A DNA stretch of 64,000 nt, from positions 108,192 through 172,191 of the forward strand of contig CACMOZ010000002.1 in NCBI GenBank assembly GCA_902615435.1. Direction: 5' to 3'. The notes under the pieces are model-generated. The model ran no database searches, was not told the DNA's origin, and was given only the letters and a program-made list of their open reading frames with translations. Position 1 is the first letter of the stretch; every line of letters begins with the position of its first letter. This DNA comes from an uncultured Pelagibacteraceae bacterium. GTDB taxonomy: Bacteria; Pseudomonadota; Alphaproteobacteria; Pelagibacterales; Pelagibacteraceae. The translations under genes were made by a program, and so were the position numbers. Of this stretch, positions 1-64,000 are shown piece by piece.

Positions 1-894
1 TGTGAATAAAATAATACTTAAGTTTATAAAGAAATTATTTTCACTTAAATAATCTTTTTTTTTAATAATAATTCTATTTATAAAAATAAATAGAAGTATT
101 AAAAATATAAAATGAACGAATTTGAATGTGGAAATAGCTTTATTAAAAGTTAGATCAAGCTCAGCAATCCTAATTGAGCCTATGTTTCTTGGATAAAGAA
201 AATATTGATTAAAAAATGATTGAATATCAACATCATAAATCCATATAAAAGCAAATAGTAGAATTAATGATAATATAGAACCATAGATAATTGGTATAAG
301 AAATCTAAAGTTCTTATTATAGAAAGCAAACAAGAAGAAAATAAAAGTAAATAATAAGATTACATATGCAGCAGGAGTTTGTTTGCAAAAAAAAGCAAGG
401 AAAAAAAATATTGGTATTAAAAACCAATACATTTTTCTCTTAGTTTCTAAAGCATAAAAAAAACTTATAATTCCAAAAAATGAAAAAAAAGCAGAATAAT
501 GATCTGGGAAAGGAGTTCCCATTGATGGATTGGCTAAAAATGCAACACAAATTGCATAAAAAAAAGAGTAATTATTGCTTAGTCCAATTTTTTTAAAAAA
601 AAAGAAACTTACCAGAGTAACTAACAAATTCATTATTGATCCATTTAAAACATAAATTTTCCAATTCACCCCAAAAACTGAAAAATAAAAAGCCTGAAGA
701 AAATCAATAAATGGTCCGCTTATCGTCCAATAATCAACGAAAGGTATTTCACCTTTGATTATTCTAAAACCAGAGTCAAAATGAGCAAAAGTATCTATCG
801 GTAATACACCTAAAGAGGCATAGTAATAATTTAGAGATAAAGCTACTATCGATAATACAGAAATTAAAAAATAAAATTTTAAGTTTACCTTCAT
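1..894 (-). CDS. polytopic membrane glycosyltransferase-like protein, C-terminus cut by window edge
   Basis: An open frame runs from an ATG at 894 down through base 1 without a stop, giving at least 298 residues. The product is strongly hydrophobic with many predicted membrane spans. An early non-membrane stretch near residues 33-50 (PIDTFAHFDSGFRIIKG) carries acidic and His residues, as in the first periplasmic loop of GT-C/ArnT/PMT-type lipid-linked sugar transferases. The start codon overlaps the stop of the upstream secreted propeller gene as ATGA, so the two are translationally coupled. GT-C membership is inferred from topology and loop character only; a polysaccharide polymerase or another multispan surface protein is possible. 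Confidence 0.6.
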   Translation of the reverse strand, partial: MKVNLKFYFLISVLSIVALSLNYYYASLGVLPIDTFAHFDSGFRIIKGEIPFVDYWTISGPFIDFLQAFYFSVFGVNWKIYVLNGSIMNLLVTLVSFFFFKKIGLSNNYSFFYAICVAFLANPSMGTPFPDHYSAFFSFFGIISFFYALETKRKMYWFLIPIFFFLAFFCKQTPAAYVILLFTFIFFLFAFYNKNFRFLIPIIYGSILSLILLFAFIWIYDVDIQSFFNQYFLYPRNIGSIRIAELDLTFNKAISTFKFVHFIFLILLFIFINRIIIKKKDYLSENNFFINLSIILFT

Positions 895-2132
895 CTAAAA
901 TTATCAAACTTTGCACTAAAAATACCTGCGCCATCTGCTGAGATAAAAAAGGTATTATTTTTAACAAAAAGTTTATTATTTTTTATTCCAAAATGTCTTA
1001 GTCGTTGATCAATTTTAAATTTTTCATATGAAATTACATTTAATTTAGCTTTATCAATTAATAAAACGTACAAAGACATGTCTCTTAATGTTAAAAACAT
1101 TAGACAAATATCTTCTTCGTAATATTTCTCTAAATTGTCTGGACATCTATTTAAAGAAGATGGTGCTACTGAGGGCAAAAAAGTAAACAACGGTTTTTGA
1201 AAATTTTTGTCATATCTGTCGTAACTTCTTCCATTATTATATTCCGTTCCATAAGAAACCTTTGGCCAGCCAAAATTTTTATTTCGCTGAATTAAATTAA
1301 TCTCATCTCCACCTTGAGGACCGTGTTCTATTGAGAAAAAAAATTCTTTACTTGTTGTTAAACCTTGTGGATTTTTATGTCCGTAAGTAAAAATGTCAAT
1401 TAATGGTTTTTCATTTAAAGAATCTGAAAAATATTTTTTTTCGATTTTTATTATTTTGCCATAAAGAAAATCTTTATTTTGAGCAAGTGAGCTTATTTCT
1501 CTTGAGTCCCATTCCGGTGCTCCGATTGAGATAAAAATGAAATTATCTTTTTCTACAACAGCCCCACCCAAACCATTAAAATCAACATTTTTAATATCTG
1601 GAAGACATTTAGTAGTAAAAATATTTTTTTGCTTTTCTATCTCATAGATAGACGCATATGAACAATTAATTTTCTTATTTGAAACTAAGGCAAATATTTT
1701 TTCTTTTACTTTAAATACTGATTTGACGCCACCATTTTGATCAAATGAAACATCACTTGGAAGAAAAATTTCTTTTGTTAACTTATTTTGTATATTAACC
1801 CCATTTTGTAAAAATATATTGAATTTAATTTTCTCTTTTTCATAATCATTTATAAAAAACCCAGCGGTACGATCTTCAAAATTAATTTTCTTATTCAATA
1901 CTAAATTGTAAGAGTTTCCTTCTATGATCAAGTTATCTGAGTCTTGAATATCATATTTTTCTTTTTCAATTATTCCTATATCTTCATTGGATACTACAAA
2001 ATTATTTATTAAATTTAATTTTTTTAAATAAAATTTAATATATTTTTTTGGATCTTCAATTAATCGAGGATTTTCGTAACCGATGAATGCTGATATTAAA
2101 AAAAATACAGATAAAAATAAAATTTTTTTCAT
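891..2132 (-). CDS. secreted PQQ-dependent sugar dehydrogenase-like beta-propeller protein
   Basis: This 413-residue protein opens with a hydrophobic signal or anchor segment (residues 3-18), so it probably acts in the periplasm. Near residues 250-290 it has the glucose/sorbosone dehydrogenase signature: GHKNPQGL, then EHGPQGGDEIN and a nearby NFGWP. In that family these residues line the PQQ/calcium-binding face of a six-bladed propeller. The N-terminal half is divergent, so the real substrate, and even enzymatic activity, are uncertain. The gene is first in a two-gene unit with the glycosyltransferase-like membrane protein (4-nt overlap), which suggests a cell-surface carbohydrate role. A divergent methyltransferase starts 42 bp upstream. 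Confidence 0.6.
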   Translation of the reverse strand: MKKILFLSVFFLISAFIGYENPRLIEDPKKYIKFYLKKLNLINNFVVSNEDIGIIEKEKYDIQDSDNLIIEGNSYNLVLNKKINFEDRTAGFFINDYEKEKIKFNIFLQNGVNIQNKLTKEIFLPSDVSFDQNGGVKSVFKVKEKIFALVSNKKINCSYASIYEIEKQKNIFTTKCLPDIKNVDFNGLGGAVVEKDNFIFISIGAPEWDSREISSLAQNKDFLYGKIIKIEKKYFSDSLNEKPLIDIFTYGHKNPQGLTTSKEFFFSIEHGPQGGDEINLIQRNKNFGWPKVSYGTEYNNGRSYDRYDKNFQKPLFTFLPSVAPSSLNRCPDNLEKYYEEDICLMFLTLRDMSLYVLLIDKAKLNVISYEKFKIDQRLRHFGIKNNKLFVKNNTFFISADGAGIFSAKFDNFR

Positions 2133-2174
2133 ATTTTAAAATTGATTATTTATGTATATCTTTAAATTAAAATA

Positions 2175-2855
2175 ATGAATTATCCAGGTAAAGAATTAGA
2201 AATTTTTGATAAAGCTACTTTTTGGCGCAAATATATATATTTTTTAGTCAAAAGATATCTCAAAAGCGGCGTGTTAGAAGTTGGTGCAGGTATAGGAAGT
2301 TTTACTGAAAATTACAAAAATAATTTTTCTAATATTACATTAACAGAACTAGATAGACAAAATATCAAAAGACTTAAATTGAGATTTAAAGGATCAGGTA
2401 TTAGTATTAAACCTCAGTATACTTCTAAAATAAAAAAAAAATTTAATACAATTCTATATATGAATGTTTTAGAACATATTAAAAATGATAAGAAAGAAAT
2501 TAGTATAGCTTTAGGAAAATTAAAAAAAAATGGTTACTTAATAATATTAGTTCCTGCGCACAATGAACTATATACGAAGTTTGATAAGGAAATTGGTCAT
2601 TTTAGAAGATACAAAATTAATTTTTTTAAAAAATTAAAATTTAAAAATGTGAAAATTGAAAAACTTATATATTTGGATTGTTTAGGTTATTTTTTGTATT
2701 TTCTAAATAAACAATTTTATAAAAATGAAATTTATCCATCTGAGAGTAAGATTTTTATTTGGGACAAATTTTTTACTCCTTTTACCCTGTTTATAGATAA
2801 AATATTTAATTATAAATTTGGTAAAAATGTTCTTTGTATTATCAAAAAGAAATAA
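2175..2855 (+). CDS. class I SAM-dependent methyltransferase
   Basis: This 226-residue protein has the Rossmann methyltransferase motif I GVLEVGAGIGSFT (near residues 32-44), an acidic motif II (LTELD), motif post-II LYMNVLEHI near residue 95, and a following LKKNGYLIILVPAH segment. The shape matches the small Methyltransf_11/23 proteins found in lipid and polysaccharide clusters. The substrate cannot be read from the sequence. It is divergent from the PQQ-type gene and converges with the next methyltransferase, ending one base before that gene's stop. Lys and Asn content is extreme even for this AT-rich genome, as is common at the edge of SAR11 surface-gene islands. Confidence 0.75.
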   Translation: MNYPGKELEIFDKATFWRKYIYFLVKRYLKSGVLEVGAGIGSFTENYKNNFSNITLTELDRQNIKRLKLRFKGSGISIKPQYTSKIKKKFNTILYMNVLEHIKNDKKEISIALGKLKKNGYLIILVPAHNELYTKFDKEIGHFRRYKINFFKKLKFKNVKIEKLIYLDCLGYFLYFLNKQFYKNEIYPSESKIFIWDKFFTPFTLFIDKIFNYKFGKNVLCIIKKK

Positions 2856-3713
2856 TTATTTTTTAAAAATAAAAGCTATTTCAGAGACATTTTCTTCTTC
2901 AATTATCATTGAACCTTTTTCAATTTTAATACTTTCAATATTATTGAATAAATATTCTTTATCATTTTCAGTTAAAAAAGATGATTGAAAATGTTCTTTT
3001 TTTTGAATTTTTTTTAAAATTTCAATTGGTGTGATTTCATTTTTATAAGGATTTAATTCTTTAAAAACTTTTAATTGATTAATATCTTCAATAACGTAAA
3101 CCCCTTTGCTTTTTAATTTTTTAAAAAAAATTAGAAAGGTGATAATTATGTCCCTTAAATTATGACTGGCGTCATCAATAATAATATCAAAATCTCTCTT
3201 GAGATGATGTGAAAGTGAATTTAAAATTTTTTGGTTTGATACATCAACGAATAATTCTGTAATTCTGATTGACTCAAAACGCATTTGAAAAGGGTTGATA
3301 TTGGCCCCATATAACTTTGAATTAGAAAAATAAAAAAAAAAGCTCGCTAATCCCTTACCTTCATGTGAACCAAGCTCAAGTAAATTTATTTTTTTATTTT
3401 TAAAAGGTTTAAAATATTTTTCATAAAATGCTGAGTAGTTATGAGACAAAATTTTTTTTTGATCTTGAATAAAATAGGAACCCTTGTCACAATTAAACTT
3501 AATAAATAGATCATTAAGCTCATAATCTAAAAAATCTTCGATGTCTAATTTATCTAAATTAGTACAATTTATTGAAAATTTATGTCGAAAAAATCTAATT
3601 ATAAATTTACTTAAAACCCCAATAATTTTTCTTGAGAGGGAAAAATATTTTTTTTTGATAAACTCATTTCTCAATATGTTTTTATAAGAAAACCAAAAAT
3701 TTTGTATGCTCAT
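2856..3713 (-). CDS. SAM-dependent methyltransferase, CmcI/rhamnosyl O-methyltransferase-like
   Basis: This is a 285-residue soluble protein. The N-terminal 90 residues are basic and unassigned. A methyltransferase core follows: motif I LLELGSHEGKG near residue 110, a YGANINP strand, and DIIIDDASHN near residue 177. The IIDDASH type of motif is typical of CmcI-like and sugar O-methyltransferases (Methyltransf_24 group). Its start lies 18 bp after the mdh stop, so it may be read as the last gene of the long ffh-to-mdh run. Function is probably in methylation of a glycan or secondary metabolite; the acceptor is unknown. Confidence 0.65.
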   Translation of the reverse strand: MSIQNFWFSYKNILRNEFIKKKYFSLSRKIIGVLSKFIIRFFRHKFSINCTNLDKLDIEDFLDYELNDLFIKFNCDKGSYFIQDQKKILSHNYSAFYEKYFKPFKNKKINLLELGSHEGKGLASFFFYFSNSKLYGANINPFQMRFESIRITELFVDVSNQKILNSLSHHLKRDFDIIIDDASHNLRDIIITFLIFFKKLKSKGVYVIEDINQLKVFKELNPYKNEITPIEILKKIQKKEHFQSSFLTENDKEYLFNNIESIKIEKGSMIIEEENVSEIAFIFKK

Positions 3714-3731
3714 TAATTTTATAATTAATGT

Positions 3732-4688
3732 TTATAATGTATTGTCTATTTTTTTTGCTGCTTCAAACAATTCTTGAACACTTTTTATTGAATTGTCAAA
3801 ATCCTTTTTCTCTTTTTCACTTAGTTTTATTTCAACAACTTTCTCAACGCCATTTTTTCCTATTATAACAGGAACACCTGCATAAATATCTTTAGCTCCA
3901 TATTGGCCATCAAGATGCACCGCACAAGGTAACTGTTTTTTCAAATCCTTCAAATAACTTTCAGCCATTTCAACACCTGAGGCTGCTGGAGCGTAAAATG
4001 CAGATCCTTTCTCAAGAAATTTTACTATTTCAGCTCCTCCTTTTTTTGTTCGATCTACAATTTGATCAAGTTTTTCTTTAGTTAGTATTCCCTCTTTGAG
4101 AAGTTCATCAATTTTTTTCCCATCAACCTCGGTTGATCCCAACATCGCAACCATACTGTCTCCGTGTCCACCTAAAACAAAAGATTTAATCTTTTGCACT
4201 GGCACTTTAAGCTCCTGTGACAGAAAATAAATAAATCTTGATGAGTCTAATATACCTGCCATTCCTACAACTTTATTTTTCGGTAAACCTGAATATTTTT
4301 GTAGCGCCATTACAATAACATCTAATGGATTTGTTATACAAATCACAAAGGCATTAGGAGATGTTTTCTTAATTCCCTCTGCAACTTGTTTGATAATCTT
4401 TAAATTTATTCCAAGCAGGTCATCTCGAGTCATCCCTGGTTTTCTAGGAACACCGGCGGTAATAATTATAACGTCGGAACCTTTAGTATCTTCATAGTTA
4501 TCTGTACCGGATAAATTGATATTAAAACCATTTACTGGTGAGGATTGAGCTATATCTAAAGCTTTACCTTTTGCAATACCACCTGCCACGTCAAACAACA
4601 CAACGTCTGCCAGTTCTTTTAAAGCTATCAAATGAGCAAGTGTACCTCCTATTTGTCCGGCTCCAATTAATGTAATTTTTTTTTTCAT
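3732..4688 (-). CDS. mdh: malate dehydrogenase (NAD)
   Basis: Oxidises malate to oxaloacetate in the TCA cycle. The 318 residues match the lactate-dehydrogenase-like malate dehydrogenases of alphaproteobacteria. The NAD-binding [10 protein letters not shown] is at residue 8 onward. The substrate-loop arginines sit in [17 protein letters not shown] follows, and the catalytic His is in GGHGDSMV near residue 176. It is the penultimate gene of a compact minus-strand series and follows mmsA by 12 bp. The clustering with succinate dehydrogenase genes fits coordinated TCA expression. The family could include lactate dehydrogenase, but the PRKPGM loop favours malate. Confidence 0.95.
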
Positions 4689-4700
4689 TTATTTTTTTAG

Positions 4701-6194
4701 TTATTTCATTGTTGGCATTACAAACTCAGGATCTGATCTTAAGCCAGATGGCCATCTTGCTGTAATAGTCTTAAGTTTCGTATAGAATCTTACACCTTCT
4801 GGTCCATGCATATGTTGGTCCCCGAATAACGATCTTTTCCATCCTCCAAAACTATGAAAAGCCATAGGAACTGGAATTGGAATATTTACCCCAACCATGC
4901 CAATCTTTGCTTTATTAGAAAAAGTTCTACCTGAGTCTCCATCTCTGGTAAATATACTTACTCCATTTCCAAATTCATGATCATTAACTAGTTTTAACGC
5001 TTCATTGAAATCTTTAGCCCTTACTACTGATAAGACAGGACCAAAAATTTCTTCTTTGTAAATCCTCATATCTTTTTTTACGTGATCAAAAAGACATCCT
5101 CCAATATAATAACCATTTTCATAACCTTGTAATTTAAAATTTCTACCATCTACAACTAACTTTGCTCCTTCTTTCTCACCTAAGTCCACATAACTTCTTA
5201 CTTTTGTTAAATGTTCTTTTGTTACCAATGGTCCCATTTCAGATTGCTTATCCATACCAGGTCCAACTTTTAATGACTCAACTTTTTTTGCTAAAGCGTC
5301 TACGAGTTTATCTCCAATATTCCCTACAGCCACTGCAACTGACTGGGCCATACATCGCTCACCCGCAGAGCCATATGCAGCTCCCATTAAACCGTTAACA
5401 GCTTGATCTAAATCACAATCAGGCATAACAACACAATGATTTTTAGCTCCACCTAAGGCTTGAACTCTCTTTTCATTTTTTGCACAGTTTTCATAAATAT
5501 ATTTTGCTATTGGAGTAGAACCAACGAAACTCATGGCAACTACATCTTTATTGTTTATCAATGCATCAACTGCCTCTTTGTCTCCGTTAATTACATTAAG
5601 AACTCCATCTGGTAGACCGGCATCTTTCAACAGCTCTGCTAATCGTATTGAGCATGATGGATCTTTTTCTGATGGCTTTAAAACAAAAGTATTTCCACAA
5701 GCAATTGCCATAGGAAACATCCACATTGGAACCATAGCAGGAAAATTAAAAGGTGTAATGCCTGCACAAACACCTAATGGTTGTCTTACAGACCAGCTGT
5801 CTACATTAGTTCCAACATTTTCTGTAAACTCTCCTTTAAGCAATTGTGGGATACCACAAGCATATTCAACTACTTCTAAACCTCTTATTAAAGAGCCTCT
5901 TGCGTCCTCATAAACTTTACCATGTTCAGCAACTATAATTTTAGTCAGTTCATCAGAATTTTTTTCAATTAACTCTTTGAATTTAAACATCACTCTTGCT
6001 CTTTGAAGAGGTGGAGTATTTGACCAAGCATCAAATGCTTTTTTAGCATTTTCAACAGCCTTGTTTACATCTTTTGCAGAAGCAAGTTTTACCTCTGCGC
6101 TTTGTTCTCCTGTAGCAGGATTGAAAACTTTGCTTTTTCTATTAGAATCCCCACTAAATGATTTCCCACCTACAAAGTGTTGAATAGTTTTCAT
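4701..6194 (-). CDS. mmsA: CoA-acylating methylmalonate-semialdehyde dehydrogenase
   Basis: This 497-residue aldehyde dehydrogenase superfamily protein has the MmsA features: GVCAGITPFNFPAMVPMW near residue 145, the catalytic Cys in GSAGERCMAQ near residue 281, and a C-terminal GGWKRSLFGD. The family converts methylmalonate or malonate semialdehyde plus CoA and NAD to propionyl- or acetyl-CoA, acting in valine, inositol and beta-alanine breakdown. It lies between sdhB (23 bp) and mdh (12 bp), so its product would feed directly into central metabolism. No valine or inositol catabolic partner is seen in the window, so the physiological substrate is open. Confidence 0.92.
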   Translation of the reverse strand: MKTIQHFVGGKSFSGDSNRKSKVFNPATGEQSAEVKLASAKDVNKAVENAKKAFDAWSNTPPLQRARVMFKFKELIEKNSDELTKIIVAEHGKVYEDARGSLIRGLEVVEYACGIPQLLKGEFTENVGTNVDSWSVRQPLGVCAGITPFNFPAMVPMWMFPMAIACGNTFVLKPSEKDPSCSIRLAELLKDAGLPDGVLNVINGDKEAVDALINNKDVVAMSFVGSTPIAKYIYENCAKNEKRVQALGGAKNHCVVMPDCDLDQAVNGLMGAAYGSAGERCMAQSVAVAVGNIGDKLVDALAKKVESLKVGPGMDKQSEMGPLVTKEHLTKVRSYVDLGEKEGAKLVVDGRNFKLQGYENGYYIGGCLFDHVKKDMRIYKEEIFGPVLSVVRAKDFNEALKLVNDHEFGNGVSIFTRDGDSGRTFSNKAKIGMVGVNIPIPVPMAFHSFGGWKRSLFGDQHMHGPEGVRFYTKLKTITARWPSGLRSDPEFVMPTMK

Positions 6195-6217
6195 GATGAT
6201 ATTGAATAAATAAGCTT

Positions 6218-6994
6218 TTAACTTGTTGCAAGCATTTTCTTAATAGAACCTATGGCTTTTGCTGGATTTAATCCTTTTGGACAAGAATTTGTACAATTCA
6301 TTATTGTATGACACCTATACAATTTTAATTCGTCAGCTACTTTTTTTAACCTCTCTTTTTTATCTCTATCTCTACTATCATTAATCCAACGGTAAGCCTG
6401 TAACAAAACAGCAGGACCTAAGTATTTATCGCCGTTCCACCAATAACTTGGGCATGAAGTTGAACAACAAGCGCATAATATACATTCATAATAACCATCT
6501 AATTTTTCTCTATCTTTTTGTGATTGTCTTATCTCCTCTTTCTCTTTTCCCGTTTGTTCAGTTTGTAACCATGGTTTTATCGACTCATATTGTTTATAAA
6601 GTGTTGTTAAATCTCCAATTAGATCTTTTACTACTTTTAAATGAGGTAAAGGATAAACGTTTAAATCTCCATTTATGTCCGTGTGAGATTTAATACAAGC
6701 TAAAGTATTTACCCCATCAATATTCATCGCACATGAACCGCAAACTCCATGAGCGCATGATCTTCTAAATGTAAGCGACGGGTCGATTTCATTCTTTATT
6801 TTAAATAAAATATCCAAAACTTTTGGACCACAGTTATCCATGTCTACTTCAAAAGTATCAACTCTTGGATTTTGTCCGTTAGATGGATCCCATCTATAAA
6901 CATTCACTTTTTTTAAATTTTTTGAATTTGTTTTATCTTTATAAAACTTACCGACTTCTATTTTTGAGCTTTGAGGTAAGTTAAATTTTACCAT
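6218..6994 (-). CDS. sdhB: succinate dehydrogenase iron-sulfur subunit
   Basis: This 258-residue subunit passes electrons from the flavin of SdhA to the membrane quinone site. Three cluster-binding regions are visible: the ferredoxin-type [15 protein letters not shown] near residue 78, [16 protein letters not shown] near residue 172, and [14 protein letters not shown] near residue 228. The length is normal for the family. It is last in the sdhCDAB order, starting 2 bp after sdhA ends, and is followed by mmsA. All expected cysteines are present. Confidence 0.96.
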
Positions 6995-6996
6995 TC

Positions 6997-8772
6997 TTAA
7001 TAAACTCTTTCCTTAGGAGGAAAATATTGAACATCGTTTGTTAGTGTTCTGGAATGAACATCTCTATATTTAATCTCTACTTTTTTATCCTTTTGCCAGG
7101 CTAGAGTATGCTTCATAAAATTTTTATCATCTCTCTCACTGTAATCTTCCCTTGCATGTGCTCCTCTACTTTCCTTCCTACTATAAGCTGAGTCCATTGT
7201 TGTTAATGCTTGTCTAATAAGATTGTCGAATTCTAAAGTCTCAACCAGTTCAGTGTTAAAAAGAAGAGATTTATCTTTAACAGAAATATCCTCCATTCCT
7301 TCATAAGGCTTTCTTATTTGATCCACGCCCTCTTTTAATGTTTTTTCTGTTCTAAATACCGCGCATTTTGATTGCATCGTCTTTTGCATATTTAATCTAA
7401 GCTCTGCAGTCTTACTTGAACCTTTCGAATTTCTAATTTTATCAAATCTATCTAAACATTTGTCTGTTTCTGTTCTAGAAACTTCTTCGTGAGGCATACC
7501 TGGTTTAACAAGTTCAGCTGCTCTTTTTGCTGCCGCTCTTCCAAATACCACAAGGTCAATTAATGAATTTGATCCCAGTCTATTAGCTCCATGAACTGAT
7601 ACACAAGCTGCTTCTCCAATTGCCATAAGACCTGGTACTGTTTTCTCTGTACCATTTAAAGTTAGAACTTCTGCTTTATAATTTGTAGGTATACCACCCA
7701 TGTTGTAGTGAACTGTAGGTACTACTGGAATTGGTTGTTTATTAACGTCGACATTTGCAAATGTTTTTGCGGCCTCTGTAATGCCTGGAAGTCTTTCCTC
7801 TAAAACTTCTTTGTCCAAATGATCTAAATGTAAATTTATATGATCTTTATCTTTTCCAACACCTCGACCTTCGTTAATTTCCATTTCCATTGATCTACTT
7901 ACTACATCTCTAGATGCTAAATCTTTTGCATTTGGTGCATAACGTTCCATAAATCTTTCACCTTTGCCATTTACTAAAAATCCTCCTTCTCCTCTTGCGC
8001 CTTCAGTTATTAAGCATCCCACTCCATAAATTCCAGTTGGATGAAATTGAACAAACTCCATATCTTGTAAGGGCAGCCCAGCTCTTAATACCATTGCATT
8101 ACCATCTCCTGTACAAGTATGTGCTGAGGTAGCTGAATAATAAACTTTACCGTAACCACCTGTTGCGATTATTGTAATATGCGATCTAAATCTATGAATT
8201 GTTCCGTCAGTTAAATTCCAAGCTATAACTCCTTTGCACTCACCATTTTTCATTATTAAGTCTAGTGCGAAATACTCAATAAAAAATTCTGTGTTATGTT
8301 TTAATGCTTGGCCATAAAGAGTATGCAAAATTGCGTGGCCCGTTCTATCAGCTGCAGCGCATGTTCTTTGGGCTGTGCCGTTACCATAATTTTTTGTCAT
8401 TCCGCCAAACGGCCTTTGATAAATTTTTCCATCATCCGTTCTACTAAAAGGGACACCATATCTTTCCAATTCAACTACTGCTCTTGGAGCCTCTTTGCAT
8501 AAATATTCTATTGCATCTTGATCACCTAACCAGTCAGAGCCTTTTACTGTATCGTACATATGCCATCTCCAGTCATCCTCTCCCATATTTCCAAGTGCTG
8601 CCGAGATACCTCCTTGAGCTGCAGATGTATGGCTTCTTGTTGGAAATACTTTTGAAATACAAGCTGTTTTTAATCCAGACTCTGATAGGCCAACGGCAGC
8701 TCTAAGACCAGATCCTCCTGCCCCTAAAACTACAACGTCATATTCATGATCTATAATTTTATATGCGCTCAT
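6997..8772 (-). CDS. sdhA: succinate dehydrogenase flavoprotein subunit
   Basis: The catalytic subunit of complex II, 591 residues. The FAD-binding [10 protein letters not shown] is near residue 17. The His-containing [10 protein letters not shown], where FAD is covalently attached in the family, is near residue 48. QFHPTGIYG and EGARGEGG lie in the active-site region, and the C-terminal [10 protein letters not shown] is near residue 535. The start ATG overlaps the sdhD stop by one base and the stop is 2 bp before sdhB, so translation of the four sdh genes is closely coupled. Nothing is missing relative to the family. Confidence 0.97.
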
Positions 8773-9098
8773 TATGATAAATTATATATTCCTGTAATAG
8801 TTATTAAAGGCATAATTATAGCAAATATATTCAATACTTTATTTGCGACATTTTTGATTTTTTGATCTTTTATATAGTCTTCGAATATCTCGCTGACTGT
8901 TAAAGCTGAAAAAAAGAAGGCTAAAATAATAAATATTGAAAATAATATTTTTGATGGTTGTTGTGAGAAGAAAAGAAATACTGTTTGATAATCATTCTCA
9001 TAAATAGAAACAAAATTTAAAATAAACCAAATCATAAAGGGAATAAGAACAAAGGAGCTTATTTTTGTGAATAACCACTTTTTTGTAGAAACATGCAT
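8772..9098 (-). CDS. sdhD: succinate dehydrogenase membrane anchor subunit
   Basis: This small 108-residue membrane protein has three predicted spans (about residues 12-32, 40-62 and 82-105) and sits between sdhC and sdhA. SdhD subunits diverge strongly, and the identification rests on length, topology and position. It would anchor SdhAB to the inner membrane and form the quinone and heme b site with SdhC. It starts one base after sdhC ends. Confidence 0.88.
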
Positions 9099-9099
9099 A

Positions 9100-9486
9100 T
9101 TAAAATATATTTTTTCCGATTAAATAAAATAAAACTGTAAGTGCAAAAGATCCAACTAAAGCCAAAACTCCGGTGATCTTTGAAATTTTTAAATCAAAAC
9201 CATATCCTAAATCCCAAACTAGATGACGTAATTCATTTAAAATATGAAAGCTGAAAGTCCAACAAAGACCAACAGCTGCAAATTTACCAAAAAAACTTTG
9301 AAAAAAATTATTTATTATTAAGTAGTTTTCAGCGCCAAACAATAAAGACAAGCTCCAAAAACAAATTATCGTAATGGCAATAATATTTATCACTCCAACA
9401 ATTCTATGTGTAATTGAAAGAAGAGAAGATATTTGCCATCTGTAAATTTGAAGATGAGGGCTTAAAGGATTATTTTTTTCTTCCAT
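9100..9486 (-). CDS. sdhC: succinate dehydrogenase cytochrome b556 subunit
   Basis: This 128-residue membrane subunit carries the SdhC signatures: an N-terminal LSPHLQIYRWQI followed by SITHRIVG, and the heme-ligand region FHILNELRHLVWDLG near residue 85. Three membrane spans are apparent. With SdhD it binds heme b and ubiquinone. It is first of sdhCDAB and begins 20 bp after the asd stop, with no separate promoter evident. Confidence 0.93.
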   Translation of the reverse strand: MEEKNNPLSPHLQIYRWQISSLLSITHRIVGVINIIAITIICFWSLSLLFGAENYLIINNFFQSFFGKFAAVGLCWTFSFHILNELRHLVWDLGYGFDLKISKITGVLALVGSFALTVLFYLIGKNIF

Positions 9487-9506
9487 ACAAGATTTATAAA
9501 CTAAAG

Positions 9507-10499
9507 TTATAATTTTTTCACTAAGTGCTCTGCGATCTGAACAGTGTTTAAAGCCGCTCCTTTTAACAAATTATCAGACACAACCCATATATTAATAGCT
9601 TTTACATTTGAATTGTCTTTTCTGATTCGAGAAATGTAAGTTGTATAATCTCCCTCTGCTTCAATTGGGGTAATATATCCACCATCTTTTCTTTCATCGA
9701 TGACTTTACATCCAGGTGCATTTTTTAAAATTTTTACAATATTTTCAAAATCATATAAATTATCAAATTCAATATTAATAGACTCAGAGTGTCCTGTTCT
9801 AACCGGCACCCTTACACATGTTGCGGTAACATCAATGTCTTTATCAAGGATTTTTTTTGTCTCATTTGTCATTTTCAATTCTTCTTTTGTGTAACCATCC
9901 TTGTCGAAAATATCGATATGTGGAATTAAATTGAATGCGATTTGTTTAGTAAAATTTTTTGACTTAATTTGTTTATTTTCTAAATAATCCTTTGTTTGCT
10001 CAAATAATTCATCCATTGGAGCTTTGCCTGCACCGGATACTGCTTGATAAGTAGAAACGACAACTCTGTTAATTTTATATTCATCATGCAAGGGTTTAAG
10101 TGCAAGAACCATCTGCATTGTTGAACAGTTAGGATTTGAGATAATATTTTTGTGGTTGTTTAATGCTTCAACGTTTACTTCAGGAACAATTAAAGGAACA
10201 TCTGATTGCATTCTGTAATAACTTGAATTATCAATTACTATAGTTTTCTTTGCAGCTTTAGGGACCCACTCTTTAGCGATTTGGCTACCTGCAGCAAAAA
10301 AAGTTATTTGAGCTTTTGAAAAATCGTAGCTTTCTAAATTTTCAATAATAATTTCTTTTCCTCGAAATTTAATTTTTTTTCCGGCACTTTTTTTTGAAGC
10401 AACTAAATATAGTTCTTTAAATGCAATCTTAGATTTCTCTAATATTTCAATTGTTTTTCTTCCTACATTTCCCGATGCTCCGATAATTGCAAAATTCAT
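9507..10499 (-). CDS. asd: aspartate-semialdehyde dehydrogenase
   Basis: Reduces aspartyl phosphate to the semialdehyde, feeding lysine/diaminopimelate, threonine and methionine synthesis. The 330 residues show N-terminal GASGNVGRKT for NADP binding, the catalytic Cys in SNPNCSTMQM near residue 125, the VSGAGKAP loop, and the substrate-binding RVPVRTGHSE. It follows leuB by 12 bp and precedes sdhC by 20 bp. The downstream diaminopimelate enzyme DapF is encoded on the opposite strand near 16.8 kb. Confidence 0.95.
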   Translation of the reverse strand: MNFAIIGASGNVGRKTIEILEKSKIAFKELYLVASKKSAGKKIKFRGKEIIIENLESYDFSKAQITFFAAGSQIAKEWVPKAAKKTIVIDNSSYYRMQSDVPLIVPEVNVEALNNHKNIISNPNCSTMQMVLALKPLHDEYKINRVVVSTYQAVSGAGKAPMDELFEQTKDYLENKQIKSKNFTKQIAFNLIPHIDIFDKDGYTKEELKMTNETKKILDKDIDVTATCVRVPVRTGHSESINIEFDNLYDFENIVKILKNAPGCKVIDERKDGGYITPIEAEGDYTTYISRIRKDNSNVKAINIWVVSDNLLKGAALNTVQIAEHLVKKL

Positions 10500-10511
10500 A
10501 TAATTACTACT

Positions 10512-11618
10512 TTATTTTAATTTTGCTATAATTGCATCACCCATGACAGAAGTAGAGACCTCTTTCATATTTTTTGACATAATATCTTTGGTTCTTAACC
10601 CGTCATCAAGTACACTTTGAACAGCTTTATCTAATTGTTCTGCCTCTTTGTCTAAGTCGAGAGAATATTTTAATGCCATAGATAAACTTAAAATTGTAGC
10701 GATAGGGTTAGCAATATTTTTCCCGGCAATATCTGGTGCGGACCCATGAACAGGTTCATACATTGATCTTATTTTTCCTTTTTTATCCCTAGCTCCTAAG
10801 GAGGCTGATGGTAGTAAACCCAAGGAACCAGTTAACATCGCAGCTTCATCTGAAAGAATATCACCAAATAGGTTATCAGTAACAATTACATCAAATTGCT
10901 TTGGGTCTTTCAATAACTGCATTGCACAATTGTCTGCTAGCATATGGCTTAATTCAATTTTTTTGTATTCTTTATCTTTAAGTGCCTGAACTTCTTCCCT
11001 CCATAAAATACCTGCCTCCATTACATTAGACTTTTCACAGGAAGTTACTTTATTTTTTCTTTTCTTTGCTAAATCGAAAGCTACTCTTGCTACACGCTGG
11101 ATTTCACTGGTGGTATAAGTATGAGTATTAATTCCTTTTCTCTCATTATTTTCAATTGGTTCAATACCCCTAGGTTCACCAAAATAAATTCCACCAGTAA
11201 GTTCCCTTACAATCATTATATCTAGACCAGATATTATTTCGGGTTTCAGTGAAGATGCTTCTACTAATTGTTTAAAACATATTGCTGGTCGTAAATTAGC
11301 AAATAACTTTAATTCTTTTCTTAATTTTAATAACGCCCTTTCTGGTCTCTTAGAGAATTCCAAATTATCGTACTTAGGTCCTCCAACAGCACCTAAAATT
11401 ACTGCTTCACTCTCAAGTGCCTTAAAAAAAACCTCATCTGTAATTGGATTTTTATGCTTATCGTATGAGGCTCCACCAACAAGGCCTTCTTCGATTTTAA
11501 AGTCTAATGATTTATTTTTATTAAACCACTCAATAATTTTTCTTACTTCTCTTATCACCTCTGGGCCAATACCATCACCCGGAAGAAGTAAAAGTTTTCT
11601 ATCTTTTACTTTAATCAT
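10512..11618 (-). CDS. leuB: 3-isopropylmalate dehydrogenase
   Basis: Oxidative decarboxylation step of leucine synthesis; 368 residues, normal for bacterial LeuB. The sequence has GDGIGPEVI at the N-terminus, the metal- and substrate-binding [13 protein letters not shown], the [11 protein letters not shown] region, and the NAD-contact [20 protein letters not shown] near residue 285. Its start overlaps the leuD stop by 8 nt. The leuC-leuD-leuB order in one frame-coupled set is a standard leucine operon; leuA is not in the window. Confidence 0.96.
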
Positions 11619-12219
11619 TTTTTATTAGCCAAGGCTTTTCTTGAATAAGTTTTTTTTCAAAATTATCGATTTGGGATATTTTTTCCATTGATAAAGCAAT
11701 ATCATCTAACCCTTCCATTAAACATTTTTTTTTAAAAGCATCTACTTCAAACTTAACAACTTTGTTGCCGTAAGAGATTTCTTGCTTCTCTAAATTTATT
11801 TCGATTTCTTCTTTTCTTTTTGAGTATTCAGCAAGTTCTTGAACTGTTTTATCATCAATTTTAATTGGTAAAATTCCATTTTTAAAACAATTGTTATAAA
11901 ATATATCTGCAAAGCTAGAGCTAATAACACACTTAATCCCAAAATCTAACAAAGCCCAAGGAGCATGTTCTCGTGATGATCCACATCCAAAATTTTTTCC
12001 TGCTAACAATATCCTTGATTTATTATAAGGCTCTTTATTTAAAATAAAATCATTGTTTATTTTTCCATTTTCATCATATCTCATTTCATAGAATAAGCTT
12101 TTACCTAAACCTGTTCTTTTAATAGTTTTTAAGAATTGCTTTGGAATTATCATATCAGTATCAATATTTTGAAGTGATAAATAAGATGGTATTGATTTTA
12201 AGTTAGAAAATTTTTGCAT
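11611..12219 (-). CDS. leuD: 3-isopropylmalate dehydratase small subunit
   Basis: This 202-residue swivel domain pairs with LeuC to isomerise isopropylmalate. Characteristic segments are [14 protein letters not shown] near residue 18 and [18 protein letters not shown] near residue 72. Its start abuts the leuC stop with no spacer and its end overlaps leuB by 8 nt. Confidence 0.96.
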
Positions 12220-13617
12220 TTATATCTCTCTGACATCTGTTAAATGACCATTAATTGCAGCGGCAATGGCCATACCAGGGCTAACTAAATGAGTTCTCCC
12301 TCCTCGCCCTTGTCTACCCTCAAAATTTCTATTAGATGTTGAAGCACATCTTTCTTTTGGCTTCAATTGATCTGGGTTCATTCCTAAACACATAGAACAG
12401 CCAGGCTCCCTCCATTCAAATCCAGCCTCTTTAAAAATTTTATCTAGCCCTTCTTTTTCAGCTTGCTCCTTAACTAATCCTGACCCAGGAACAACCATAG
12501 CACTGACATTATTAGCAATTTTTTTGCCTTTCAAAAGTTCTGCTGCTACTCTTAGATCTTCAATTCTTCCATTTGTGCAACTACCTATAAAAATTTTATC
12601 TATTTTAATATCTGAAATTTTAGTATTTGCTTTAAGACCCATATACTCAAGAGATCTTTTCATAGCCATTTTTCTATCCTCATTTTTTTCTTTTTCAGGA
12701 TCTGGTACAATGCCAGTCACTGGTGATACATCTTGAGGAGAGGTTCCCCAAGTTACTAATGGTTCAATGTCTTTACCATCAATATTTATTTCTTTATCAA
12801 ATTTACATTCTTTATCTGAGTATAGTGTTTTCCAAAATTTAACTGCTTTTAACCAGTTTTCTCCTTTGGGTGACATAGATTTATTTTTTAAGTAATCAAA
12901 TGTTTTTTCATCTGGCGCTATTAATCCTGCCCTTGCTCCAGCTTCTATTGTCATATTACAAACTGTCATTCTTTCTTCCATACTTAAGTTACGTATAACG
13001 TTACCAGCAAATTCTACAACATACCCAGTCCCACCAGCTGTACCTATCGTTCCAATAATTTTGAGAATTACGTCTTTAGCTGTAACTCCCTTGGGTAATT
13101 CTCCATTAACATTAATTCTAAAATTTTTCGATTTTTTTTGAATTAAAGTCTGGGTAGCAAGTACGTGCTCAACCTCTGATGTCCCGATTCCAAATGCTAG
13201 AGCTCCAAATGCTCCATGAGTAGCTGTATGACTGTCTCCGCACACTATCACTGTACCAGGTTGGGTGAATCCTTGCTCAGGACCAATAATATGAACTATA
13301 CCTTGACGTTTGTCATTCACATCAAAAAGTTTTATATTAAACTCTTTACAATTACTTCTTAGGGTTTCTACCTGAATTCTTGACTCTTCATCATCTATCC
13401 CTTTAGTCCTATCGGTAGTTGGAACATTGTGATCAGGAACAGCAAGAGTTAATTCTGGTCTCCTAACTTTTCTTTTTTGTAATCTTAATCCTTCAAAAGC
13501 TTGGGGGCTTGTAACTTCGTGAACCAAATGGCGATCCACATAAATTAACGTAGTGCCATCACTCTGTTCGTGAACAAGATGGTTTTCCCATATCTTATCG
13601 TATAGAGTTTTTAACAT
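12220..13617 (-). CDS. leuC: 3-isopropylmalate dehydratase large subunit
   Basis: This 465-residue aconitase-family protein holds the [4Fe-4S] cluster. The ligating cysteines are recognisable in GSCTNGR near residue 347 and [13 protein letters not shown] near residues 408-411. The N-terminal [20 protein letters not shown] and [18 protein letters not shown] near residue 128 are family hallmarks. It starts 6 bp after rplS, an unusual join of ribosomal-protein and leucine genes that suggests both are read from one long transcript. Confidence 0.96.
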
Positions 13618-13623
13618 TTAATT

Positions 13624-14133
13624 TTATTTTTTTTCGCTAGTTTGCTTTTCAGCTTTAGCTTCGACTTTTTTTTCTTCTTTTTTTAGCTCTTCAGTTTTAG
13701 GCTTTTCCTCAACCGGCTTGACTGAAACAACTTTTGGTTCTTCTGGTTTAACAGATACATCAACACCAATTTTCTTTTTAATTTTTTCTGCAATTCTAGC
13801 AGATTTACCTTTTCTATCTCTTAGATAATAAAGTTTGGCTCTTCTAACTTTTCCTGATCGAATTACTTTAATAGAATCTACATTGGGGCTATATAAAGCA
13901 AAGGTTCTCTCAACGCCTTCGCCAAAAGAAATTTTTCTTACCGTAAAAGACGAATTTAGATCTCTATTCTTCTTTGCAATACAAACACCTTCGAAATATT
14001 GAATTCGTTCCCGTTTACCTTCCACAATTTTTACACCAACTTTAATGGTATCACCTGGAGAAAATTCGGTAATTTTCTTGTTAGCTGTTATCTTTTGAAT
14101 TGCTGCTTTATTTATATCTTCAATGTTTTTCAT
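13624..14133 (-). CDS. rplS: 50S ribosomal protein L19 with extended charged tail
   Basis: Residues 1-115 are canonical L19 ([60 protein letters not shown]). The remaining 50 residues form a Lys/Glu/Pro/Val-rich tail with VSVKP and EEKPK-like repeats, making the protein clearly longer than the usual 115-125 residues. The tail resembles that of rpsP in the same operon. Its start overlaps the trmD stop by 14 nt. L19 sits at the 30S/50S interface; the role of the tail is unknown. Confidence 0.95.
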
Positions 14134-14821
14134 TTTTTTTATCTAAGTATTTTTTCCAAAGATCAGGTCTTTGGCGTTGTGTTATAGCCTCAGATTGAGA
14201 TAAACGCCACCCCTTTATTTTAGCATGATCACCAGAAAATAAGACTTCTGGCACTTTTTTACCCTCCCAATCTCTTGGTTTAGTGTATTGAGGATACTCC
14301 AAAAGATTATTCTCAAAACTTTCATCTTTAGCAGAATTAGCGTTACCCAGAACACCCGGAAGAAGTCTTACTAATGCATCTACAAATACAAATGATGCGC
14401 TTTCACCGCCTGATAAAATAAAATCTCCAATGCTGTATTCTTCGATATCCCGTGTCTCTAAAAGTCTTTGATCAACACCTTCAAAATGACCACATAAAAT
14501 ATTAATTTTTTTTAATTTACTTAAGGATTTCACTTCTTTTTGATCTAGTCTTTTACCTTTAGGAGATAGATAAATTATCTTCTCTTTGCCTTTTATGTTT
14601 TTGTCTAAAGCAGATGCTACAACATCTGGTTTTAACAACATACCACTTCCACCACCAAAAGGTGTATCATCAACCGTTCGATTATCATCAAAAGCATAGT
14701 CTCTTATATCTATAATTTTGAGATTCCATTTCTGTTTTTCCTGAGCTTTTTTATAAATACCTGTGTCTAATAGCCCAGGATATAAATCTGGATACAAAGT
14801 AAATATTTGTACTTCGAGCAT
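14120..14821 (-). CDS. trmD: tRNA (guanine-37-N1)-methyltransferase
   Basis: A SPOUT-class enzyme that methylates G37 next to the anticodon to prevent frameshifting; 233 residues. The deep-knot SAM site is visible as YLSPKG near residue 88, [10 protein letters not shown] near residue 112, and [11 protein letters not shown] near residue 132. The N-terminal TLYPDLYPG also fits. It lies between rpsP (11 bp) and rplS (14-nt overlap). In most proteobacteria rimM sits between rpsP and trmD; here there is no room for it. Confidence 0.96.
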
Positions 14822-14832
14822 ATTTTAAAACC

Positions 14833-15318
14833 TTATTTTTTATCTTTTGGTTCTTCCGTCTTAGCCTCTGCTTTAGGTTGTTCCTTTTTAGGTTCCTCTT
14901 TTTTAGGTTCTTCCTTCTTAGCCTCTGCTTTAGGTTGTTCCTTTTTAGGTTCTGCTTTAGGATCTTCTTTTTTACCTTCCTCTTTAGGTGCTTCTTTACT
15001 TTCTTCAGCACTTTTCTTTCTATCCTTTTTAGGAATAGCTTTTTGAGGATTATTTCTCGGTTTCGGCATTGGCATTATTTGGAGTTCACCTAAAAGTCTA
15101 GAAACTCTAAGAGTTGGTTGAGCACCTTTGCTCATCCAATATTTTACTCTCTCAGCTTCTATCTTTATTCTTTCCTTTTTATCTTTTGGAAGTAATGGAT
15201 TGTAAGAACCAATTTTTTCAATAAATTTACCGTCTCGTGGATATCTTCCATCAGCGATAACTATTTTATATATTGGTCTTTTCCTTACTCCTCCCATTGA
15301 TAATCTTATTCTTAACAT
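14833..15318 (-). CDS. rpsP: 30S ribosomal protein S16 with long Lys/Glu/Pro repeat tail
   Basis: The first 80 or so residues are normal S16 (MLRIRLSMGGVRKRPIYKIV, IEKIGSYNP, VKYWMSKGAQPTLRVSRLL). From about residue 88 to 161 the protein continues as a low-complexity tail of KEEPKK/EQPKAEAK units, roughly doubling the usual size. At DNA level the tail contains a 45-bp near-perfect direct repeat. The tail is probably disordered and could bind nucleic acid or partners, but that is a guess. The gene is 10 bp downstream of ffh. Confidence 0.95.
   Translation of the reverse strand: MLRIRLSMGGVRKRPIYKIVIADGRYPRDGKFIEKIGSYNPLLPKDKKERIKIEAERVKYWMSKGAQPTLRVSRLLGELQIMPMPKPRNNPQKAIPKKDRKKSAEESKEAPKEEGKKEDPKAEPKKEQPKAEAKKEEPKKEEPKKEQPKAEAKTEEPKDKK
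14851..14952. repeat. 45-bp direct repeat inside the rpsP tail
   Basis: Bases 14851-14895 recur at 14908-14952 with one mismatch, an offset of 57 bp (19 codons). The repeat encodes the EEPKKEQPKAEAK-type unit, so the tail has grown by recent in-frame duplication. Confidence 0.85.
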
Positions 15319-15328
15319 GTTTTACCTT

Positions 15329-16681
15329 TCATTTTAGTTTATTGAGCATTTCATCCGGGATCATTCCAGATGGAATTTTTTTTCCTTGTGACATCTTTTT
15401 CATCATATCTGACATCATTTTAAATTGTTTAAGTAACTTATTTATTTTGGAAACATCTACTCCAGCGCCTTGGGAAATTCTTTTTCTTCTAGAACCGCTA
15501 ATGATTTTTGGATTTTCTTTTTCATTTTTTGTCATAGATAAAATGATAGCCTCATTTTCAATAAGCATTCTTTCATCTATATTAGCTTGATCCATTTTAG
15601 CTTTCATTTTATTTACACCAGGTAACATTGACATAACTCCTTCCATGCCTCCCATTTTTTTCATTTGTCTTAATTGTGAAAGATAGGAGTCCATTGTAAA
15701 AATACCTTGTTTAAGTTCTTCCTCAGTTTCCTTAATTTTTTCTTCACTTAAATCTTGTGCTGCTTTTTCGACAAGTGTAACCACATCACCCATTCCAAGA
15801 ATTCTGTTAGCTAACCTGTCAGGATGAAACATTTCAAAGTCAGAAACTTTTTCTCCGACTCCAATATATTTTATAGGTTTACCAGTGACATGTTTCATAC
15901 TCAACGCAGCTCCACCTCGCGCATCACCATCAACTCTTGTTAAGATAATTGATGAAAGATTAACTGCGGTATCAAATTCTTTTGCAACATTTACGGCTAT
16001 TTGGCCGGTTAAAGAATCAGCAACAAGAATAGTTTCGGCTGGTTTTGTTAATTCTTTAATTTGTTTAATCTCAGACATCATTGGTAAGTCTATTTGTGTT
16101 CGGCCAGCTGTATCAAAAATTATAACATCTGAACCGCTTAGATTTGCAGCGTTAAGCGCTCTATTAGTAATATCAATCGGCTGTTGATTTTCAATAATCG
16201 GCAAATTTTGTATATTATTTTTTTCTGCTAATAATTTTAATTGTTCTTGTGCAGCAGGTCTGTAAATATCTAAACTCACAAGCATAACTTTTTTTTTATG
16301 ATTTTTTTCAATTAACTTAGCTAATTTAGCAGCTGAAGTTGTTTTTCCTGACCCTTGTAAACCAACTAATAATATAGAAACTGGTGGAACTGCTTTTAGA
16401 TTAATCTCCTCATTCTTTGAACCAAGTATGTTTACTAATTCATCGTAAACGATCTTTACTATCATTTGACCAGGTGAGGTTGATCTAATGATTTCTTGGC
16501 CAATAGCTTTTGGTTTTACATTTTTAATAAAATCTTTCACAACTGGTAACGCTACGTCGGCTTCTAATAAAGCTAAGCGTATTTCTTTAAGGCCAGAGTC
16601 CACTTGTTCTTCCGTTAAGGAAGGAGCACTTTTTAATTTAGAAAAAATATTTTCTAATTTATTTGTTAAGTTTTCAAACAT
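15329..16681 (-). CDS. ffh: signal recognition particle GTPase (Ffh)
   Basis: The protein component of the signal recognition particle, which targets membrane proteins with FtsY. The start is taken at ATG 16681 (MFENLTNKLENIF), which matches family N-termini; an upstream in-frame start at 16699 would add six residues and run into the leader stem. G-domain motifs are GLQGSGKTTSAAKL near residue 108, DIYRPAAQEQL, DTAGRTQ and TRVDGDARGG. From about residue 300 comes the Met-rich M domain (MKKMGGMEGVMSMLPG, MMSDMMKKM) that binds SRP RNA. It is first of the long minus-strand run. A multibranched RNA structure precedes it and there is no Shine-Dalgarno sequence. Confidence 0.96.
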   Translation of the reverse strand: MFENLTNKLENIFSKLKSAPSLTEEQVDSGLKEIRLALLEADVALPVVKDFIKNVKPKAIGQEIIRSTSPGQMIVKIVYDELVNILGSKNEEINLKAVPPVSILLVGLQGSGKTTSAAKLAKLIEKNHKKKVMLVSLDIYRPAAQEQLKLLAEKNNIQNLPIIENQQPIDITNRALNAANLSGSDVIIFDTAGRTQIDLPMMSEIKQIKELTKPAETILVADSLTGQIAVNVAKEFDTAVNLSSIILTRVDGDARGGAALSMKHVTGKPIKYIGVGEKVSDFEMFHPDRLANRILGMGDVVTLVEKAAQDLSEEKIKETEEELKQGIFTMDSYLSQLRQMKKMGGMEGVMSMLPGVNKMKAKMDQANIDERMLIENEAIILSMTKNEKENPKIISGSRRKRISQGAGVDVSKINKLLKQFKMMSDMMKKMSQGKKIPSGMIPDEMLNKLK

Positions 16682-16692
16682 TTTTATAACGT

Positions 16693-16794
16693 CCAACACC
16701 TATCGCACTAGTGGGCGAACCTTCGCTGACTAGTGTCGACACTCTTGATTTCAAGAGCACCGCAAAAACTTAAGTATTTGCGGAAAGTGTGTGG
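16693..16794 (-). ncRNA. multibranched structured leader upstream of ffh
   Basis: Read on the minus strand, a closing helix (CCACAC with GTGTTGG, 6 bp with one bulge: 16789-16794 against 16693-16699) encloses three perfect hairpins. These are CCGCAAA/TTTGCGG (16777-16783 with 16760-16766), CTCTTG-AAAT-CAAGAG (16752-16757 with 16742-16747), and a two-part stem CACTAGT/ACTAGTG plus GCGA/TCGC (16729-16735 with 16706-16712). The element ends 11 bases before the ffh start codon. It looks like a cis-regulatory leader or small RNA. I recall that a candidate structured RNA upstream of ffh has been proposed in Pelagibacter, but cannot verify that here. Confidence 0.7.
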
Positions 16795-16823
16795 AAACTA
16801 CAATTTGGGGTTTTAAAAGTCAA
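16795..16823 (-). promoter_or_regulatory. candidate sigma70 promoter for ffh leader
   Basis: On the minus strand TTGACT (16818-16823) is followed after exactly 17 bp by TAGTTT (16795-16800). Transcription would start around 16788, at the 5' strand of the closing helix of the leader RNA. Confidence 0.5.
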
Positions 16824-16848
16824 TGAATAATTATACTAATCTACTTAT

Positions 16849-17679
16849 ATGCCTTTGATTAATGCTTTTAGAATGGATGGTTTAGGTAATAGATTTATTA
16901 TCGTAGATAGAAGAGAAAAATCCATAAATATACCTAAAGAAAAAATAATTCATTTAGGAAATCTAAAGTCTTTTCATCGTGATATTGAATTTGATCAAAT
17001 AATATTTATTGAAAAAGAAATTAATAATACTTTTCCAATAACCATTTTTAATTCAGATGGAGGTGAGGTAAGTGCATGTGGAAATGGAAGTAGGTGTGTG
17101 GCTTACTTGTTAAGCAAAGATTTAAATAATAAAGAAATTAAATTAAAAACAAATAATAGATTGCTTAATGCAAAAATTGTTGGGAAGTCAGATGTTCAAC
17201 TCGAAATGGGGAAACCTGTATTTGAATGGAATAAAATTCCATTAAAAGAAAAATTAGATCACAAAAATATAACTCTAGATGTTGATGGTAAAAAATTCAC
17301 CGATGGATTTAGCCTCAACGTGGGAAACCCTCATATAATTTTTTTTGTTAAAGATTGTTTTAAATATGATCTAAAAATATTAGGACCAAAGATAGAGACT
17401 CATGAATTATTTCCTGAAAGAACCAATGTTACTTTTGCACAAATAGATGATGAAGATAATATTACAGTCAGTGTTTGGGAACGAGGCGCAGGATTAACAA
17501 AAGCTTGTGGAACAGCAGCTTGTGCTACTGCTGTTGCTGCGTTTATCAAAAAGTTAACAAAAAATGATATCAATATTAAATTTGAAGAAGGGAGTTTAAA
17601 TATTAAAATTGATTCAGATCTTAATATATTTATGAGAGGTCCAGTTTCAGAAATAAAACATACTAGCCTTGAAATCTAA
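16849..17679 (+). CDS. dapF: diaminopimelate epimerase
   Basis: Converts LL- to meso-diaminopimelate for peptidoglycan and lysine. This 276-residue protein shows both catalytic cysteines: NSDGGEVSACGNGSRC near residue 75 and ERGAGLTKACGTAACA near residue 219. The N-terminal FRMDGLGNRFIIVD is also typical. It is divergent from ffh and joined directly to ftsY without spacer. Upstream TATACT (16832-16837) or the weaker TAATCT (16837-16842) could be the -10 box; there is no Shine-Dalgarno sequence. Confidence 0.95.
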   Translation: MPLINAFRMDGLGNRFIIVDRREKSINIPKEKIIHLGNLKSFHRDIEFDQIIFIEKEINNTFPITIFNSDGGEVSACGNGSRCVAYLLSKDLNNKEIKLKTNNRLLNAKIVGKSDVQLEMGKPVFEWNKIPLKEKLDHKNITLDVDGKKFTDGFSLNVGNPHIIFFVKDCFKYDLKILGPKIETHELFPERTNVTFAQIDDEDNITVSVWERGAGLTKACGTAACATAVAAFIKKLTKNDINIKFEEGSLNIKIDSDLNIFMRGPVSEIKHTSLEI

Positions 17680-18600
17680 ATGGGTTTATTTGATAAATTT
17701 AAGATAGGATTAGGTAAAAGTTCAGATGGACTATCTACCGGCTTTAAAAATATATTTTCCAAAAAAAAAATTGATGAAAATGTCCTTACAGAATTTGAAG
17801 AATTAATTATTACATCTGATGCAGGAGTAGAAGTCGCAAAAGAACTTAGAAAAGATTTTGAAAATTTTAAAGTTGATAAAAAATTAGACGATCATAAAGA
17901 AATTTTAAAACTAATAGCGGATAAATTAGCAATTAATCTTCAAAAGTACGAAAAAGATCTTAGCCTAATGGGAAATGCAAAGTCTGCTGTAATAGTTGTG
18001 TCTGGTGTAAACGGAGTTGGAAAAACAACTAGTATTGGAAAACTTGGAAAGTATTTTAAAGACAATAATAGATCTGTTGTTTTTGGAGCAGCAGATACTT
18101 TTAGAGCAGCTGCCATAGATCAATTGCAAGTTTGGGCTGCGAAAGTCAAAGTTGATATTATTAAATCTGAAATCAATAGTGATCCAGCTTCTGTAGCTTT
18201 TAAGACTGCAGAGTTTGCAAAAAAAAATGAAATTGATGTAGCTTTGATTGATACAGCAGGGAGATTACAAAATAAAAAAAATTTAATGGAAGAGTACAAA
18301 AAAATTATTAGTGTGCTTAAAAAAATTGACCCTTCATATCCTAACGAAGTAATTCTTGTTTTAGATGCAACTACAGGACAAAATGCACTTAATCAAGTTG
18401 AAGAATTTAGTAAGATACATGATTTGACAGGTTTAATTATTACTAAGCTTGATAGCACAGCAAAAGGTGGTGTGGTTTTAGCTATTTGTAAAAAATATAA
18501 TTTACCTATAGTTGCAGTTGGGATGGGAGAAAAAGAAGATGACTTACAACCCTTTAATGCTGAATATTATTCAAAAGCCCTGTTAGGTATTAAAATCTAA
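17680..18600 (+). CDS. ftsY: SRP receptor FtsY, NG domain only
   Basis: This 306-residue GTPase pairs with Ffh to deliver ribosomes to the Sec translocon. Motifs are SGVNGVGKTTSIGKL near residue 108, DTFRAAAIDQL, DTAGRLQNK near residue 190, TKLDSTAKGG near residue 255 and VGMGEKEDDLQPF. The long acidic A domain found in E. coli FtsY is absent; only a short N-terminal helical region precedes the N domain, as in many small-genome bacteria. It follows dapF immediately. The mtaB-type gene often found between them in alphaproteobacteria is missing. Its last 18 bases overlap the convergent hydrolase gene. Confidence 0.95.
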   Translation: MGLFDKFKIGLGKSSDGLSTGFKNIFSKKKIDENVLTEFEELIITSDAGVEVAKELRKDFENFKVDKKLDDHKEILKLIADKLAINLQKYEKDLSLMGNAKSAVIVVSGVNGVGKTTSIGKLGKYFKDNNRSVVFGAADTFRAAAIDQLQVWAAKVKVDIIKSEINSDPASVAFKTAEFAKKNEIDVALIDTAGRLQNKKNLMEEYKKIISVLKKIDPSYPNEVILVLDATTGQNALNQVEEFSKIHDLTGLIITKLDSTAKGGVVLAICKKYNLPIVAVGMGEKEDDLQPFNAEYYSKALLGIKI

Positions 18601-19386
18601 AAACTTTTTTAAAGAATTTATAAGTTGATCATTAAACTCAATCATATGATCATCGATATCAGAAAAATAGCTAAACTTAGGTTGATTGGCATTGTCAAAT
18701 AATTTTATCCCCATTTTAAAGGGGACAACATTATCTTTCTTACCGTGCATCACTAAGATAGGAACATTTATATTTTTGATTTTTTTTAAAGAATCGTATC
18801 TGTCTTTTATTAATAAATCGATTGGCAAATAAGGATAATAAATTTTTGCCGCATCAGCAATCGATGTAAAAGGTGACTCTAAAACAATTCCTCCAAAAGA
18901 ATTATTCTGACCCAATTCTGTAGCTACACCTGTGCCTAGTGACTCGCCATATAAAATTATGTTTTTATTTATAACTCCAGCCTTGTTAAGCCATTCGACT
19001 GACTTTCTAGCATCATTATATAAATTTTTTTCTGTGGGCTTGCCTGGATTACCACTAAATCCTCTCCATGAAATAATAAGAATATTTACATCTAGTTTAT
19101 TTAGCTCGTTAAGCTTATGAACCCTATTAGTTAAATCGCCTGCATTACCATGAAAGTATAAAATAGTTTTATTTTTTTTTAAGTCTTTTTCCAAAAACCA
19201 TGATTTAAGTTTTATATCTTTATCAACCTCAATTAAAACTTCTTTATAATCAAATTGAATTTCATCTCCCGTGTAGTTATTTTCACTTGGGTGATAAAGT
19301 AATTTTCTTTGGTATAGATAAGTGAAAAGTACAATTATAATGTAAGCTAATATAATTGACGATAAAGCTAAATAAAGATACTTCAT
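18583..19386 (-). CDS. membrane-anchored alpha/beta hydrolase (S33/BEM46-like)
   Basis: This 267-residue protein has one N-terminal membrane span (about residues 3-24) and an alpha/beta-hydrolase domain. The nucleophile elbow is LYGESLGTG near residue 149. The Asp is in HGKKDNVVPF near residue 217 and the His in DDHMIEF near residue 247. FHGNAGDL near residue 80 supplies the oxyanion region. This pattern fits the BEM46/ABHD13 group of serine hydrolases, whose substrates are mostly unknown. The start overlaps the stop of the DMT transporter gene by 4 nt, so the two are coupled; the 3' end overlaps ftsY on the other strand. Confidence 0.8.
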   Translation of the reverse strand: MKYLYLALSSIILAYIIIVLFTYLYQRKLLYHPSENNYTGDEIQFDYKEVLIEVDKDIKLKSWFLEKDLKKNKTILYFHGNAGDLTNRVHKLNELNKLDVNILIISWRGFSGNPGKPTEKNLYNDARKSVEWLNKAGVINKNIILYGESLGTGVATELGQNNSFGGIVLESPFTSIADAAKIYYPYLPIDLLIKDRYDSLKKIKNINVPILVMHGKKDNVVPFKMGIKLFDNANQPKFSYFSDIDDHMIEFNDQLINSLKKFLDFNT

Positions 19387-20285
19387 GCTTTTTTCCTAGC
19401 GAAGTAAACTCCAGTAAAGACAAGTAAACCACCTAAATAATGAAAACTGAGAAGGGGTTCTTCAAAAATTATAATTCCAAAGATAGATCCGTAGACTGCG
19501 AATAAATATAAAGTAAACCCGGCAAAGGAAGCGCCAACATATTTTTGTAATCGTGTGTACAAGGAAAAAGCTATAATGCTAGGTGAGATAGCAGCAAATA
19601 CAATCCAGAATAAGAATGTCTGATTATAGTTTGTCTTTGCAAAGTAAATATTTTCTAAAATAAAAAATGGGAAAAGTGATATAAATCCGAACATTGCGAT
19701 CAAAGTAAATCGGGCCATCAAACTAAATTTTGATTTCCAATTTAACAAATAAATTGAGTAAAGAGCCCAACCTAAAGCTGCTCCCAAAACCCATAGATCG
19801 CCTGTTGTAAAATTTAGGTTAATTAAAAAATCTAAATTACCTTTAGATATAATTGTAAAAACACCTGTAATACAAATTAATAAGCCTAATATCCTTAAAA
19901 AATTAATTTTTTCTTTAAAGAATAGAATTGATAAAAAAATTATTATTACTGGTGAAGATGTATATATTATACCAATGTTAGCCATTGTTGTTGTCATACC
20001 TGCAAGATTTGGGAAAGCTCCACATATACCACAGCCCATTGAGCCTAAAAAAAACAGCTTAAAAAACTCTTTATTAAATTCTTTTTTATATTTTAAAATT
20101 TCATTAAAAAAAAAAGGAAACAATATAATGAACACTGTAAACCATCGCCAAAACGCTAAAGAAATAGGAGGCACGGACTCTACGCCTCCTCTTGCAACAA
20201 TAGTATTTGTAGCCATAAAAATTGGCTGAATTAACAAAAGCAAATAAGGAGCGTAAGAGTTATTTTTTGTCAATGAAGGCTTCAT
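19383..20285 (-). CDS. EamA/DMT-family transporter
   Basis: This 300-residue protein has ten predicted membrane helices arranged as two EamA repeats (PISLAFWRWFTVFI in the first, GDLWVLGAALGWALYS opening the second). The drug/metabolite transporter family exports or imports small metabolites such as amino acids; the substrate cannot be inferred. It lies downstream of a small two-span protein, which it overlaps by 26 nt, and the amidase gene, so it may move a product of that reaction. Confidence 0.85.
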   Translation of the reverse strand: MKPSLTKNNSYAPYLLLLIQPIFMATNTIVARGGVESVPPISLAFWRWFTVFIILFPFFFNEILKYKKEFNKEFFKLFFLGSMGCGICGAFPNLAGMTTTMANIGIIYTSSPVIIIFLSILFFKEKINFLRILGLLICITGVFTIISKGNLDFLINLNFTTGDLWVLGAALGWALYSIYLLNWKSKFSLMARFTLIAMFGFISLFPFFILENIYFAKTNYNQTFLFWIVFAAISPSIIAFSLYTRLQKYVGASFAGFTLYLFAVYGSIFGIIIFEEPLLSFHYLGGLLVFTGVYFARKKA

Positions 20286-20439
20286 AGAACATCATTACAA
20301 TTACCATACCCATTAAAATATAAACAGGAAGCACATCAAAAAAACCTATCATCATTGATCTAGTCAATGTTGTTGCTAAACCAATTAAAAAAAAGGTACA
20401 GAGTGCAACTCCTATAATTATTGTAACTTTATCCTTCAT
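20260..20439 (-). CDS. small two-span membrane protein
   Basis: About 59 residues from ATG 20439 (MKDKVTIIIG); an alternative TTG start at 20457 would add six residues and lies further inside the amidase gene. Two hydrophobic helices (roughly residues 5-25 and 33-53) are separated by a short loop. I do not recognise a family. It overlaps the amidase end by 11 nt and the DMT transporter start by 26 nt, a dense arrangement that supports a genuine coupled gene. Confidence 0.6.
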   Translation of the reverse strand: MKDKVTIIIGVALCTFFLIGLATTLTRSMMIGFFDVLPVYILMGMVIVMMFYEAFIDKK

Positions 20440-21763
20440 CTCTACAGTTTTTCTCAAGCCAGTTAGCTGTTCCTAAAAATCTTAAATCATCAAGTTTATC
20501 GCCAACTAATTGAACTCCTAATGGTAAGTCATTTTCTCCTGTAAGTAAAGGTAATGAAATTGTAGGTAAACCAAGATAAGTCCAAATCTTTTGAAAGTCT
20601 GCACTTCCAGTAGATTTTAATCCTTTGTCAGCAACACCGCTTGATGATGGAGTTATAATTCCATGGTAGTCTTCAAAAACTTCTTTGTATGATTCATAAC
20701 TTTGCTTCATAAAATCTGCAGCATCTCCATATTCTTTTGCCGAATATTTTAATCCTCTGGCGATAGCTTCTCTCATTTCTTTGGAAAGTTTTGTTTTATC
20801 TTTTTTATAATAAACTTGAAAATTATTTGCCATATCAACTTCATGAATTATTTGATGGTACTTTGGAATATCATTAAAATATGATGGTGTGTCAAAGACC
20901 TCTATATTCTTTTTAAAGTTTTTTATTAAAAATTCAAAAGCCTGCTGTGATTTTTTGTTAATATTTTTCCAATTTTTTGTTTTATAAAAAATAAACTTAG
21001 GATCAAAAACAGGACCTTTCTCACATTCCTCCACCATCTTTTCTGCAGCAAAGTAGACAGTTGAAGGATCATGTAAATCTTTTCTAATTAATGACTTAGC
21101 AAGCAAGGCAACATCTTTAACAGTTTTACCAAATACACCCATTGTATCCAATTTATCTGAAACTTTTAGGACTCCATTTCTTGAGATTAGTCCATAAGAA
21201 GGTTTATAACCAACAACTCCACAATATGATGCTGGCCTAATTACTGAACCTCCAGTTTGAGAACCAACAGATAAAGGCGCCATATGAGCTGCAACTGCTG
21301 CTGCTGATCCACTTGATGATCCTCCGGGTGTTCTTGAGTAATCGTGTGGATTTTTAGTTTTAGAAGGATGTATGTATGCAAGCTCGCAAGTGACAGTCTT
21401 GCCCATTATAATTGCTCCCGAATTTTTTAGTAAATTTACAATTTCAGAGTCTTGTGAGTTGGACATTTTTTTTCTAAAAACTGTCCCACATTCAGTTGGC
21501 ATGTCATAAGTTCCAATAATATCTTTAATTGCGACTGGCATCCCATGTAGTGGCCCTAGAGGTTTTCCTGATTTTCTGTAAGTATCTGCTTCTTCAGCTT
21601 TTTCTATTAAAAGTTTTTTATCTATAAATTGCCAAGCTTGAACATCCTTTTCAAATTTTTTTACTCTATCTAGATATGCTGTGCAGAGATCGACAGATGA
21701 TATTTCACCAGAATGGAGTTTTTGAGATAATTCGTAAGCACTTAAAGATGTAACGTCTATCAT
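20429..21763 (-). CDS. amidase (amidase signature family)
   Basis: This 444-residue protein carries the Ser-Ser-Lys catalytic set. The Lys is in MPVAIKDI near residue 79. The Gly/Ser-rich TPGGSSSGSAAAVA is near residue 145, and GSQTGGSVIRPASYCG near residue 170 contains the nucleophile. GatA-type tRNA amidotransferase subunits share this fold, but the lack of gatB/gatC neighbours and the TRAP transporter context favour a catabolic amidase. It starts 9 bp after dctM, suggesting that the imported substrate or a derivative is an amide. The specific substrate is unknown. Confidence 0.85.
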   Translation of the reverse strand: MIDVTSLSAYELSQKLHSGEISSVDLCTAYLDRVKKFEKDVQAWQFIDKKLLIEKAEEADTYRKSGKPLGPLHGMPVAIKDIIGTYDMPTECGTVFRKKMSNSQDSEIVNLLKNSGAIIMGKTVTCELAYIHPSKTKNPHDYSRTPGGSSSGSAAAVAAHMAPLSVGSQTGGSVIRPASYCGVVGYKPSYGLISRNGVLKVSDKLDTMGVFGKTVKDVALLAKSLIRKDLHDPSTVYFAAEKMVEECEKGPVFDPKFIFYKTKNWKNINKKSQQAFEFLIKNFKKNIEVFDTPSYFNDIPKYHQIIHEVDMANNFQVYYKKDKTKLSKEMREAIARGLKYSAKEYGDAADFMKQSYESYKEVFEDYHGIITPSSSGVADKGLKSTGSADFQKIWTYLGLPTISLPLLTGENDLPLGVQLVGDKLDDLRFLGTANWLEKNCRDEG

Positions 21764-21772
21764 TTAAATTCG

Positions 21773-23134
21773 TTAATTAGCAAATAATGTATCTGGCAAC
21801 CAAAGAGCTATTCCCGGGAAGAGATACATTAAAAACATAGCTAATATAACTATACCTAGAAAAGGCATAATACCTTTAAATATTTCCATTAACTCTACAT
21901 TTTTACTTTGTACACCTTTTAAATAGTACGCGGACATTGCCATGGGTGGAGTTAAAAATGAAGTTTGTAAATTTAAAGCAATTAACATTGCAAAAAAATA
22001 AGGGTTAACTTCAAAAAATGCCACTAAAGGTAAAAATATCGGTACAAAAATGATTAATATCTCTGTCCACTCTAATGGCCAACCCAGTAAGAAAATTATA
22101 ATTTGAGTAATTACCAAGAACTGCCAAGGTTGTAGATTCATTGATTTAAAGAAATGTTCAAATACTTCGTGTCCACCTAAATAAGAGAAAACTGAAGCAA
22201 AGGTCCATGATCCTATAAACAACCACATAATCATGGCAGTCGTTTTTGCAGTTAAAAATACCGACTCTTTAAAATTTTTCCACTTAAGCGTTTTATAAAA
22301 ATATGAAAGTACTAATGCCCCAAATGCTCCAACCGCTGCCGCTTCTGCAGGAGTTGCAAGTCCTCCTAAAATAGTTCCTAATACTAAAATTATTAAAGAG
22401 AAAAGCGGTAAGAAGGAAACCATTACCTCTTTTAGAATTACTGATCTTGGTGGAATATCTTCCTTAGGTGGTTTAGGTGCGATCGAAGGATTAAAATAAG
22501 CTAAAGTTACCGCATAACCTATATATAATCCTGCTAATAATAATCCTGGAAAAATTGCTGCAGCAAATAATCTTAAAGGAGAGAGTTGAGCAATTACAGA
22601 ATAAACGATTAACATAATGCTAGGCGGAATTAAAATACCCAAACAACCTCCAGAACAAATTACTCCAGAAGCAAATTTTTTATCATATCCAGCTCTGATC
22701 ATCGCTGGCCAAGCAAGAAGCCCCATTAAAGTTACCACGGCTCCGATAATTCCAGTCGCTGTAGAAAATAAAGCACAAGTAACTAATGCAGCTACTGCCA
22801 TTGAAGCTGGTAGTCTATGAGAAGCTAGTCTAATCGCAAAAAATAATCTTGAAACTATTCCAGCTCTTTCAACTAAATACCCCATAAATAAAAAGAGTGG
22901 GACCGCTGTCAAAACTGTATTATCCATAACGGTGTAAGTATTTTGAACGAATAATTGGAAGATTCTATTATCAAAAAGATGTTCCATTCTTGTCGGATCA
23001 AAGTAAGCGTAATAACCAAAACCAACTCCCATTGCCATTAATGTAAATGCTATTGGGAATCCAAGTAGCACTGCAAATAGGAATATTCCCATCATTAAAA
23101 TTGCGATTTCAGGATTAGTTAAACTAAATAACAT
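21773..23134 (-). CDS. dctM: TRAP transporter large permease subunit (DctM family)
   Basis: This 453-residue multispan membrane protein is the sodium-coupled channel half of a TRAP importer. Family features include PLFLFMGYLVERAGI near residue 82, the GGCLGILIPPS turn near residue 162 and LGGLATPAEAAAVGAFGAL near residue 255. The start overlaps dctQ by 11 nt. It belongs with the solute-binding gene at 23794-24942, from which it is separated by a strong hairpin terminator. Confidence 0.94.
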   Translation of the reverse strand: MLFSLTNPEIAILMMGIFLFAVLLGFPIAFTLMAMGVGFGYYAYFDPTRMEHLFDNRIFQLFVQNTYTVMDNTVLTAVPLFLFMGYLVERAGIVSRLFFAIRLASHRLPASMAVAALVTCALFSTATGIIGAVVTLMGLLAWPAMIRAGYDKKFASGVICSGGCLGILIPPSIMLIVYSVIAQLSPLRLFAAAIFPGLLLAGLYIGYAVTLAYFNPSIAPKPPKEDIPPRSVILKEVMVSFLPLFSLIILVLGTILGGLATPAEAAAVGAFGALVLSYFYKTLKWKNFKESVFLTAKTTAMIMWLFIGSWTFASVFSYLGGHEVFEHFFKSMNLQPWQFLVITQIIIFLLGWPLEWTEILIIFVPIFLPLVAFFEVNPYFFAMLIALNLQTSFLTPPMAMSAYYLKGVQSKNVELMEIFKGIMPFLGIVILAMFLMYLFPGIALWLPDTLFAN

Positions 23135-23708
23135 CTTTTTGATCCTCGTCTTGTGAAGTTCTCATTAACATTTTTTCTGTTTCCTCTGCTACTACCATTC
23201 TTGCGGGCCAGTGTCCTGTTTGAATGCAAATGATTGCTCTACAAACTTCGCTGATACCTTGTACCGTTAATAAAATTCCTGCAGCAGGAATCAAAGATTT
23301 AGCCATATAAATTTGAATTTGAGCAGGGCTGTTCCAACTTGTTTCTTTTATCTTCCATGCAAGCGAAGCGTACTCATAACCATAAAATGCAAGAGCAAGC
23401 ACACCTGGAAAGAAAAATATAAAATATAAAAACAAATCGATGTAACCCTGAGTTCTTGGTTTAAAAAGTCTGTAAATTACATCACCTCTCACATGAGCCT
23501 CAGTAGAAAGAGTATAAGCGCCTGCCATCATAAAAATCGCACCGTACATTTGTAAACTAAAATCAAAATTCCATAAGGTAGGAGCATTAAAGGCATATGC
23601 CATAACTACTTCGTAGCAAGTTCCGCCCATTAAAATTACGATACACCAAGAAAACGCCTTTCCAACGGAAGTGCTTAAAGTATCTGCAAAATGAATAAAT
23701 CCCCTCAT
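23124..23708 (-). CDS. dctQ: TRAP transporter small permease subunit (DctQ family)
   Basis: This 194-residue protein has four predicted membrane helices. The AYTLSTEAHVRGDV motif near residue 62 is a hallmark of DctQ subunits. It forms the membrane complex with DctM. The gene begins 41 bp downstream of a terminator-like hairpin that follows dctP, so the permease pair is probably expressed below the binding protein. Confidence 0.92.
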   Translation of the reverse strand: MRGFIHFADTLSTSVGKAFSWCIVILMGGTCYEVVMAYAFNAPTLWNFDFSLQMYGAIFMMAGAYTLSTEAHVRGDVIYRLFKPRTQGYIDLFLYFIFFFPGVLALAFYGYEYASLAWKIKETSWNSPAQIQIYMAKSLIPAAGILLTVQGISEVCRAIICIQTGHWPARMVVAEETEKMLMRTSQDEDQKDVI

Positions 23709-23748
23709 GAATTTTTAAACTATGCTAATTTTTTTATTATTTCCATAA

Positions 23749-23778
23749 AAAAAGGGGGTGATAAATCACCCCCTTTTT
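23749..23778 (-). terminator. hairpin terminator between dctP and dctQM
   Basis: An 8-bp GGGGGTGA/TCACCCCC stem with a 4-nt loop (23754-23761 with 23766-23773), extended by A/T pairs. On the minus strand it is followed by seven U residues (23747-23753). It lies 16 bp after the dctP stop and probably acts as a partial terminator. On the plus strand it also has a five-U tail. Confidence 0.85.
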
Positions 23779-23793
23779 ACGTTTAAAATATAA

Positions 23794-24942
23794 TTAAATT
23801 TTAACTTTAGCTATAGAGCCGAATTCATTCTCGTAAGCCAACTTATAGTTAGGTTGGTTCATGAGCAAGTACTTCATAACTCTCTTAGCGTATTTCTTCT
23901 GTGAGTCTACAATCTTTTTAAAGAATGGATCTTTCTTATTGAAATCTCCGATTACTTTATCCCAACCTTTTAATTGTTGAGCTAAGATCGCATCAGATGT
24001 TTGATACACATTTACTTTGTGCTGGTTCATCAATTTAGATAAGTCAGCAGAGTATCTTACTAATGCTTTAAAGTAGTTATCACTGTTCGCAGCATAAGCA
24101 GCATTTTTTAGAATAGCCTGATGTTTAGGCGATAGTCCATTAAATGTCTTCTTATTTACTGGAATTTCAAACATCTCTTGTGATTGGTGGAAGCTTCCTA
24201 AGTGATAATGCTTAGAAACGTCTTGCATACCAAACTGGGAGTCTGAAGTTGGGTTGTTAAACTCAGCAGCTTCAATCAAACCTGTCTTCATTGCAGGCTG
24301 AATTTCACCTCCTGGTAATTGTCTTACAACCATTCCCATTGCTGTTAATACGTTAGTAGCTAATCCTACTGTTCTGTACTTCATACCTTTTACATCAGAT
24401 ACTTTTGTTACGTTCTTTTTGAACCATCCAAAAGGCTGTGCAGGCATAGGCATATGGAAGAAACCAATATAATCGAAACCTACTTTTGCAAGAGTTTCAT
24501 CATAAAGTTTTCTACCTCCACCATACTCTATCCATCCCATAATTTCTTGAGATGACATTCCGTATGACGGACCAGTACCGAATAGAGAAGCTGCTGGATT
24601 TTTTCCATACCAGTAAGCTGTTACCCAGTGTCCCATATCAAGTACACCTGAACTTACTGCTTGTCCAATCTCCGAAGTCTTAACTACAGCTCCAACTGGC
24701 TGAAGATCAATTTTTAATTCACCTCCAGACATGTCGCCTACCATTTTTGCGTAGTCGCCAGCCATTTCAAAGAAAATGTTAGCGCCTGACGGCCAAGCCG
24801 CTTGCATCTTTAAAGTCTGAGGAGCACCTAATGCAATGTTTGGCATTGCAACAGTTGCTGCCGCTGCAGCACCCGTAGCTGCTGCTGCTTTAAAGAACTT
24901 ACGTCTTGATGGAGTTTTTACTCCTTTTATTTTTTTTGACAT
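23794..24942 (-). CDS. dctP: TRAP transporter solute-binding protein (DctP family)
   Basis: This 382-residue periplasmic binding protein begins with a Tat-like leader: SRRKFFKAAAATG at residues 12-24, then an Ala-rich stretch ending near ALGA (residue 39). The mature protein contains the DctP-type VKGMKYRTVGLATNVL near residue 183 and AAEFNNPTSDSQ near residue 229. The type resembles binders of 2-oxo acids or mannitol/chloroaromatic-labelled systems, but the ligand is unknown. An unusually strong Shine-Dalgarno sequence (GGAGGA) lies 5 bases before the ATG, consistent with high expression. Confidence 0.92.
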   Translation of the reverse strand: MSKKIKGVKTPSRRKFFKAAAATGAAAAATVAMPNIALGAPQTLKMQAAWPSGANIFFEMAGDYAKMVGDMSGGELKIDLQPVGAVVKTSEIGQAVSSGVLDMGHWVTAYWYGKNPAASLFGTGPSYGMSSQEIMGWIEYGGGRKLYDETLAKVGFDYIGFFHMPMPAQPFGWFKKNVTKVSDVKGMKYRTVGLATNVLTAMGMVVRQLPGGEIQPAMKTGLIEAAEFNNPTSDSQFGMQDVSKHYHLGSFHQSQEMFEIPVNKKTFNGLSPKHQAILKNAAYAANSDNYFKALVRYSADLSKLMNQHKVNVYQTSDAILAQQLKGWDKVIGDFNKKDPFFKKIVDSQKKYAKRVMKYLLMNQPNYKLAYENEFGSIAKVKI

Positions 24943-25056
24943 ATGTCCTCCGTTAGTTAATTAACATAAAGATTTAAGCACAAACTCAAATCAGAGTCTC
25001 CATATATTTTTAGAATTATTTTAAAGTAAATTTATAAGATTCAATCTAAAGGTGTA

Positions 25057-26013
25057 TTAGTTTACCTGATCTTGTGGTTTTTTTCCTGAAAAAAAATCTT
25101 CCAAGTTTTTTGTAGCTCGATATGCCATATCCCATCTTGTTCTTTTGGTCGCACTACCTAAGTGGGGAAGTAAAAAAATATTTTTTAACTTTAAATATTC
25201 TGGATGAATTTTAGGTTCACCATTATAAACGTCTAAACCGTATGCAAAAACCGTTCCATTTTTTAAAGCTTCGATCATAGCATCATCATCAACAACATCT
25301 CCTCTAGCTGCATTTCCAATAACAGTGTTCTCTTTTAAATAACTCAACGTTTCTTTATTGATCAAGTTTTTTGTTTCTGGAGTAGCAGGACAATTGATGG
25401 ATAAAAATTCACTTTTTTCGAACAAACTTTTTAAATCTTTATGATAAATTGCGCCATCTTCTAGATCAGAAGAAAGTTTAGATCTATTATGATAATGTAT
25501 TTCCATACCGAATGCCTTCGCTCTTTTAGCTACCGCTCTACCTATCCTGCCCATTCCAAGAATTCCTAATCTCTTATTTGACATTTGTTTTCCTAATAAA
25601 AAATCAAAAGACCATTTCCAGTTTTGAGTTTCGGCTGCAATACGACCTTCATAAGCTCTTCTAGATGCTCCTAATAAAAGCAAGATCTGAATGTCCGCTG
25701 TTGCATCAGTTAAAACATCAGGGGTATTTGTAACAGTTATTCCTTTTTTTTTTGCAGCTTGAATATCTATATTTCCAAAGCCAACTGCACCGTTAGCGAT
25801 AATTTTAATGGAGCTTGTTAATTTAGATATAGTATCTGCATTGATTGGATCAGTAACTGAACTTAAGATTCCATCATAATTTTTTGATCCATCAATAATT
25901 TCTTGAGGCGTATAAATTTTATCATCTTTATTTAAAGTCACTTCAAATAAGCTTTGAAGCTTCTCCTCGTTTTCTTTGAGGAGCCTTCTAGTAACAAAAA
26001 TTTTTTTTTTCAT
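25057..26013 (-). CDS. D-2-hydroxyacid dehydrogenase, probable glyoxylate/hydroxypyruvate reductase
   Basis: This 318-residue NAD(P)-dependent enzyme has a Rossmann motif GMGRIGRAVAKRAKAFG near residue 151. The catalytic Arg is in GNAARGDVVDD near residue 233, the Glu in DVYNGEP near residue 262, and the His in LLPHLGSAT near residue 281. Two residues upstream of the conserved core suggest the GyaR/GhrB group. It starts one base after glcF ends, so it sits in the glycolate oxidase operon and could return glyoxylate to glycolate or reduce hydroxypyruvate. Substrate assignment is by family and context. Confidence 0.82.
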   Translation of the reverse strand: MKKKIFVTRRLLKENEEKLQSLFEVTLNKDDKIYTPQEIIDGSKNYDGILSSVTDPINADTISKLTSSIKIIANGAVGFGNIDIQAAKKKGITVTNTPDVLTDATADIQILLLLGASRRAYEGRIAAETQNWKWSFDFLLGKQMSNKRLGILGMGRIGRAVAKRAKAFGMEIHYHNRSKLSSDLEDGAIYHKDLKSLFEKSEFLSINCPATPETKNLINKETLSYLKENTVIGNAARGDVVDDDAMIEALKNGTVFAYGLDVYNGEPKIHPEYLKLKNIFLLPHLGSATKRTRWDMAYRATKNLEDFFSGKKPQDQVN

Positions 26014-26014
26014 T

Positions 26015-27313
26015 TTAGAAATTATTTAATTTATATGGTTTCGGTCCTCCTGTGAACCAATCAAGTAATTCAACTGTATGAATAATAGGAATTCTAGTTC
26101 CAGATGAAATTTGTGTCATACAGCCTATATTACCTGTTGAAATAAAATCAGGAGAAATTTTTTCAATATTTTTGACTTTATTTTTTAATAACGATTTTGC
26201 CATTTTTTGATGAAGAATATTGTATGTCCCAGCAGATCCGCAACACAAATGTCCTTCTGGTATTTCTAAAACCTCGTTACCAGTTTTTGAAATTAAATCT
26301 TTAGGTTGCTGATGAACTTTTTGCCCGTGCTGCATCGAGCAAGCTGAATGATAAGCAATTTTATATTTTTTCTCAGTGTTTAGATTTATATTTAACTTTA
26401 AATTCTCATCAAGATACTCGGTGATGTCCTTTGTTAACTCAGAAATTTTTTTTGCTTTTTTTTTCAAATCTTTATCATTTTTAAAAATATGCCCGTAATC
26501 TTTTAAAGTTGTACCACAGCCTGAAGTATTGCTAATAATCGCATCCAAACCATTTTTAAGATATTCATCATGCCAACTATTTATATTATTTTTAAAGGAC
26601 TCGTGTGCTAATTTTTGTTTACCTAAATGATGATTCAAAGAACCACAACAATATATATCTGGCATCACAACAACTTCAACATTATGTCTATTTAAAAGTC
26701 TAATTGTCGACTCATTTATTTCGGGTGAGATTACTCTTTGAACACATCCAGTTAATAACGCTACCCTTGAAATTTTTTTATCTTTCGTAACCTCATAAAC
26801 TTTTTTTTCTTTTAATTTCTTGGAAGGTATTTTGTCTGGCATTAAACTTAATGCGTTTTTGAGGAATTTTGGGAATAAAAAACTAAATGGTTTTATAATT
26901 TTTGAGGACCAAGCCATTAATAAAAATACTTTTGGTCTTGGTAGTACAAAAGAAAGAATATTTCTAAACAATCTATCAAAGAAAGGTCTTTTATAAGTTT
27001 CTTCTACATAGTTTCTTCCATGATCAATTAAGTGCATATAATTTACACCTGAAGGACAAGTTGTCATGCAAGAATAACAAGATAAGCAGCTATCAATATG
27101 TTTTGCAATTTGTTTGGTAGCAGGTTTTTTGTTCTCTAACATATCTTTAATGAGATATATTCTGCCTCTTGGGCCTTCTAATTCTTCTCCATTAATTCCA
27201 TAAGTTGGACAAGTTGCATTACACATTCCGCAGTGAACACATTTTCTTATAATTGTTTCACTAGTTTTGTTATCTTTGTCTTTTAATTGGTTCTCTGTAA
27301 ATGATGTCTGCAT
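26015..27313 (-). CDS. glcF: glycolate oxidase iron-sulfur subunit
   Basis: This 432-residue protein carries two ferredoxin-like clusters near the N-terminus (CVHCGMCNATCPTYG near residue 25 and CLSCYSCMTTCPSGV near residue 81). These are followed by the two Cys-rich CCG domains (IYCCGSLNHHLG and HLCCGSAGTYN), typical of GlcF and heterodisulfide-reductase-like subunits. It passes electrons from GlcDE to the quinone pool. The stop-to-start distance to glcE is zero. Confidence 0.93.
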   Translation of the reverse strand: MQTSFTENQLKDKDNKTSETIIRKCVHCGMCNATCPTYGINGEELEGPRGRIYLIKDMLENKKPATKQIAKHIDSCLSCYSCMTTCPSGVNYMHLIDHGRNYVEETYKRPFFDRLFRNILSFVLPRPKVFLLMAWSSKIIKPFSFLFPKFLKNALSLMPDKIPSKKLKEKKVYEVTKDKKISRVALLTGCVQRVISPEINESTIRLLNRHNVEVVVMPDIYCCGSLNHHLGKQKLAHESFKNNINSWHDEYLKNGLDAIISNTSGCGTTLKDYGHIFKNDKDLKKKAKKISELTKDITEYLDENLKLNINLNTEKKYKIAYHSACSMQHGQKVHQQPKDLISKTGNEVLEIPEGHLCCGSAGTYNILHQKMAKSLLKNKVKNIEKISPDFISTGNIGCMTQISSGTRIPIIHTVELLDWFTGGPKPYKLNNF

Positions 27314-28567
27314 TTAAATTCCTGTATACATCTTACCTGGGTTAAAAATTCTTTTCGGGTCAAAACTTTTTTTTATTTTTTCACTAATTTTATACTTAAT
27401 TGGATCTATTGTAAAAATGTCGGCAGAGGCCTTAAAGTCATCCTCTATTTTAATTAATGTATAATATCCTTGGTGATTCTTGGTTATTTCCTTTATTTCT
27501 GAAAGGATTTTAGAATTTAAGTGATCAAACGCCATCCAAATAAGGCTGCCACCCCAGTCAATGAAATAATTTAAATCATCTTTTTTAAGTTTTTGAATAA
27601 CTTGTAATGTTTCACTTATAGGCACAACTATTCTTATTAAATTACTTTTTGAATTTTTAAAAACTTCTAAGTTTTTTGTTTTATTCCAAAAAATTTCTGT
27701 TTGAACGTTATCTAAAACTGAAAACTCGTTTACAATAAGAGCTAATTCTTTTGAAAGTCTATCAATCCTCTGGTCAACTGAGTTCGTAGGTCCTTCTATT
27801 CTTATACCAGTCAATCCTCCATCATGCGTAAGATCATTTAAAATGAAATTTTTTCCAAAATAATCTGGATAAAAAACACCTCCAGAGGGATCGGTTGATG
27901 ATGATAAAGATTGACCTAAATAATCAAGTGCTTTTTTAGCATGAGGATTTTTTATAATTAGTGTTTTACTTGTCTCTGGTTTTGGTAAAACTTTGATTGA
28001 TATTTCTGTTAAAACTGTGAGTGTACCAAAAGATCCAGATAATATCTTGCACAAATCGTAGCCGGTTACGTTTTTTACAACTGTTCCACCTGATTTTATC
28101 GTTTCACCTTTTCCATTTACTCCTTGAAAACCAAGAAGATGATCTCTAACACTTCCAACTTTAAATCTTCTTGATCCAGCAAAGTTACAAGCAACCACTC
28201 CCCCAATTGAACCGCTGTTGCTCTCTCCTGAAAATAAGTAACCAAAGTCATTAGGCTCAAAGGCTAATTGTTGATTATTTTTTTTAAGTTCTTCTTCAAT
28301 TTCGCTTATAGGAGTACCTGCCTTAACTTTAATATAAAGTTCTTCAGGTTTGTAATCTATAATCCCTTTATAGTTTGAAAGATCTAAAGTTTTCTCAGCT
28401 TGAAAATTTCTACCAATTTTATTTTTTGATTGTAAACCGCTTATTTCTAAAGGAATACTTTTTTTGTAACAATTTTTTACAATTTCTACGATTTCTTCTC
28501 TAGTAGATGGTTTAAAAATATTTTGGTTAAAATCTAGGGATGTCTGGAAATTTTGTTTTTCCTCCAT
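27314..28567 (-). CDS. glcE: glycolate oxidase FAD-binding subunit GlcE
   Basis: This FAD_binding_4 protein has ESNSGSIGGVVACNFAGSRR near residue 115 and a KNVTGYDLCKIL motif near residue 165. It is shorter than GlcD, as expected for the non-catalytic partner. I chose ATG 28567 (MEEKQNFQ) because an AGGAAGGGAG purine tract lies about 11 bases upstream. A GTG at 28594 would add nine residues that overlap glcD further. Either way the gene overlaps the glcD end by at least 41 nt. Confidence 0.88.
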   Translation of the reverse strand: MEEKQNFQTSLDFNQNIFKPSTREEIVEIVKNCYKKSIPLEISGLQSKNKIGRNFQAEKTLDLSNYKGIIDYKPEELYIKVKAGTPISEIEEELKKNNQQLAFEPNDFGYLFSGESNSGSIGGVVACNFAGSRRFKVGSVRDHLLGFQGVNGKGETIKSGGTVVKNVTGYDLCKILSGSFGTLTVLTEISIKVLPKPETSKTLIIKNPHAKKALDYLGQSLSSSTDPSGGVFYPDYFGKNFILNDLTHDGGLTGIRIEGPTNSVDQRIDRLSKELALIVNEFSVLDNVQTEIFWNKTKNLEVFKNSKSNLIRIVVPISETLQVIQKLKKDDLNYFIDWGGSLIWMAFDHLNSKILSEIKEITKNHQGYYTLIKIEDDFKASADIFTIDPIKYKISEKIKKSFDPKRIFNPGKMYTGI

Positions 28568-30023
28568 GGACGTGAACTCTCCCTTCCTCAGCACATTTTC
28601 TAAGTATTGGATAAACTTTGCCTGGATTTAATAACGAATTTGGGTCTAAAGCTACTTTTATAGTAAGCTGTTGCTGAATGTCTTTGTCGTTGAAAGCCTC
28701 GCACATTAATTCTCTTTTCTCTATTCCTACTCCATGCTCACCTGTAAGAGCTCCACCAACTTTAACACAATATTTTAATATATCAGCTCCAAAGTCTTCA
28801 CATTTCTTAAGCGAGTTTTTATCATTAGCATCAAACATAATTAATGGATGAAGATTTCCATCACCCGCGTGAAAAGCATTAGCAACTGGTAAATCATATT
28901 TTTTTGATAGTCTCGTGATTTCTCTAAGTACTTCTGCAAGTTTACCTCTTGGTATTGAACCATCCATGCACATATAATCTGGAGCTAAAACTCCACATGC
29001 TGGGAAAGCTGCTTTTCTACCTGCCCAAAATTTTAATCTCTCTTCATTAGATTTGCTTACCTTTAAACTAGATGAATTATTTTTTTCAGCAATTTTTTTT
29101 ACTTTTTCAATATAAGCCTCTACTTCATGCTCAGTTCCATCAAACTCAACAATCATCATCGCCTCTGCATCTGTTGGATATCCTGCCTTCGAATAATCAT
29201 TTGTCGCTTTTGTGAGGGCTTTGTCCATAATTTCCATTCCCGCAGGAATACATCCCTCTGCTATTATTTCTGCTACACAATTTCCTGCATCTTCAATAGT
29301 TGGAAAACCGATTAAAGCAGCTTTAATAATCTCTGGTGACTTAAGAATTTTAACTGTTACTTCTGTTATAACTCCTAGTAAACCCTCTGATCCAGTCATT
29401 AAACCTAAAAAGTCGTAACCTTCTGAATCCATTGCCTTGCCACCAAATTTAGTTATTGTTCCATCCATGAGCACAACTTCAATACCTAAAAGATTATTTG
29501 TTGTAGCTCCGTATTTTAAAGAATGCACTCCTCCAGAATTTTCAGCTACATTACCACCTATAGAACATGCAATTTGACTTGAAGGATCTGGAGCATAGTA
29601 AAATCCTTTATCTTGAACAGCATGAGTGATTGCCAAATTTGTTACACAAGGTTGTGTTACAACACATCTATTCTCGTAGTCAATTTCAAGAATTTTATTA
29701 AATTTCCCCATCGCCATTAGCACACAGTCCTCTAAAGGCAATGATCCCCCCGATAAACCCGTTCCAGCTCCTCTTGGAACTACTTTAACTTTATTATCAT
29801 TACAATATTTTAATATATTACTTACTTCCTCTACAGTCTCAGGCATAACTACAACTAAAGGCATTTGTCTATACGCGGTTAAACCATCAGTTTCGAAAGG
29901 TCTTAATTCATCTGGGTGTGAAAGAACATTTTTTGGATTTATTATTCTTCCTATATCAGAAACTATCTTATCTTTTTTTGATAAAATTGAACTGTCAACT
30001 TTTGGCATTTGTAAACTACTCAT
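28527..30023 (-). CDS. glcD: glycolate oxidase catalytic subunit GlcD
   Basis: This 498-residue flavoprotein of the vanillyl-alcohol-oxidase fold oxidises glycolate (or D-lactate) to glyoxylate. The FAD-binding PRGAGTGLSGGSLP is near residue 83 and CSIGGNVAENSGGVHSLKYG near residue 152. The C-terminal AFHAGDGNLHPL and GGALTGEHGVGIEKRE are classical for the GlcD/FAD-linked oxidase C domain. It begins 8 bp after an aminotransferase gene, followed by glcE and glcF. Confidence 0.93.
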   Translation of the reverse strand: MSSLQMPKVDSSILSKKDKIVSDIGRIINPKNVLSHPDELRPFETDGLTAYRQMPLVVVMPETVEEVSNILKYCNDNKVKVVPRGAGTGLSGGSLPLEDCVLMAMGKFNKILEIDYENRCVVTQPCVTNLAITHAVQDKGFYYAPDPSSQIACSIGGNVAENSGGVHSLKYGATTNNLLGIEVVLMDGTITKFGGKAMDSEGYDFLGLMTGSEGLLGVITEVTVKILKSPEIIKAALIGFPTIEDAGNCVAEIIAEGCIPAGMEIMDKALTKATNDYSKAGYPTDAEAMMIVEFDGTEHEVEAYIEKVKKIAEKNNSSSLKVSKSNEERLKFWAGRKAAFPACGVLAPDYMCMDGSIPRGKLAEVLREITRLSKKYDLPVANAFHAGDGNLHPLIMFDANDKNSLKKCEDFGADILKYCVKVGGALTGEHGVGIEKRELMCEAFNDKDIQQQLTIKVALDPNSLLNPGKVYPILRKCAEEGRVHVHGGKTKFPDIPRF

Positions 30024-30031
30024 AAGTTCCT

Positions 30032-31195
30032 TTACTTAAGCATTTTTGATATTTTATCTAGTGCTTTTTGAATATTATCCTGAGAAGCTGCAAAGCTAAA
30101 ACGTACAAAATCAACAGATGTCTTACCAAAAGCCGTTCCTGGAACAATTGCCACACCAGCCTCATGCATACATTTTTTTGAAAATTCAGATCCGCTCATA
30201 CCTGTTCCGCTAACATTCGGAAAAGCGTAAAAAGCGCCTCCAGGCATACTACAAGTAACCCCAGGCAAATCGTTTAGACCTTTGTGAATTAATTTTCTTC
30301 TTTGATCAAATTTTTCCATCATGTGATGAATAGAGTCGTCAGGACCATCTAATGCAGCTATCCCAGCAAATTGTGATGGTGCGTTTACACAAGAAAAGCT
30401 ATTTATTGCTAATTTTGTTACATGTGAGATTAAGCTATCAGGCCATACACTCCAGCCCATTCTCCAACCAGTCATAGAGTAAGCTTTACTCCATCCATCT
30501 AAGACTATTAATCTGTCTTGTAGCTCGGGATAATTAAAAAATGTTGGCATTTCTTTTCCGTCAAAAATTTGTCTGCTGTAAATTTCATCACTTAATATGT
30601 AGACATGTGGATGTTTCTTTAAGCCTTCTGCAAGAAAATCTATTGCAGGTTTTTCAACAAAACTACCAGTTGGATTGTTTGGGTTAATTAAAATTACTAA
30701 TCTTGTTTTGTCAGTGATTGAAGATAAAATTTTTTCTGGATCAAACTTTAAATCTTTTTCCTTTGTTAAATCATAAGGTACAGCTTTTGCTCCAGTATAA
30801 TTAATCATCGACTCATAAATTGGAAATCCAGGTGTTGGATGAACTATCTCTGCTCCGGGTTCCCCAATCATTTGAATTGCATAATACATTGTGGGTTTAC
30901 CACCTGGCATAATCATAATTCTTTCGGGATCTACATCTTTTTTGTATAAACTTTTTATTTTTCTAGAAACAGCTTGCCTACATTCTGTAATACCGTTCGC
31001 TAAAACATATCCATGATGTCCATCATCAATAGCTTTTTTAGCTGCATCCATTATGTGTTGGGGAGTTTTAAAATCGGGTTGTCCTAAACCTAGGTGGATC
31101 ATTTCTTTTCCCTGTGCCTCAAGTTTTTTAGCTTCAGCTAATACACTGAAAGCAGTTTCAGTACCCAATCTTTCTAAATTTTTCGCAATTTTCAT
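30032..31195 (-). CDS. class I/II PLP-dependent aminotransferase
   Basis: This 387-residue protein has the PLP Lys in VLDGWSKAYSMTGWRMGW near residue 236, the NPNNPTGS motif near residue 167, and the C-terminal carboxylate-binding Arg in VDFVRFSFA. The fold-type I aspartate/aromatic/alanine family cannot be split further by eye. Its place between an FMN hydroxyacid oxidase and glcD suggests transamination of a 2-oxo acid formed there, such as glyoxylate to glycine. That is inference from context. Confidence 0.88.
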   Translation of the reverse strand: MKIAKNLERLGTETAFSVLAEAKKLEAQGKEMIHLGLGQPDFKTPQHIMDAAKKAIDDGHHGYVLANGITECRQAVSRKIKSLYKKDVDPERIMIMPGGKPTMYYAIQMIGEPGAEIVHPTPGFPIYESMINYTGAKAVPYDLTKEKDLKFDPEKILSSITDKTRLVILINPNNPTGSFVEKPAIDFLAEGLKKHPHVYILSDEIYSRQIFDGKEMPTFFNYPELQDRLIVLDGWSKAYSMTGWRMGWSVWPDSLISHVTKLAINSFSCVNAPSQFAGIAALDGPDDSIHHMMEKFDQRRKLIHKGLNDLPGVTCSMPGGAFYAFPNVSGTGMSGSEFSKKCMHEAGVAIVPGTAFGKTSVDFVRFSFAASQDNIQKALDKISKMLK

Positions 31196-31244
31196 ATCTT
31201 AAGCCTAAGATAAATTGCCACTTTTGCATATTAGTTTTTTTGCA

Positions 31245-32393
31245 TCACCTATATGCAATTTTAGAGCTATTTAGCTCTTTTATGCTCTTACAACCTAGTA
31301 AAATCATATCTCTTCTTATTTCTTCTCTCATTCTTTTTAAAATTTGTTCAACGCCGGCTTGCCCGCCAGCACCTAGTGCAAATAAAAAACCTTTTCCAAA
31401 GCTGCATGCTGTTGCACCTAATGATAACGCTTTTAGAACATGGGTGCCTCTTCTTATTCCTCCATCTAAAATTATTTCTAATTTATCTCCAACTGCTTCC
31501 TTTATTGCTGGCAGTTGATCGAAAGGTGATCGTGAACCATCAAGTTGCCTTCCACCGTGATTGGATAATAAAATTGCAGAAGCTCCAATATCAATCGCTC
31601 TTTTTGCATCTTCGACCGACATAACACCTTTTAATGCAAAAGGTCCTCCCCATTTTTTTACAACATACTCGGCATCTTTCCAACTCATCGCTGGATCATA
31701 TTGTTCATTGATATAGTCCATTACTCCTTTCGCGATACTTGATCCTTTTTTTGTCCAATGAGAAACATTTGCTAACTCAAATTTTTTATTAGTCAAATAA
31801 TTGAATGCCCATTTAGGATGCATCGCAAAACTCATAATACTTTTTAAAGTTAATTTTGGTGGCGTAGTAAAACCCCATTTATGATCTCTTTCTCTATTTC
31901 CTGCTACAACTGTATCAACAGTTAAACACATAGATTTAAATCCTGCCGTTTTACATCTATCTATTAAATTATCTGTTAAACCTTGATCTTTATGAATATA
32001 AAGTTGAAACATCTTAGGTCCGCTTGCAACATTAGCTATTTCCTCAATTGAAGATGTTGCCATAGTCGACATGCTATAAAAGGTTCCAAATTTTTCTGCA
32101 GCTCTCGCTGATGCTTTGTCTCCATCGTGATGATATAATCTTTGCATTGCAGTTGGTGCTAAAAATAAAGGCATATCAATTTTCTGACCAAAAACAGTTG
32201 TTGAGAGGTCGGGTTCTCCAACGCTAGCCAGAATATTAGGTACCAAATCACATTTTAAAAATGACTCTGTATTTCTTTTTAATGTAGTCTCATCATCAGA
32301 GCCTCCATCTATGTAATGAAAAATTGGAGCTGGTAAATTTTTTTTTGCTAATCTTCTAAAATCTTCAAAATTATAACAATCTTTAAGATTCAT
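31245..32393 (-). CDS. FMN-dependent alpha-hydroxy-acid oxidase/dehydrogenase
   Basis: This 382-residue TIM-barrel flavoprotein is of the glycolate oxidase/L-lactate dehydrogenase family. Visible features are HYIDGGSDDE near residue 27, LAPTAMQRLYHHDGD near residue 78, the catalytic His in LLSNHGGRQLDGSRS near residue 278, and the FMN-phosphate site DGGIRRGTHVLKAL near residue 310. It may use L-lactate, glycolate or a related 2-hydroxy acid. The aminotransferase starts 49 bp downstream. It is not homologous to GlcD, so two independent hydroxyacid-oxidising systems are side by side. Confidence 0.88.
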   Translation of the reverse strand: MNLKDCYNFEDFRRLAKKNLPAPIFHYIDGGSDDETTLKRNTESFLKCDLVPNILASVGEPDLSTTVFGQKIDMPLFLAPTAMQRLYHHDGDKASARAAEKFGTFYSMSTMATSSIEEIANVASGPKMFQLYIHKDQGLTDNLIDRCKTAGFKSMCLTVDTVVAGNRERDHKWGFTTPPKLTLKSIMSFAMHPKWAFNYLTNKKFELANVSHWTKKGSSIAKGVMDYINEQYDPAMSWKDAEYVVKKWGGPFALKGVMSVEDAKRAIDIGASAILLSNHGGRQLDGSRSPFDQLPAIKEAVGDKLEIILDGGIRRGTHVLKALSLGATACSFGKGFLFALGAGGQAGVEQILKRMREEIRRDMILLGCKSIKELNSSKIAYR

Positions 32394-32398
32394 TGTTA

Positions 32399-32902
32399 TT
32401 AAAAGTTTTTTGAAAAAGTTATATGTTGATTATCTGTTCCTGGATTAGTATCACCCCAGTCATTATTAGAAATATGACTGTAACTGTAACTTAATTTAGA
32501 ATTTTCGAAAATATCCAGACCTATTTTAACCTCACTTTTAAATTCTAGTACACTGCCTAAGTCTTTGCCGTCTCCTTTTTCATAATAACCAGGAGTAAAA
32601 CTCGGCAAAACTTTTAATGGACCTATTCCATATTGAGCTTCAATACCTGTGTAAAGATAAACAGAACTATTTCCTGTCATAAAAGCTCCAGTAACAGGTT
32701 TGAACTTTCCAAGAATAGTATCTCTAAATAAATTTGGGTTTTTATGTTCTATTCCAAATAAAGTGGTTTGATCATCCCCCTCTTTATCTATAACGTCAAA
32801 AGTTCCAGTGTAAAATGAGATGTCTGCATCTCCCTGTTCTGCTTGTGCATGAACAAACGTGATGACAGTGAATAATAAACTTATTAGCAGTTTGAATTTC
32901 AT
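32399..32902 (-). CDS. PagL-like lipid A deacylase/acyloxyacyl hydrolase family outer-membrane protein
   Basis: This 167-residue protein has a cleavable signal peptide (MKFKLLISLLFTVITFVHAQA) and a beta-rich remainder with alternating hydrophobic strands suitable for a small outer-membrane barrel. Near residue 142 YSYSHISNNDWGDTNPG matches the His-x-Ser-Asn active-site region of PagL-type lipid A 3-O-deacylases. The final residue is Phe, as in many outer-membrane barrels. The gene precedes the FMN oxidase by 5 bp, an unexpected partner for central metabolism. Confidence 0.65.
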   Translation of the reverse strand: MKFKLLISLLFTVITFVHAQAEQGDADISFYTGTFDVIDKEGDDQTTLFGIEHKNPNLFRDTILGKFKPVTGAFMTGNSSVYLYTGIEAQYGIGPLKVLPSFTPGYYEKGDGKDLGSVLEFKSEVKIGLDIFENSKLSYSYSHISNNDWGDTNPGTDNQHITFSKNF

Positions 32903-32951
32903 ATAAAAAAATACAACTAAATGTTTAATATGTACAGTTTCCTTTAGTGCT

Positions 32952-33311
32952 TTATTGTCTTTTTTTTAGAAAAGAGAAAATGAAAAACCCTCCAAAAATT
33001 AGTGCTATATAAGGCAAAATCCATAACAAGGAATTTTGAGTATTAAATTGAGGTTTGAACACAATCCAGTCTCCATATTTATCAGACATAAATTCATAAA
33101 TTTCGTCTTCTGTTTTGCCCTCATCAATTAAATCTTTCACGACCAATTTTATTGTCTGCGCAAAATCAGAATTTGAGTCTGATATAGATTGACCCTGGCA
33201 AACTAAACAACGCAAATTTTTATGAATTAAATTTTGATCAACAGTCTTCTCTGCTGCAAAAGAAAATTTTGAAAAAAAAATAAATAGTAATAAAAATAAA
33301 TTTAATTTCAT
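32952..33311 (-). CDS. ccmH: cytochrome c maturation protein CcmH
   Basis: This 119-residue protein has a signal peptide, the redox motif NLRCLVCQGQSISDSNSDFA near residue 33, and a C-terminal membrane anchor (roughly residues 94-114). CcmH reduces apocytochrome c thiols for heme ligation with CcmG and CcmF. It is last of the ccmCDEFGH run. No CcmI-like extension is present. Confidence 0.93.
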   Translation of the reverse strand: MKLNLFLLLFIFFSKFSFAAEKTVDQNLIHKNLRCLVCQGQSISDSNSDFAQTIKLVVKDLIDEGKTEDEIYEFMSDKYGDWIVFKPQFNTQNSLLWILPYIALIFGGFFIFSFLKKRQ

Positions 33312-33313
33312 AA

Positions 33314-33829
33314 TTACTCTATAATTTTGATAATATTATTATAATCATCAACTGATAGCGGTCCTACAAATTTTTGTATAATCATTAATTCTTTATTTAT
33401 TAATATACTTTCTGGAATTCCATAAATACCAAACTTAACTGAATGTTTGCCATTTTTGTCTTTCGCTAATAAATCATAAGGATTACCTAGCTCACTTAAA
33501 AAAATTTTAGCTTGTGGCTCTTTATCCTTAAAATTGATACCTAGTATCACTAAATTTTTAGTTTGAGATAGTTTCATTAATATAGGATGTTCAACCTTGC
33601 AAGGTGCACACCACGATGCCCAAAAATTTATTAGTGTATAATTATTTTTTTTTACGTCATCTCTTGTATAAAAATTTGAGTCATCAAAAGAAATAATTTT
33701 AAATTCTGGCGTCTCTTTATTTATTAAGCTTGAGGTATTATAATTAGTATTTCTTGTTAGACTTATATAAAATATCCCTATTACAAATAAAAATATGAAT
33801 AAAATTATTATCTTAATTATTTTTTGCAT
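33314..33829 (-). CDS. ccmG: thiol:disulfide interchange protein CcmG/DsbE
   Basis: This 171-residue periplasmic thioredoxin-like protein has an N-terminal anchor (residues 5-24). The WASWCAPCKVEHP active site is near residue 71 and the cis-Pro region GIPESILINKE near residue 138. It keeps CcmH reduced. It overlaps the ccmF end by 17 nt and precedes ccmH by 2 bp. Confidence 0.93.
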   Translation of the reverse strand: MQKIIKIIILFIFLFVIGIFYISLTRNTNYNTSSLINKETPEFKIISFDDSNFYTRDDVKKNNYTLINFWASWCAPCKVEHPILMKLSQTKNLVILGINFKDKEPQAKIFLSELGNPYDLLAKDKNGKHSVKFGIYGIPESILINKELMIIQKFVGPLSVDDYNNIIKIIE

Positions 33830-35693
33830 TATTAAATAATCTTATAGAACCACCAACAACAATCATAATTACCGATATCCAAATCCAAACCATTAATGGT
33901 TTTTTTTGAAATTTAATGTTGTAATAATCTGATCTATCAATATTGCTCATAGTTAAATAATAATCTTTTATTAAACTGGTTTTAATAGCTGCTTCATAAG
34001 TTAAAGTTTTGGGCTTATTGTAAATTCTTATTTCTGGATTTAAAATATTAGTTTGATTTGAATTTATATTTTTTATTTCTAATTTTCCAATAACCGCCTT
34101 ATAATTTTTATAATTTTTTAAATCTAAATTCTGTAATTGAATAGAGTAATTCTCAAATTTTTTTGTTTCCCCTAATTTAATATTATAATCTTTTTCCAAT
34201 GAGAAAATATCATTCAACCCGATGAATAAAACTAAAAAACCAAAAGACGTATGTGAAATAATTCGAGCATAATCTAATTTATTTCTTTTAAGAGCTTTTG
34301 CTATATCTATTAAAGAGGAAATGATCAAAAATAGAGCGCTAATAATAATAAAATTAGATAAAAGAGAATAGCTTTTAAAGAAAAAGATTATTGCTAAATT
34401 TAAACTAATCGCGCCAGCTAATATAAAAAAATAAATTCTAATGTTTTCGAATTTATTTTTTATCCATTTTGCTTTTGGTCCTAAGGCCATAAAAAGAAGA
34501 AATATAACAACTACTGGAAATATAATTGTATTGTAAAAAGGTGGGCCTACCGAAATTTTATTATCTGTTAAAGCATCAGTAAAAATTGGGTAAATAGTTC
34601 CTAGCAAAACGGTAATTAAGTAAAACATCATAAACCAGTTATTTACTAAAATGAATGTTTCTTTACTGTTCCGATTTAAATCATAATTTTGTTTTTTATA
34701 CTTTTGAAAAAGGAGAAAAATAGATCCAAATATCATTAAACTTAAAAATATTAATATATAAATCCCTCTGGTTGGATCGCTTGCAAATGTATGAACAGAA
34801 TTTAAAATACCAGATCTTACTAAAAAGGTTCCAGTAACACTTAAAGTAAAGGTAATCAAACAGAGGATAATTACCCAAAAATAAAATAAATTTCTTTTTT
34901 CAAAAACAATTAATGAGTGAAATAAAGCTGTCATAGCAAACCAAGGTAACAAAGAAGCATTTTCTACTGGATCCCAAAACCAAAATCCTCCCCAGCCCAA
35001 TTCATAGTAGGCCCATATAGAACCAACAAGAATTCCGAGTGTTTGGAAACACCATGATATTAAAACCCAATTTTTAATAGAAAGAGAAAATGATTTTTCT
35101 GAATAATTAGTAATTAGCGATGCTATTGCTGCTGAAAAATAAATAGATGCACCAACAAAACCTACATAAAGAAGTGGAGGATGAATAGCTAAAGCGGGAT
35201 CTTGTAATATTGGATTTAAACCAAGACCTTCTGATGGAATTGGAGAAATTTTACTAAAAGGATTTGAATTAAAAAGAATAAAAAAAAGGAAACCAAGGAT
35301 TAGTATGTTTTGAATTATTAAAGTTAAAAGTCTAAATTTTTTTGGGTGATCTTTATTGTAAATTAAGAATAAAAAAGAAAATATTGAGAGAATGATGGCC
35401 CAAAGCAATAAACTTCCTTCATGGTTTCCCCATGTTCCTGCGACCTTATAAAATAAAGGTTTCAAAGAATGTGAGTTTTGATAAACGGTGATTAAAGAAA
35501 AATCTGAGACAATAAAAGCGGCTATCAAAACAAAAAAGCAAATAATGATTGAGGTGCTCTGAATTAAACTTAGTTGAAAGATATTTTTATCCACTCCTCC
35601 AGATATTTTTAGATTTCTGTTCGCAGTATAAATAATACTTAAACTTAAAATTACATTTAAAAATAATAATATATTTCCTAAGTTACTTAGCAT
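33813..35693 (-). CDS. ccmF: heme lyase CcmF
   Basis: This 626-residue multispan protein ligates heme to apocytochrome c. The WWD-type heme-handling motif WGGFWFWDPVENASLLPW is near residue 240, preceded by WGNHEGSLLLW near residue 87 and DPALAIHPPLLYVGF near residue 165. The length is normal for CcmF. It overlaps ccmE by 11 nt. Confidence 0.95.
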   Translation of the reverse strand: MLSNLGNILLFLNVILSLSIIYTANRNLKISGGVDKNIFQLSLIQSTSIIICFFVLIAAFIVSDFSLITVYQNSHSLKPLFYKVAGTWGNHEGSLLLWAIILSIFSFLFLIYNKDHPKKFRLLTLIIQNILILGFLFFILFNSNPFSKISPIPSEGLGLNPILQDPALAIHPPLLYVGFVGASIYFSAAIASLITNYSEKSFSLSIKNWVLISWCFQTLGILVGSIWAYYELGWGGFWFWDPVENASLLPWFAMTALFHSLIVFEKRNLFYFWVIILCLITFTLSVTGTFLVRSGILNSVHTFASDPTRGIYILIFLSLMIFGSIFLLFQKYKKQNYDLNRNSKETFILVNNWFMMFYLITVLLGTIYPIFTDALTDNKISVGPPFYNTIIFPVVVIFLLFMALGPKAKWIKNKFENIRIYFFILAGAISLNLAIIFFFKSYSLLSNFIIISALFLIISSLIDIAKALKRNKLDYARIISHTSFGFLVLFIGLNDIFSLEKDYNIKLGETKKFENYSIQLQNLDLKNYKNYKAVIGKLEIKNINSNQTNILNPEIRIYNKPKTLTYEAAIKTSLIKDYYLTMSNIDRSDYYNIKFQKKPLMVWIWISVIMIVVGGSIRLFNNAKNN

Positions 35694-36111
35694 TTTTTTT
35701 AATCATATCTTTTAATTCTGGAGGCATGTAATTTTCATCGTGTTTTGCTAAAATTCTATCGGCTATAAAAAAAGTCTTATCTTGTAACTTTCCTTCAGCG
35801 ACAACACCTTTTTCCTCTGAAAATAAATTTGGAACTGTACCGCTGAAGCTAATATTTAGATCGTTGTTAAAATCAGTGATTATAAACTTTATTTCTTCCT
35901 CTTTAATTATCAATGAATTTTTTTTAACCATTCCTCCTACTCTAATTTTTTTATCGAAATTAATATTTTGATTATTTTTTATATCTGTAGGGGATTTAAA
36001 ATATAAAATGTTTTTATTTAATGATTGAAGTATAAGAAATATTCCAATTACCGTTACTAGTAACGTTATGGCTAAGAGTGATGCTCTTTTTTTTACTTTT
36101 TTTGGAAGCAT
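35683..36111 (-). CDS. ccmE: periplasmic heme chaperone CcmE
   Basis: This 142-residue protein has an N-terminal anchor (residues 10-28) and an OB-fold domain. The covalent heme-binding His is in AKHDENYMPPEL near residue 123. RVGGMVKKNSL near residue 57 and VVAEGKL near residue 103 match the family. It receives heme from the CcmC complex and hands it to CcmF. Confidence 0.95.
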   Translation of the reverse strand: MLPKKVKKRASLLAITLLVTVIGIFLILQSLNKNILYFKSPTDIKNNQNINFDKKIRVGGMVKKNSLIIKEEEIKFIITDFNNDLNISFSGTVPNLFSEEKGVVAEGKLQDKTFFIADRILAKHDENYMPPELKDMIKKNAK

Positions 36112-36119
36112 TAACTGCT

Positions 36120-36353
36120 TTAAATAGTTTTACTAGATGAGGATAGAACTTGTGAAGCTATTTTTGAATTCTCGATAACTATTTTCTTTCTCTCCGCCGA
36201 AAGCTCGTTAATCTCTTTCGCAAAATCTTTTTCGTACTTTTTAAGTGTTTTGAACGTTTTGTAGTAAAGCAATCCACATGCAATAAAGGTAATTGCGAAA
36301 GACCCCCATACAAATAAGCCGTAACCATTCATTGATAAAAAATTTTGTATCAT
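36120..36353 (-). CDS. ccmD: heme exporter protein CcmD
   Basis: This 77-residue single-span protein (helix about residues 13-34, GLFVWGSFAITFIACGLLYY) is followed by a Lys/Glu-rich cytoplasmic helix. CcmD stabilises CcmE with CcmC. The start overlaps ccmC by 4 nt. It is somewhat longer than typical CcmD proteins because of its charged C-terminal tail. Confidence 0.85.
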   Translation of the reverse strand: MIQNFLSMNGYGLFVWGSFAITFIACGLLYYKTFKTLKKYEKDFAKEINELSAERKKIVIENSKIASQVLSSSSKTI

Positions 36354-37057
36354 AATCTTTTTAAGTTTTTTTTCTTTATTCTAATGATTTCTGTCTTGTA
36401 TTTCATTAGAAAAATTAGCGCACAATACAATATTAAGACAAAAAACATTAACAATAATGGCGTTAACATAGAAGAATGGATTGAGCTCTCTCCAGTTAAC
36501 TTAATACTGGCAGGTTGATGAAGTGTATTCCACCAATCAACCGAGTACTTAATTATAGGAACATTGATTAAACCTATTATCGCAATAATACTAGAAATTT
36601 TGTTTGCTTTGTTTTCATCTGAAATAAATTTGTGAGTTGAGATAAATCCAATATAAAAAAGAGCAAGGATAAACATTGATGTTATTCGAGCATCCCAAGC
36701 CCACCATGTTCCCCATGTTGGTTGACCCCAAATAGAGCCTGTAACCAATGCTAGACAGGTAAACATTAATCCTATCGGAGCGATGCTTTTAGTTATTAAT
36801 TTAATATTTTTAATTTTAAAAATAAAGTGTGCAATGGATAATATGGCAATTGAAGAAAAAGAAGCTAAACCAATCCATGCTGAGGGAACATGTACATACA
36901 TTATTCTTACACTATCTCCCTGCAAATAATCAGGCGGTGAAAAAATTAAAGCAAAGGAAAGTGCAACTAAGAGTAAAATAAAGAATATTGAATTAATAAA
37001 TCTAATTAATTTCTCAATCCAATAAAATATATTGCTTAAGTTTAAAATTTTTAACAT
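36350..37057 (-). CDS. ccmC: heme exporter membrane protein CcmC
   Basis: This 235-residue six-helix protein has the WWD motif WGQPTWGTWWAWDARITS near residue 113 and the conserved MYVHVPSAWIGLASF near residue 53, containing a heme-ligand His. It delivers heme to CcmE. It is the first gene of ccmCDEFGH; ccmA and ccmB are not in the window. No Shine-Dalgarno sequence is visible, and the start codon directly follows the 3' side of a long rod-like structure. Confidence 0.94.
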   Translation of the reverse strand: MLKILNLSNIFYWIEKLIRFINSIFFILLLVALSFALIFSPPDYLQGDSVRIMYVHVPSAWIGLASFSSIAILSIAHFIFKIKNIKLITKSIAPIGLMFTCLALVTGSIWGQPTWGTWWAWDARITSMFILALFYIGFISTHKFISDENKANKISSIIAIIGLINVPIIKYSVDWWNTLHQPASIKLTGESSIHSSMLTPLLLMFFVLILYCALIFLMKYKTEIIRIKKKNLKRL

Positions 37058-37195
37058 CAGACTTTAACTACTATAATATTTTTTTTATGGGAAGTTATAT
37101 TATGGGCCCAACTGAGAATTAGGAGGGAGTATAACTAAAGAAGTTTATCCTCAATTGGGCTAAAACATAAATATTTTATAGATTCTCTGTGTCTG
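37058..37195 (-). promoter_or_regulatory. rod-like structured element upstream of ccmC (possible leader RNA)
   Basis: The intergenic stretch between hspQ and ccmC folds on the minus strand into nested stems. These are CAGAC/GTCTG (37191-37195 with 37058-37062), an A/T-rich CTATA..TATTT stem (37169-37181 with 37071-37081), and GCCCAATTGAG/CTCAGTTGGGC (37150-37160 with 37106-37116). The last is fully paired with one G-U on the minus strand but would have a C-A mismatch on the plus strand, pointing to a minus-strand RNA. Inside are AGGA/TCCT and a small AAC-type hairpin. The element abuts the ccmC start codon. No known riboswitch or 6S family is recognised with confidence. Confidence 0.5.
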
Positions 37196-37234
37196 AGGTT
37201 TGAATAAAAATTGTTAAATTTTAGGCAAAAAATA

Positions 37235-37558
37235 TTAGTTGGATATTTTATGGTAACTTGAGCCTTTTTTCCCTGAAAAGATCTCTTCTATAAGTGGGTG
37301 CTTAACTGGTTCTTTTGACTGATCCAAAAGAAGATTTTGTTCAGAAACATACGCTTCATATGTAACCTCATTGCTCTCAGCAAGTAGGTGATAAAATGGT
37401 TGATCCTTTCTTGGTCTAACATCCTTCGGGATAGACTGATACCATTCCTCTGAATTATTAAATTCAAAATCCACATCATAAATTACGCCCCTGAAATCGA
37501 AGTGCCTGTGTTTGACTACCTCGCCGATGGAAAATTTTGCTGTATTACTTGCGCCCAT
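37235..37558 (-). CDS. hspQ: heat shock protein HspQ/hemimethylated-DNA-binding-domain protein
   Basis: This 107-residue YccV/HspQ-fold protein has AKFSIGEVVKHRHFDFRGVI at residues 7-26, RPRKDQPFYHLLAE near residue 48 and YEAYVSEQNLL near residue 67, all typical of the family. In enterobacteria HspQ affects stability of mutant DnaA and Lon specificity; the role in this organism is unknown. It is a single gene between the ccmC upstream element and the divergent yciB. Confidence 0.88.
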   Translation of the reverse strand: MGASNTAKFSIGEVVKHRHFDFRGVIYDVDFEFNNSEEWYQSIPKDVRPRKDQPFYHLLAESNEVTYEAYVSEQNLLLDQSKEPVKHPLIEEIFSGKKGSSYHKISN

Positions 37559-37634
37559 ACCAAATAGTTAATAATTTTTATTCAGAAATCAATATCTAAT
37601 TTAATAAAATTTTATTATATGCTAATAATTGTTT

Positions 37635-38180
37635 GTGAATAAGTCGTTTTTAAAATTTATTACAGACTTTGGCCCATTATTAATTTTTTTTACTATTTAC
37701 TATAAAAGTGGCAATAATCTAAGTGCAGCTATTCCTCCATTAATTATTTCAACATTAATAGCAGTGACTATCATGTATTTTGTTGAAAAAAAAATTCCAT
37801 ATGTACCTTTAATTGGTGCTGTAGTGATTTCTTTATTTGGCGGTTTAACATTATATTTCAATAATCCGATTTTTATTTACATGAAACCAACAATAGTAAA
37901 TTTAATATTTGCGACTATTCTTCTTGTGAGTAAATCTTTTTTTAATAGAAATTTTTTAAAACTTTTTTTGCAGACTGCATTTCAATTAAATGAGGAAGGA
38001 TGGGAAAAACTTAATTCAAGATGGGCTTATTTTTTTATATTTTTAGCTTTATTAAATGAAGTTGTCTGGCGAACTCAGCCTGAAGCAACTTGGGTTAACT
38101 TTAAAGTTTGGGGAATGTTGCCAATTACAATAATTTTTACTGCGATGCAGTTGCCACTAATAAATAGGTATAAGTTATGA
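37635..38180 (+). CDS. yciB: intracellular septation protein A family (YciB/IspZ)
   Basis: This inner-membrane protein of about 181 residues has five or so spans. Conserved segments are FLKFITDFGPLLIFF at the N-terminus, QTAFQLNEEGWEKLNSRWA near residue 118, and ALLNEVVWR near residue 140. GTG at 37635 is chosen as start because an extended -10 sequence (TGCTAATAA) ends 6 nt upstream; TTG at 37629 would add two residues. YciB proteins affect cell-envelope synthesis and division. The stop overlaps the DUF2794 start by 4 nt. Confidence 0.88.
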   Translation: MNKSFLKFITDFGPLLIFFTIYYKSGNNLSAAIPPLIISTLIAVTIMYFVEKKIPYVPLIGAVVISLFGGLTLYFNNPIFIYMKPTIVNLIFATILLVSKSFFNRNFLKLFLQTAFQLNEEGWEKLNSRWAYFFIFLALLNEVVWRTQPEATWVNFKVWGMLPITIIFTAMQLPLINRYKL

Positions 38181-38524
38181 ATAAAATAAGACTAGTAGTT
38201 AATAATGAGTCTAAAAGAAATGAAAAAGAAAAATTTTTTATTAAAAAAGAATTACAAAGTATTTTAAATTTGTATGCAAAAATGGTTTCAAACGGTTCAT
38301 GGAAAGATTATTCGTTTACTTCTAGTATAAAAGAAGTTTCATTCGATGTTTATCAAAGAGCTTCTGAGAAACCTGTTTTAAGAATTTTAAAGAATCTTAA
38401 ACCAAAATATTTTAATGAAAAATTTCTTATTAAGGATAAAAATGGATCAGTTCTCAAAAAATCTGAAAATTTAAATCAGCTGATTAGTAAAACAAGTTGG
38501 AATAAATTAAAATTAGTTAAGTAA
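38177..38524 (+). CDS. DUF2794-like protein
   Basis: This 115-residue, basic, soluble protein is translationally coupled to yciB. The central part (YAKMVSNGSWKDYSF, then VSFDVYQRASEKPVLRILK) matches the pattern of the short alphaproteobacterial DUF2794 family, where the sequence usually reads as a GxWRDY followed by a beta-strand repeat. No function is known for the family. It ends at the base adjacent to the convergent BI-1 gene. Confidence 0.65.
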   Translation: MNKIRLVVNNESKRNEKEKFFIKKELQSILNLYAKMVSNGSWKDYSFTSSIKEVSFDVYQRASEKPVLRILKNLKPKYFNEKFLIKDKNGSVLKKSENLNQLISKTSWNKLKLVK

Positions 38525-39277
38525 TTATCTTCTTTGACCGAAAAGTCTTAAAAGCATTATAAATAGATTGATAAAGTCTAAGTATAATGTCAGAGCGCCC
38601 ATGACAGCTTTTTTACCAATCATCTCTCCGCTATCACTTACTAAATACATGTTTTTTATTTTTTGAGTATCGTAAGCTGTTAAACCCACAAAAACTAATA
38701 CACCAATTATAGAAATTACAAAGTACATCATTGTGGATTTCATAAAAATATTTACCAATGATGCGATTATAATTCCGAAAAGACCCATCATTAAAAAAGA
38801 TCCTAATTTGGTTAAATCTCTCTTAGTAGTATAACCATAAATACTCATTGCACCGAATGTTCCTGCAGTTATAAAGAAAACTCTAGTTATGCTTGCTCCA
38901 GTGTATATCAAAAATATTGATGAAAGCGATGCGCCCATTAGTGCTGCGAATATCCAAAATGTAGTTTGAGCTTTAGCTGCGGACATTTTTGCAATTCCAA
39001 AACTCATATAGAAAACTACTGCTAAAGGAGCCAACATGATCACCCATTTAAGACCTGAAGCGTAAATTGTATTTCCAAAATTTGTTAAACCAATGATCTG
39101 CCCTTCACTTGAAGTTACAACAGCCATTTTGAAAAATGCTAGAGCTATAAAACCTGTCAATAAAACACCAGAAGCCATGTAGTTATAGACTTTGAGCATG
39201 TAAGAACGTAAACCTTGATCTATTATTGCTTCGGAGGCTGATGATCTTACAGTTGATGTTTGTTTGTTAAATTCCAT
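38525..39277 (-). CDS. Bax inhibitor-1/YccA family membrane protein
   Basis: This 250-residue protein has seven predicted spans. Family hallmarks are YMASGVLLTGFIALA near residue 32, IYGYTTKRDLTKLGSFLMMG near residue 145, and GLTAYDTQKIKNMY near residue 197. Bacterial members are proton- or calcium-leak-type channels or FtsH-associated regulators (YccA); which applies is unclear. A TTGAAA-N16-TATATA-N6-ATG arrangement suggests a leaderless transcript. Confidence 0.9.
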   Translation of the reverse strand: MEFNKQTSTVRSSASEAIIDQGLRSYMLKVYNYMASGVLLTGFIALAFFKMAVVTSSEGQIIGLTNFGNTIYASGLKWVIMLAPLAVVFYMSFGIAKMSAAKAQTTFWIFAALMGASLSSIFLIYTGASITRVFFITAGTFGAMSIYGYTTKRDLTKLGSFLMMGLFGIIIASLVNIFMKSTMMYFVISIIGVLVFVGLTAYDTQKIKNMYLVSDSGEMIGKKAVMGALTLYLDFINLFIMLLRLFGQRR

Positions 39278-39283
39278 ACTTTA

Positions 39284-39311
39284 TATATATGTTTTTTTAA
39301 AAACTTTTCAA
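39284..39311 (-). promoter_or_regulatory. candidate promoter of the BI-1 family gene
   Basis: On the minus strand TTGAAA (39306-39311) and TATATA (39284-39289) are 16 bp apart, with 6 nt between the -10 box and the ATG. The A/T alternation makes the exact -10 register uncertain. Confidence 0.45.
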
Positions 39312-39321
39312 TAGTCAAAAA

Positions 39322-39350
39322 TTGACCTAAAAAAGAGCCATAAATATTAA
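39322..39350 (+). promoter_or_regulatory. candidate promoter of the aldo/keto reductase gene
   Basis: TTGACC (39322-39327), 17-bp spacer, TATTAA (39345-39350), then 5 nt to the ATG at 39356; transcription would begin at or next to the start codon. Confidence 0.55.
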
Positions 39351-39355
39351 TTTTT

Positions 39356-40393
39356 ATGAAATTTAGAAAACTTGGAACCACTGATATTGATGTAAGTTTA
39401 ATTTGCCTCGGCACAATGACATGGGGAACTCAGAATACTGAAAAAGATGCTTTTGAGCAGATGGACTACGCGGTATCCCAAGGAATAAATTTTTTTGATA
39501 CTGCAGAAATTTACTCTGTGCCACCAACTCCTGACTCTTACGGTAAAACAGAGGTAATGATTGGCAATTGGTTCGAAAAAAGAAAAAATAGAGATAAAAT
39601 TATTTTAGCTTCCAAAGTTGCTGGGCCAGGATGTGACTGGATAAGAGGTGGAGGTAATAATTTTGATGTAAAGAAAATTGGCGAAGCTATTGATGGTAGC
39701 TTAAAAAGATTAAAAACAGATTATATTGACTTATATCAACTACATTGGCCCGAACGTTCTACAAACTTCTTTGGAAGAAGAGACTATCTATTTAACAATA
39801 AAGAGGGAAATTGGAATAGTTTTGAAAGTATACTTGAGGCTTTAGAAAAATATATAAAGAGTGGCAAGATTCGGCATATCGGTATGTCTAATGAAACACC
39901 ATATGGATTATCTAGGTATCTTGAAATCTCAAAAAATAAAGGTGCTCCAAGAATGATGTCAGTACAAAATCCATATAATTTAGTGAACCGAACTTACGAA
40001 ATAGGCATGTCAGAGATTTCTATTAGAGAGAAATGTGGCTTACTCGTTTATTATCCTCTTGCAGCAGGAGGATTATCTGGAAAATATAGGAATGGTAAAA
40101 TGCCTAAAGACTCAAGAATGGCACTTTTTAAAGGTTGGGAAAGACATTTAAATCCTTTAGCTATGCAAGCCTATGATAAATATTTTAACCTTGCTAAGGA
40201 TTTTAATCTGACAATGGTTCAGTTGGCTCAATCTTTTGTTAATTCTAGACCATTTGTAACAAGTAACATTATTGGAGCAACAACTATGGATCAATTAAAA
40301 GAGAATGTTGAGAGTATAAATATAGAATTTACAGATGCCATGATGGATAGAGTAAATGAAATCCATAACAACAACCCTAATCCATCACCTTAA
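39356..40393 (+). CDS. aldo/keto reductase (Tas-like)
   Basis: This 345-residue TIM-barrel NADPH-dependent oxidoreductase has the catalytic tetrad regions FDTAEIYSVP (Asp, Tyr) near residue 48, ILASKVAGP (Lys) near residue 84, and LYQLHWPER (His) near residue 124. The C-terminal IIGATTMDQLKENV contacts the cofactor. The long insertion after the His (NFFGRRDYLFNNKEGNWN) resembles E. coli Tas. The physiological substrate is unknown. It stands alone, divergent from the BI-1 gene. Confidence 0.88.
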   Translation: MKFRKLGTTDIDVSLICLGTMTWGTQNTEKDAFEQMDYAVSQGINFFDTAEIYSVPPTPDSYGKTEVMIGNWFEKRKNRDKIILASKVAGPGCDWIRGGGNNFDVKKIGEAIDGSLKRLKTDYIDLYQLHWPERSTNFFGRRDYLFNNKEGNWNSFESILEALEKYIKSGKIRHIGMSNETPYGLSRYLEISKNKGAPRMMSVQNPYNLVNRTYEIGMSEISIREKCGLLVYYPLAAGGLSGKYRNGKMPKDSRMALFKGWERHLNPLAMQAYDKYFNLAKDFNLTMVQLAQSFVNSRPFVTSNIIGATTMDQLKENVESINIEFTDAMMDRVNEIHNNNPNPSP

Positions 40394-40434
40394 TCGAGCG
40401 TTGAAATCAGATTAATTTAGTATAAAAACGAACT

Positions 40435-40935
40435 ATGGTGGTCAAAAAATTTTTTTTTATAGTTATTTTTGCAATCTTTTCTTTAAATGCTTTTGCTAAT
40501 ACGCCTAGATCAACTGGTAAATATAAAAATTGGGAGAGTTTTGTTGCAGAGTCAGAAAAGGGTAAAATTTGTTTTGCTCAAACTATTCCTACAAAAAGAG
40601 CTCCGGGAGCAATTCAAAGGGAGCAATCTAAGTTGTTTGTGACTTTTAGACCTGGCGAGAATATTAAAGATGAAGTTAGCATTACAAGTGGCCACGATTA
40701 TAAAAGCTCAACTGTTACTGCTAGCTCAGGAAAAAAAAGGTACTCCTTTTTTTCTCAGAAAAATTTCGCTTGGTTATTAGATGACCAAGAAGAAAAAAAT
40801 TTTATCAAATTAATGAAAAGAGCAACAAATCTTATTGTTAAAGCTAGAACAATCAAAGGTGCTGAAACTACTGACCATTATTCAATGATGGGATTTACAA
40901 AAGCGTATAACACTGCAAAAAAAACCTGCGGGTAA
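40435..40935 (+). CDS. invasion-associated locus B (IalB)-like secreted protein
   Basis: This 166-residue protein has a signal peptide (hydrophobic residues 5-21, ending NAFA). A domain follows with YKNWESFVAESEKGKICFAQ near residue 30 and a final Cys near the C-terminus, the pattern of IalB-like periplasmic proteins common in alphaproteobacteria. The two Cys residues may form a disulfide. Function is unknown outside Bartonella. It abuts argG with no spacer. TATAAA lies 8 nt before the ATG. Confidence 0.7.
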   Translation: MVVKKFFFIVIFAIFSLNAFANTPRSTGKYKNWESFVAESEKGKICFAQTIPTKRAPGAIQREQSKLFVTFRPGENIKDEVSITSGHDYKSSTVTASSGKKRYSFFSQKNFAWLLDDQEEKNFIKLMKRATNLIVKARTIKGAETTDHYSMMGFTKAYNTAKKTCG

Positions 40936-42120
40936 ATGAAAAAAATTGTATTAGCCTATTCTGGCGGACTAGATACTTCAATTATTTTAAGATGGCTACA
41001 AGAAAATTATAAAGCAGAAGTAATTGCCTACACTTCAGATATCGGTCAAGAAATTAATAGAAAAAAAATTATTACTAATGCTAAACGTCTTGGTGTAAAA
41101 AAAATAATAATCGAAGATTTAAGAAAAATTTTTGTAAAAGATTACGTCTTCCCAATGATAAGAGCACATGCTGTTTATGAAGGTGTTTATTTGCTTGGTA
41201 CCTCAATTGCAAGACCTTTAATTGCTAAAAGACAAATTGCCATTGCGAAAAAATTTAAGGCTTACGCTGTATCTCATGGAGCTACAGGTAAAGGTAATGA
41301 TCAAGTTAGGTTTGAACTTGGCTATGCTTTTTTTGGTAGAAAAAAAATTAAAACTATTGCGCCGTGGAGAGAATGGAAACTTCAATCTAGAGCAGATTTA
41401 ATTAAATATGCAAAAAAAAATAATATTCCAATTCCAAAAGATAAAAAAGGTGCACCACCTTTCTCTGTTGATGATAATATTTTTCATACTTCTACTGAAG
41501 GAAAGGTATTAGAAAATCCTAAAAATTTTGCACCAGAATTTATTTTTCAAAGGACCATTTCACCGGAAAAAGCTCCAAACAAAAAAACAAAAGTAAAAAT
41601 TACTTTTAAAAATAGTGATCCAATTGCTGTTAATGGAAAAAAATTAAGGCCTGATAAACTTTTAGATAAATTGAATATTATTGCTGGGAAAAATGGCATT
41701 GGAAGAGTAGATCTTGTTGAAAATAGATTTATTGGTATTAAATCAAGAGGTGTTTACGAAACACCTGGTGGGACTTTGTTATATGTTGCACATAGAGCAA
41801 TTGAGTCGGTGACTTTAGATAAAAAAACAGCCCACGATAAAGAAAGGATTATGCCTGAGTATGCTGAATTAGTTTACAATGGATATTGGTTTTCAAAAAA
41901 AAGAGTTAAACTTCAAAAGATAATTGACAAAAAGAGAGATCAAGTCTCTGGCGAAATAGTTTTGAGCTTATACAAGGGAAATATAATAATTCTCTCAAGG
42001 AAAACTAAAAACAAAGCATATTCAATGAAAAAAGTTTCTTTTGAAGAAAATAAAACCTTTAATAAAAAAAAAGTTGAAAATTTCATAAAATTTCATTCTA
42101 AACAGTTAAATAAAGGTTAA
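40936..42120 (+). CDS. argG: argininosuccinate synthase
   Basis: This 394-residue enzyme makes argininosuccinate from citrulline and aspartate. The PP-loop ATP site is AYSGGLDTSI at residues 7-16. GATGKGNDQVRFE near residue 116 and the PWREW segment near residue 143 are family hallmarks. It starts immediately after the IalB-like gene, so both are likely on one transcript. argH is not in the window. Confidence 0.96.
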   Translation: MKKIVLAYSGGLDTSIILRWLQENYKAEVIAYTSDIGQEINRKKIITNAKRLGVKKIIIEDLRKIFVKDYVFPMIRAHAVYEGVYLLGTSIARPLIAKRQIAIAKKFKAYAVSHGATGKGNDQVRFELGYAFFGRKKIKTIAPWREWKLQSRADLIKYAKKNNIPIPKDKKGAPPFSVDDNIFHTSTEGKVLENPKNFAPEFIFQRTISPEKAPNKKTKVKITFKNSDPIAVNGKKLRPDKLLDKLNIIAGKNGIGRVDLVENRFIGIKSRGVYETPGGTLLYVAHRAIESVTLDKKTAHDKERIMPEYAELVYNGYWFSKKRVKLQKIIDKKRDQVSGEIVLSLYKGNIIILSRKTKNKAYSMKKVSFEENKTFNKKKVENFIKFHSKQLNKG

Positions 42121-42142
42121 ATCTTTGATACAATATTAAAAG

Positions 42143-42529
42143 ATGAACAATTCGATTCGAAATATTCAACTAGTTGCTGTTGTGGTTGTCTTAATCTCAA
42201 CAATTATTGCTTTCTTTTTAGAGATGAAAGAAATGTACGACAATAGAGATATTACGTTGGCAGACCTGCTTTTGATGTTCATCTACATAGAAGTTATCGG
42301 ATTAGTTAGATCTTATTGGGAAACAAGAGCTGTTAGAATTACTTATCCCTTGGTAATTGCAATAACAGCTTTAGCTCGATTTATTATATTACAAGATAAA
42401 GAAAGTGACCCGACTAACTTAATTTATATATCTGTCGCAATTTTAATTGTGGCCTTAGCTACTGTAATAATTAGATTTAGAAATAGTAGGTACTTAAAAA
42501 TTGATAAATCAAAATCTAACGAGCTTTAA
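42143..42529 (+). CDS. PsiE-like membrane protein
   Basis: This 128-residue protein has four predicted helices and matches the phosphate-starvation-inducible PsiE pattern: LLMFIYIEVIGLVRSYWE near residue 43, ITYPLVIAITALARFIIL near residue 69, and a final IIRFRNSRYLK. Function of the family is unknown. TACAAT lies 8 nt before the ATG. The 3' end overlaps folD on the other strand by 14 nt. Confidence 0.75.
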   Translation: MNNSIRNIQLVAVVVVLISTIIAFFLEMKEMYDNRDITLADLLLMFIYIEVIGLVRSYWETRAVRITYPLVIAITALARFIILQDKESDPTNLIYISVAILIVALATVIIRFRNSRYLKIDKSKSNEL

Positions 42530-43355
42530 AACAATCTAAGGTATTTTTTAGCAAACAAGCAATAGTCATTGGTCCTACCCCACCAGGTACCGGAGTTATA
42601 GCTTTAGATTTCTCTTTTACTTTATCAAAGTCAACATCCCCTACAATTTCATCTCCCACTTTATTTATTCCTACGTCAATAATTATTGAGTTTTTTTTTA
42701 CCCAATCTTCTTTTACTAATTTAGCTACTCCAACTGCAGCAACTAGAATATCAGCCTTTAAACATTCTTGTTTTAAATCTTTAGTTTTTGAATGAACAAT
42801 TGTAACTGTGCAATTTTCTTTTAAAAGTAATTGAGCCATAGGTTTGCCATTTAAATTTGATCTACCAATGATAACCGCGTGTTTTCCTGATAAATTTTTT
42901 TCAACTTTTTTTATTAAATACAAGCATCCTAAAGGCGTGCAAGGAACTAAAGCATTATGTCCAGATGAAAGGTTGCCAACATTCATGGGATGAAATCCGT
43001 CTACATCTTTTTTAGGACTTACAGCATTTATAATTTTTTCCTTACTAATTTGAGGAGGCAAAGGTAGTTGAACTAGTATACCAGAAACATCGATATCATT
43101 ATTAAGGTCTTCAATCTTTTTTAAAACCTCTTCCTCTTTAACTTCTTTTGAGTATCTGACAACATTTGAATTAATTCCGACTTCTTTGGCACTTTTTTCT
43201 TTGTTCTTAACGTAAATCTGGCTTGGCGCAAAATCACCAATTAATATAACGGTTAATCCAGGAACTCTGTTGTTTTTAGATTTTATCGACTCAATTTCTT
43301 TTTTAATCTCTTGTCTTAAAATTTCAGCTTCTTTTTTTCCATCAATAATCATCAT
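42516..43355 (-). CDS. folD: methylenetetrahydrofolate dehydrogenase/cyclohydrolase
   Basis: This 279-residue bifunctional enzyme of one-carbon metabolism interconverts methylene-, methenyl- and formyl-THF. Conserved segments are the catalytic Lys in SQIYVKNKEKSAKEVGI near residue 55, GILVQLPLPPQI near residue 94, DVDGFHPMNVG near residue 117, the NADP site VIIGRSNLNGKPMAQLL near residue 158, and TPVPGGVGPMT near the C-terminus. It shares one base with the yggT stop. Confidence 0.96.
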   Translation of the reverse strand: MMIIDGKKEAEILRQEIKKEIESIKSKNNRVPGLTVILIGDFAPSQIYVKNKEKSAKEVGINSNVVRYSKEVKEEEVLKKIEDLNNDIDVSGILVQLPLPPQISKEKIINAVSPKKDVDGFHPMNVGNLSSGHNALVPCTPLGCLYLIKKVEKNLSGKHAVIIGRSNLNGKPMAQLLLKENCTVTIVHSKTKDLKQECLKADILVAAVGVAKLVKEDWVKKNSIIIDVGINKVGDEIVGDVDFDKVKEKSKAITPVPGGVGPMTIACLLKNTLDCFKAR

Positions 43356-43645
43356 TAAAATAAACTTGGGGCAAACATTTCAAAAATAAAATTTCTTAAA
43401 AACATTAGTGCTAAAATTAATATTACAGGAGAAATATCTATCGAACCTAAGTTAGGCAGAAATCGTCTAATATAGTTTAAAGGTGGAGCAGTTAATCTGT
43501 AAGAAAAATCAAGAACTGCGTAAACAAACCTGTTTCCAGTGTTTAAAATGTTGAAAGCAACTAACCAACTTATAATTGCGTTGATGATTAATATCCAAAT
43601 GTAAAGAGTAATTATATTATCAAACAGTATTAAAACTGACTTCAT
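43355..43645 (-). CDS. YggT family membrane protein
   Basis: This 96-residue protein has two hydrophobic segments. The YggT hallmark is visible as LTAPPLNYIRRFLPNLGSIDISPVILI-type spacing: RLTAPPLNYIRRFLP near residue 50, then DISPVILILAL. YggT proteins are linked to envelope or osmotic tolerance but poorly understood. It overlaps the mechanosensitive channel gene by 4 nt and folD by 1 nt. Confidence 0.85.
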   Translation of the reverse strand: MKSVLILFDNIITLYIWILIINAIISWLVAFNILNTGNRFVYAVLDFSYRLTAPPLNYIRRFLPNLGSIDISPVILILALMFLRNFIFEMFAPSLF

Positions 43646-44736
43646 GAATTTTTCTCCACATAAACCGATGTACTTGGGAACGCAAATGAAGCTTTATTTT
43701 TTTCTACAATGTTTTTAATCTCTAAAGCCAAAGTATCTTTTACATTTAGCCACTCTTGGAATTGTCTTGTTTTTGTAAAACAAATTAGTCTAATATCTAT
43801 AGAGCTTGCAGCAAATTGATCTATTTTAACTGATAACAAAGTGTCCTCAGATTTAACAAAATCATCATTTTTTTTAATATAGTCTTCAATTTCTTTTTTA
43901 ATATTTTTCAATTGTTCGCTAGTGGTTCGATATTCTAAGCCAATCATCCAATTAATTCTTCTATTTGTTGTTTGAGTATTATTAATCACTGCATTTTCAG
44001 CAAATTGAAAATTTGGAATTGTTGCTAGAGATTTATCAAATCTTCTTACTACAGTTGATCTAAAGCCGATACTCTCTACAGTTCCTTCAATTACTCCCTC
44101 TACAAAGATCCAATCACCAACTTGAAATCTTCTCTCAACTAAAACTAATATGCCTGAGATTAAGTTTTTAAATAAATCTTGAGCTCCAAGTGCAACCGCT
44201 ACACCAAATAAACCTAAACCAGCAATGATGGGGCCAATTTTTATTCCCCAAAGTTCGAGAACAGCTGCGGCTCCCAAAATGAAAATTAAAACTTTTATGG
44301 CTTTAATAATCCAATTTATTAAGTCTTTTGAAAGTAAACCTCCAACCGATTTGATAACTACTGATAAAGGTCCAATGACTTGATGGAATGTCCAAAATAT
44401 TAAAATAGTTATTAAAGATCGATTAATAGTTTCTAAAAATTCAGCAGCTTGGGTTTCGACTGTTAAATAACTTGTAGAAACAAAAAATCCTAAAACAACT
44501 GGAAAGAACTTTGCTGGTCCCTCCATTGAAAAAACTAGAGAGTTATCAAAGTTATTCGTAGACTTTGAAACATAATTTTCTAATCTTTTAACTACAAACT
44601 TGGAAAAAACGCCCCTTAAAAATAAAAAAAATAAAAAAATTAGTAATGCAATTATTATCTCAGAAATATTAACTCCAGATATGCCTTTGTTCCATACATC
44701 AAAAAACAAATTTTTAAAATTTTGTAGCACTTCCAT
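43642..44736 (-). CDS. MscS-type mechanosensitive ion channel
   Basis: This 364-residue protein has about four N-terminal membrane spans. The pore helix and beta domain core of MscS follow: IIAGLGLFGVAVALGAQDL near residue 170, NLISGILVLVERRFQVGDWI near residue 190, and EGTVESIGFRSTVVRRFD near residue 217. Such channels release solutes on hypo-osmotic shock. It follows hemD by 4 bp and is coupled to yggT. Confidence 0.9.
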   Translation of the reverse strand: MEVLQNFKNLFFDVWNKGISGVNISEIIIALLIFLFFLFLRGVFSKFVVKRLENYVSKSTNNFDNSLVFSMEGPAKFFPVVLGFFVSTSYLTVETQAAEFLETINRSLITILIFWTFHQVIGPLSVVIKSVGGLLSKDLINWIIKAIKVLIFILGAAAVLELWGIKIGPIIAGLGLFGVAVALGAQDLFKNLISGILVLVERRFQVGDWIFVEGVIEGTVESIGFRSTVVRRFDKSLATIPNFQFAENAVINNTQTTNRRINWMIGLEYRTTSEQLKNIKKEIEDYIKKNDDFVKSEDTLLSVKIDQFAASSIDIRLICFTKTRQFQEWLNVKDTLALEIKNIVEKNKASFAFPSTSVYVEKNS

Positions 44737-44740
44737 ATGT

Positions 44741-45439
44741 TTAAACTTTCAATTTTTCTAACTCTTCTCCTGGTTGGAAAACTTCTAATTTTTTCCATCC
44801 CAAATTTTTAAATACACTTAAAACTTTTTCACTTATACATAATACTCTAGAATCTGTCATCAACCCATTCAGGGAGTATTTTTTTACTATATCAATAAAA
44901 CTCTCGGCACTTCTTTTAGAATAAATAAAAATTATGTCAGGAGGATGATTGTTAATTATTTTGTTATTTTCTTCATTAAGATCAGTAATTTTTTCAGAAG
45001 TATAGTTGATAATCTTATCAATCTGAAATCCATCATTTTTAAGTTCGATGTCTAGATTAGAGGAGATATAATCACCACAGAAATAAGCAATAGATTTTTT
45101 TTTATCAATTTGATCAGAATTTAAAATAATATTTTTTAAAGCATTTATAGTTCCACCTGCAGAAATTGTATTGTGATATCCTTCTTGTCTTACAATTTTT
45201 TCTGTAATAGAGCCCACACAAAAACATAACTTATTATTATCTTGATTTTTCAACTTTAAATTTCTTATAGCGTTTGCACTTGTAAAAATAAACGCATCGT
45301 ATTTTTTTGCGTCTACTGGACTAGAGTTGGCTTCTGAAATCTTTAAAGTTGGGATGTGAACAATCTTATGGCCTAGAGAAAAAAGTTTTCCCATTAAGTC
45401 TTCTGAATCTATTAAAGGTCTTGTGATTAGAATATTCAT
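44741..45439 (-). CDS. hemD: uroporphyrinogen-III synthase
   Basis: This 232-residue, poorly conserved enzyme closes the tetrapyrrole ring. The N-terminal ILITRPLIDSEDL, FIFTSANAIRN near residue 51 and IFIYSKRSAESFI near residue 170 fit the two-lobed HemD fold. The 4-nt overlap with hemC makes the assignment secure by context. Confidence 0.88.
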   Translation of the reverse strand: MNILITRPLIDSEDLMGKLFSLGHKIVHIPTLKISEANSSPVDAKKYDAFIFTSANAIRNLKLKNQDNNKLCFCVGSITEKIVRQEGYHNTISAGGTINALKNIILNSDQIDKKKSIAYFCGDYISSNLDIELKNDGFQIDKIINYTSEKITDLNEENNKIINNHPPDIIFIYSKRSAESFIDIVKKYSLNGLMTDSRVLCISEKVLSVFKNLGWKKLEVFQPGEELEKLKV

Positions 45440-46356
45440 TTTTTTTTAAATTCCGATCCTGCAAGTTTTAATAGTTCTTCCCCTACTGATTTACCAATGT
45501 TCACTGCTTCACTAGTTTTACCCGTCGTCTCATACTCATAGCTTTTTAATCCTGAGTCTGAAAATAGTTGAGCAGTAAATTTAAGATTACTATTTTCTAT
45601 TATTGCTAAACCTCCAACAGCTGTTTCGCAATCACCTTTAATTGTTTGTAGCATTGCACGTTCAGATTTTGCACATACTTCTGTTTCTTTATCGTTAATA
45701 TTTCTCAAAAGATTTTTAGCTACATCGTCATTTTTATTACACTGCACAGCTATTATACCTTGCCCCACTGCAGGCAAAACTTCTTCAGTTTTAAAAGATA
45801 AACCTATTTTATTAGCTAAATTTAAACTTTTGACTCCTGCTGCAGCCAAGATTATTCCATCTAATTTTCCTTCTTCGAATTTTCTAATTCTAGTATCAAT
45901 ATTTCCTCTCATACTTGTAACAGAAATATTTTTATTAATTTTTTTAAGTTGTAATTCTCTTCTTTTAGAACTTGAACCAATAACTATTTTACCTTTTAGA
46001 TCTTCTAAGCTTTTAATCTTATCACTTATAATCACATCTCTACAATCATTTCGCTTTATATATGCGCCAATGATAAGGTTGTTATCTTCCACGGACTCCA
46101 TATCTTTTAAGGAATGAACAGCAATATCAATTTCTTTCTTCAAAAGTTTCTCTTCAATTTCTTTACAAAATAGATTTTTGCCGCCTATTTCAGATAATTT
46201 TACATTTTGATTAATATCACCGGAAGTTTTGATAGCTTTAAAGTCTATATTTTCTTCTTTCAAGTCAGCATTTTTTTGAATTAAAAGCTCTTTCACTTTT
46301 TCAACATAAGCAATTGAAAGCTTGCTTCCTCTGGCGCCGATTGTAATTTTAGTCAT
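45436..46356 (-). CDS. hemC: porphobilinogen deaminase (hydroxymethylbilane synthase)
   Basis: This 306-residue enzyme builds the linear tetrapyrrole. It has ITIGARGSKLSIAYVEKV at the N-terminus, HSLKDME near residue 81, SSKRRELQL near residue 129, and the dipyrromethane cofactor Cys in IKGDCETAVGG near residue 243. TATAAT ends 6 nt before the ATG on the minus strand, suggesting a leaderless mRNA. It is divergent from tsaD, as in many alphaproteobacteria. Confidence 0.96.
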   Translation of the reverse strand: MTKITIGARGSKLSIAYVEKVKELLIQKNADLKEENIDFKAIKTSGDINQNVKLSEIGGKNLFCKEIEEKLLKKEIDIAVHSLKDMESVEDNNLIIGAYIKRNDCRDVIISDKIKSLEDLKGKIVIGSSSKRRELQLKKINKNISVTSMRGNIDTRIRKFEEGKLDGIILAAAGVKSLNLANKIGLSFKTEEVLPAVGQGIIAVQCNKNDDVAKNLLRNINDKETEVCAKSERAMLQTIKGDCETAVGGLAIIENSNLKFTAQLFSDSGLKSYEYETTGKTSEAVNIGKSVGEELLKLAGSEFKKK

Positions 46357-46362
46357 AAATTG

Positions 46363-46368
46363 ATTATA
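46363..46368 (-). promoter_or_regulatory. consensus -10 box of hemC
   Basis: Minus-strand TATAAT at 46363-46368 lies 6 nt before the hemC ATG. No good -35 box is seen at 16-18 bp. The divergent tsaD has TATAAA at 46401-46406, 7 nt before its ATG. Confidence 0.5.
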
Positions 46369-46413
46369 TATTTGAAAGATCTAAATTATACTATTTAAAT
46401 TATAAAACTGATA

Positions 46414-47490
46414 ATGGCTAAAAAAATAACTTTTCTTGGGATTGAAACCAGTTGTGATGAAACAGCAGCAGCTGTTATACAAGAAAACAACAAAGGCACT
46501 GCGGACATCTTATCTAACATGGTTTCAAGTCAGATCGAAGAGCACAAAAAATTTGGTGGTGTAGTTCCTGAATTAGCTGCTAGAGCTCATCTGGAAAATA
46601 TTGAATACATTATTGATTCAGCTCTAAAAAAGAGTAAAATTTCTATTGATAAAGTGGATGGGATTGCGGCAACTGCGGGACCTGGTTTAATAGTTTGTTT
46701 AACTGTTGGTTTGAATATTGGAAAATCAATTGCTGCGTTTTCAAATAAACCTTTTTTTGGAGTAAATCATTTAGAAGGGCATGCGTTAAGTCCAGGTTTA
46801 GAGAAAAAAATTAAATTCCCTTATTTATTATTATTAATTTCAGGAGGCCATACTCAGTTTTTAATAGTTAAAGATATAAATAAATATGAACAGTTAGGAA
46901 CAACAATTGACGATGCTCTAGGCGAAACATTTGATAAAACCGCAAAAATGTTAGACCTGGGTTATCCAGGAGGACCAAGTGTTGAAAAATTTGCAAAATT
47001 GGGAGACAAAAACTTTTTTAAACTTCCTGAACCAATAATAAATAAAGCAGGTTGCAACTTATCTTTTGCTGGTCTTAAAACTGCGGTGCTAAGGGAGACA
47101 AAAAAAATCGACGGTAAAGATAAGTTGAAATATAATTTAGCTGCTTCTTTTCAAAATACAATTAATAAAATACTTTATAAAAAAACTAAAGTTGCTGTTG
47201 AAATGTTTCGAGAGAGAACAAAAAAAGAAAATTTTCAATTAATAGTAGCTGGCGGTGTTGCAGCCAACAAAACCATAAGAAAAAATTTATCAGATTTGTC
47301 TAACGAGATAGGTTTTGAAACTATTTACCCAGATTTGAAATTTTGTGGTGATAACGCTGCTATGATCGCTTGGGCAGGAATACAAAGATTCAAAAAAAAT
47401 ATGATTGATGATATTACTTTGCCCGCAAAATCAAGATGGCCGCTTGATAAGAACGCTCCTTATATGAAAGGACCGGGATTAAAGTTATAA
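46414..47490 (+). CDS. tsaD: tRNA threonylcarbamoyladenosine synthase component TsaD
   Basis: This 358-residue enzyme makes the t6A modification of ANN-decoding tRNAs. The family signatures are LGIETSCDETAAAV at residue 7 onward, metal ligands in NHLEGHALS near residue 117, SGGHTQ near residue 145, and PELAARAHLE near residue 53. It shares one base (TAATG) with the next gene. The gpsA gene frequently found downstream in alphaproteobacteria is not here. Confidence 0.96.
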   Translation: MAKKITFLGIETSCDETAAAVIQENNKGTADILSNMVSSQIEEHKKFGGVVPELAARAHLENIEYIIDSALKKSKISIDKVDGIAATAGPGLIVCLTVGLNIGKSIAAFSNKPFFGVNHLEGHALSPGLEKKIKFPYLLLLISGGHTQFLIVKDINKYEQLGTTIDDALGETFDKTAKMLDLGYPGGPSVEKFAKLGDKNFFKLPEPIINKAGCNLSFAGLKTAVLRETKKIDGKDKLKYNLAASFQNTINKILYKKTKVAVEMFRERTKKENFQLIVAGGVAANKTIRKNLSDLSNEIGFETIYPDLKFCGDNAAMIAWAGIQRFKKNMIDDITLPAKSRWPLDKNAPYMKGPGLKL

Positions 47491-47912
47491 TGCAGTATTG
47501 GTTAATAAAATCTGAACCTGATGTTTGGTCAATCGATCAACAAAAGAAAGCTGGTAGAAAAGGTGTTGCTTGGGATGGAGTAAGAAATTATCAAGCTGCA
47601 AATAACTTAAAAAAAATGAAAGTTGGAGATCTTTGCTTCTTTTATCATTCAAATATTGGAAAAGAGATTGTAGGTATAGTAAAAGTTATTGATGAGGCCT
47701 TTATTGACAAAACTGATAAAAAGAAAAGATTTGTAGCCGTCCAGGTTAGGTTTGAAGAGTATATAAAATACCCTATATCACTTGAAAAGATTAAAAAAAT
47801 TAAGACTATTTCTCATTTACCACTTATAAGACAGAGCAGACTATCAGTTATGCCAATTGATTTTAAAAGCTGGAAAATTATTTATAAGATGGGTAAAATA
47901 AAACCTAATTAG
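47490..47912 (+). CDS. EVE domain-containing protein
   Basis: This 140-residue single-domain protein has [16 protein letters not shown] at residues 3-18, [16 protein letters not shown] near residue 30, and [16 protein letters not shown] near residue 52. This is the PUA-like EVE fold that in other proteins reads modified bases. Adjacent location to tsaD recurs in many bacteria and hints at an RNA-linked role. No direct function is known here. Confidence 0.92.
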
Positions 47913-47920
47913 GAGAAATT

Positions 47921-50056
47921 GTGGCTAAAAAGAAAAAAAGAAAAGGAAAAAAGACTAAAAGGAAAAAGTCAAAAAAGATTTTAAGATCTAGAAAAAAATC
48001 TAGAAAAGTTAAAAAGTCAAGAAAAACAAAATCCAGAAAAAGAAGAAAATCAAAATCAAAAAAACCTAAAAGTAGAAGAAAAAATTTTAAAGCTCCTAAA
48101 ATACTTGAAGACGGTGATGGAAAATCTTTAATTAAAGTGTCAGACAGCTGGTCAAACCATGCCTATGTAAATGAGTCTCAATATAAAAAAAAATATAAAC
48201 TATCGATCAAGGAAAATGATAAATTTTGGGCAAAAGAGGGAAAGAGAATAAGCTGGATAAAAAAATATACTAAAATTAAAGACGTTAAATACAGTAAAGA
48301 TGAAGTAAAAATTAAATGGTTTTATGACGGAACATTAAATGCTTCTGCTAATTGTATTGATAGACACTTAAAAAAGAATCCAAGTAAAACTGCAATAATT
48401 TGGGTGGGTGATGACCCCGCTGATACAAAAAAAATTTCTTATAGAGAGCTGCATCAAAATGTTTGTAAAGCAGCAAACGGTCTTAAAAGTTTAGGAGTTC
48501 AGAAAGGAGATAGAGTTACAATTTATTTAACAATGATTCCTGAACTTGCCTATGTGATGCTAGCTTGTGCAAGAATTGGCGCTGTTCACTCAATAATTTT
48601 TGGTGGTTTTTCTCCAGACTCGATTGCGACAAGGATCACTGATTGTGAGTCAGAATACTTAATCACTGCAGATGAAGGTGTGCGAGGTGGAAAAATAATT
48701 CCATTAAAAAAAATAGCTGACGAAGCTTTGGATCAATGTCCTAATGTAAAAAAATGTGTTGTTGTTGAAAGAACTGGAAATCAAGTAAATTGGAATAATG
48801 AAAGAGATATCTCTTATAAAAAACTAATTTCATCAGCACCATCTAAATGTGATCCAGAAGAAATGAGTGCGGAAGATCCTTTGTTTATTCTTTATACTTC
48901 TGGCTCTACTGGTAAACCAAAAGGGGTATTACATACGACAGGAGGTTATATGGTTTATGCCTCAATGACTCACCAATATATTTTTGACTACAAACCTAAT
49001 GATATTTATTGGTGCACAGCTGATATTGGTTGGGTAACAGGTCACAGTTATATCATATACGGTCCTCTTGCTAATGGAGCCACAACTATTATGTTTGAAG
49101 GTGTTCCAAATTATCCTGACAATTCAAGATGGTGGCAAATCGTAGATAAATACAAAGTAAATATATTTTACACTGCCCCTACTGCAATAAGAGCTTTGAT
49201 GAGGGAGGGAGACGGTCCGGTAAAAAAAACAAGTAGAAAATCTCTAAAATTATTAGGTACAGTTGGTGAACCAATTAATCCTGAAGCTTGGATGTGGTAC
49301 TACAAAACAGTTGGGGATGCTAGGTGTCCTATAGTTGACACTTGGTGGCAAACTGAAACTGGCGGAATTTTAATAGCGCCTCAACCTGGTGCAATAGATT
49401 TAAAACCTGGATCAGCAACAAAACCATTTTATGGTATAAAACCAGTTTTAGTAGATAAGGACGGGAAAATCATCAAAGGTGAGGGGCAAGGAAGATTATG
49501 TATGGCTAGTTCTTGGCCAGGACAAATGAGAACGGTTTATGGAGACCATAAAAGATTTATAGACACATATTTCTCTCAGTTTGATGGAAAATATTTTACA
49601 GGTGATGGATGCAGAAGAGACAAGGATGGATATTATTGGATTACAGGAAGGGTTGACGATGTGATTATAGTTTCTGGTCATAATCTTGGAACTGCAGAAA
49701 TTGAAAGTGCTTTTGTTGCCCATCCTAAAGTAGCTGAAGCAGCAGTGGTTGGTTTCCCTCATAGTATTAAAGGAAATGGATTATACTGTTATGTTACTTT
49801 AAACGCAGGGGAAAATCCTACAGGAGATTTAGAAAGAGATCTAAAACAATGGGTAAGAAAACAAATAGGTCCTATTTGCTACCCTGATGTAATTCAATTC
49901 GCTCCAGGGCTTCCTAAAACTAGATCTGGAAAAATCATGAGAAGAATTTTAAGAAAAATAGCTGCGAATGAACCTGATAATCTAGGAGACACTACAACCT
50001 TAGCTGATCCTAGCGTAGTAACTTCCTTAGTCGAAAACAGACAAAATAGAGACTAA
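47921..50056 (+). CDS. acs: acetyl-CoA synthetase with an extra Lys/Arg-rich N-terminal tail
   Basis: This 711-residue AMP-forming enzyme activates acetate. The ACS core starts about residue 70 ([17 protein letters not shown]). [14 protein letters not shown] is near residue 326, WWQTETGG near residue 475, and the regulatory/catalytic Lys is in [12 protein letters not shown] near residue 670. The first 55 residues are about two-thirds Lys/Arg with Ser/Thr, resembling a histone H1 tail. The GTG start is supported by AGGAG 5 bases upstream, and there is no internal Met start near the normal N-terminus, so the tail appears real. It is followed by a symporter system that may import the substrate. 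Confidence 0.94.
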
Positions 50057-50682
50057 TTAAAATTTAAATTTTTTGTTAACTTTTTGAATTCATCTATTTT
50101 AAGATTCCATTTTAGTCTCATCGAATTTAAAACTATCTCTTTATCTAAAATTTTTAATTCATCTGCTATAGGTGCCCAATTATAAAGTGCCGTACAACTT
50201 TCTAGAAATGGATTATCTAAGTAATATTTATTAAAGTCTATTTTTTCATATCGATTTAAAAATTCTTGTTTAGCTTTTAAATACACTTCATCACTTAAAC
50301 CATTTTCTTTTTCTTTTTCAATAATATTTAAATAAATCTTTTTACAATCATTCTCTTTGAGATTTTTTTCGCTTATTAAGTAAGAAAAAGTATAAAAAGT
50401 GCAATCAGCTATAGCAATCATATAAATATTCCATTTTGCAATATTAATTGACTTAGAAAAAACTGCATCATCAACCATAGCTGTATATTTTACTCCAATT
50501 CTAGTCTTCAAATAACCATACAAAGTTGTTTGCGTAACATGAGCTGATCTTTGTTGAATAAATTTTTGTAGATCGGCTTTTGATTTGATACTTTTGAAAT
50601 AACTACTTACTTTCTCAATAGGGAATAAATATTCCCCCATAGTTTTTAGAGTGATTCTAAGTTTTTCTAGATTCAATTTCAC
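50053..50682 (-). CDS. uncharacterised conserved protein
   Basis: This 209-residue soluble, largely helical protein has no signal peptide. [19 protein letters not shown] near residue 45 looks like a conserved block I associate with unassigned alphaproteobacterial proteins; I cannot name a function. It converges with acs with a 4-nt stop overlap and is divergent from the symporter pair across a 154-bp spacer containing a palindrome. It may share regulation with the acetate genes, but that is inference. Confidence 0.6.
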
Positions 50683-50774
50683 GTTGTATTTTAAAAACCC
50701 TTATTTTACTTAACTTATAGCATTTCATATTGGTTTTAGGGTCCTTTTTTCTCTTTAAATTAAACTCATAATGG

Positions 50775-50787
50775 GTAAGGTTCTTAC
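50775..50787 (+). promoter_or_regulatory. small inverted repeat upstream of the symporter pair
   Basis: GTAAG-GTT-CTTAC, a perfect 5-bp inverted repeat, 11 bp upstream of the larger palindrome. Confidence 0.4.
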
Positions 50788-50797
50788 AACTAATAAT

Positions 50798-50815
50798 ACT
50801 TTTTACGTAAAAAGT
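50798..50815 (+). promoter_or_regulatory. perfect 18-bp palindrome, operator-like
   Basis: ACTTTTTACGTAAAAAGT is its own reverse complement. It ends 21 bp before the start of the DUF4212 gene. It could be a dimeric repressor site or a 5'-UTR hairpin; no U-run of terminator type follows. Confidence 0.6.
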
Positions 50816-50836
50816 TAAAAATAAATAGGGGGAAAT

Positions 50837-51094
50837 ATGTCAAATAAAGACGCATATTGGAATAAGACCAAAAACCATATGATCGTAACATTGGTTCTTT
50901 GGGCTTTCTTCTCATTAGTGATCTTCATGTTTGGTTCGGAACTGAACACGATGTCTTTTCTTGGCTATCCACTAGCATATTACATGACTGCGCAAGGTTC
51001 ACTTCTTGCCTTTGTGATAATTTTGTTTTGGACTGCAAATAAACAAGAAAAAATCGACGAAGAACATGGTTTCTCAGAAAGAGAGGATGACTAA
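50837..51094 (+). CDS. DUF4212 small subunit of a sodium:solute symporter
   Basis: This 85-residue protein has two membrane helices (about residues 14-36 and 45-70). YWNKTKNHMIVTLVLWAFFS and FPLAYYMTAQGS-like spacing (YPLAYYMTAQGSLLAFV) fit the family. This small protein always precedes an SSS-family permease of the VC_2705 type, and does so here with a TAATG overlap. A GGGGGA Shine-Dalgarno sequence lies upstream, unlike most genes in this window. Confidence 0.88.
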   Translation: MSNKDAYWNKTKNHMIVTLVLWAFFSLVIFMFGSELNTMSFLGYPLAYYMTAQGSLLAFVIILFWTANKQEKIDEEHGFSEREDD

Positions 51095-52950
51095 TGTTTA
51101 AAGGAGATTTTATAAAAAACCTTCCTAAAATATACGGGACCTACACAGGTGGTTTCATAGTATTCATCATATTGATGGCTATTGCGGAACAAGCTGGTGT
51201 GTCAGCTAAAAACATCGGAGTGATGTTCGTGGCTTTCACGGTTTTGATCTATGCCTTAATCGGTTATTTATCACGAACCATACAAGTAGATGCCTACTAT
51301 GTTGCAGGAAGACAAGTGCCAACCGTATTTAACGGGATGGCAACAGCAGCTGACTGGATGTCAGGTGCTTCATTCGTAGCCTTAGCGGGTGGAGTTTACT
51401 TTGGAGGTTATACTTATATGGCCTTCTTAGTAGGTTGGACAGGTGGATATGTACTTGTAGCAACTTTAATGGCTCCGTACCTTAGAAAATTTGGGTGTTA
51501 TACAGTTCCTGATTTTATTGGAACACGATACGGTGGTAATCTCGTAAGAGCTTGCGCAGTATTCGTGCTTTTCATAGCATCATTTACTTACGTAACTGCA
51601 CAAATTAATGCTACGGGTACAATTGCTTCTAGAGCTCTTGGAATTCCGTTTGAAGCAGGTGTATGGGTAGGATTAATAAGTATCCTTATCTGTTCAATGC
51701 TAGGAGGAATGAGAGCCGTAACTTGGACTCAGGTTGCTCAGTACATTGTATTAATCATCGCATACTTAATACCAGTATTCTGGATTAGTTCTAACGTAGG
51801 TGGAGGAATTTTCCCTCACTTGATGTTGGGTGATGAAGTTGCAAGACTTGGCGAACTTGAAAAACAATTTGGACTAGTTAAAAACAGCGCCGCAGATATG
51901 AAAGCAGCTGGGGTACCAGGAGGATTGAAATATATCTCTGGAACTCACTCTGGAGTACCTGAAGGTGGAATGGCTGTCTGGAAATACTTATCGTTAGCGA
52001 TTTGTATGATGGTGGGAACTGCATCGTTACCTCATATCTTAATGAGATACTTTACAACTCCTACAGTAAGAGCAGCGAGAAAATCAGTAGCTTGGTCGCT
52101 ATTTTTTATTTTCTTACTATACTCTTCAGCGCCTATGTTAGCGACATTGTCTAAGTTAGCATTGATGGATCCAACTCTACCAACTGGAATTATCGGAAAA
52201 TCTATTTCTGAAGTTCAGTCAATAGAGTGGGTACAAAGATGGTCTGAAGTTAAACAAGTATTTATCGCAGACTTTAATGGTGACGGTATACTTCAGTTGA
52301 ACGAATGGTTTATGAGAGGTGACGTTGTAGTATTAGCTACTCCAGAAGTAGCGGGACTACCGTTCGTGATCTCAGGACTAGTGTTTGCTGGAGGTATGGC
52401 TGCTGCCATGTCAACTGCTGACGGTCTTGTATTAGCGATATCAAATGCTTTATCTCATGATATTTACTACAAAATCATAGATCCAAAAGCTGATACAGCT
52501 AAAAGACTTTTAGTTGCTCGTGTACTTCTAGTAATAATCGGAGCTGCTGGTGCTTACATAGCCTCTTTCAGGTTAACAAGTATCTTAGGTTCGGTTGCTT
52601 GGGCATTCGACTTCGCAATGTCTGGCTTGTTCTTCCCACTTGTACTTGGTGTATGGTGGAAGAGAGCTACTAGAGCTGGTGCAATCGCCGGTATCATAGC
52701 GGGAATTGGTTCAGGAACATTATACTTATTGTGGGTGTTCCCGAAATTCTCTGTGCCGATATTCGGTGGTGTTAACACTCCATTCTTAGGTATTGACCAC
52801 TTAAGATTTGGTTTAATTGGTGCACCAATTTGTTTGGTTGTAATGGTTGTGGTCAGTTTAATGACTAAAGAACCTAGCCCAGCTATACAAAAATTAGTAG
52901 ACGATACAAGGATACCTACAGGTAAGGCTATTCTTGGTAAGCAACACTAA
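51094..52950 (+). CDS. sodium:solute symporter (VC_2705/ActP-like) with an EF-hand loop
   Basis: This 618-residue SSS-family permease has about 13 spans. DAYYVAGRQVPTVFNGMAT near residue 69 and ADWMSGASFVALAGG near residue 87 match acetate/pyruvate-type symporters. A hydrophilic insert near residues 380-410 contains DFNGDGILQLNE (residues 393-404), which fits the canonical 12-residue calcium-binding EF-hand loop with D, N, D, G and E at the expected places. Proximity to acs suggests uptake of acetate or another small carboxylate. It is followed by a strong terminator. Confidence 0.9.
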   Translation: MFKGDFIKNLPKIYGTYTGGFIVFIILMAIAEQAGVSAKNIGVMFVAFTVLIYALIGYLSRTIQVDAYYVAGRQVPTVFNGMATAADWMSGASFVALAGGVYFGGYTYMAFLVGWTGGYVLVATLMAPYLRKFGCYTVPDFIGTRYGGNLVRACAVFVLFIASFTYVTAQINATGTIASRALGIPFEAGVWVGLISILICSMLGGMRAVTWTQVAQYIVLIIAYLIPVFWISSNVGGGIFPHLMLGDEVARLGELEKQFGLVKNSAADMKAAGVPGGLKYISGTHSGVPEGGMAVWKYLSLAICMMVGTASLPHILMRYFTTPTVRAARKSVAWSLFFIFLLYSSAPMLATLSKLALMDPTLPTGIIGKSISEVQSIEWVQRWSEVKQVFIADFNGDGILQLNEWFMRGDVVVLATPEVAGLPFVISGLVFAGGMAAAMSTADGLVLAISNALSHDIYYKIIDPKADTAKRLLVARVLLVIIGAAGAYIASFRLTSILGSVAWAFDFAMSGLFFPLVLGVWWKRATRAGAIAGIIAGIGSGTLYLLWVFPKFSVPIFGGVNTPFLGIDHLRFGLIGAPICLVVMVVVSLMTKEPSPAIQKLVDDTRIPTGKAILGKQH

Positions 52951-52969
52951 TTAACAATAATTTAAAATT

Positions 52970-53001
52970 AAAAGGGGCGAATTTTTCGCCCCTTTTTTTT
53001 T
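52970..53001 (+). terminator. rho-independent terminator after the symporter
   Basis: GGGGCGA/TCGCCCC stem (52974-52980 with 52986-52992) flanked by A and T runs, followed by nine U residues, 20 bp after the symporter stop. Confidence 0.93.
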
Positions 53002-53026
53002 ACCTAAATAATGATATTTTAAAAGT

Positions 53027-53362
53027 ATGATACCTACTTGGGCAATTGTTTTAGATTATGTTTTAGGGACCATAATGTGGACTTTAATAGGCAGAGCATT
53101 CATGAATATCTTTCAAAGAGAAGACTCTACATTCTTTTTCATGAGAGTTTTCGTTAAATATACTAATCCAATTATTAATTTGTTTAAATTTATAACACCT
53201 AGTTTTTTATTTGGTCCATTTATCGCTCTATATGTTGCATGGTTTTTCTACCTATTTAGATTTTATGCCATGCCATATATTTTGGGATATGATGTCTGGG
53301 GAATGCTAGCATTTCCCCTTGAGAGTGACTTTTCAAGACAACTTTACCAGTTATTCAACTAA
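53027..53362 (+). CDS. small membrane protein of unknown function
   Basis: This 111-residue protein has hydrophobic segments near residues 5-27 and 55-85 and an aromatic-rich centre (FFFMRVFVKYTNPIINLF). The overall layout (helix, RAFM..., P-rich turn, helix) is loosely like YggT, but I cannot assign it. An extended -10 (TGATATTTT) ends 6 nt before the ATG, just downstream of the symporter terminator, supporting an independent, leaderless gene. Confidence 0.65.
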   Translation: MIPTWAIVLDYVLGTIMWTLIGRAFMNIFQREDSTFFFMRVFVKYTNPIINLFKFITPSFLFGPFIALYVAWFFYLFRFYAMPYILGYDVWGMLAFPLESDFSRQLYQLFN

Positions 53363-53375
53363 TACCTTAATTTTT

Positions 53376-53403
53376 TTGACAAAGTTTTAGTTTAAAATAT
53401 AAA
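53376..53403 (+). promoter_or_regulatory. sigma70 promoter of rpe
   Basis: Perfect -35 TTGACA (53376-53381), 16-bp spacer, -10 TATAAA (53398-53403), then 6 nt to the ATG at 53410. The predicted transcription start is the A of the start codon. Confidence 0.7.
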
Positions 53404-53409
53404 CAAATT

Positions 53410-54072
53410 ATGAGCGGTATAATTAAAATTTCACCTTCAATATTATCTGCTGATTTCAGCAAGCTGGGTAATGAGGTTATTGCTTTAGAAAAAGCAGGTG
53501 CTGATTACATTCATATTGATGTTATGGATGGGCATTTTGTTCCAAATCTTACTATAGGGCCTGAAGTTATTAAAAAACTAAGACCTCTTACAAAGAAAAC
53601 ATTTGATGTTCATTTAATGATCTCACCAGTTGATAATTTTATTAAAGATTTTGCAGATGCTGGCGCAGACATCATTACTTTTCATCCTGAAGCTACTTCC
53701 GATGTTTCTAAAACAATAGAACTTATAAGAAACCAAAATAAAAAAGTTGGTATTTCTTTAAAGCCTAAATCAAAAATTGATTTAATTAAAAAACATTTAG
53801 ATCAAGTTGACTTAGTTTTAATTATGAGTGTGGAACCTGGCTTTGGTGGACAAAAATTTATGCCGGAAGTTTTGGAAAAAACAAAATCTATAAGAAGTTT
53901 GATCAATGAAAAAAATTTAGATGTAGATGTTGAAATTGATGGCGGAATTAATTTTGAAAATTGTTCTAAAGCAAAGAATGCAGGTGCAAATATACTTGTA
54001 TCGGGGTCTACTGTCTTTAAAGAAAATAAAGGTGACCTAAAAAAAAATATAGAGATTCTTAGAAACAATTGA
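53410..54072 (+). CDS. rpe: ribulose-phosphate 3-epimerase
   Basis: This 220-residue TIM-barrel enzyme of the pentose phosphate pathway has ISPSILSADFSKL at the N-terminus, YIHIDVMDGHFVPNLTIGP near residue 33 with the metal-binding Asp and His, VDLVLIMSVEPGFGGQKF near residue 136, and EIDGGIN near residue 176. rpe followed by a heparinase-like gene and purH is a familiar alphaproteobacterial arrangement. Confidence 0.96.
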   Translation: MSGIIKISPSILSADFSKLGNEVIALEKAGADYIHIDVMDGHFVPNLTIGPEVIKKLRPLTKKTFDVHLMISPVDNFIKDFADAGADIITFHPEATSDVSKTIELIRNQNKKVGISLKPKSKIDLIKKHLDQVDLVLIMSVEPGFGGQKFMPEVLEKTKSIRSLINEKNLDVDVEIDGGINFENCSKAKNAGANILVSGSTVFKENKGDLKKNIEILRNN

Positions 54073-54075
54073 TAA

Positions 54076-55713
54076 ATGTTTGGACTTAAAGGTGTCTATT
54101 TTTATTTAGTAGCATGCCAAATAATGCTAATAAAATTTTTTAAAAAAATTTATTTTACATCTAAAAATTATAATAGATCATTAGAAACTAAAACACCTCA
54201 ACAAGTTTACTACAATCCAAATCCTTATTTGCTATCAATCATAACATCATTCGGTAAGCAATCTTTTGAAATAAGCGAGATTGATCCAAATATTTTTTGG
54301 ATTGAAGATAAAAAAAAAAATACTGAACAAATGCATAATTTCTTCTGGCTCAGTTTAATTGATAGAAAATCAGACCATGCGAAATTGAAAAAAATTATCT
54401 ACGTTTGGATTTTGAAAAATTCAAAATATAGAAAAAAAATCTGGGAGACCTCTACGTTAAGTGCTAGAGTTATAAGTTGGATTTTAAATGTAGATATTAT
54501 TTTAAAAGATAGTACATTTGATTTTCGAAAAAATTTTCTAAATTGCATCATAAGTCAGACTAATCACTTAAAAAAAAATATAAGATTTGAGAAAGACTTA
54601 TCCAAGAAAATTGAACTTTTAACAGCTGTTATTTTAACGGGACTAGTTTTTAAAGAATATGAAGACAACTATAATATTGGTATAAAGGAGTTAGAAAAGC
54701 TTGTTAAAGATTTTTTTGATGTAGATGGTTTTCCATTATCTCGTAGTCCTGATGATTTATTTTTTTTTTCAAAATATTTGATATTTTGTAAAGAAGTGAT
54801 TAAAGACAGCCAATTGTATGTACCTGAATTTTTAGAAGACATTATAGAAAAAAATTTAAGTTGTATTAATTTTATCAAAACACCCGATGAACAGCTTCCA
54901 TTATTTAATGGTGCTACATGTATTAAATTAGATCAAATTGAAAAATATTTAGAGAGTTTAAAACTTAGTAATAGAAATCACAGTTTAGGTGGATTGTTTA
55001 AAATAAAGCATAAAAATCATTTCATAATAATAGATATTGATAGACCTCCTGAAAAAAAATTTTCAAAATCATATCAGTCGGGTCCTCTTTCCTTTGAGTA
55101 TTTTTTAGATGGAATAAAAATAATATCAAACTCCGGATTTGGTAAACAAATCTCAAAAAAAGCAGAGTTGCTTAGTCGGCTAACTGCGTGCCAATCAACC
55201 TTAACCATTAATGATACTTCGATAACAAAATTTGAAAAAAGTGAAATGATAAATAAAGTTTTCGGCAACTCAATTAAAAACACCTTCAAATCTTTTGATT
55301 TTAATTCAAAAAATGAAGATGATGTTGTAGGATGTTCTGTTTCTAATAATGGATATGAAAAAAATTTTGGCTGCATTCACCGAAGAGAGATTTATGTAGA
55401 TAAGCAGAAAAATTACCTTAAAGGTGTAGATCATATCTATAAAGCTAAGGATGGTTACCCGATAAGATATGCCTTTAGGTTTCATATTAATCCAGAACTA
55501 AACGTAGTAAAAACTATGAGTGGAAATAGTGTTTTAATTCAAATTTCTAAAAATAAATCCTTACTCTTCACAATTAATAATGAAAATTTAGAGATTCATA
55601 AAAGTATATTTTTAGGTGAAAAAAAAATAATAGATAGTAATTGTATCTTAATCAGTGGTAATTTAGTTAATAAAAATAAAATTTTCAGCTGGGAAATAAA
55701 AAAAAACATTTAA
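54076..55713 (+). CDS. heparinase II/III family protein
   Basis: This 545-residue protein has an N-terminal helical toroid region and a C-terminal beta domain. GGLFKIKHKNHFIIIDID near residue 309 and GPLSFEYFLDGIKIISNSG near residue 336 correspond to the heparinase II/III-like sandwich. No signal peptide is obvious. The family lyses or binds uronate-rich glycans, but members in this rpe-purH slot of alphaproteobacteria have no established function. It is 3 bp from rpe and 2 bp from purH. Confidence 0.8.
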   Translation: MFGLKGVYFYLVACQIMLIKFFKKIYFTSKNYNRSLETKTPQQVYYNPNPYLLSIITSFGKQSFEISEIDPNIFWIEDKKKNTEQMHNFFWLSLIDRKSDHAKLKKIIYVWILKNSKYRKKIWETSTLSARVISWILNVDIILKDSTFDFRKNFLNCIISQTNHLKKNIRFEKDLSKKIELLTAVILTGLVFKEYEDNYNIGIKELEKLVKDFFDVDGFPLSRSPDDLFFFSKYLIFCKEVIKDSQLYVPEFLEDIIEKNLSCINFIKTPDEQLPLFNGATCIKLDQIEKYLESLKLSNRNHSLGGLFKIKHKNHFIIIDIDRPPEKKFSKSYQSGPLSFEYFLDGIKIISNSGFGKQISKKAELLSRLTACQSTLTINDTSITKFEKSEMINKVFGNSIKNTFKSFDFNSKNEDDVVGCSVSNNGYEKNFGCIHRREIYVDKQKNYLKGVDHIYKAKDGYPIRYAFRFHINPELNVVKTMSGNSVLIQISKNKSLLFTINNENLEIHKSIFLGEKKIIDSNCILISGNLVNKNKIFSWEIKKNI

Positions 55714-55715
55714 TA

Positions 55716-57266
55716 ATGAATTTAAAAGTCAAAAACGCTCTTATATCTGTTTCAAATAAAGAAAATTTATTTTCGCTTCTTAAGACTTTTAAAAAATTTA
55801 ATATTAATATTATAAGTTCTGGTGGAACCTATGCAGCTATTAAAAAACTAGGTTTTAAGTGCACTGAGTTATCTAAATACACCGGTTTTAAAGAGATGTT
55901 AGATGGAAGAGTTAAGACACTTCATCCTAAAATACACGCAGGTATTCTTCATGATAGACAAAATAAAAAACATAAAAGTGAAATGTCTAAACAAAATTTT
56001 CCATCGATTGATCTTATTATTGTTAACTTTTATCCATTTCAAAAAATTGTTTTGAATACTAAGAGTCCAAAAGAGATAATAGAGAATATAGATATAGGCG
56101 GTCCAACAATGGTTAGAGCTGCTGCAAAGAATTTTAAAAACGTTACTATTGTTACCAATGTAAGCGACTATAGCTTGCTGGTTAAGGAATTAAAAACTTT
56201 TAATGGAAAAACATCTCTAAAATTTAGAGAACTTATGTCTTCAAAAGCTTTTGGTTTAACAGCCTACTATGATGCCATGATTGCTAATTGGTTTAATAAA
56301 AAACTAAATATTAAATTTCCAGAAAGAAAAACGATCTTTGGAAGAAAATTTCAAAACTTGAGATACGGTGAAAATCCTCATCAACAAAGCTCTATATATA
56401 TAAATGACTACGATGATAAAAATTTAAAATTTGACCAAATACATGGAAAAGAATTAAGTTTTAATAATTACAATGATATGTTTGCATCATTAATTATCTT
56501 AAACTCACTAAAAAAGAATTCTGGAACTGTCATAATTAAACATGCTAATCCATGCGGTGTTTCTGAAAATAAAGTCCCATTTCTCTCTTTTAAGAATGCT
56601 TATGCATCTGATCCTATAAGTGCTTTTGGAGGAGTCATCGCTTGTAATTATAAAATCAATAGAAAAATTGCAAATGAAATTAGGAAAAATTTCTTGGAGG
56701 TCATTCTTGCTAAAGGTTTCGATAAAGAGTCTCTTAAAATATTAAGATCAAAAAAAAATTTGCGTATTATAGATATATCTAATTTTAAAATGGAAAACCT
56801 TACATCTATAAAATCTTTTGATGGTTCTTTCTTAGTACAAACTAAAGATAATATTGTAATAGATAAAAAAAAATTAAAGTGTGTTACTAAATTGAAACCC
56901 ACTAAAAAAGAGTTAGCAGAAATTCAATTTGCTTTTAATATTTGTAAACATGTTAAATCTAATGCAATTGTACTGTGTAATGATTTCTCAACAATAGGTA
57001 TTGGAGCAGGTCAGCCTAGTAGGCTAGACAGTTGTAAAATCGCAGTACAAAAAGCTAAAAGATTTCAATCCTCAAAAATTAAATATTCTATAGCAGCGTC
57101 TGATGCTTTTTTTCCATTTGCTGATGGTATTAATACTCTTATTAGAGCTGGTGTAAAAGTAATTGTTCAACCTGGTGGATCAATTAGGGATCAGGAAGTT
57201 ATAAATGCTGCAAATAAAGCTAAAATTAAAATGATTTTTACTGGTATAAGGCATTTTAATCATTAG
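55716..57266 (+). CDS. purH: bifunctional AICAR transformylase/IMP cyclohydrolase
   Basis: This 516-residue enzyme performs the last two steps of IMP synthesis. The N-terminal cyclohydrolase domain shows IISSGGTYAAIKKLG near residue 33 and VKTLHPKIHAGIL near residue 67. The C-terminal transformylase shows IIKHANPCGVSE near residue 271, SDAFFPFADGI and the IVQPGGSIRDQEVI loop. It ends with a 4-nt overlap against the convergent phhB. Confidence 0.96.
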   Translation: MNLKVKNALISVSNKENLFSLLKTFKKFNINIISSGGTYAAIKKLGFKCTELSKYTGFKEMLDGRVKTLHPKIHAGILHDRQNKKHKSEMSKQNFPSIDLIIVNFYPFQKIVLNTKSPKEIIENIDIGGPTMVRAAAKNFKNVTIVTNVSDYSLLVKELKTFNGKTSLKFRELMSSKAFGLTAYYDAMIANWFNKKLNIKFPERKTIFGRKFQNLRYGENPHQQSSIYINDYDDKNLKFDQIHGKELSFNNYNDMFASLIILNSLKKNSGTVIIKHANPCGVSENKVPFLSFKNAYASDPISAFGGVIACNYKINRKIANEIRKNFLEVILAKGFDKESLKILRSKKNLRIIDISNFKMENLTSIKSFDGSFLVQTKDNIVIDKKKLKCVTKLKPTKKELAEIQFAFNICKHVKSNAIVLCNDFSTIGIGAGQPSRLDSCKIAVQKAKRFQSSKIKYSIAASDAFFPFADGINTLIRAGVKVIVQPGGSIRDQEVINAANKAKIKMIFTGIRHFNH

Positions 57267-57601
57267 ATAATTTTATCTATTTTCGCTGCTAAGACAAAAT
57301 CACTTTCCGCTAACCCTTTAATAGCATGAGTAAAAATTTTTATCTCACAATAGCCCCAACCGAAGAGAATATCTGGATGATGTTTTTCCTCCTCAGCTAT
57401 ATAAGCAACTTTATTCACGAAATTCTGACTTTCTACAAAATTTTTAAATTTAAAATTCTTAGTTAAATAAAAATTTTTATCGTTGTTGCTTTTTACTTCC
57501 CAACCGTCAACTTTTTTCAGATACTTATGTATTTCGCTTGTACTAAATGGAGGAATATTTCCCTCGCATGGAACACACTTTTTATTACTTAATTCACTCA
57601 T
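57263..57601 (-). CDS. phhB: pterin-4a-carbinolamine dehydratase
   Basis: About 112 residues from ATG 57601 (MSELSNKKCVPCEG). The conserved core is DGWEV near residue 31, followed by the active-site EEEKHHPDILFGWG near residue 70. A longer in-frame start at 57667 would translate the tRNA-Gly gene and is rejected. The start codon lies 6 bp after the 3' end of the tRNA, so the mRNA is probably released by tRNA processing. The enzyme recycles tetrahydrobiopterin or acts as a DCoH-like folate-related protein; no phenylalanine hydroxylase is in the window. Confidence 0.88.
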   Translation of the reverse strand: MSELSNKKCVPCEGNIPPFSTSEIHKYLKKVDGWEVKSNNDKNFYLTKNFKFKNFVESQNFVNKVAYIAEEEKHHPDILFGWGYCEIKIFTHAIKGLAESDFVLAAKIDKII

Positions 57602-57606
57602 AAATT

Positions 57607-57681
57607 TGGAGCGGGCAAAGGGGCTCGAACCCTCGACCTTCTCGTTGGCAACGAGACGCTCTACCACTGAGCTATGCCCGC
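57607..57681 (-). tRNA. tRNA-Gly (GCC)
   Basis: The minus strand gives a full cloverleaf. The acceptor pairs GCGGGCA with TGCCCGC. The D-arm is GCTCAGTGGTAGAGC. The anticodon arm CTCGTTGCCAACGAG carries a GCC anticodon, and the T-arm contains GGTTCGAGCC. The discriminator U and CCA are encoded (57607-57610). The 5' end is at 57681. Confidence 0.96.
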
Positions 57682-57690
57682 TTTAAAATT

Positions 57691-57720
57691 ATTATAATAT
57701 ACGTCACAACGAGTGGTCAA
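57691..57720 (-). promoter_or_regulatory. promoter of tRNA-Gly and phhB
   Basis: On the minus strand TTGACC (57715-57720) and TATAAT (57691-57696) are separated by 18 bp. The -10 box ends 9 nt before the mature tRNA 5' end, so the primary transcript has almost no leader. Confidence 0.75.
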
Positions 57721-57760
57721 CCATTATAAAATGCCGCTATCGGTAAATTGATTTTTTTTA

Positions 57761-57766
57761 TATAAT
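57761..57766 (+). promoter_or_regulatory. -10 box of the LON-domain gene
   Basis: TATAAT at 57761-57766 with 6 nt to the ATG at 57773, the same geometry as rpe and hemC. No clear -35 box. Confidence 0.55.
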
Positions 57767-57772
57767 CAAATT

Positions 57773-58390
57773 ATGAAAAATTTTCCTAAAACCATTCCAA
57801 TCTTTCCTCTAAATGGTGTGATATATTTTCCTAAAACAAATCTGCCTTTGAACATATTTGAAAAACGATATCTAAATCTGGTCAATGATGCTTATGTTAA
57901 AGATAAATTGATGGGAATGGTTCAGTCTAAAAAGGAAGAAAAAGGTGTTTATCATGTTGGATGTTTGGGAAAAATTAGTGATTACCAAAAAAGCCCGGAT
58001 GGGCGTATTTTGATAAATTTAACTGGTATCTCTAGATTTAAAATTTTAGAAGAAATTTCTAACGATAAATTATATCGAGAATTTAAAGTTGATTATGAAA
58101 AATTTGATATAGATCTTAAAGAAGACCTCAAAGAGGTTAACTCTGATTCTTTGATGCAAAAAGCTAAAATTTTTTTTAAGAGAAATGGTCTTTTGCTCAA
58201 CTGGAAAGAATTTGAAAAACTTGATCAAATACAAAAAATAAATACTTTGGCTATGATTTCGCCAGTAACAAATGAGGAAAAGCAAAAATTGCTAGAGGCG
58301 ATATCCACTAAAGATAAAGTGGACACACTTGAAAGTATAATTAGCTTTTATTTACACGAAACTGGTTTAAACAACCAGACGATACAATAA
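57773..58390 (+). CDS. LON N-terminal (substrate-binding) domain protein
   Basis: This 205-residue stand-alone LON domain has IPIFPLNGVIYFPKTNLPLN at residues 9-28, FEKRYLNLVNDA, and GCLGKISDYQKSPDGRILI near residue 63. It lacks the AAA and protease domains of Lon. Such proteins are widespread in alphaproteobacteria with no settled role. It is convergent with rho, with 2 bp between stops. Confidence 0.88.
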   Translation: MKNFPKTIPIFPLNGVIYFPKTNLPLNIFEKRYLNLVNDAYVKDKLMGMVQSKKEEKGVYHVGCLGKISDYQKSPDGRILINLTGISRFKILEEISNDKLYREFKVDYEKFDIDLKEDLKEVNSDSLMQKAKIFFKRNGLLLNWKEFEKLDQIQKINTLAMISPVTNEEKQKLLEAISTKDKVDTLESIISFYLHETGLNNQTIQ

Positions 58391-58392
58391 GA

Positions 58393-59667
58393 TTAATTTG
58401 CAGACTTGTTCATGGAGTCAAAGAAATCTGCATTATTTTTAGTGTTTTTTAATTTTGCAATTAAAAATTCTATTCCATCCATTGTTCCCATTGGACTTAT
58501 AATTCTTCTTAATACGTTCATTTTAGAAAGGTCGTCTTTTTCAAACAACAACTCTTCTCTTCTTGTACCAGATCTTGTAATATCTAATGCTGGATAAATT
58601 CTCTTGTCGGCAACTTTTCTGTCAAGAATTAATTCTGAATTACCAGTCCCTTTAAATTCCTCAAAAATAACTTCATCCATTCTACTTCCCGTATCAATTA
58701 GAGCAGTTGAAATAATAGTTAAAGAACCACCTTCTTCAACATTTCGAGCTGCACCAAAGAACCTCTTTGGTCTTTGTAAGGCGTTAGCATCTACACCTCC
58801 AGTTAAAACTTTTCCTGAACTTGGGATAACAGCGTTATAAGCTCTTCCTAATCTCGTTATAGAGTCCAATAAAATCACTACATCTTTCTTATGTTCAACT
58901 AATCTTTTTGCTTTCTCTATAACCATTTCAGCAACAGCAACGTGTCTGGAAGCTGGTTCATCAAAAGTAGATGCTACAACTTCACCTTTTACAGATCTTT
59001 GCATATCTGTTACTTCCTCTGGTCTTTCGTCAATTAATAAAACCATTAAATAACATTCAGGATGATTTGCAGTAATAGACTGAGCAATATTCTGCAATAT
59101 AATAGTCTTACCAGCCCTAGGGGGTGAAACTATAAGAGATCTTTGACCTTTACCTATAGGGCTAACTAAATCAATTAGCCTTGCTGTATTGTCTGGTTTC
59201 TTTTCAACTTTAGTTACTTCTACTTCTAATTTAATTCTTTCATTCGGATATAGCGGTGTTAAATTATCAAAAGCTATTTTATTTTTTCCTTTTTCTGGCT
59301 CATCAAAGTTTATCTTATTTACTTTTAAAAGAGCAAAATACCTTTCCGCATCTTTTGGACCTCTTATTTCTCCTTCAACTGAGTCACCAGTACGTAATCC
59401 AAATCTTCTTATCTGGCTTGGACTTACATAAATATCGTCAGGTCCTGGTAAATAGTTGGACTCGATAGCTCTTAAAAAACCAAAGCCATCTTGTAGTACT
59501 TCTAAAACACCTGTTGCTGTGATTTGCTCATTTTTTTCAGCCAATTTCTTTAAAATAGCAAATAATATTTCTTGTTTTCTTAATGTACTTGGATTTTCAA
59601 TACCAAGTTTCTCAGCTTCGTTAATTAGCTCTGCAGGGTTTTTTTGCTTTAATTGTTGTAAATTCAT
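58393..59667 (-). CDS. rho: transcription termination factor Rho
   Basis: This 424-residue hexameric RNA helicase has an N-terminal helical region, an RNA-binding cold-shock-like domain ([15 protein letters not shown] near residue 57), and the ATPase with [18 protein letters not shown] near residue 172. Also visible are [24 protein letters not shown] and the RNA-contacting [20 protein letters not shown]. The order hemE-hemH-hemJ-rho beside the replication origin is seen in other alphaproteobacteria. Confidence 0.97.
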
Positions 59668-59730
59668 GGAATTGTTTTGATTATTAGGAAAGTGTTAAAA
59701 ATATATGACTTTTTAAAAAAAATTCAAGTC

Positions 59731-60165
59731 TTATAATTGGGGCTTAAAAACTACAACAAATACAACAACAATTAGTATAATTGTAGGCACCTCATTAATT
59801 ATTCTATAAAATTTGGAAGAGTTATTGTTATCATCCATAGCAAAATTTCTTAAATACTTTCCAAGTAAAAAATGATAATAAGTTAAAATTAATACAGCAA
59901 AAATTTTTATCTGCATCCAAAGTTCATAAAATATCTCAAAGCCAAGGCTCTTTATTAATAAAATTCCAAAAAGCCATGAGAGCAGCATTGCTGGCATCAT
60001 TATATAGTTATAAAGTTTTCTTTCCATAATTTTAAAAACATTTTTTTGAGATACCTCTGTGGTCTCTGAGTGATATACAAATATTCTTGGTAAATATAAT
60101 AATCCTGCCATCCAAGAGATAATAGCTATTAAATGTAAAGATTTAAATAGAAGGTATAAATTCAT
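59731..60165 (-). CDS. hemJ: protoporphyrinogen oxidase HemJ
   Basis: This 144-residue protein has four spans and the HemJ signature LLFKSLHLIAIISWMAGLLY-type N-terminus: SLHLIAIISWMAGLLYLPR near residue 9, followed by FVYHSE near residue 29. Conserved His and a Lys/Tyr-rich loop (MQIKIFAVLILTYYHFLLG) are present. It catalyses the penultimate heme step in bacteria lacking HemG/HemY and lies 1 bp from hemH. Confidence 0.9.
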   Translation of the reverse strand: MNLYLLFKSLHLIAIISWMAGLLYLPRIFVYHSETTEVSQKNVFKIMERKLYNYIMMPAMLLSWLFGILLIKSLGFEIFYELWMQIKIFAVLILTYYHFLLGKYLRNFAMDDNNNSSKFYRIINEVPTIILIVVVFVVVFKPQL

Positions 60166-60166
60166 T

Positions 60167-61156
60167 TTAAATGTATTTTTTTACAAGTTTTTCAAATAGG
60201 TTTATATGATCCTCGCTGTCATTAAGACAAGGCACTAAATCAAAATTTTTTCCACCATTGTCTAAAAAACTCTCTCTCCCTTGAATATTAATTTCTTCCA
60301 AAGTTTCAACACAATCTGAAGCGAAGCCTGGACAAATTACTAATAAATTTTTAACCCCTTTCTTAGGTAAATTTTCCAAAGTTTTATCAGTATATGGTGT
60401 TAGCCATTCTTGAGGGCCAAATCTAGATTGAAAAGTAGTTTGAATATCAAATGATGTGTATTTTTCTTTCATTAGCCTAGTAGTTTTCTGACAATAACAA
60501 TGATACGGGTCACCTTTATCAAAATATTTTTTAGGAATTCCATGATAAGAGGCGATAATTAAGTCTGGTTTCCAATTAATTGTTTTAACTTTTGTCTCAA
60601 TACTTTTTACAAGTGCATTAATGTACAGATCTTCACTCTCATAATGTGGTATAATTTGTAAACTAGGTTGCCATCTCATCTTCATAAAAGTTCTGTAAAC
60701 TTCATCACAAACAGTTGCTGTGGTGGCTGCGGCGTATTGGGGATATAAAGGCAAAATAATTATATTTTCACATCCTAATTCATGAAGTTCTCTTAATTTT
60801 AATTTAATACTTGGATTTCCGTACCTCATAGCAAAATCAATAATTAAATTTTCTTTTCCAATTTTATTGTTAAGTTTCGCTGACTGACTTCTTGTGAAAT
60901 ATAATAATGGAGATTCATTTGTGTCTTTTCTCCATATTTTTTTATAAGCATGAGCAGTTTTGGATGGTCTTAAAGTAAGAATGAATAAATTGAGTATAAT
61001 TTGCCATAGGATTGGGTTAACTTCTATTACTCTTCTGTCGGACAAAAATTCTTTTAGATACTTTCTTATATCCCACCAGCTAGTTGAGTCTGGTGTACCT
61101 AAATTTATTAATAAAATTCCTGTTTTACCAAAATTTACCCTTGGGTGATCTTTCAT
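60167..61156 (-). CDS. hemH: ferrochelatase
   Basis: This 329-residue enzyme inserts iron into protoporphyrin IX. It has LLINLGTPDSTS near residue 15, FLSDRRVIEVNP near residue 37, LPLYPQYAAATT near residue 133, and the metal-binding His in ASYHGIPKKYFDKGDPY near residue 205, followed by TFQSRFGPQEWLTPYT. It starts 1 bp after hemE ends. Confidence 0.96.
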   Translation of the reverse strand: MKDHPRVNFGKTGILLINLGTPDSTSWWDIRKYLKEFLSDRRVIEVNPILWQIILNLFILTLRPSKTAHAYKKIWRKDTNESPLLYFTRSQSAKLNNKIGKENLIIDFAMRYGNPSIKLKLRELHELGCENIIILPLYPQYAAATTATVCDEVYRTFMKMRWQPSLQIIPHYESEDLYINALVKSIETKVKTINWKPDLIIASYHGIPKKYFDKGDPYHCYCQKTTRLMKEKYTSFDIQTTFQSRFGPQEWLTPYTDKTLENLPKKGVKNLLVICPGFASDCVETLEEINIQGRESFLDNGGKNFDLVPCLNDSEDHINLFEKLVKKYI

Positions 61157-61157
61157 T

Positions 61158-62162
61158 TTAATACTCCCTATAAAACTTAATCAATTTTTCGACTTTAACC
61201 GGGTCTGTCTCAGGAAGCAAACCATGACCTAAATTAAATACATAAGGTGATTTTTTAAATGTATCTAAATACTTTTCGGCTCTTTTAAAGATCTCTTTTT
61301 CTGAAGATAATAATGCATTTGGGCTTAAACCGCCTTGCAATACAACATTTTTAAGATTTTCTTTTGCCCATATAGGATTAATATCGTAATCAAGATTTAA
61401 TCCATTCGGCTTAACCAAATTATTAAATTCTTTGTAGTTTTCACTTATCCCTTTTGGAAAACATATAACAGGTATTTTCTTATTTTTACAAAAATCAACA
61501 AGTTTTAAATTTGGGATGTAACAATAGTCTTGTAAATTTTCGGGTGTTATTAAACCGGCCCAAGAGTCAAAAATTTGTACAACATTTGCTCCAGCGGCAA
61601 TTTGGTTTTCAATGTGAAGGCAAAGATAATCGTGTAAGTTATCTAAAATTAGATTTACCTCAAATTCTTTTTTTTTTAATATCTCATAATCTACTTGGTT
61701 TTTACCAATTTTAGACCCCAGCATATAAATGAGTAATGTCCATGGAGCTCCAATAAAAGCTATTAATGATTTTTCCTTTTCAAGCTTTTCTCTAGTGTTT
61801 TTTATTGCTTTATAAACAGGTTGTAATTTTTGAGAGAATTTATTTTTGTTATTGTTTAAAAAATTTTCAATTTTAAATTCTTCTAATTTAGGTCCATGGT
61901 CTTTAATAAATTCTACTTTTTGACCTAGCGCATACGGAACCATGAGTATATCTGAAAAGATAATAGCTGAATCTAAGTTAAACCTTTTAATTGGTTGAAG
62001 TGTAATTTCAGAACTTAAATCACTATTTAGGCAGAGCTGAATAAAATCTTTATTTTGAGATCTAATTTCTCTAAATTCAGGTAAATATCTACCTGCTTGT
62101 CTCATAAACCAGACAGATTTACAAACCTTTTTATTTATTAATATTTCTTCAAGATCACTCAT
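61158..62162 (-). CDS. hemE: uroporphyrinogen decarboxylase
   Basis: This 334-residue enzyme makes coproporphyrinogen III. It has VWFMRQAGRYLPEFREIR near residue 17, IIFSDILMVPYALGQ near residue 68, GAPWTLLIYMLG near residue 139, VQIFDSWAGLI near residue 195 and FNLGHGLLPETDP near the C-terminus. It is the first gene of hemE-hemH-hemJ-rho and reads away from the predicted origin. Confidence 0.96.
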   Translation of the reverse strand: MSDLEEILINKKVCKSVWFMRQAGRYLPEFREIRSQNKDFIQLCLNSDLSSEITLQPIKRFNLDSAIIFSDILMVPYALGQKVEFIKDHGPKLEEFKIENFLNNNKNKFSQKLQPVYKAIKNTREKLEKEKSLIAFIGAPWTLLIYMLGSKIGKNQVDYEILKKKEFEVNLILDNLHDYLCLHIENQIAAGANVVQIFDSWAGLITPENLQDYCYIPNLKLVDFCKNKKIPVICFPKGISENYKEFNNLVKPNGLNLDYDINPIWAKENLKNVVLQGGLSPNALLSSEKEIFKRAEKYLDTFKKSPYVFNLGHGLLPETDPVKVEKLIKFYREY

Positions 62163-62264
62163 AAAAGTAATTTAGTTTTAAGAATAGTATATATATTAGG
62201 TCTTGTTAGTTAGTTATATAACGATTTCTACAACTTTTATACATTTTGAAGTTAATAAGTTTCC

Positions 62265-62278
62265 TTAATTTTACTTAA
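62265..62278. repeat. TTAA pair with 10-bp spacing in the origin region
   Basis: TTAA at 62265-62268 and 62275-62278, within the tandem CTTAATTTTA repeat. Confidence 0.6.
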
Positions 62279-62320
62279 TTTTCTGTTTTTATTTATTTTA
62301 TAAACATTAAAAAAACATTA

Positions 62321-62329
62321 TTATCAACA
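62321..62329 (+). other. DnaA-box-like sequence TTATCAACA
   Basis: One mismatch from the E. coli consensus TTATCCACA. Related TTATAAACA (62298-62306) and TTATTAACA (62418-62426), each with two mismatches, lie in the same orientation. Confidence 0.55.
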
Positions 62330-62342
62330 ATCAATAAAATGT

Positions 62343-62366
62343 TTAAGTAATGTTAATTAATGTTAA
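62343..62366. repeat. tandem 10-bp repeat TAATGTTAAT with phased TTAA
   Basis: TTAA occurs at 62343-62346, 62353-62356 and 62363-62366, exactly one helical turn apart. Perfect tandem copies of TAATGTTAAT lie at 62348-62357 and 62358-62367. This is a plausible unwinding or protein-binding element next to the DnaA-like box. Confidence 0.65.
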
Positions 62367-62431
62367 TTGTTTTTTTTAAATTAAATGAAATATGTAAAAA
62401 ATAAATTCATTAATACTTTATTAACATAGAT

Positions 62432-63250
62432 ATGAACCAAAAATACAATGTATATCTTGTGTCTGATTCTACCGGTGAAACTCTTGATAGAATTTTCTTA
62501 TCCTTGAAGTCCCAATTTGCAAATTTTGATTATGAGAAAAAAGAATTTGCATTTATTAGGACAGAACAGCAAATCGACAAAATTATCAATGAATGCAATC
62601 AAATAGAGAATTCAATTATACTTTACACTATTGTAGAAACAAAGTTAGCTAAGTATTTGGCAAAACAAAGCGCAAAAAGCTCTGTACCTTGTTTTGGTGT
62701 GTTAGGTAATTTAATTTTGAGTTTCTCAAAACTTCTAAACCAAAAAGCTATACACAAACCTAGCGCTCAACACGTTTTGGATGATGATTATTATAAAAGA
62801 ATAGAAGCCATTCAATTTACAATGTCACATGATGATGGAAAAAAAGTAGATGATATAAATGATGCCGATGTGGTTTTATTGGGAGTAAGCAGAACAAGTA
62901 AAACACCAACCTCAATTTACTTAGCCAACAGAGGTTATAAAACTGTAAATATACCTTTAGTATTAGACCAAAATATTCCAAAAGATTTACTCATAAATAA
63001 ATCATCTTGCATTGTTGGCTTAGTAGCCGATCCAGAGAGATTATCAGATATTAGGCGTAACCGAGTTGCAATAATGAAAGATCAAAATCTTAAAGAATAT
63101 ACTGACTTAGGATCTATAAAAAAAGAAGTCGAAGACTCAAGAAGGTTATTTAAAAAAAATAATTGGCCAATTATAGATGTAACTAGAAGGTCAGTCGAGG
63201 AAACTGCTGCATCTATACTTAAAATTATGGAGATAATGAAAAATAAATGA
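62432..63250 (+). CDS. pyruvate, phosphate dikinase/PEP synthase regulatory protein (DUF299)
   Basis: This 272-residue kinase/pyrophosphorylase toggles PEP synthase or PPDK activity. It has YLVSDSTGETLDRIFLSL at residues 8-25, SAQHVLDDDYYKRIEAIQF near residue 112, the P-loop-like GVSRTSKTPTSIYLANRGYK near residue 150, and RRSVEETAASIL near the C-terminus. It is the homologue of Rickettsia RP001 that flanks the origin in alphaproteobacteria. It overlaps maf by 4 nt. Confidence 0.93.
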   Translation: MNQKYNVYLVSDSTGETLDRIFLSLKSQFANFDYEKKEFAFIRTEQQIDKIINECNQIENSIILYTIVETKLAKYLAKQSAKSSVPCFGVLGNLILSFSKLLNQKAIHKPSAQHVLDDDYYKRIEAIQFTMSHDDGKKVDDINDADVVLLGVSRTSKTPTSIYLANRGYKTVNIPLVLDQNIPKDLLINKSSCIVGLVADPERLSDIRRNRVAIMKDQNLKEYTDLGSIKKEVEDSRRLFKKNNWPIIDVTRRSVEETAASILKIMEIMKNK

Positions 63251-63831
63251 AAATTATATTAGCATCTAAAAGCGGTGTAAGAAAAAATATATTAGACAAA
63301 TACGGTATTGATAATGAAGTCATAGTTTCAAATGTAGATGAGGACGAGATAAAAGAATCTCTTTTAGCAGAAGGAGCAAATCCATTAATAATTTCAAAAA
63401 ATCTAGCTGAAATTAAATCAATTAAAGTAAGCAATATAAACCCTGATAGATTAGTTCTTGGAGCAGATAGCGTAATATCTTTAAACGAGGAGTTAATCAA
63501 TAAACCCAAATCAAGAAAAGAAGCATTCGATATTTTAAAAAAACTTAATAATTCAAAACATTATTTAATAAGTTCAGTGTGTTTTTCAAAAAATGGAGCA
63601 ATGATTTGGAATCATACGGATACTTCCGAACTTAAAATGAAGAAACTCAAGGAAATTGAGCTTTCTAAATATTTAACCAAAATAGAGACCAAAACCTTAC
63701 TTGCTTATGGCGTGTATCAAATAGAAGCAAGTGGATTAGAGCTTTTTGAGTATGTTAAAGGAGACAAAGATTCGATTATGGGTTTACCTATCAAAGAAAT
63801 AATTGATTATATAAAACAATATAAAAAATGA
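63247..63831 (+). CDS. maf: Maf-family nucleoside triphosphate pyrophosphatase
   Basis: This 194-residue protein has ILASKSGVRKNIL at residues 4-16, where the canonical S-x-x-R is preserved, and VLGADSVISLNEELINKP near residue 69 with the catalytic Asp. GVYQIEASG and GDKDSIMGLP lie near the C-terminus. Maf proteins hydrolyse non-canonical or modified NTPs. The start overlaps the DUF299 stop and the stop overlaps aroE (ATGA). Confidence 0.93.
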   Translation: MKIILASKSGVRKNILDKYGIDNEVIVSNVDEDEIKESLLAEGANPLIISKNLAEIKSIKVSNINPDRLVLGADSVISLNEELINKPKSRKEAFDILKKLNNSKHYLISSVCFSKNGAMIWNHTDTSELKMKKLKEIELSKYLTKIETKTLLAYGVYQIEASGLELFEYVKGDKDSIMGLPIKEIIDYIKQYKK

Positions 63832-64000
63832 AGAAAAATTTTGGAATAATTGGAAATCCTATAAAACATTCCTTATCACCAATTTTGCATAATTATTGGT
63901 TTAAAAAATATGGCATAGATGCCAATTATTCTGTGATAGAAGCGACAGAAAAAAATTTACCAGATATTGTAAAAAGAATTAGAGGTGGTTTTATAAATGG
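63828..64000 (+). CDS. aroE: shikimate dehydrogenase, N-terminal fragment (cut by window end)
   Basis: 57 codons are visible from ATG 63828. FGIIGNPIKHSLSPILHNYW at residues 5-24 is the shikimate-binding signature, and a downstream KYGIDANYSVIEA strand follows. The gene overlaps the maf stop as ATGA. The rest lies beyond the window. Confidence 0.93.
   Translation, partial: MKKNFGIIGNPIKHSLSPILHNYWFKKYGIDANYSVIEATEKNLPDIVKRIRGGFIN

Follow-up and report, generated by a model that had tools for sequence, protein, structure and literature searches.

The 269-nt intergenic element that separates hemE from the divergently oriented DUF299 gene in this SAR11 genome is very probably the chromosomal replication origin (oriC), judging from its sequence and from that of its relatives. 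The element carries a cluster of DnaA-box-like sites, its conservation is independent of the flanking genes, and both the strand bias and the inversion geometry of related chromosomes centre near it. A probable origin between these two genes had been proposed in a first-pass annotation of the same DNA, and box clusters, neighbour exchange, strand bias and inversion geometry all support that proposal. The location itself is an expected one, and the element is a new member of the hemE/RP001-type origins, RP001 presumably being the Rickettsia name of the DUF299/Kinase-PPPase gene. No paper placing a SAR11 origin at hemE/DUF299 was found in the literature surveyed, and a prediction may well exist in DoriC.

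Position and composition of the intergenic element

The window, i.e., the whole 64-kb stretch of DNA that was analysed (G000:C2:108192-172191), belongs to an assembly of 1.04 Mb in 24 contigs (86.75% complete), in which dnaA is located on a separate contig (C5). Open reading frames and profile matches place hemE and DUF299 on either side of the element (Table 1), exactly where the first-pass annotation had them. Beyond hemE follow hemH, a UPF0093 gene and rho, and beyond DUF299 follows maf. The accompanying statement that the flanking genes point outward holds for hemE and DUF299 themselves, but not for genes farther out on the hemE side (46414-57266 and 57773-58390), which face the gap. The haem genes on this side are grouped (59731-62162) and comprise hemE, hemH and the UPF0093 gene, which we take to be HemJ-like; hemC- and hemD-like ORFs, judged by eye, lie at 44741-46356, about 16 kb from the hemE group.

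The AT-richness noted in the first pass was borne out, with 85.1% AT in the gap against 68.9% in the window, a value reached by only 8 of 63,732 windows of 269 nt. The AT-richest stretch of this length, starting at 62168, overlaps the gap; outside the gap the highest value is 84.8%, at 2606. Local duplex stability was discarded as a distinguishing mark: it is low in the gap, yet not uniquely so, with 159 of 63,940 60-bp windows being at least as unstable as the weakest stretch of the gap.

Table 1 Features of the proposed origin and its flanks (window coordinates)
Feature	Position	Strand	Basis
Proposed oriC, whole hemE-DUF299 intergenic element	62163-62431	.	Little length variation beside hemE, high AT, excess of boxes, conserved blocks
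hemE, uroporphyrinogen decarboxylase (flank)	61158-62162	-	PF01208, E=4.9e-85
DUF299/Kinase-PPPase, COG1806 (flank)	62432-63250	+	PF03618, E=3.6e-91
hemE-end element TATATTAGG-TC-TTGTTAGTTA	62192-62212	-	Conservation across 85 unique gaps of close relatives
Two conserved blocks, ATTTCTACA (62224) and TTTTATACA (62235), 11 nt apart	62224-62243	+	Alignment
DnaA-box-like TTATAAACA, 2 mismatches to TTATCCACA	62298-62306	+	Pattern match, alignment
DnaA-box-like TTATCAACA, 1 mismatch to TTATCCACA	62321-62329	+	Pattern match, alignment
Inverted TGTT repeats TGTTTAAGT (62340), TGTTAATTA (62351), TGTTAATTG (62361)	62340-62369	-	Conserved in 85 unique gaps
Terminal DnaA-box-like TTATTAACA, 5 nt ahead of the DUF299 start codon	62418-62426	+	Pattern match

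DnaA-box-like sites and their conservation

Three sites of the form TTATN[A/C]ACA lie in the gap (62298, 62321 and 62418), against nine in the whole 64 kb, and the gap is the sole stretch of about 300 nt in the window that contains more than one. The tandem pair 62298/62321 is one of two such pairs in the 1.04-Mb assembly, in which the reversed-pattern control yielded one. No perfect TTATCCACA occurs in the window's gap, the closest site being TTATCAACA with one mismatch.

DUF299 was found in 118 of 147 family genomes, and gaps were parsed for 78 relatives (13 genera) from 82 loci, among which L053 was left out and three genomes had two loci each. Five of these gaps, from a genus without adjacent hemE (g9), were cut upstream of DUF299 at 290 or 270 nt for the counts and at 330 nt in the alignment. 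Together the 78 gaps hold 174 TTATN[A/C]ACA sites compared to 12.7±3.6 in dinucleotide shuffles, an approximately 14-fold excess, although the gaps are related by descent and thus do not represent 78 independent tests. With the window scan, these shuffles place the clustering of the three sites beyond chance, in line with the DnaA-box-like sequences reported in the first pass. A looser form, TTATNNACA, is present in all 13 genera examined, ranging from 0.33 per gap in g7 to 3.25 in g2, and a word with at most two mismatches to TTATCAACA lies within the last 30 nt of 70 of the 78 gaps (a count made without a shuffle control). In about 500 kb sampled from each of two relatives, G005 and G009, the box cluster at the gap ranks top; in a third, G043, the gap has one strict box and is absent from that genome's top clusters.

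The length of the element is nearly fixed, with 261-294 nt in all 73 hemE-flanked gaps (12 genera) and, among 80 named relatives, 263-283 nt between hemE and DUF299 in 78; the two that miss, L194 and L242, lie at contig ends. These 78 named relatives (DUF299 identity 73-93%, with genus not checked for each) and 26 same-genus gaps gave 104 sequences, 85 of them unique, for a close-relative alignment. Conserved blocks, most of them box-like, are separated in this alignment by variable sequence. From the hemE end onward they read TTAGGTC-TTGTTAGTTA, TTTaTACA, TTTTATACA, TTATAAACA, TTATNAACA, three TGTT repeats and TTATTAACA.

The hemE-end element holds an inverted weak DnaA-box-like site, TGTTAGTTA (62204-62212), beside a degenerate DnaA-trio (TAT TAG), and in some sister genera the same position is occupied by TAG/TAT repeats and an inverted box. 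In the window's genus the blocks ATTTCTACA and TTTTATACA are ambiguous: on the hemE strand they resemble -10 elements (TATAAA), and they could instead be weak DnaA boxes. Certain other genera have TTATCAACA or TTATTAACA at this position. Successive TGTT repeats are separated by 11 and 10 nt, close to one turn of the helix, and may be weak DnaA sites. In one relative (G040:C1:358209-359176) hemE beside DUF299 was matched in two pieces, the second with two internal stop codons, which points to a frameshift, to gene decay or to an error in the sequence.

Exchange of the neighbouring genes

In genus g9, hemE is not beside DUF299 in any of five loci, and rho adjoins the gap in the two whose ORFs were read (G009 and G031). 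The gap between rho and DUF299, parsed in four of the five loci (G054 being left out), is longer, at 346-353 nt, and contains 1-3 strict boxes. It aligns to the gaps of other genera at both ends. In two genomes of this genus, G009 and G022, hemE was found several hundred kb from the gap, and loci L079 and L158 are likewise without adjacent hemE. The distant hemE matches PF01208 more weakly (E about 1e-56, against 1.6e-81 or better in 11 of the 14 genomes searched), which suggests that another hemE copy has taken over in these genomes.

The opposite side is exchanged in f2, a sister family within the same order. None of its 18 listed genomes (G147-G164) gave a DUF299 match, and the family appears to be without this gene. 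Ten f2 genomes were sampled, one of which had no hemE match; in all nine parsed loci (Maf side by longest ORF) a gap of 271-281 nt that contains box-like sites separates hemE from Maf. A second Maf was observed elsewhere in most of the nine parsed genomes. Within the SAR11 order, replacement has therefore taken place on both sides, with rho for hemE in one genus and Maf for DUF299 in the sister family, and the gap element outlives its neighbours. In other alphaproteobacterial families, hemE lies divergently beside DUF299 in 24 of 29 fetched loci (drawn from 54 genomes with DUF299, out of 96 searched), and three of the five misses still have a hemE motif in the locus.

That both exchanges were survived would not be expected of a plain hemE or DUF299 promoter. 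The gap could be only a long divergent promoter region of these two genes, in which the box-like words are promoter parts such as -10 elements or TTAA-rich operators, but this is improbable. While both genes do need promoters in the gap, and -10-like TATAAA is a possible reading of the blocks at 62215-62243 on the hemE strand, the box-like sites persist where rho stands for hemE or Maf for DUF299, exceed the shuffles to the extent given above, and form the top cluster in the window and in sampled G005 and G009, though not in G043.

Strand bias and nucleotide skew

Skew was sampled in 20 stretches (400 kb, 29-34%) from each of three single-contig relatives, G005, G009 and G043. On the hemE side, 7 of 10 stretches in G043 and 8 of 10 in both G009 and G005 had negative raw GC skew; on the DUF299 side it was positive in 6, 9 and 9 of 10, respectively. 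At four-fold sites GC skew tended in all three toward negative values in genes on the plus strand and positive values in those on the minus strand, the reverse of the raw pattern, and raw GC skew therefore mainly reports gene orientation here. As a locator of the origin, four-fold GC skew did poorly, being weak (gap versus dnaA: 0.7 v 0.3 in G005, 2.1 v 2.5 in G009, 6.4 v 3.0 in G043) and of reversed sign relative to raw skew.

Likelihood gains were calculated with added stretches (35-43%) as the sum of strand bias and four-fold AT skew, two terms that are not independent. The sum favoured the gap over dnaA in G005 (40.0 v 24.1), in G009 (34.1 v 26.2) and, by only a little, in G043 (28.8 v 26.3). 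Strand bias preferred the gap in all three (27.0 v 18.3 in G005, 29.5 v 20.5 in G009, 18.4 v 14.4 in G043). Four-fold AT skew did so only in G005 (13.0 v 5.8) and slightly preferred dnaA in G043 (10.4 at the gap v 11.9) and G009 (4.6 v 5.7), so the summed preference comes from strand bias. Unconstrained two-point fits placed both terms on the gap in G005, strand bias at -26 kb and AT skew at -86 kb in G009, and AT skew at -19 kb and strand bias at -439 kb in G043.

In the ±110 kb sampled around the gap, the minimum of the raw cumulative skew lay on the hemE side, at -31.8 kb in G043, -18.4 kb in G009 and -17.8 kb in G005. Accordingly, skew places the origin only roughly, in a neighbourhood rather than at a base: the strand switch is near the gap in all three relatives, the raw minimum is off by 18-32 kb and AT skew is mixed. 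The first-pass annotation had regarded a skew minimum located elsewhere, for instance beside dnaA, as evidence against an origin in the gap. With respect to dnaA the likelihoods favour the gap in all three genomes, whereas the raw minimum does lie 17.8-31.8 kb away. The remaining placement is done by box clusters, neighbour exchange and inversion geometry.

An origin at this raw minimum itself, 18-32 kb from the gap on the hemE side, seems very unlikely, even though all three sampled genomes have their cumulative minimum there and the summed likelihood of G009 peaks at -20 kb (37.1, compared to 34.1 at the gap). Genes found at about -4 to -20 kb in G005 and G009 sit at +21 to +40 kb in G043; gene content at the minimum thus differs, and the minimum is not tied to one conserved site. 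In addition, the top lists of the three genomes include no window with at least two strict boxes in that region, and the axis of inversion lies on the other side of the gap, at +5 to +6 kb.

Inversions and the position of dnaA

The distance between dnaA and the gap is 61-74 kb in the 13 relatives (11 single-contig, 2 few-contig) that have both on one contig. Of the 11 single-contig genomes, eight have dnaA on the hemE side (61-64 kb) and three on the DUF299 side (70-73 kb); the two few-contig genomes, G074 and G051, also have it on the hemE side, about 63 and 74 kb away, respectively. Such a position on either side at near-constant distance would be expected from inversions pivoting near the gap. 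Within 110 kb, 85 of 105 reciprocal best matches between G043 and G005 were on opposite arms, with a mid-axis at +5.5 kb (IQR 4.8-12.2), and 88 of 109 between G043 and G009, with a median axis at +6.4 kb (IQR 6.1-11.7), while all 131 matches between G005 and G009 were on the same arm. Between the genera (G043 versus G005 and G009) the two arms are swapped over about -72 to +72 kb relative to the gap, and a core of about 16-23 kb around the gap retains its orientation. The two axes share G043 and may reflect one event or history.

Inversions are usually symmetric about the origin, and the axis at +5 to +6 kb argues against dnaA as the origin. An origin beside dnaA is a common bacterial arrangement, the complete genome G005 is numbered from dnaA, and four-fold AT skew alone slightly prefers dnaA in G043 and G009; nevertheless, there is very little chance of an origin at that site, 61-74 kb away. 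Summed likelihood is lower at dnaA in all three genomes (weakly so in G043), dnaA changes sides (hemE side in 10 of 13 genomes, DUF299 side in 3 of 13), and the 300 nt upstream of dnaA contain one strict box in 12 loci (from a set of 14, L040 with only 9 nt upstream and L044 being left out). The DnaA protein itself matches solved DnaA structures along most of its sequence (best 8btg, E=3.2e-99), and RDHTT is retained, indicating that its box-reading domain is intact.

DnaA-trios, CtrA sites and GANTC

Runs of TAG/TAT were found in several genera, and a trio run is clear in some relatives and degenerate in the window's genus. Two f2 loci (L304 and L306) show TAG TAG TAG TAG, a spacer and inverted boxes at the hemE end. 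In the basal unwinding system at least three NAN trios lie 0-16 nt from a DnaA box; DnaA-trios were evaluated in 87 gaps with a score of our own (60 shuffles per gap). The score reached p<=0.05 in 26 of the 87 gaps, including 2 of 9 in f2, 0 of 6 in g5, 0 of 4 in g2 and 1 of 26 in the window's genus. The best run was located at the hemE end in 36 of 87 gaps compared to 6.5 expected, and in 0 of 26 in the window's genus. Trio-like runs at the hemE end of some relatives are therefore suggestive. For the window itself a DnaA-trio is degenerate and unsupported, with no best run at the hemE end among the 26 same-genus gaps.

CtrA gating found no specific support either. Pairs of TTAA at CtrA spacing (TTAA-N7-TTAA) were raised in the 78 gaps (38 v 19.5±4.4 in shuffles), but pairs at 6-nt spacing were equally raised (39 v 21.3±4.8), which leaves no spacing preference and no CtrA-specific signal; the window's own gap has one pair at CtrA spacing and three at 6-nt spacing. 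Orthologs of ctrA have been reported absent from Pelagibacter (PMC2877005). GANTC does not occur in the window's gap and is scarce in the 78 gaps (3 v 11.6±3.7 in shuffles). As GANTC methylation is described to differ between ori and ter in Pelagibacter (PMC9516812), methylation could follow replication even with no such sites inside the origin.

Comparison with known origins and a possible mechanism

The DUF299 family corresponds to COG1806 (PMC1914354), and hemE and COG1806 flank the experimentally found origin of Caulobacter crescentus, Cori, as well as the predicted origins of Rickettsia (PMC1914354). The first-pass annotation had likewise pointed to the Caulobacter gene pair. Both the SAR11 gap and Cori are AT-rich and contain several DnaA boxes, five in the case of Cori (PMC1914354). 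The SAR11 gap is shorter, however, with 269 nt compared to more than 400 bp (PMC1914354), and is without CtrA-specific TTAA spacing and without GANTC, ctrA being reported absent from Pelagibacter (PMC2877005). The Rickettsia predictions are alike in their hemE/COG1806 flanks; in the predicted origin of Wolbachia COG1253 replaces COG1806, a neighbour exchange that resembles those in SAR11, and both sets of predictions also lean on CtrA and IHF sites (PMC1914354).

Compared to the basal unwinding system, the trios are degenerate in the window's own genus. The order of DnaA boxes and DnaA-trios described for it (PMC8287927) is the same in the f2 loci L304 and L306 and in some sister genera.

In the proposed mechanism, DnaA encoded elsewhere would bind a set of relaxed boxes with the consensus TTATNAACA and oligomerise, the filament growing along helically phased weak sites. 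The AT-rich DNA would then open, helicase would be loaded, and two forks would leave through hemE and DUF299. Unwinding would most likely start at the hemE-end element in relatives that keep DnaA-trios. A broader reading, which we consider possible rather than probable, is that the SAR11 origin is a single portable module about 270 nt long. One end would bear an inverted box together with DnaA-trios; the module would also contain relaxed boxes TTATNAACA in phase, and would show almost no GANTC and no spacing specific to CtrA. Such a module would have stayed in place while neighbours on either side were exchanged, and its trios would have decayed in the window's genus, where opening might proceed on the box array alone.

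Coverage of SAR11 genomes has been described as V-shaped with a single origin and one terminus, without a location in the portion of the source considered here (PMC9589681), and HTCC1062 is discussed among chromosomes that origin and terminus may divide unequally (PMC2099444).

Implications for SAR11 biology

SAR11 ranks with the most abundant groups of marine bacteria (PMC7111523), and its growth at sea is estimated from origin-to-terminus coverage. Clade II was without a settled usable reference genome in one study, in which HIMB058 is named (PMC9589681); HIMB058 also turned up here, as close relative L182. With its conserved landmarks, an origin resolved to the base would provide an anchor for such growth estimates and, at the same time, a testable model for origins that show no CtrA-specific signal. 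The value of the locus lies in its combination of conserved anatomy and neighbour exchange, which makes a direct test simple.
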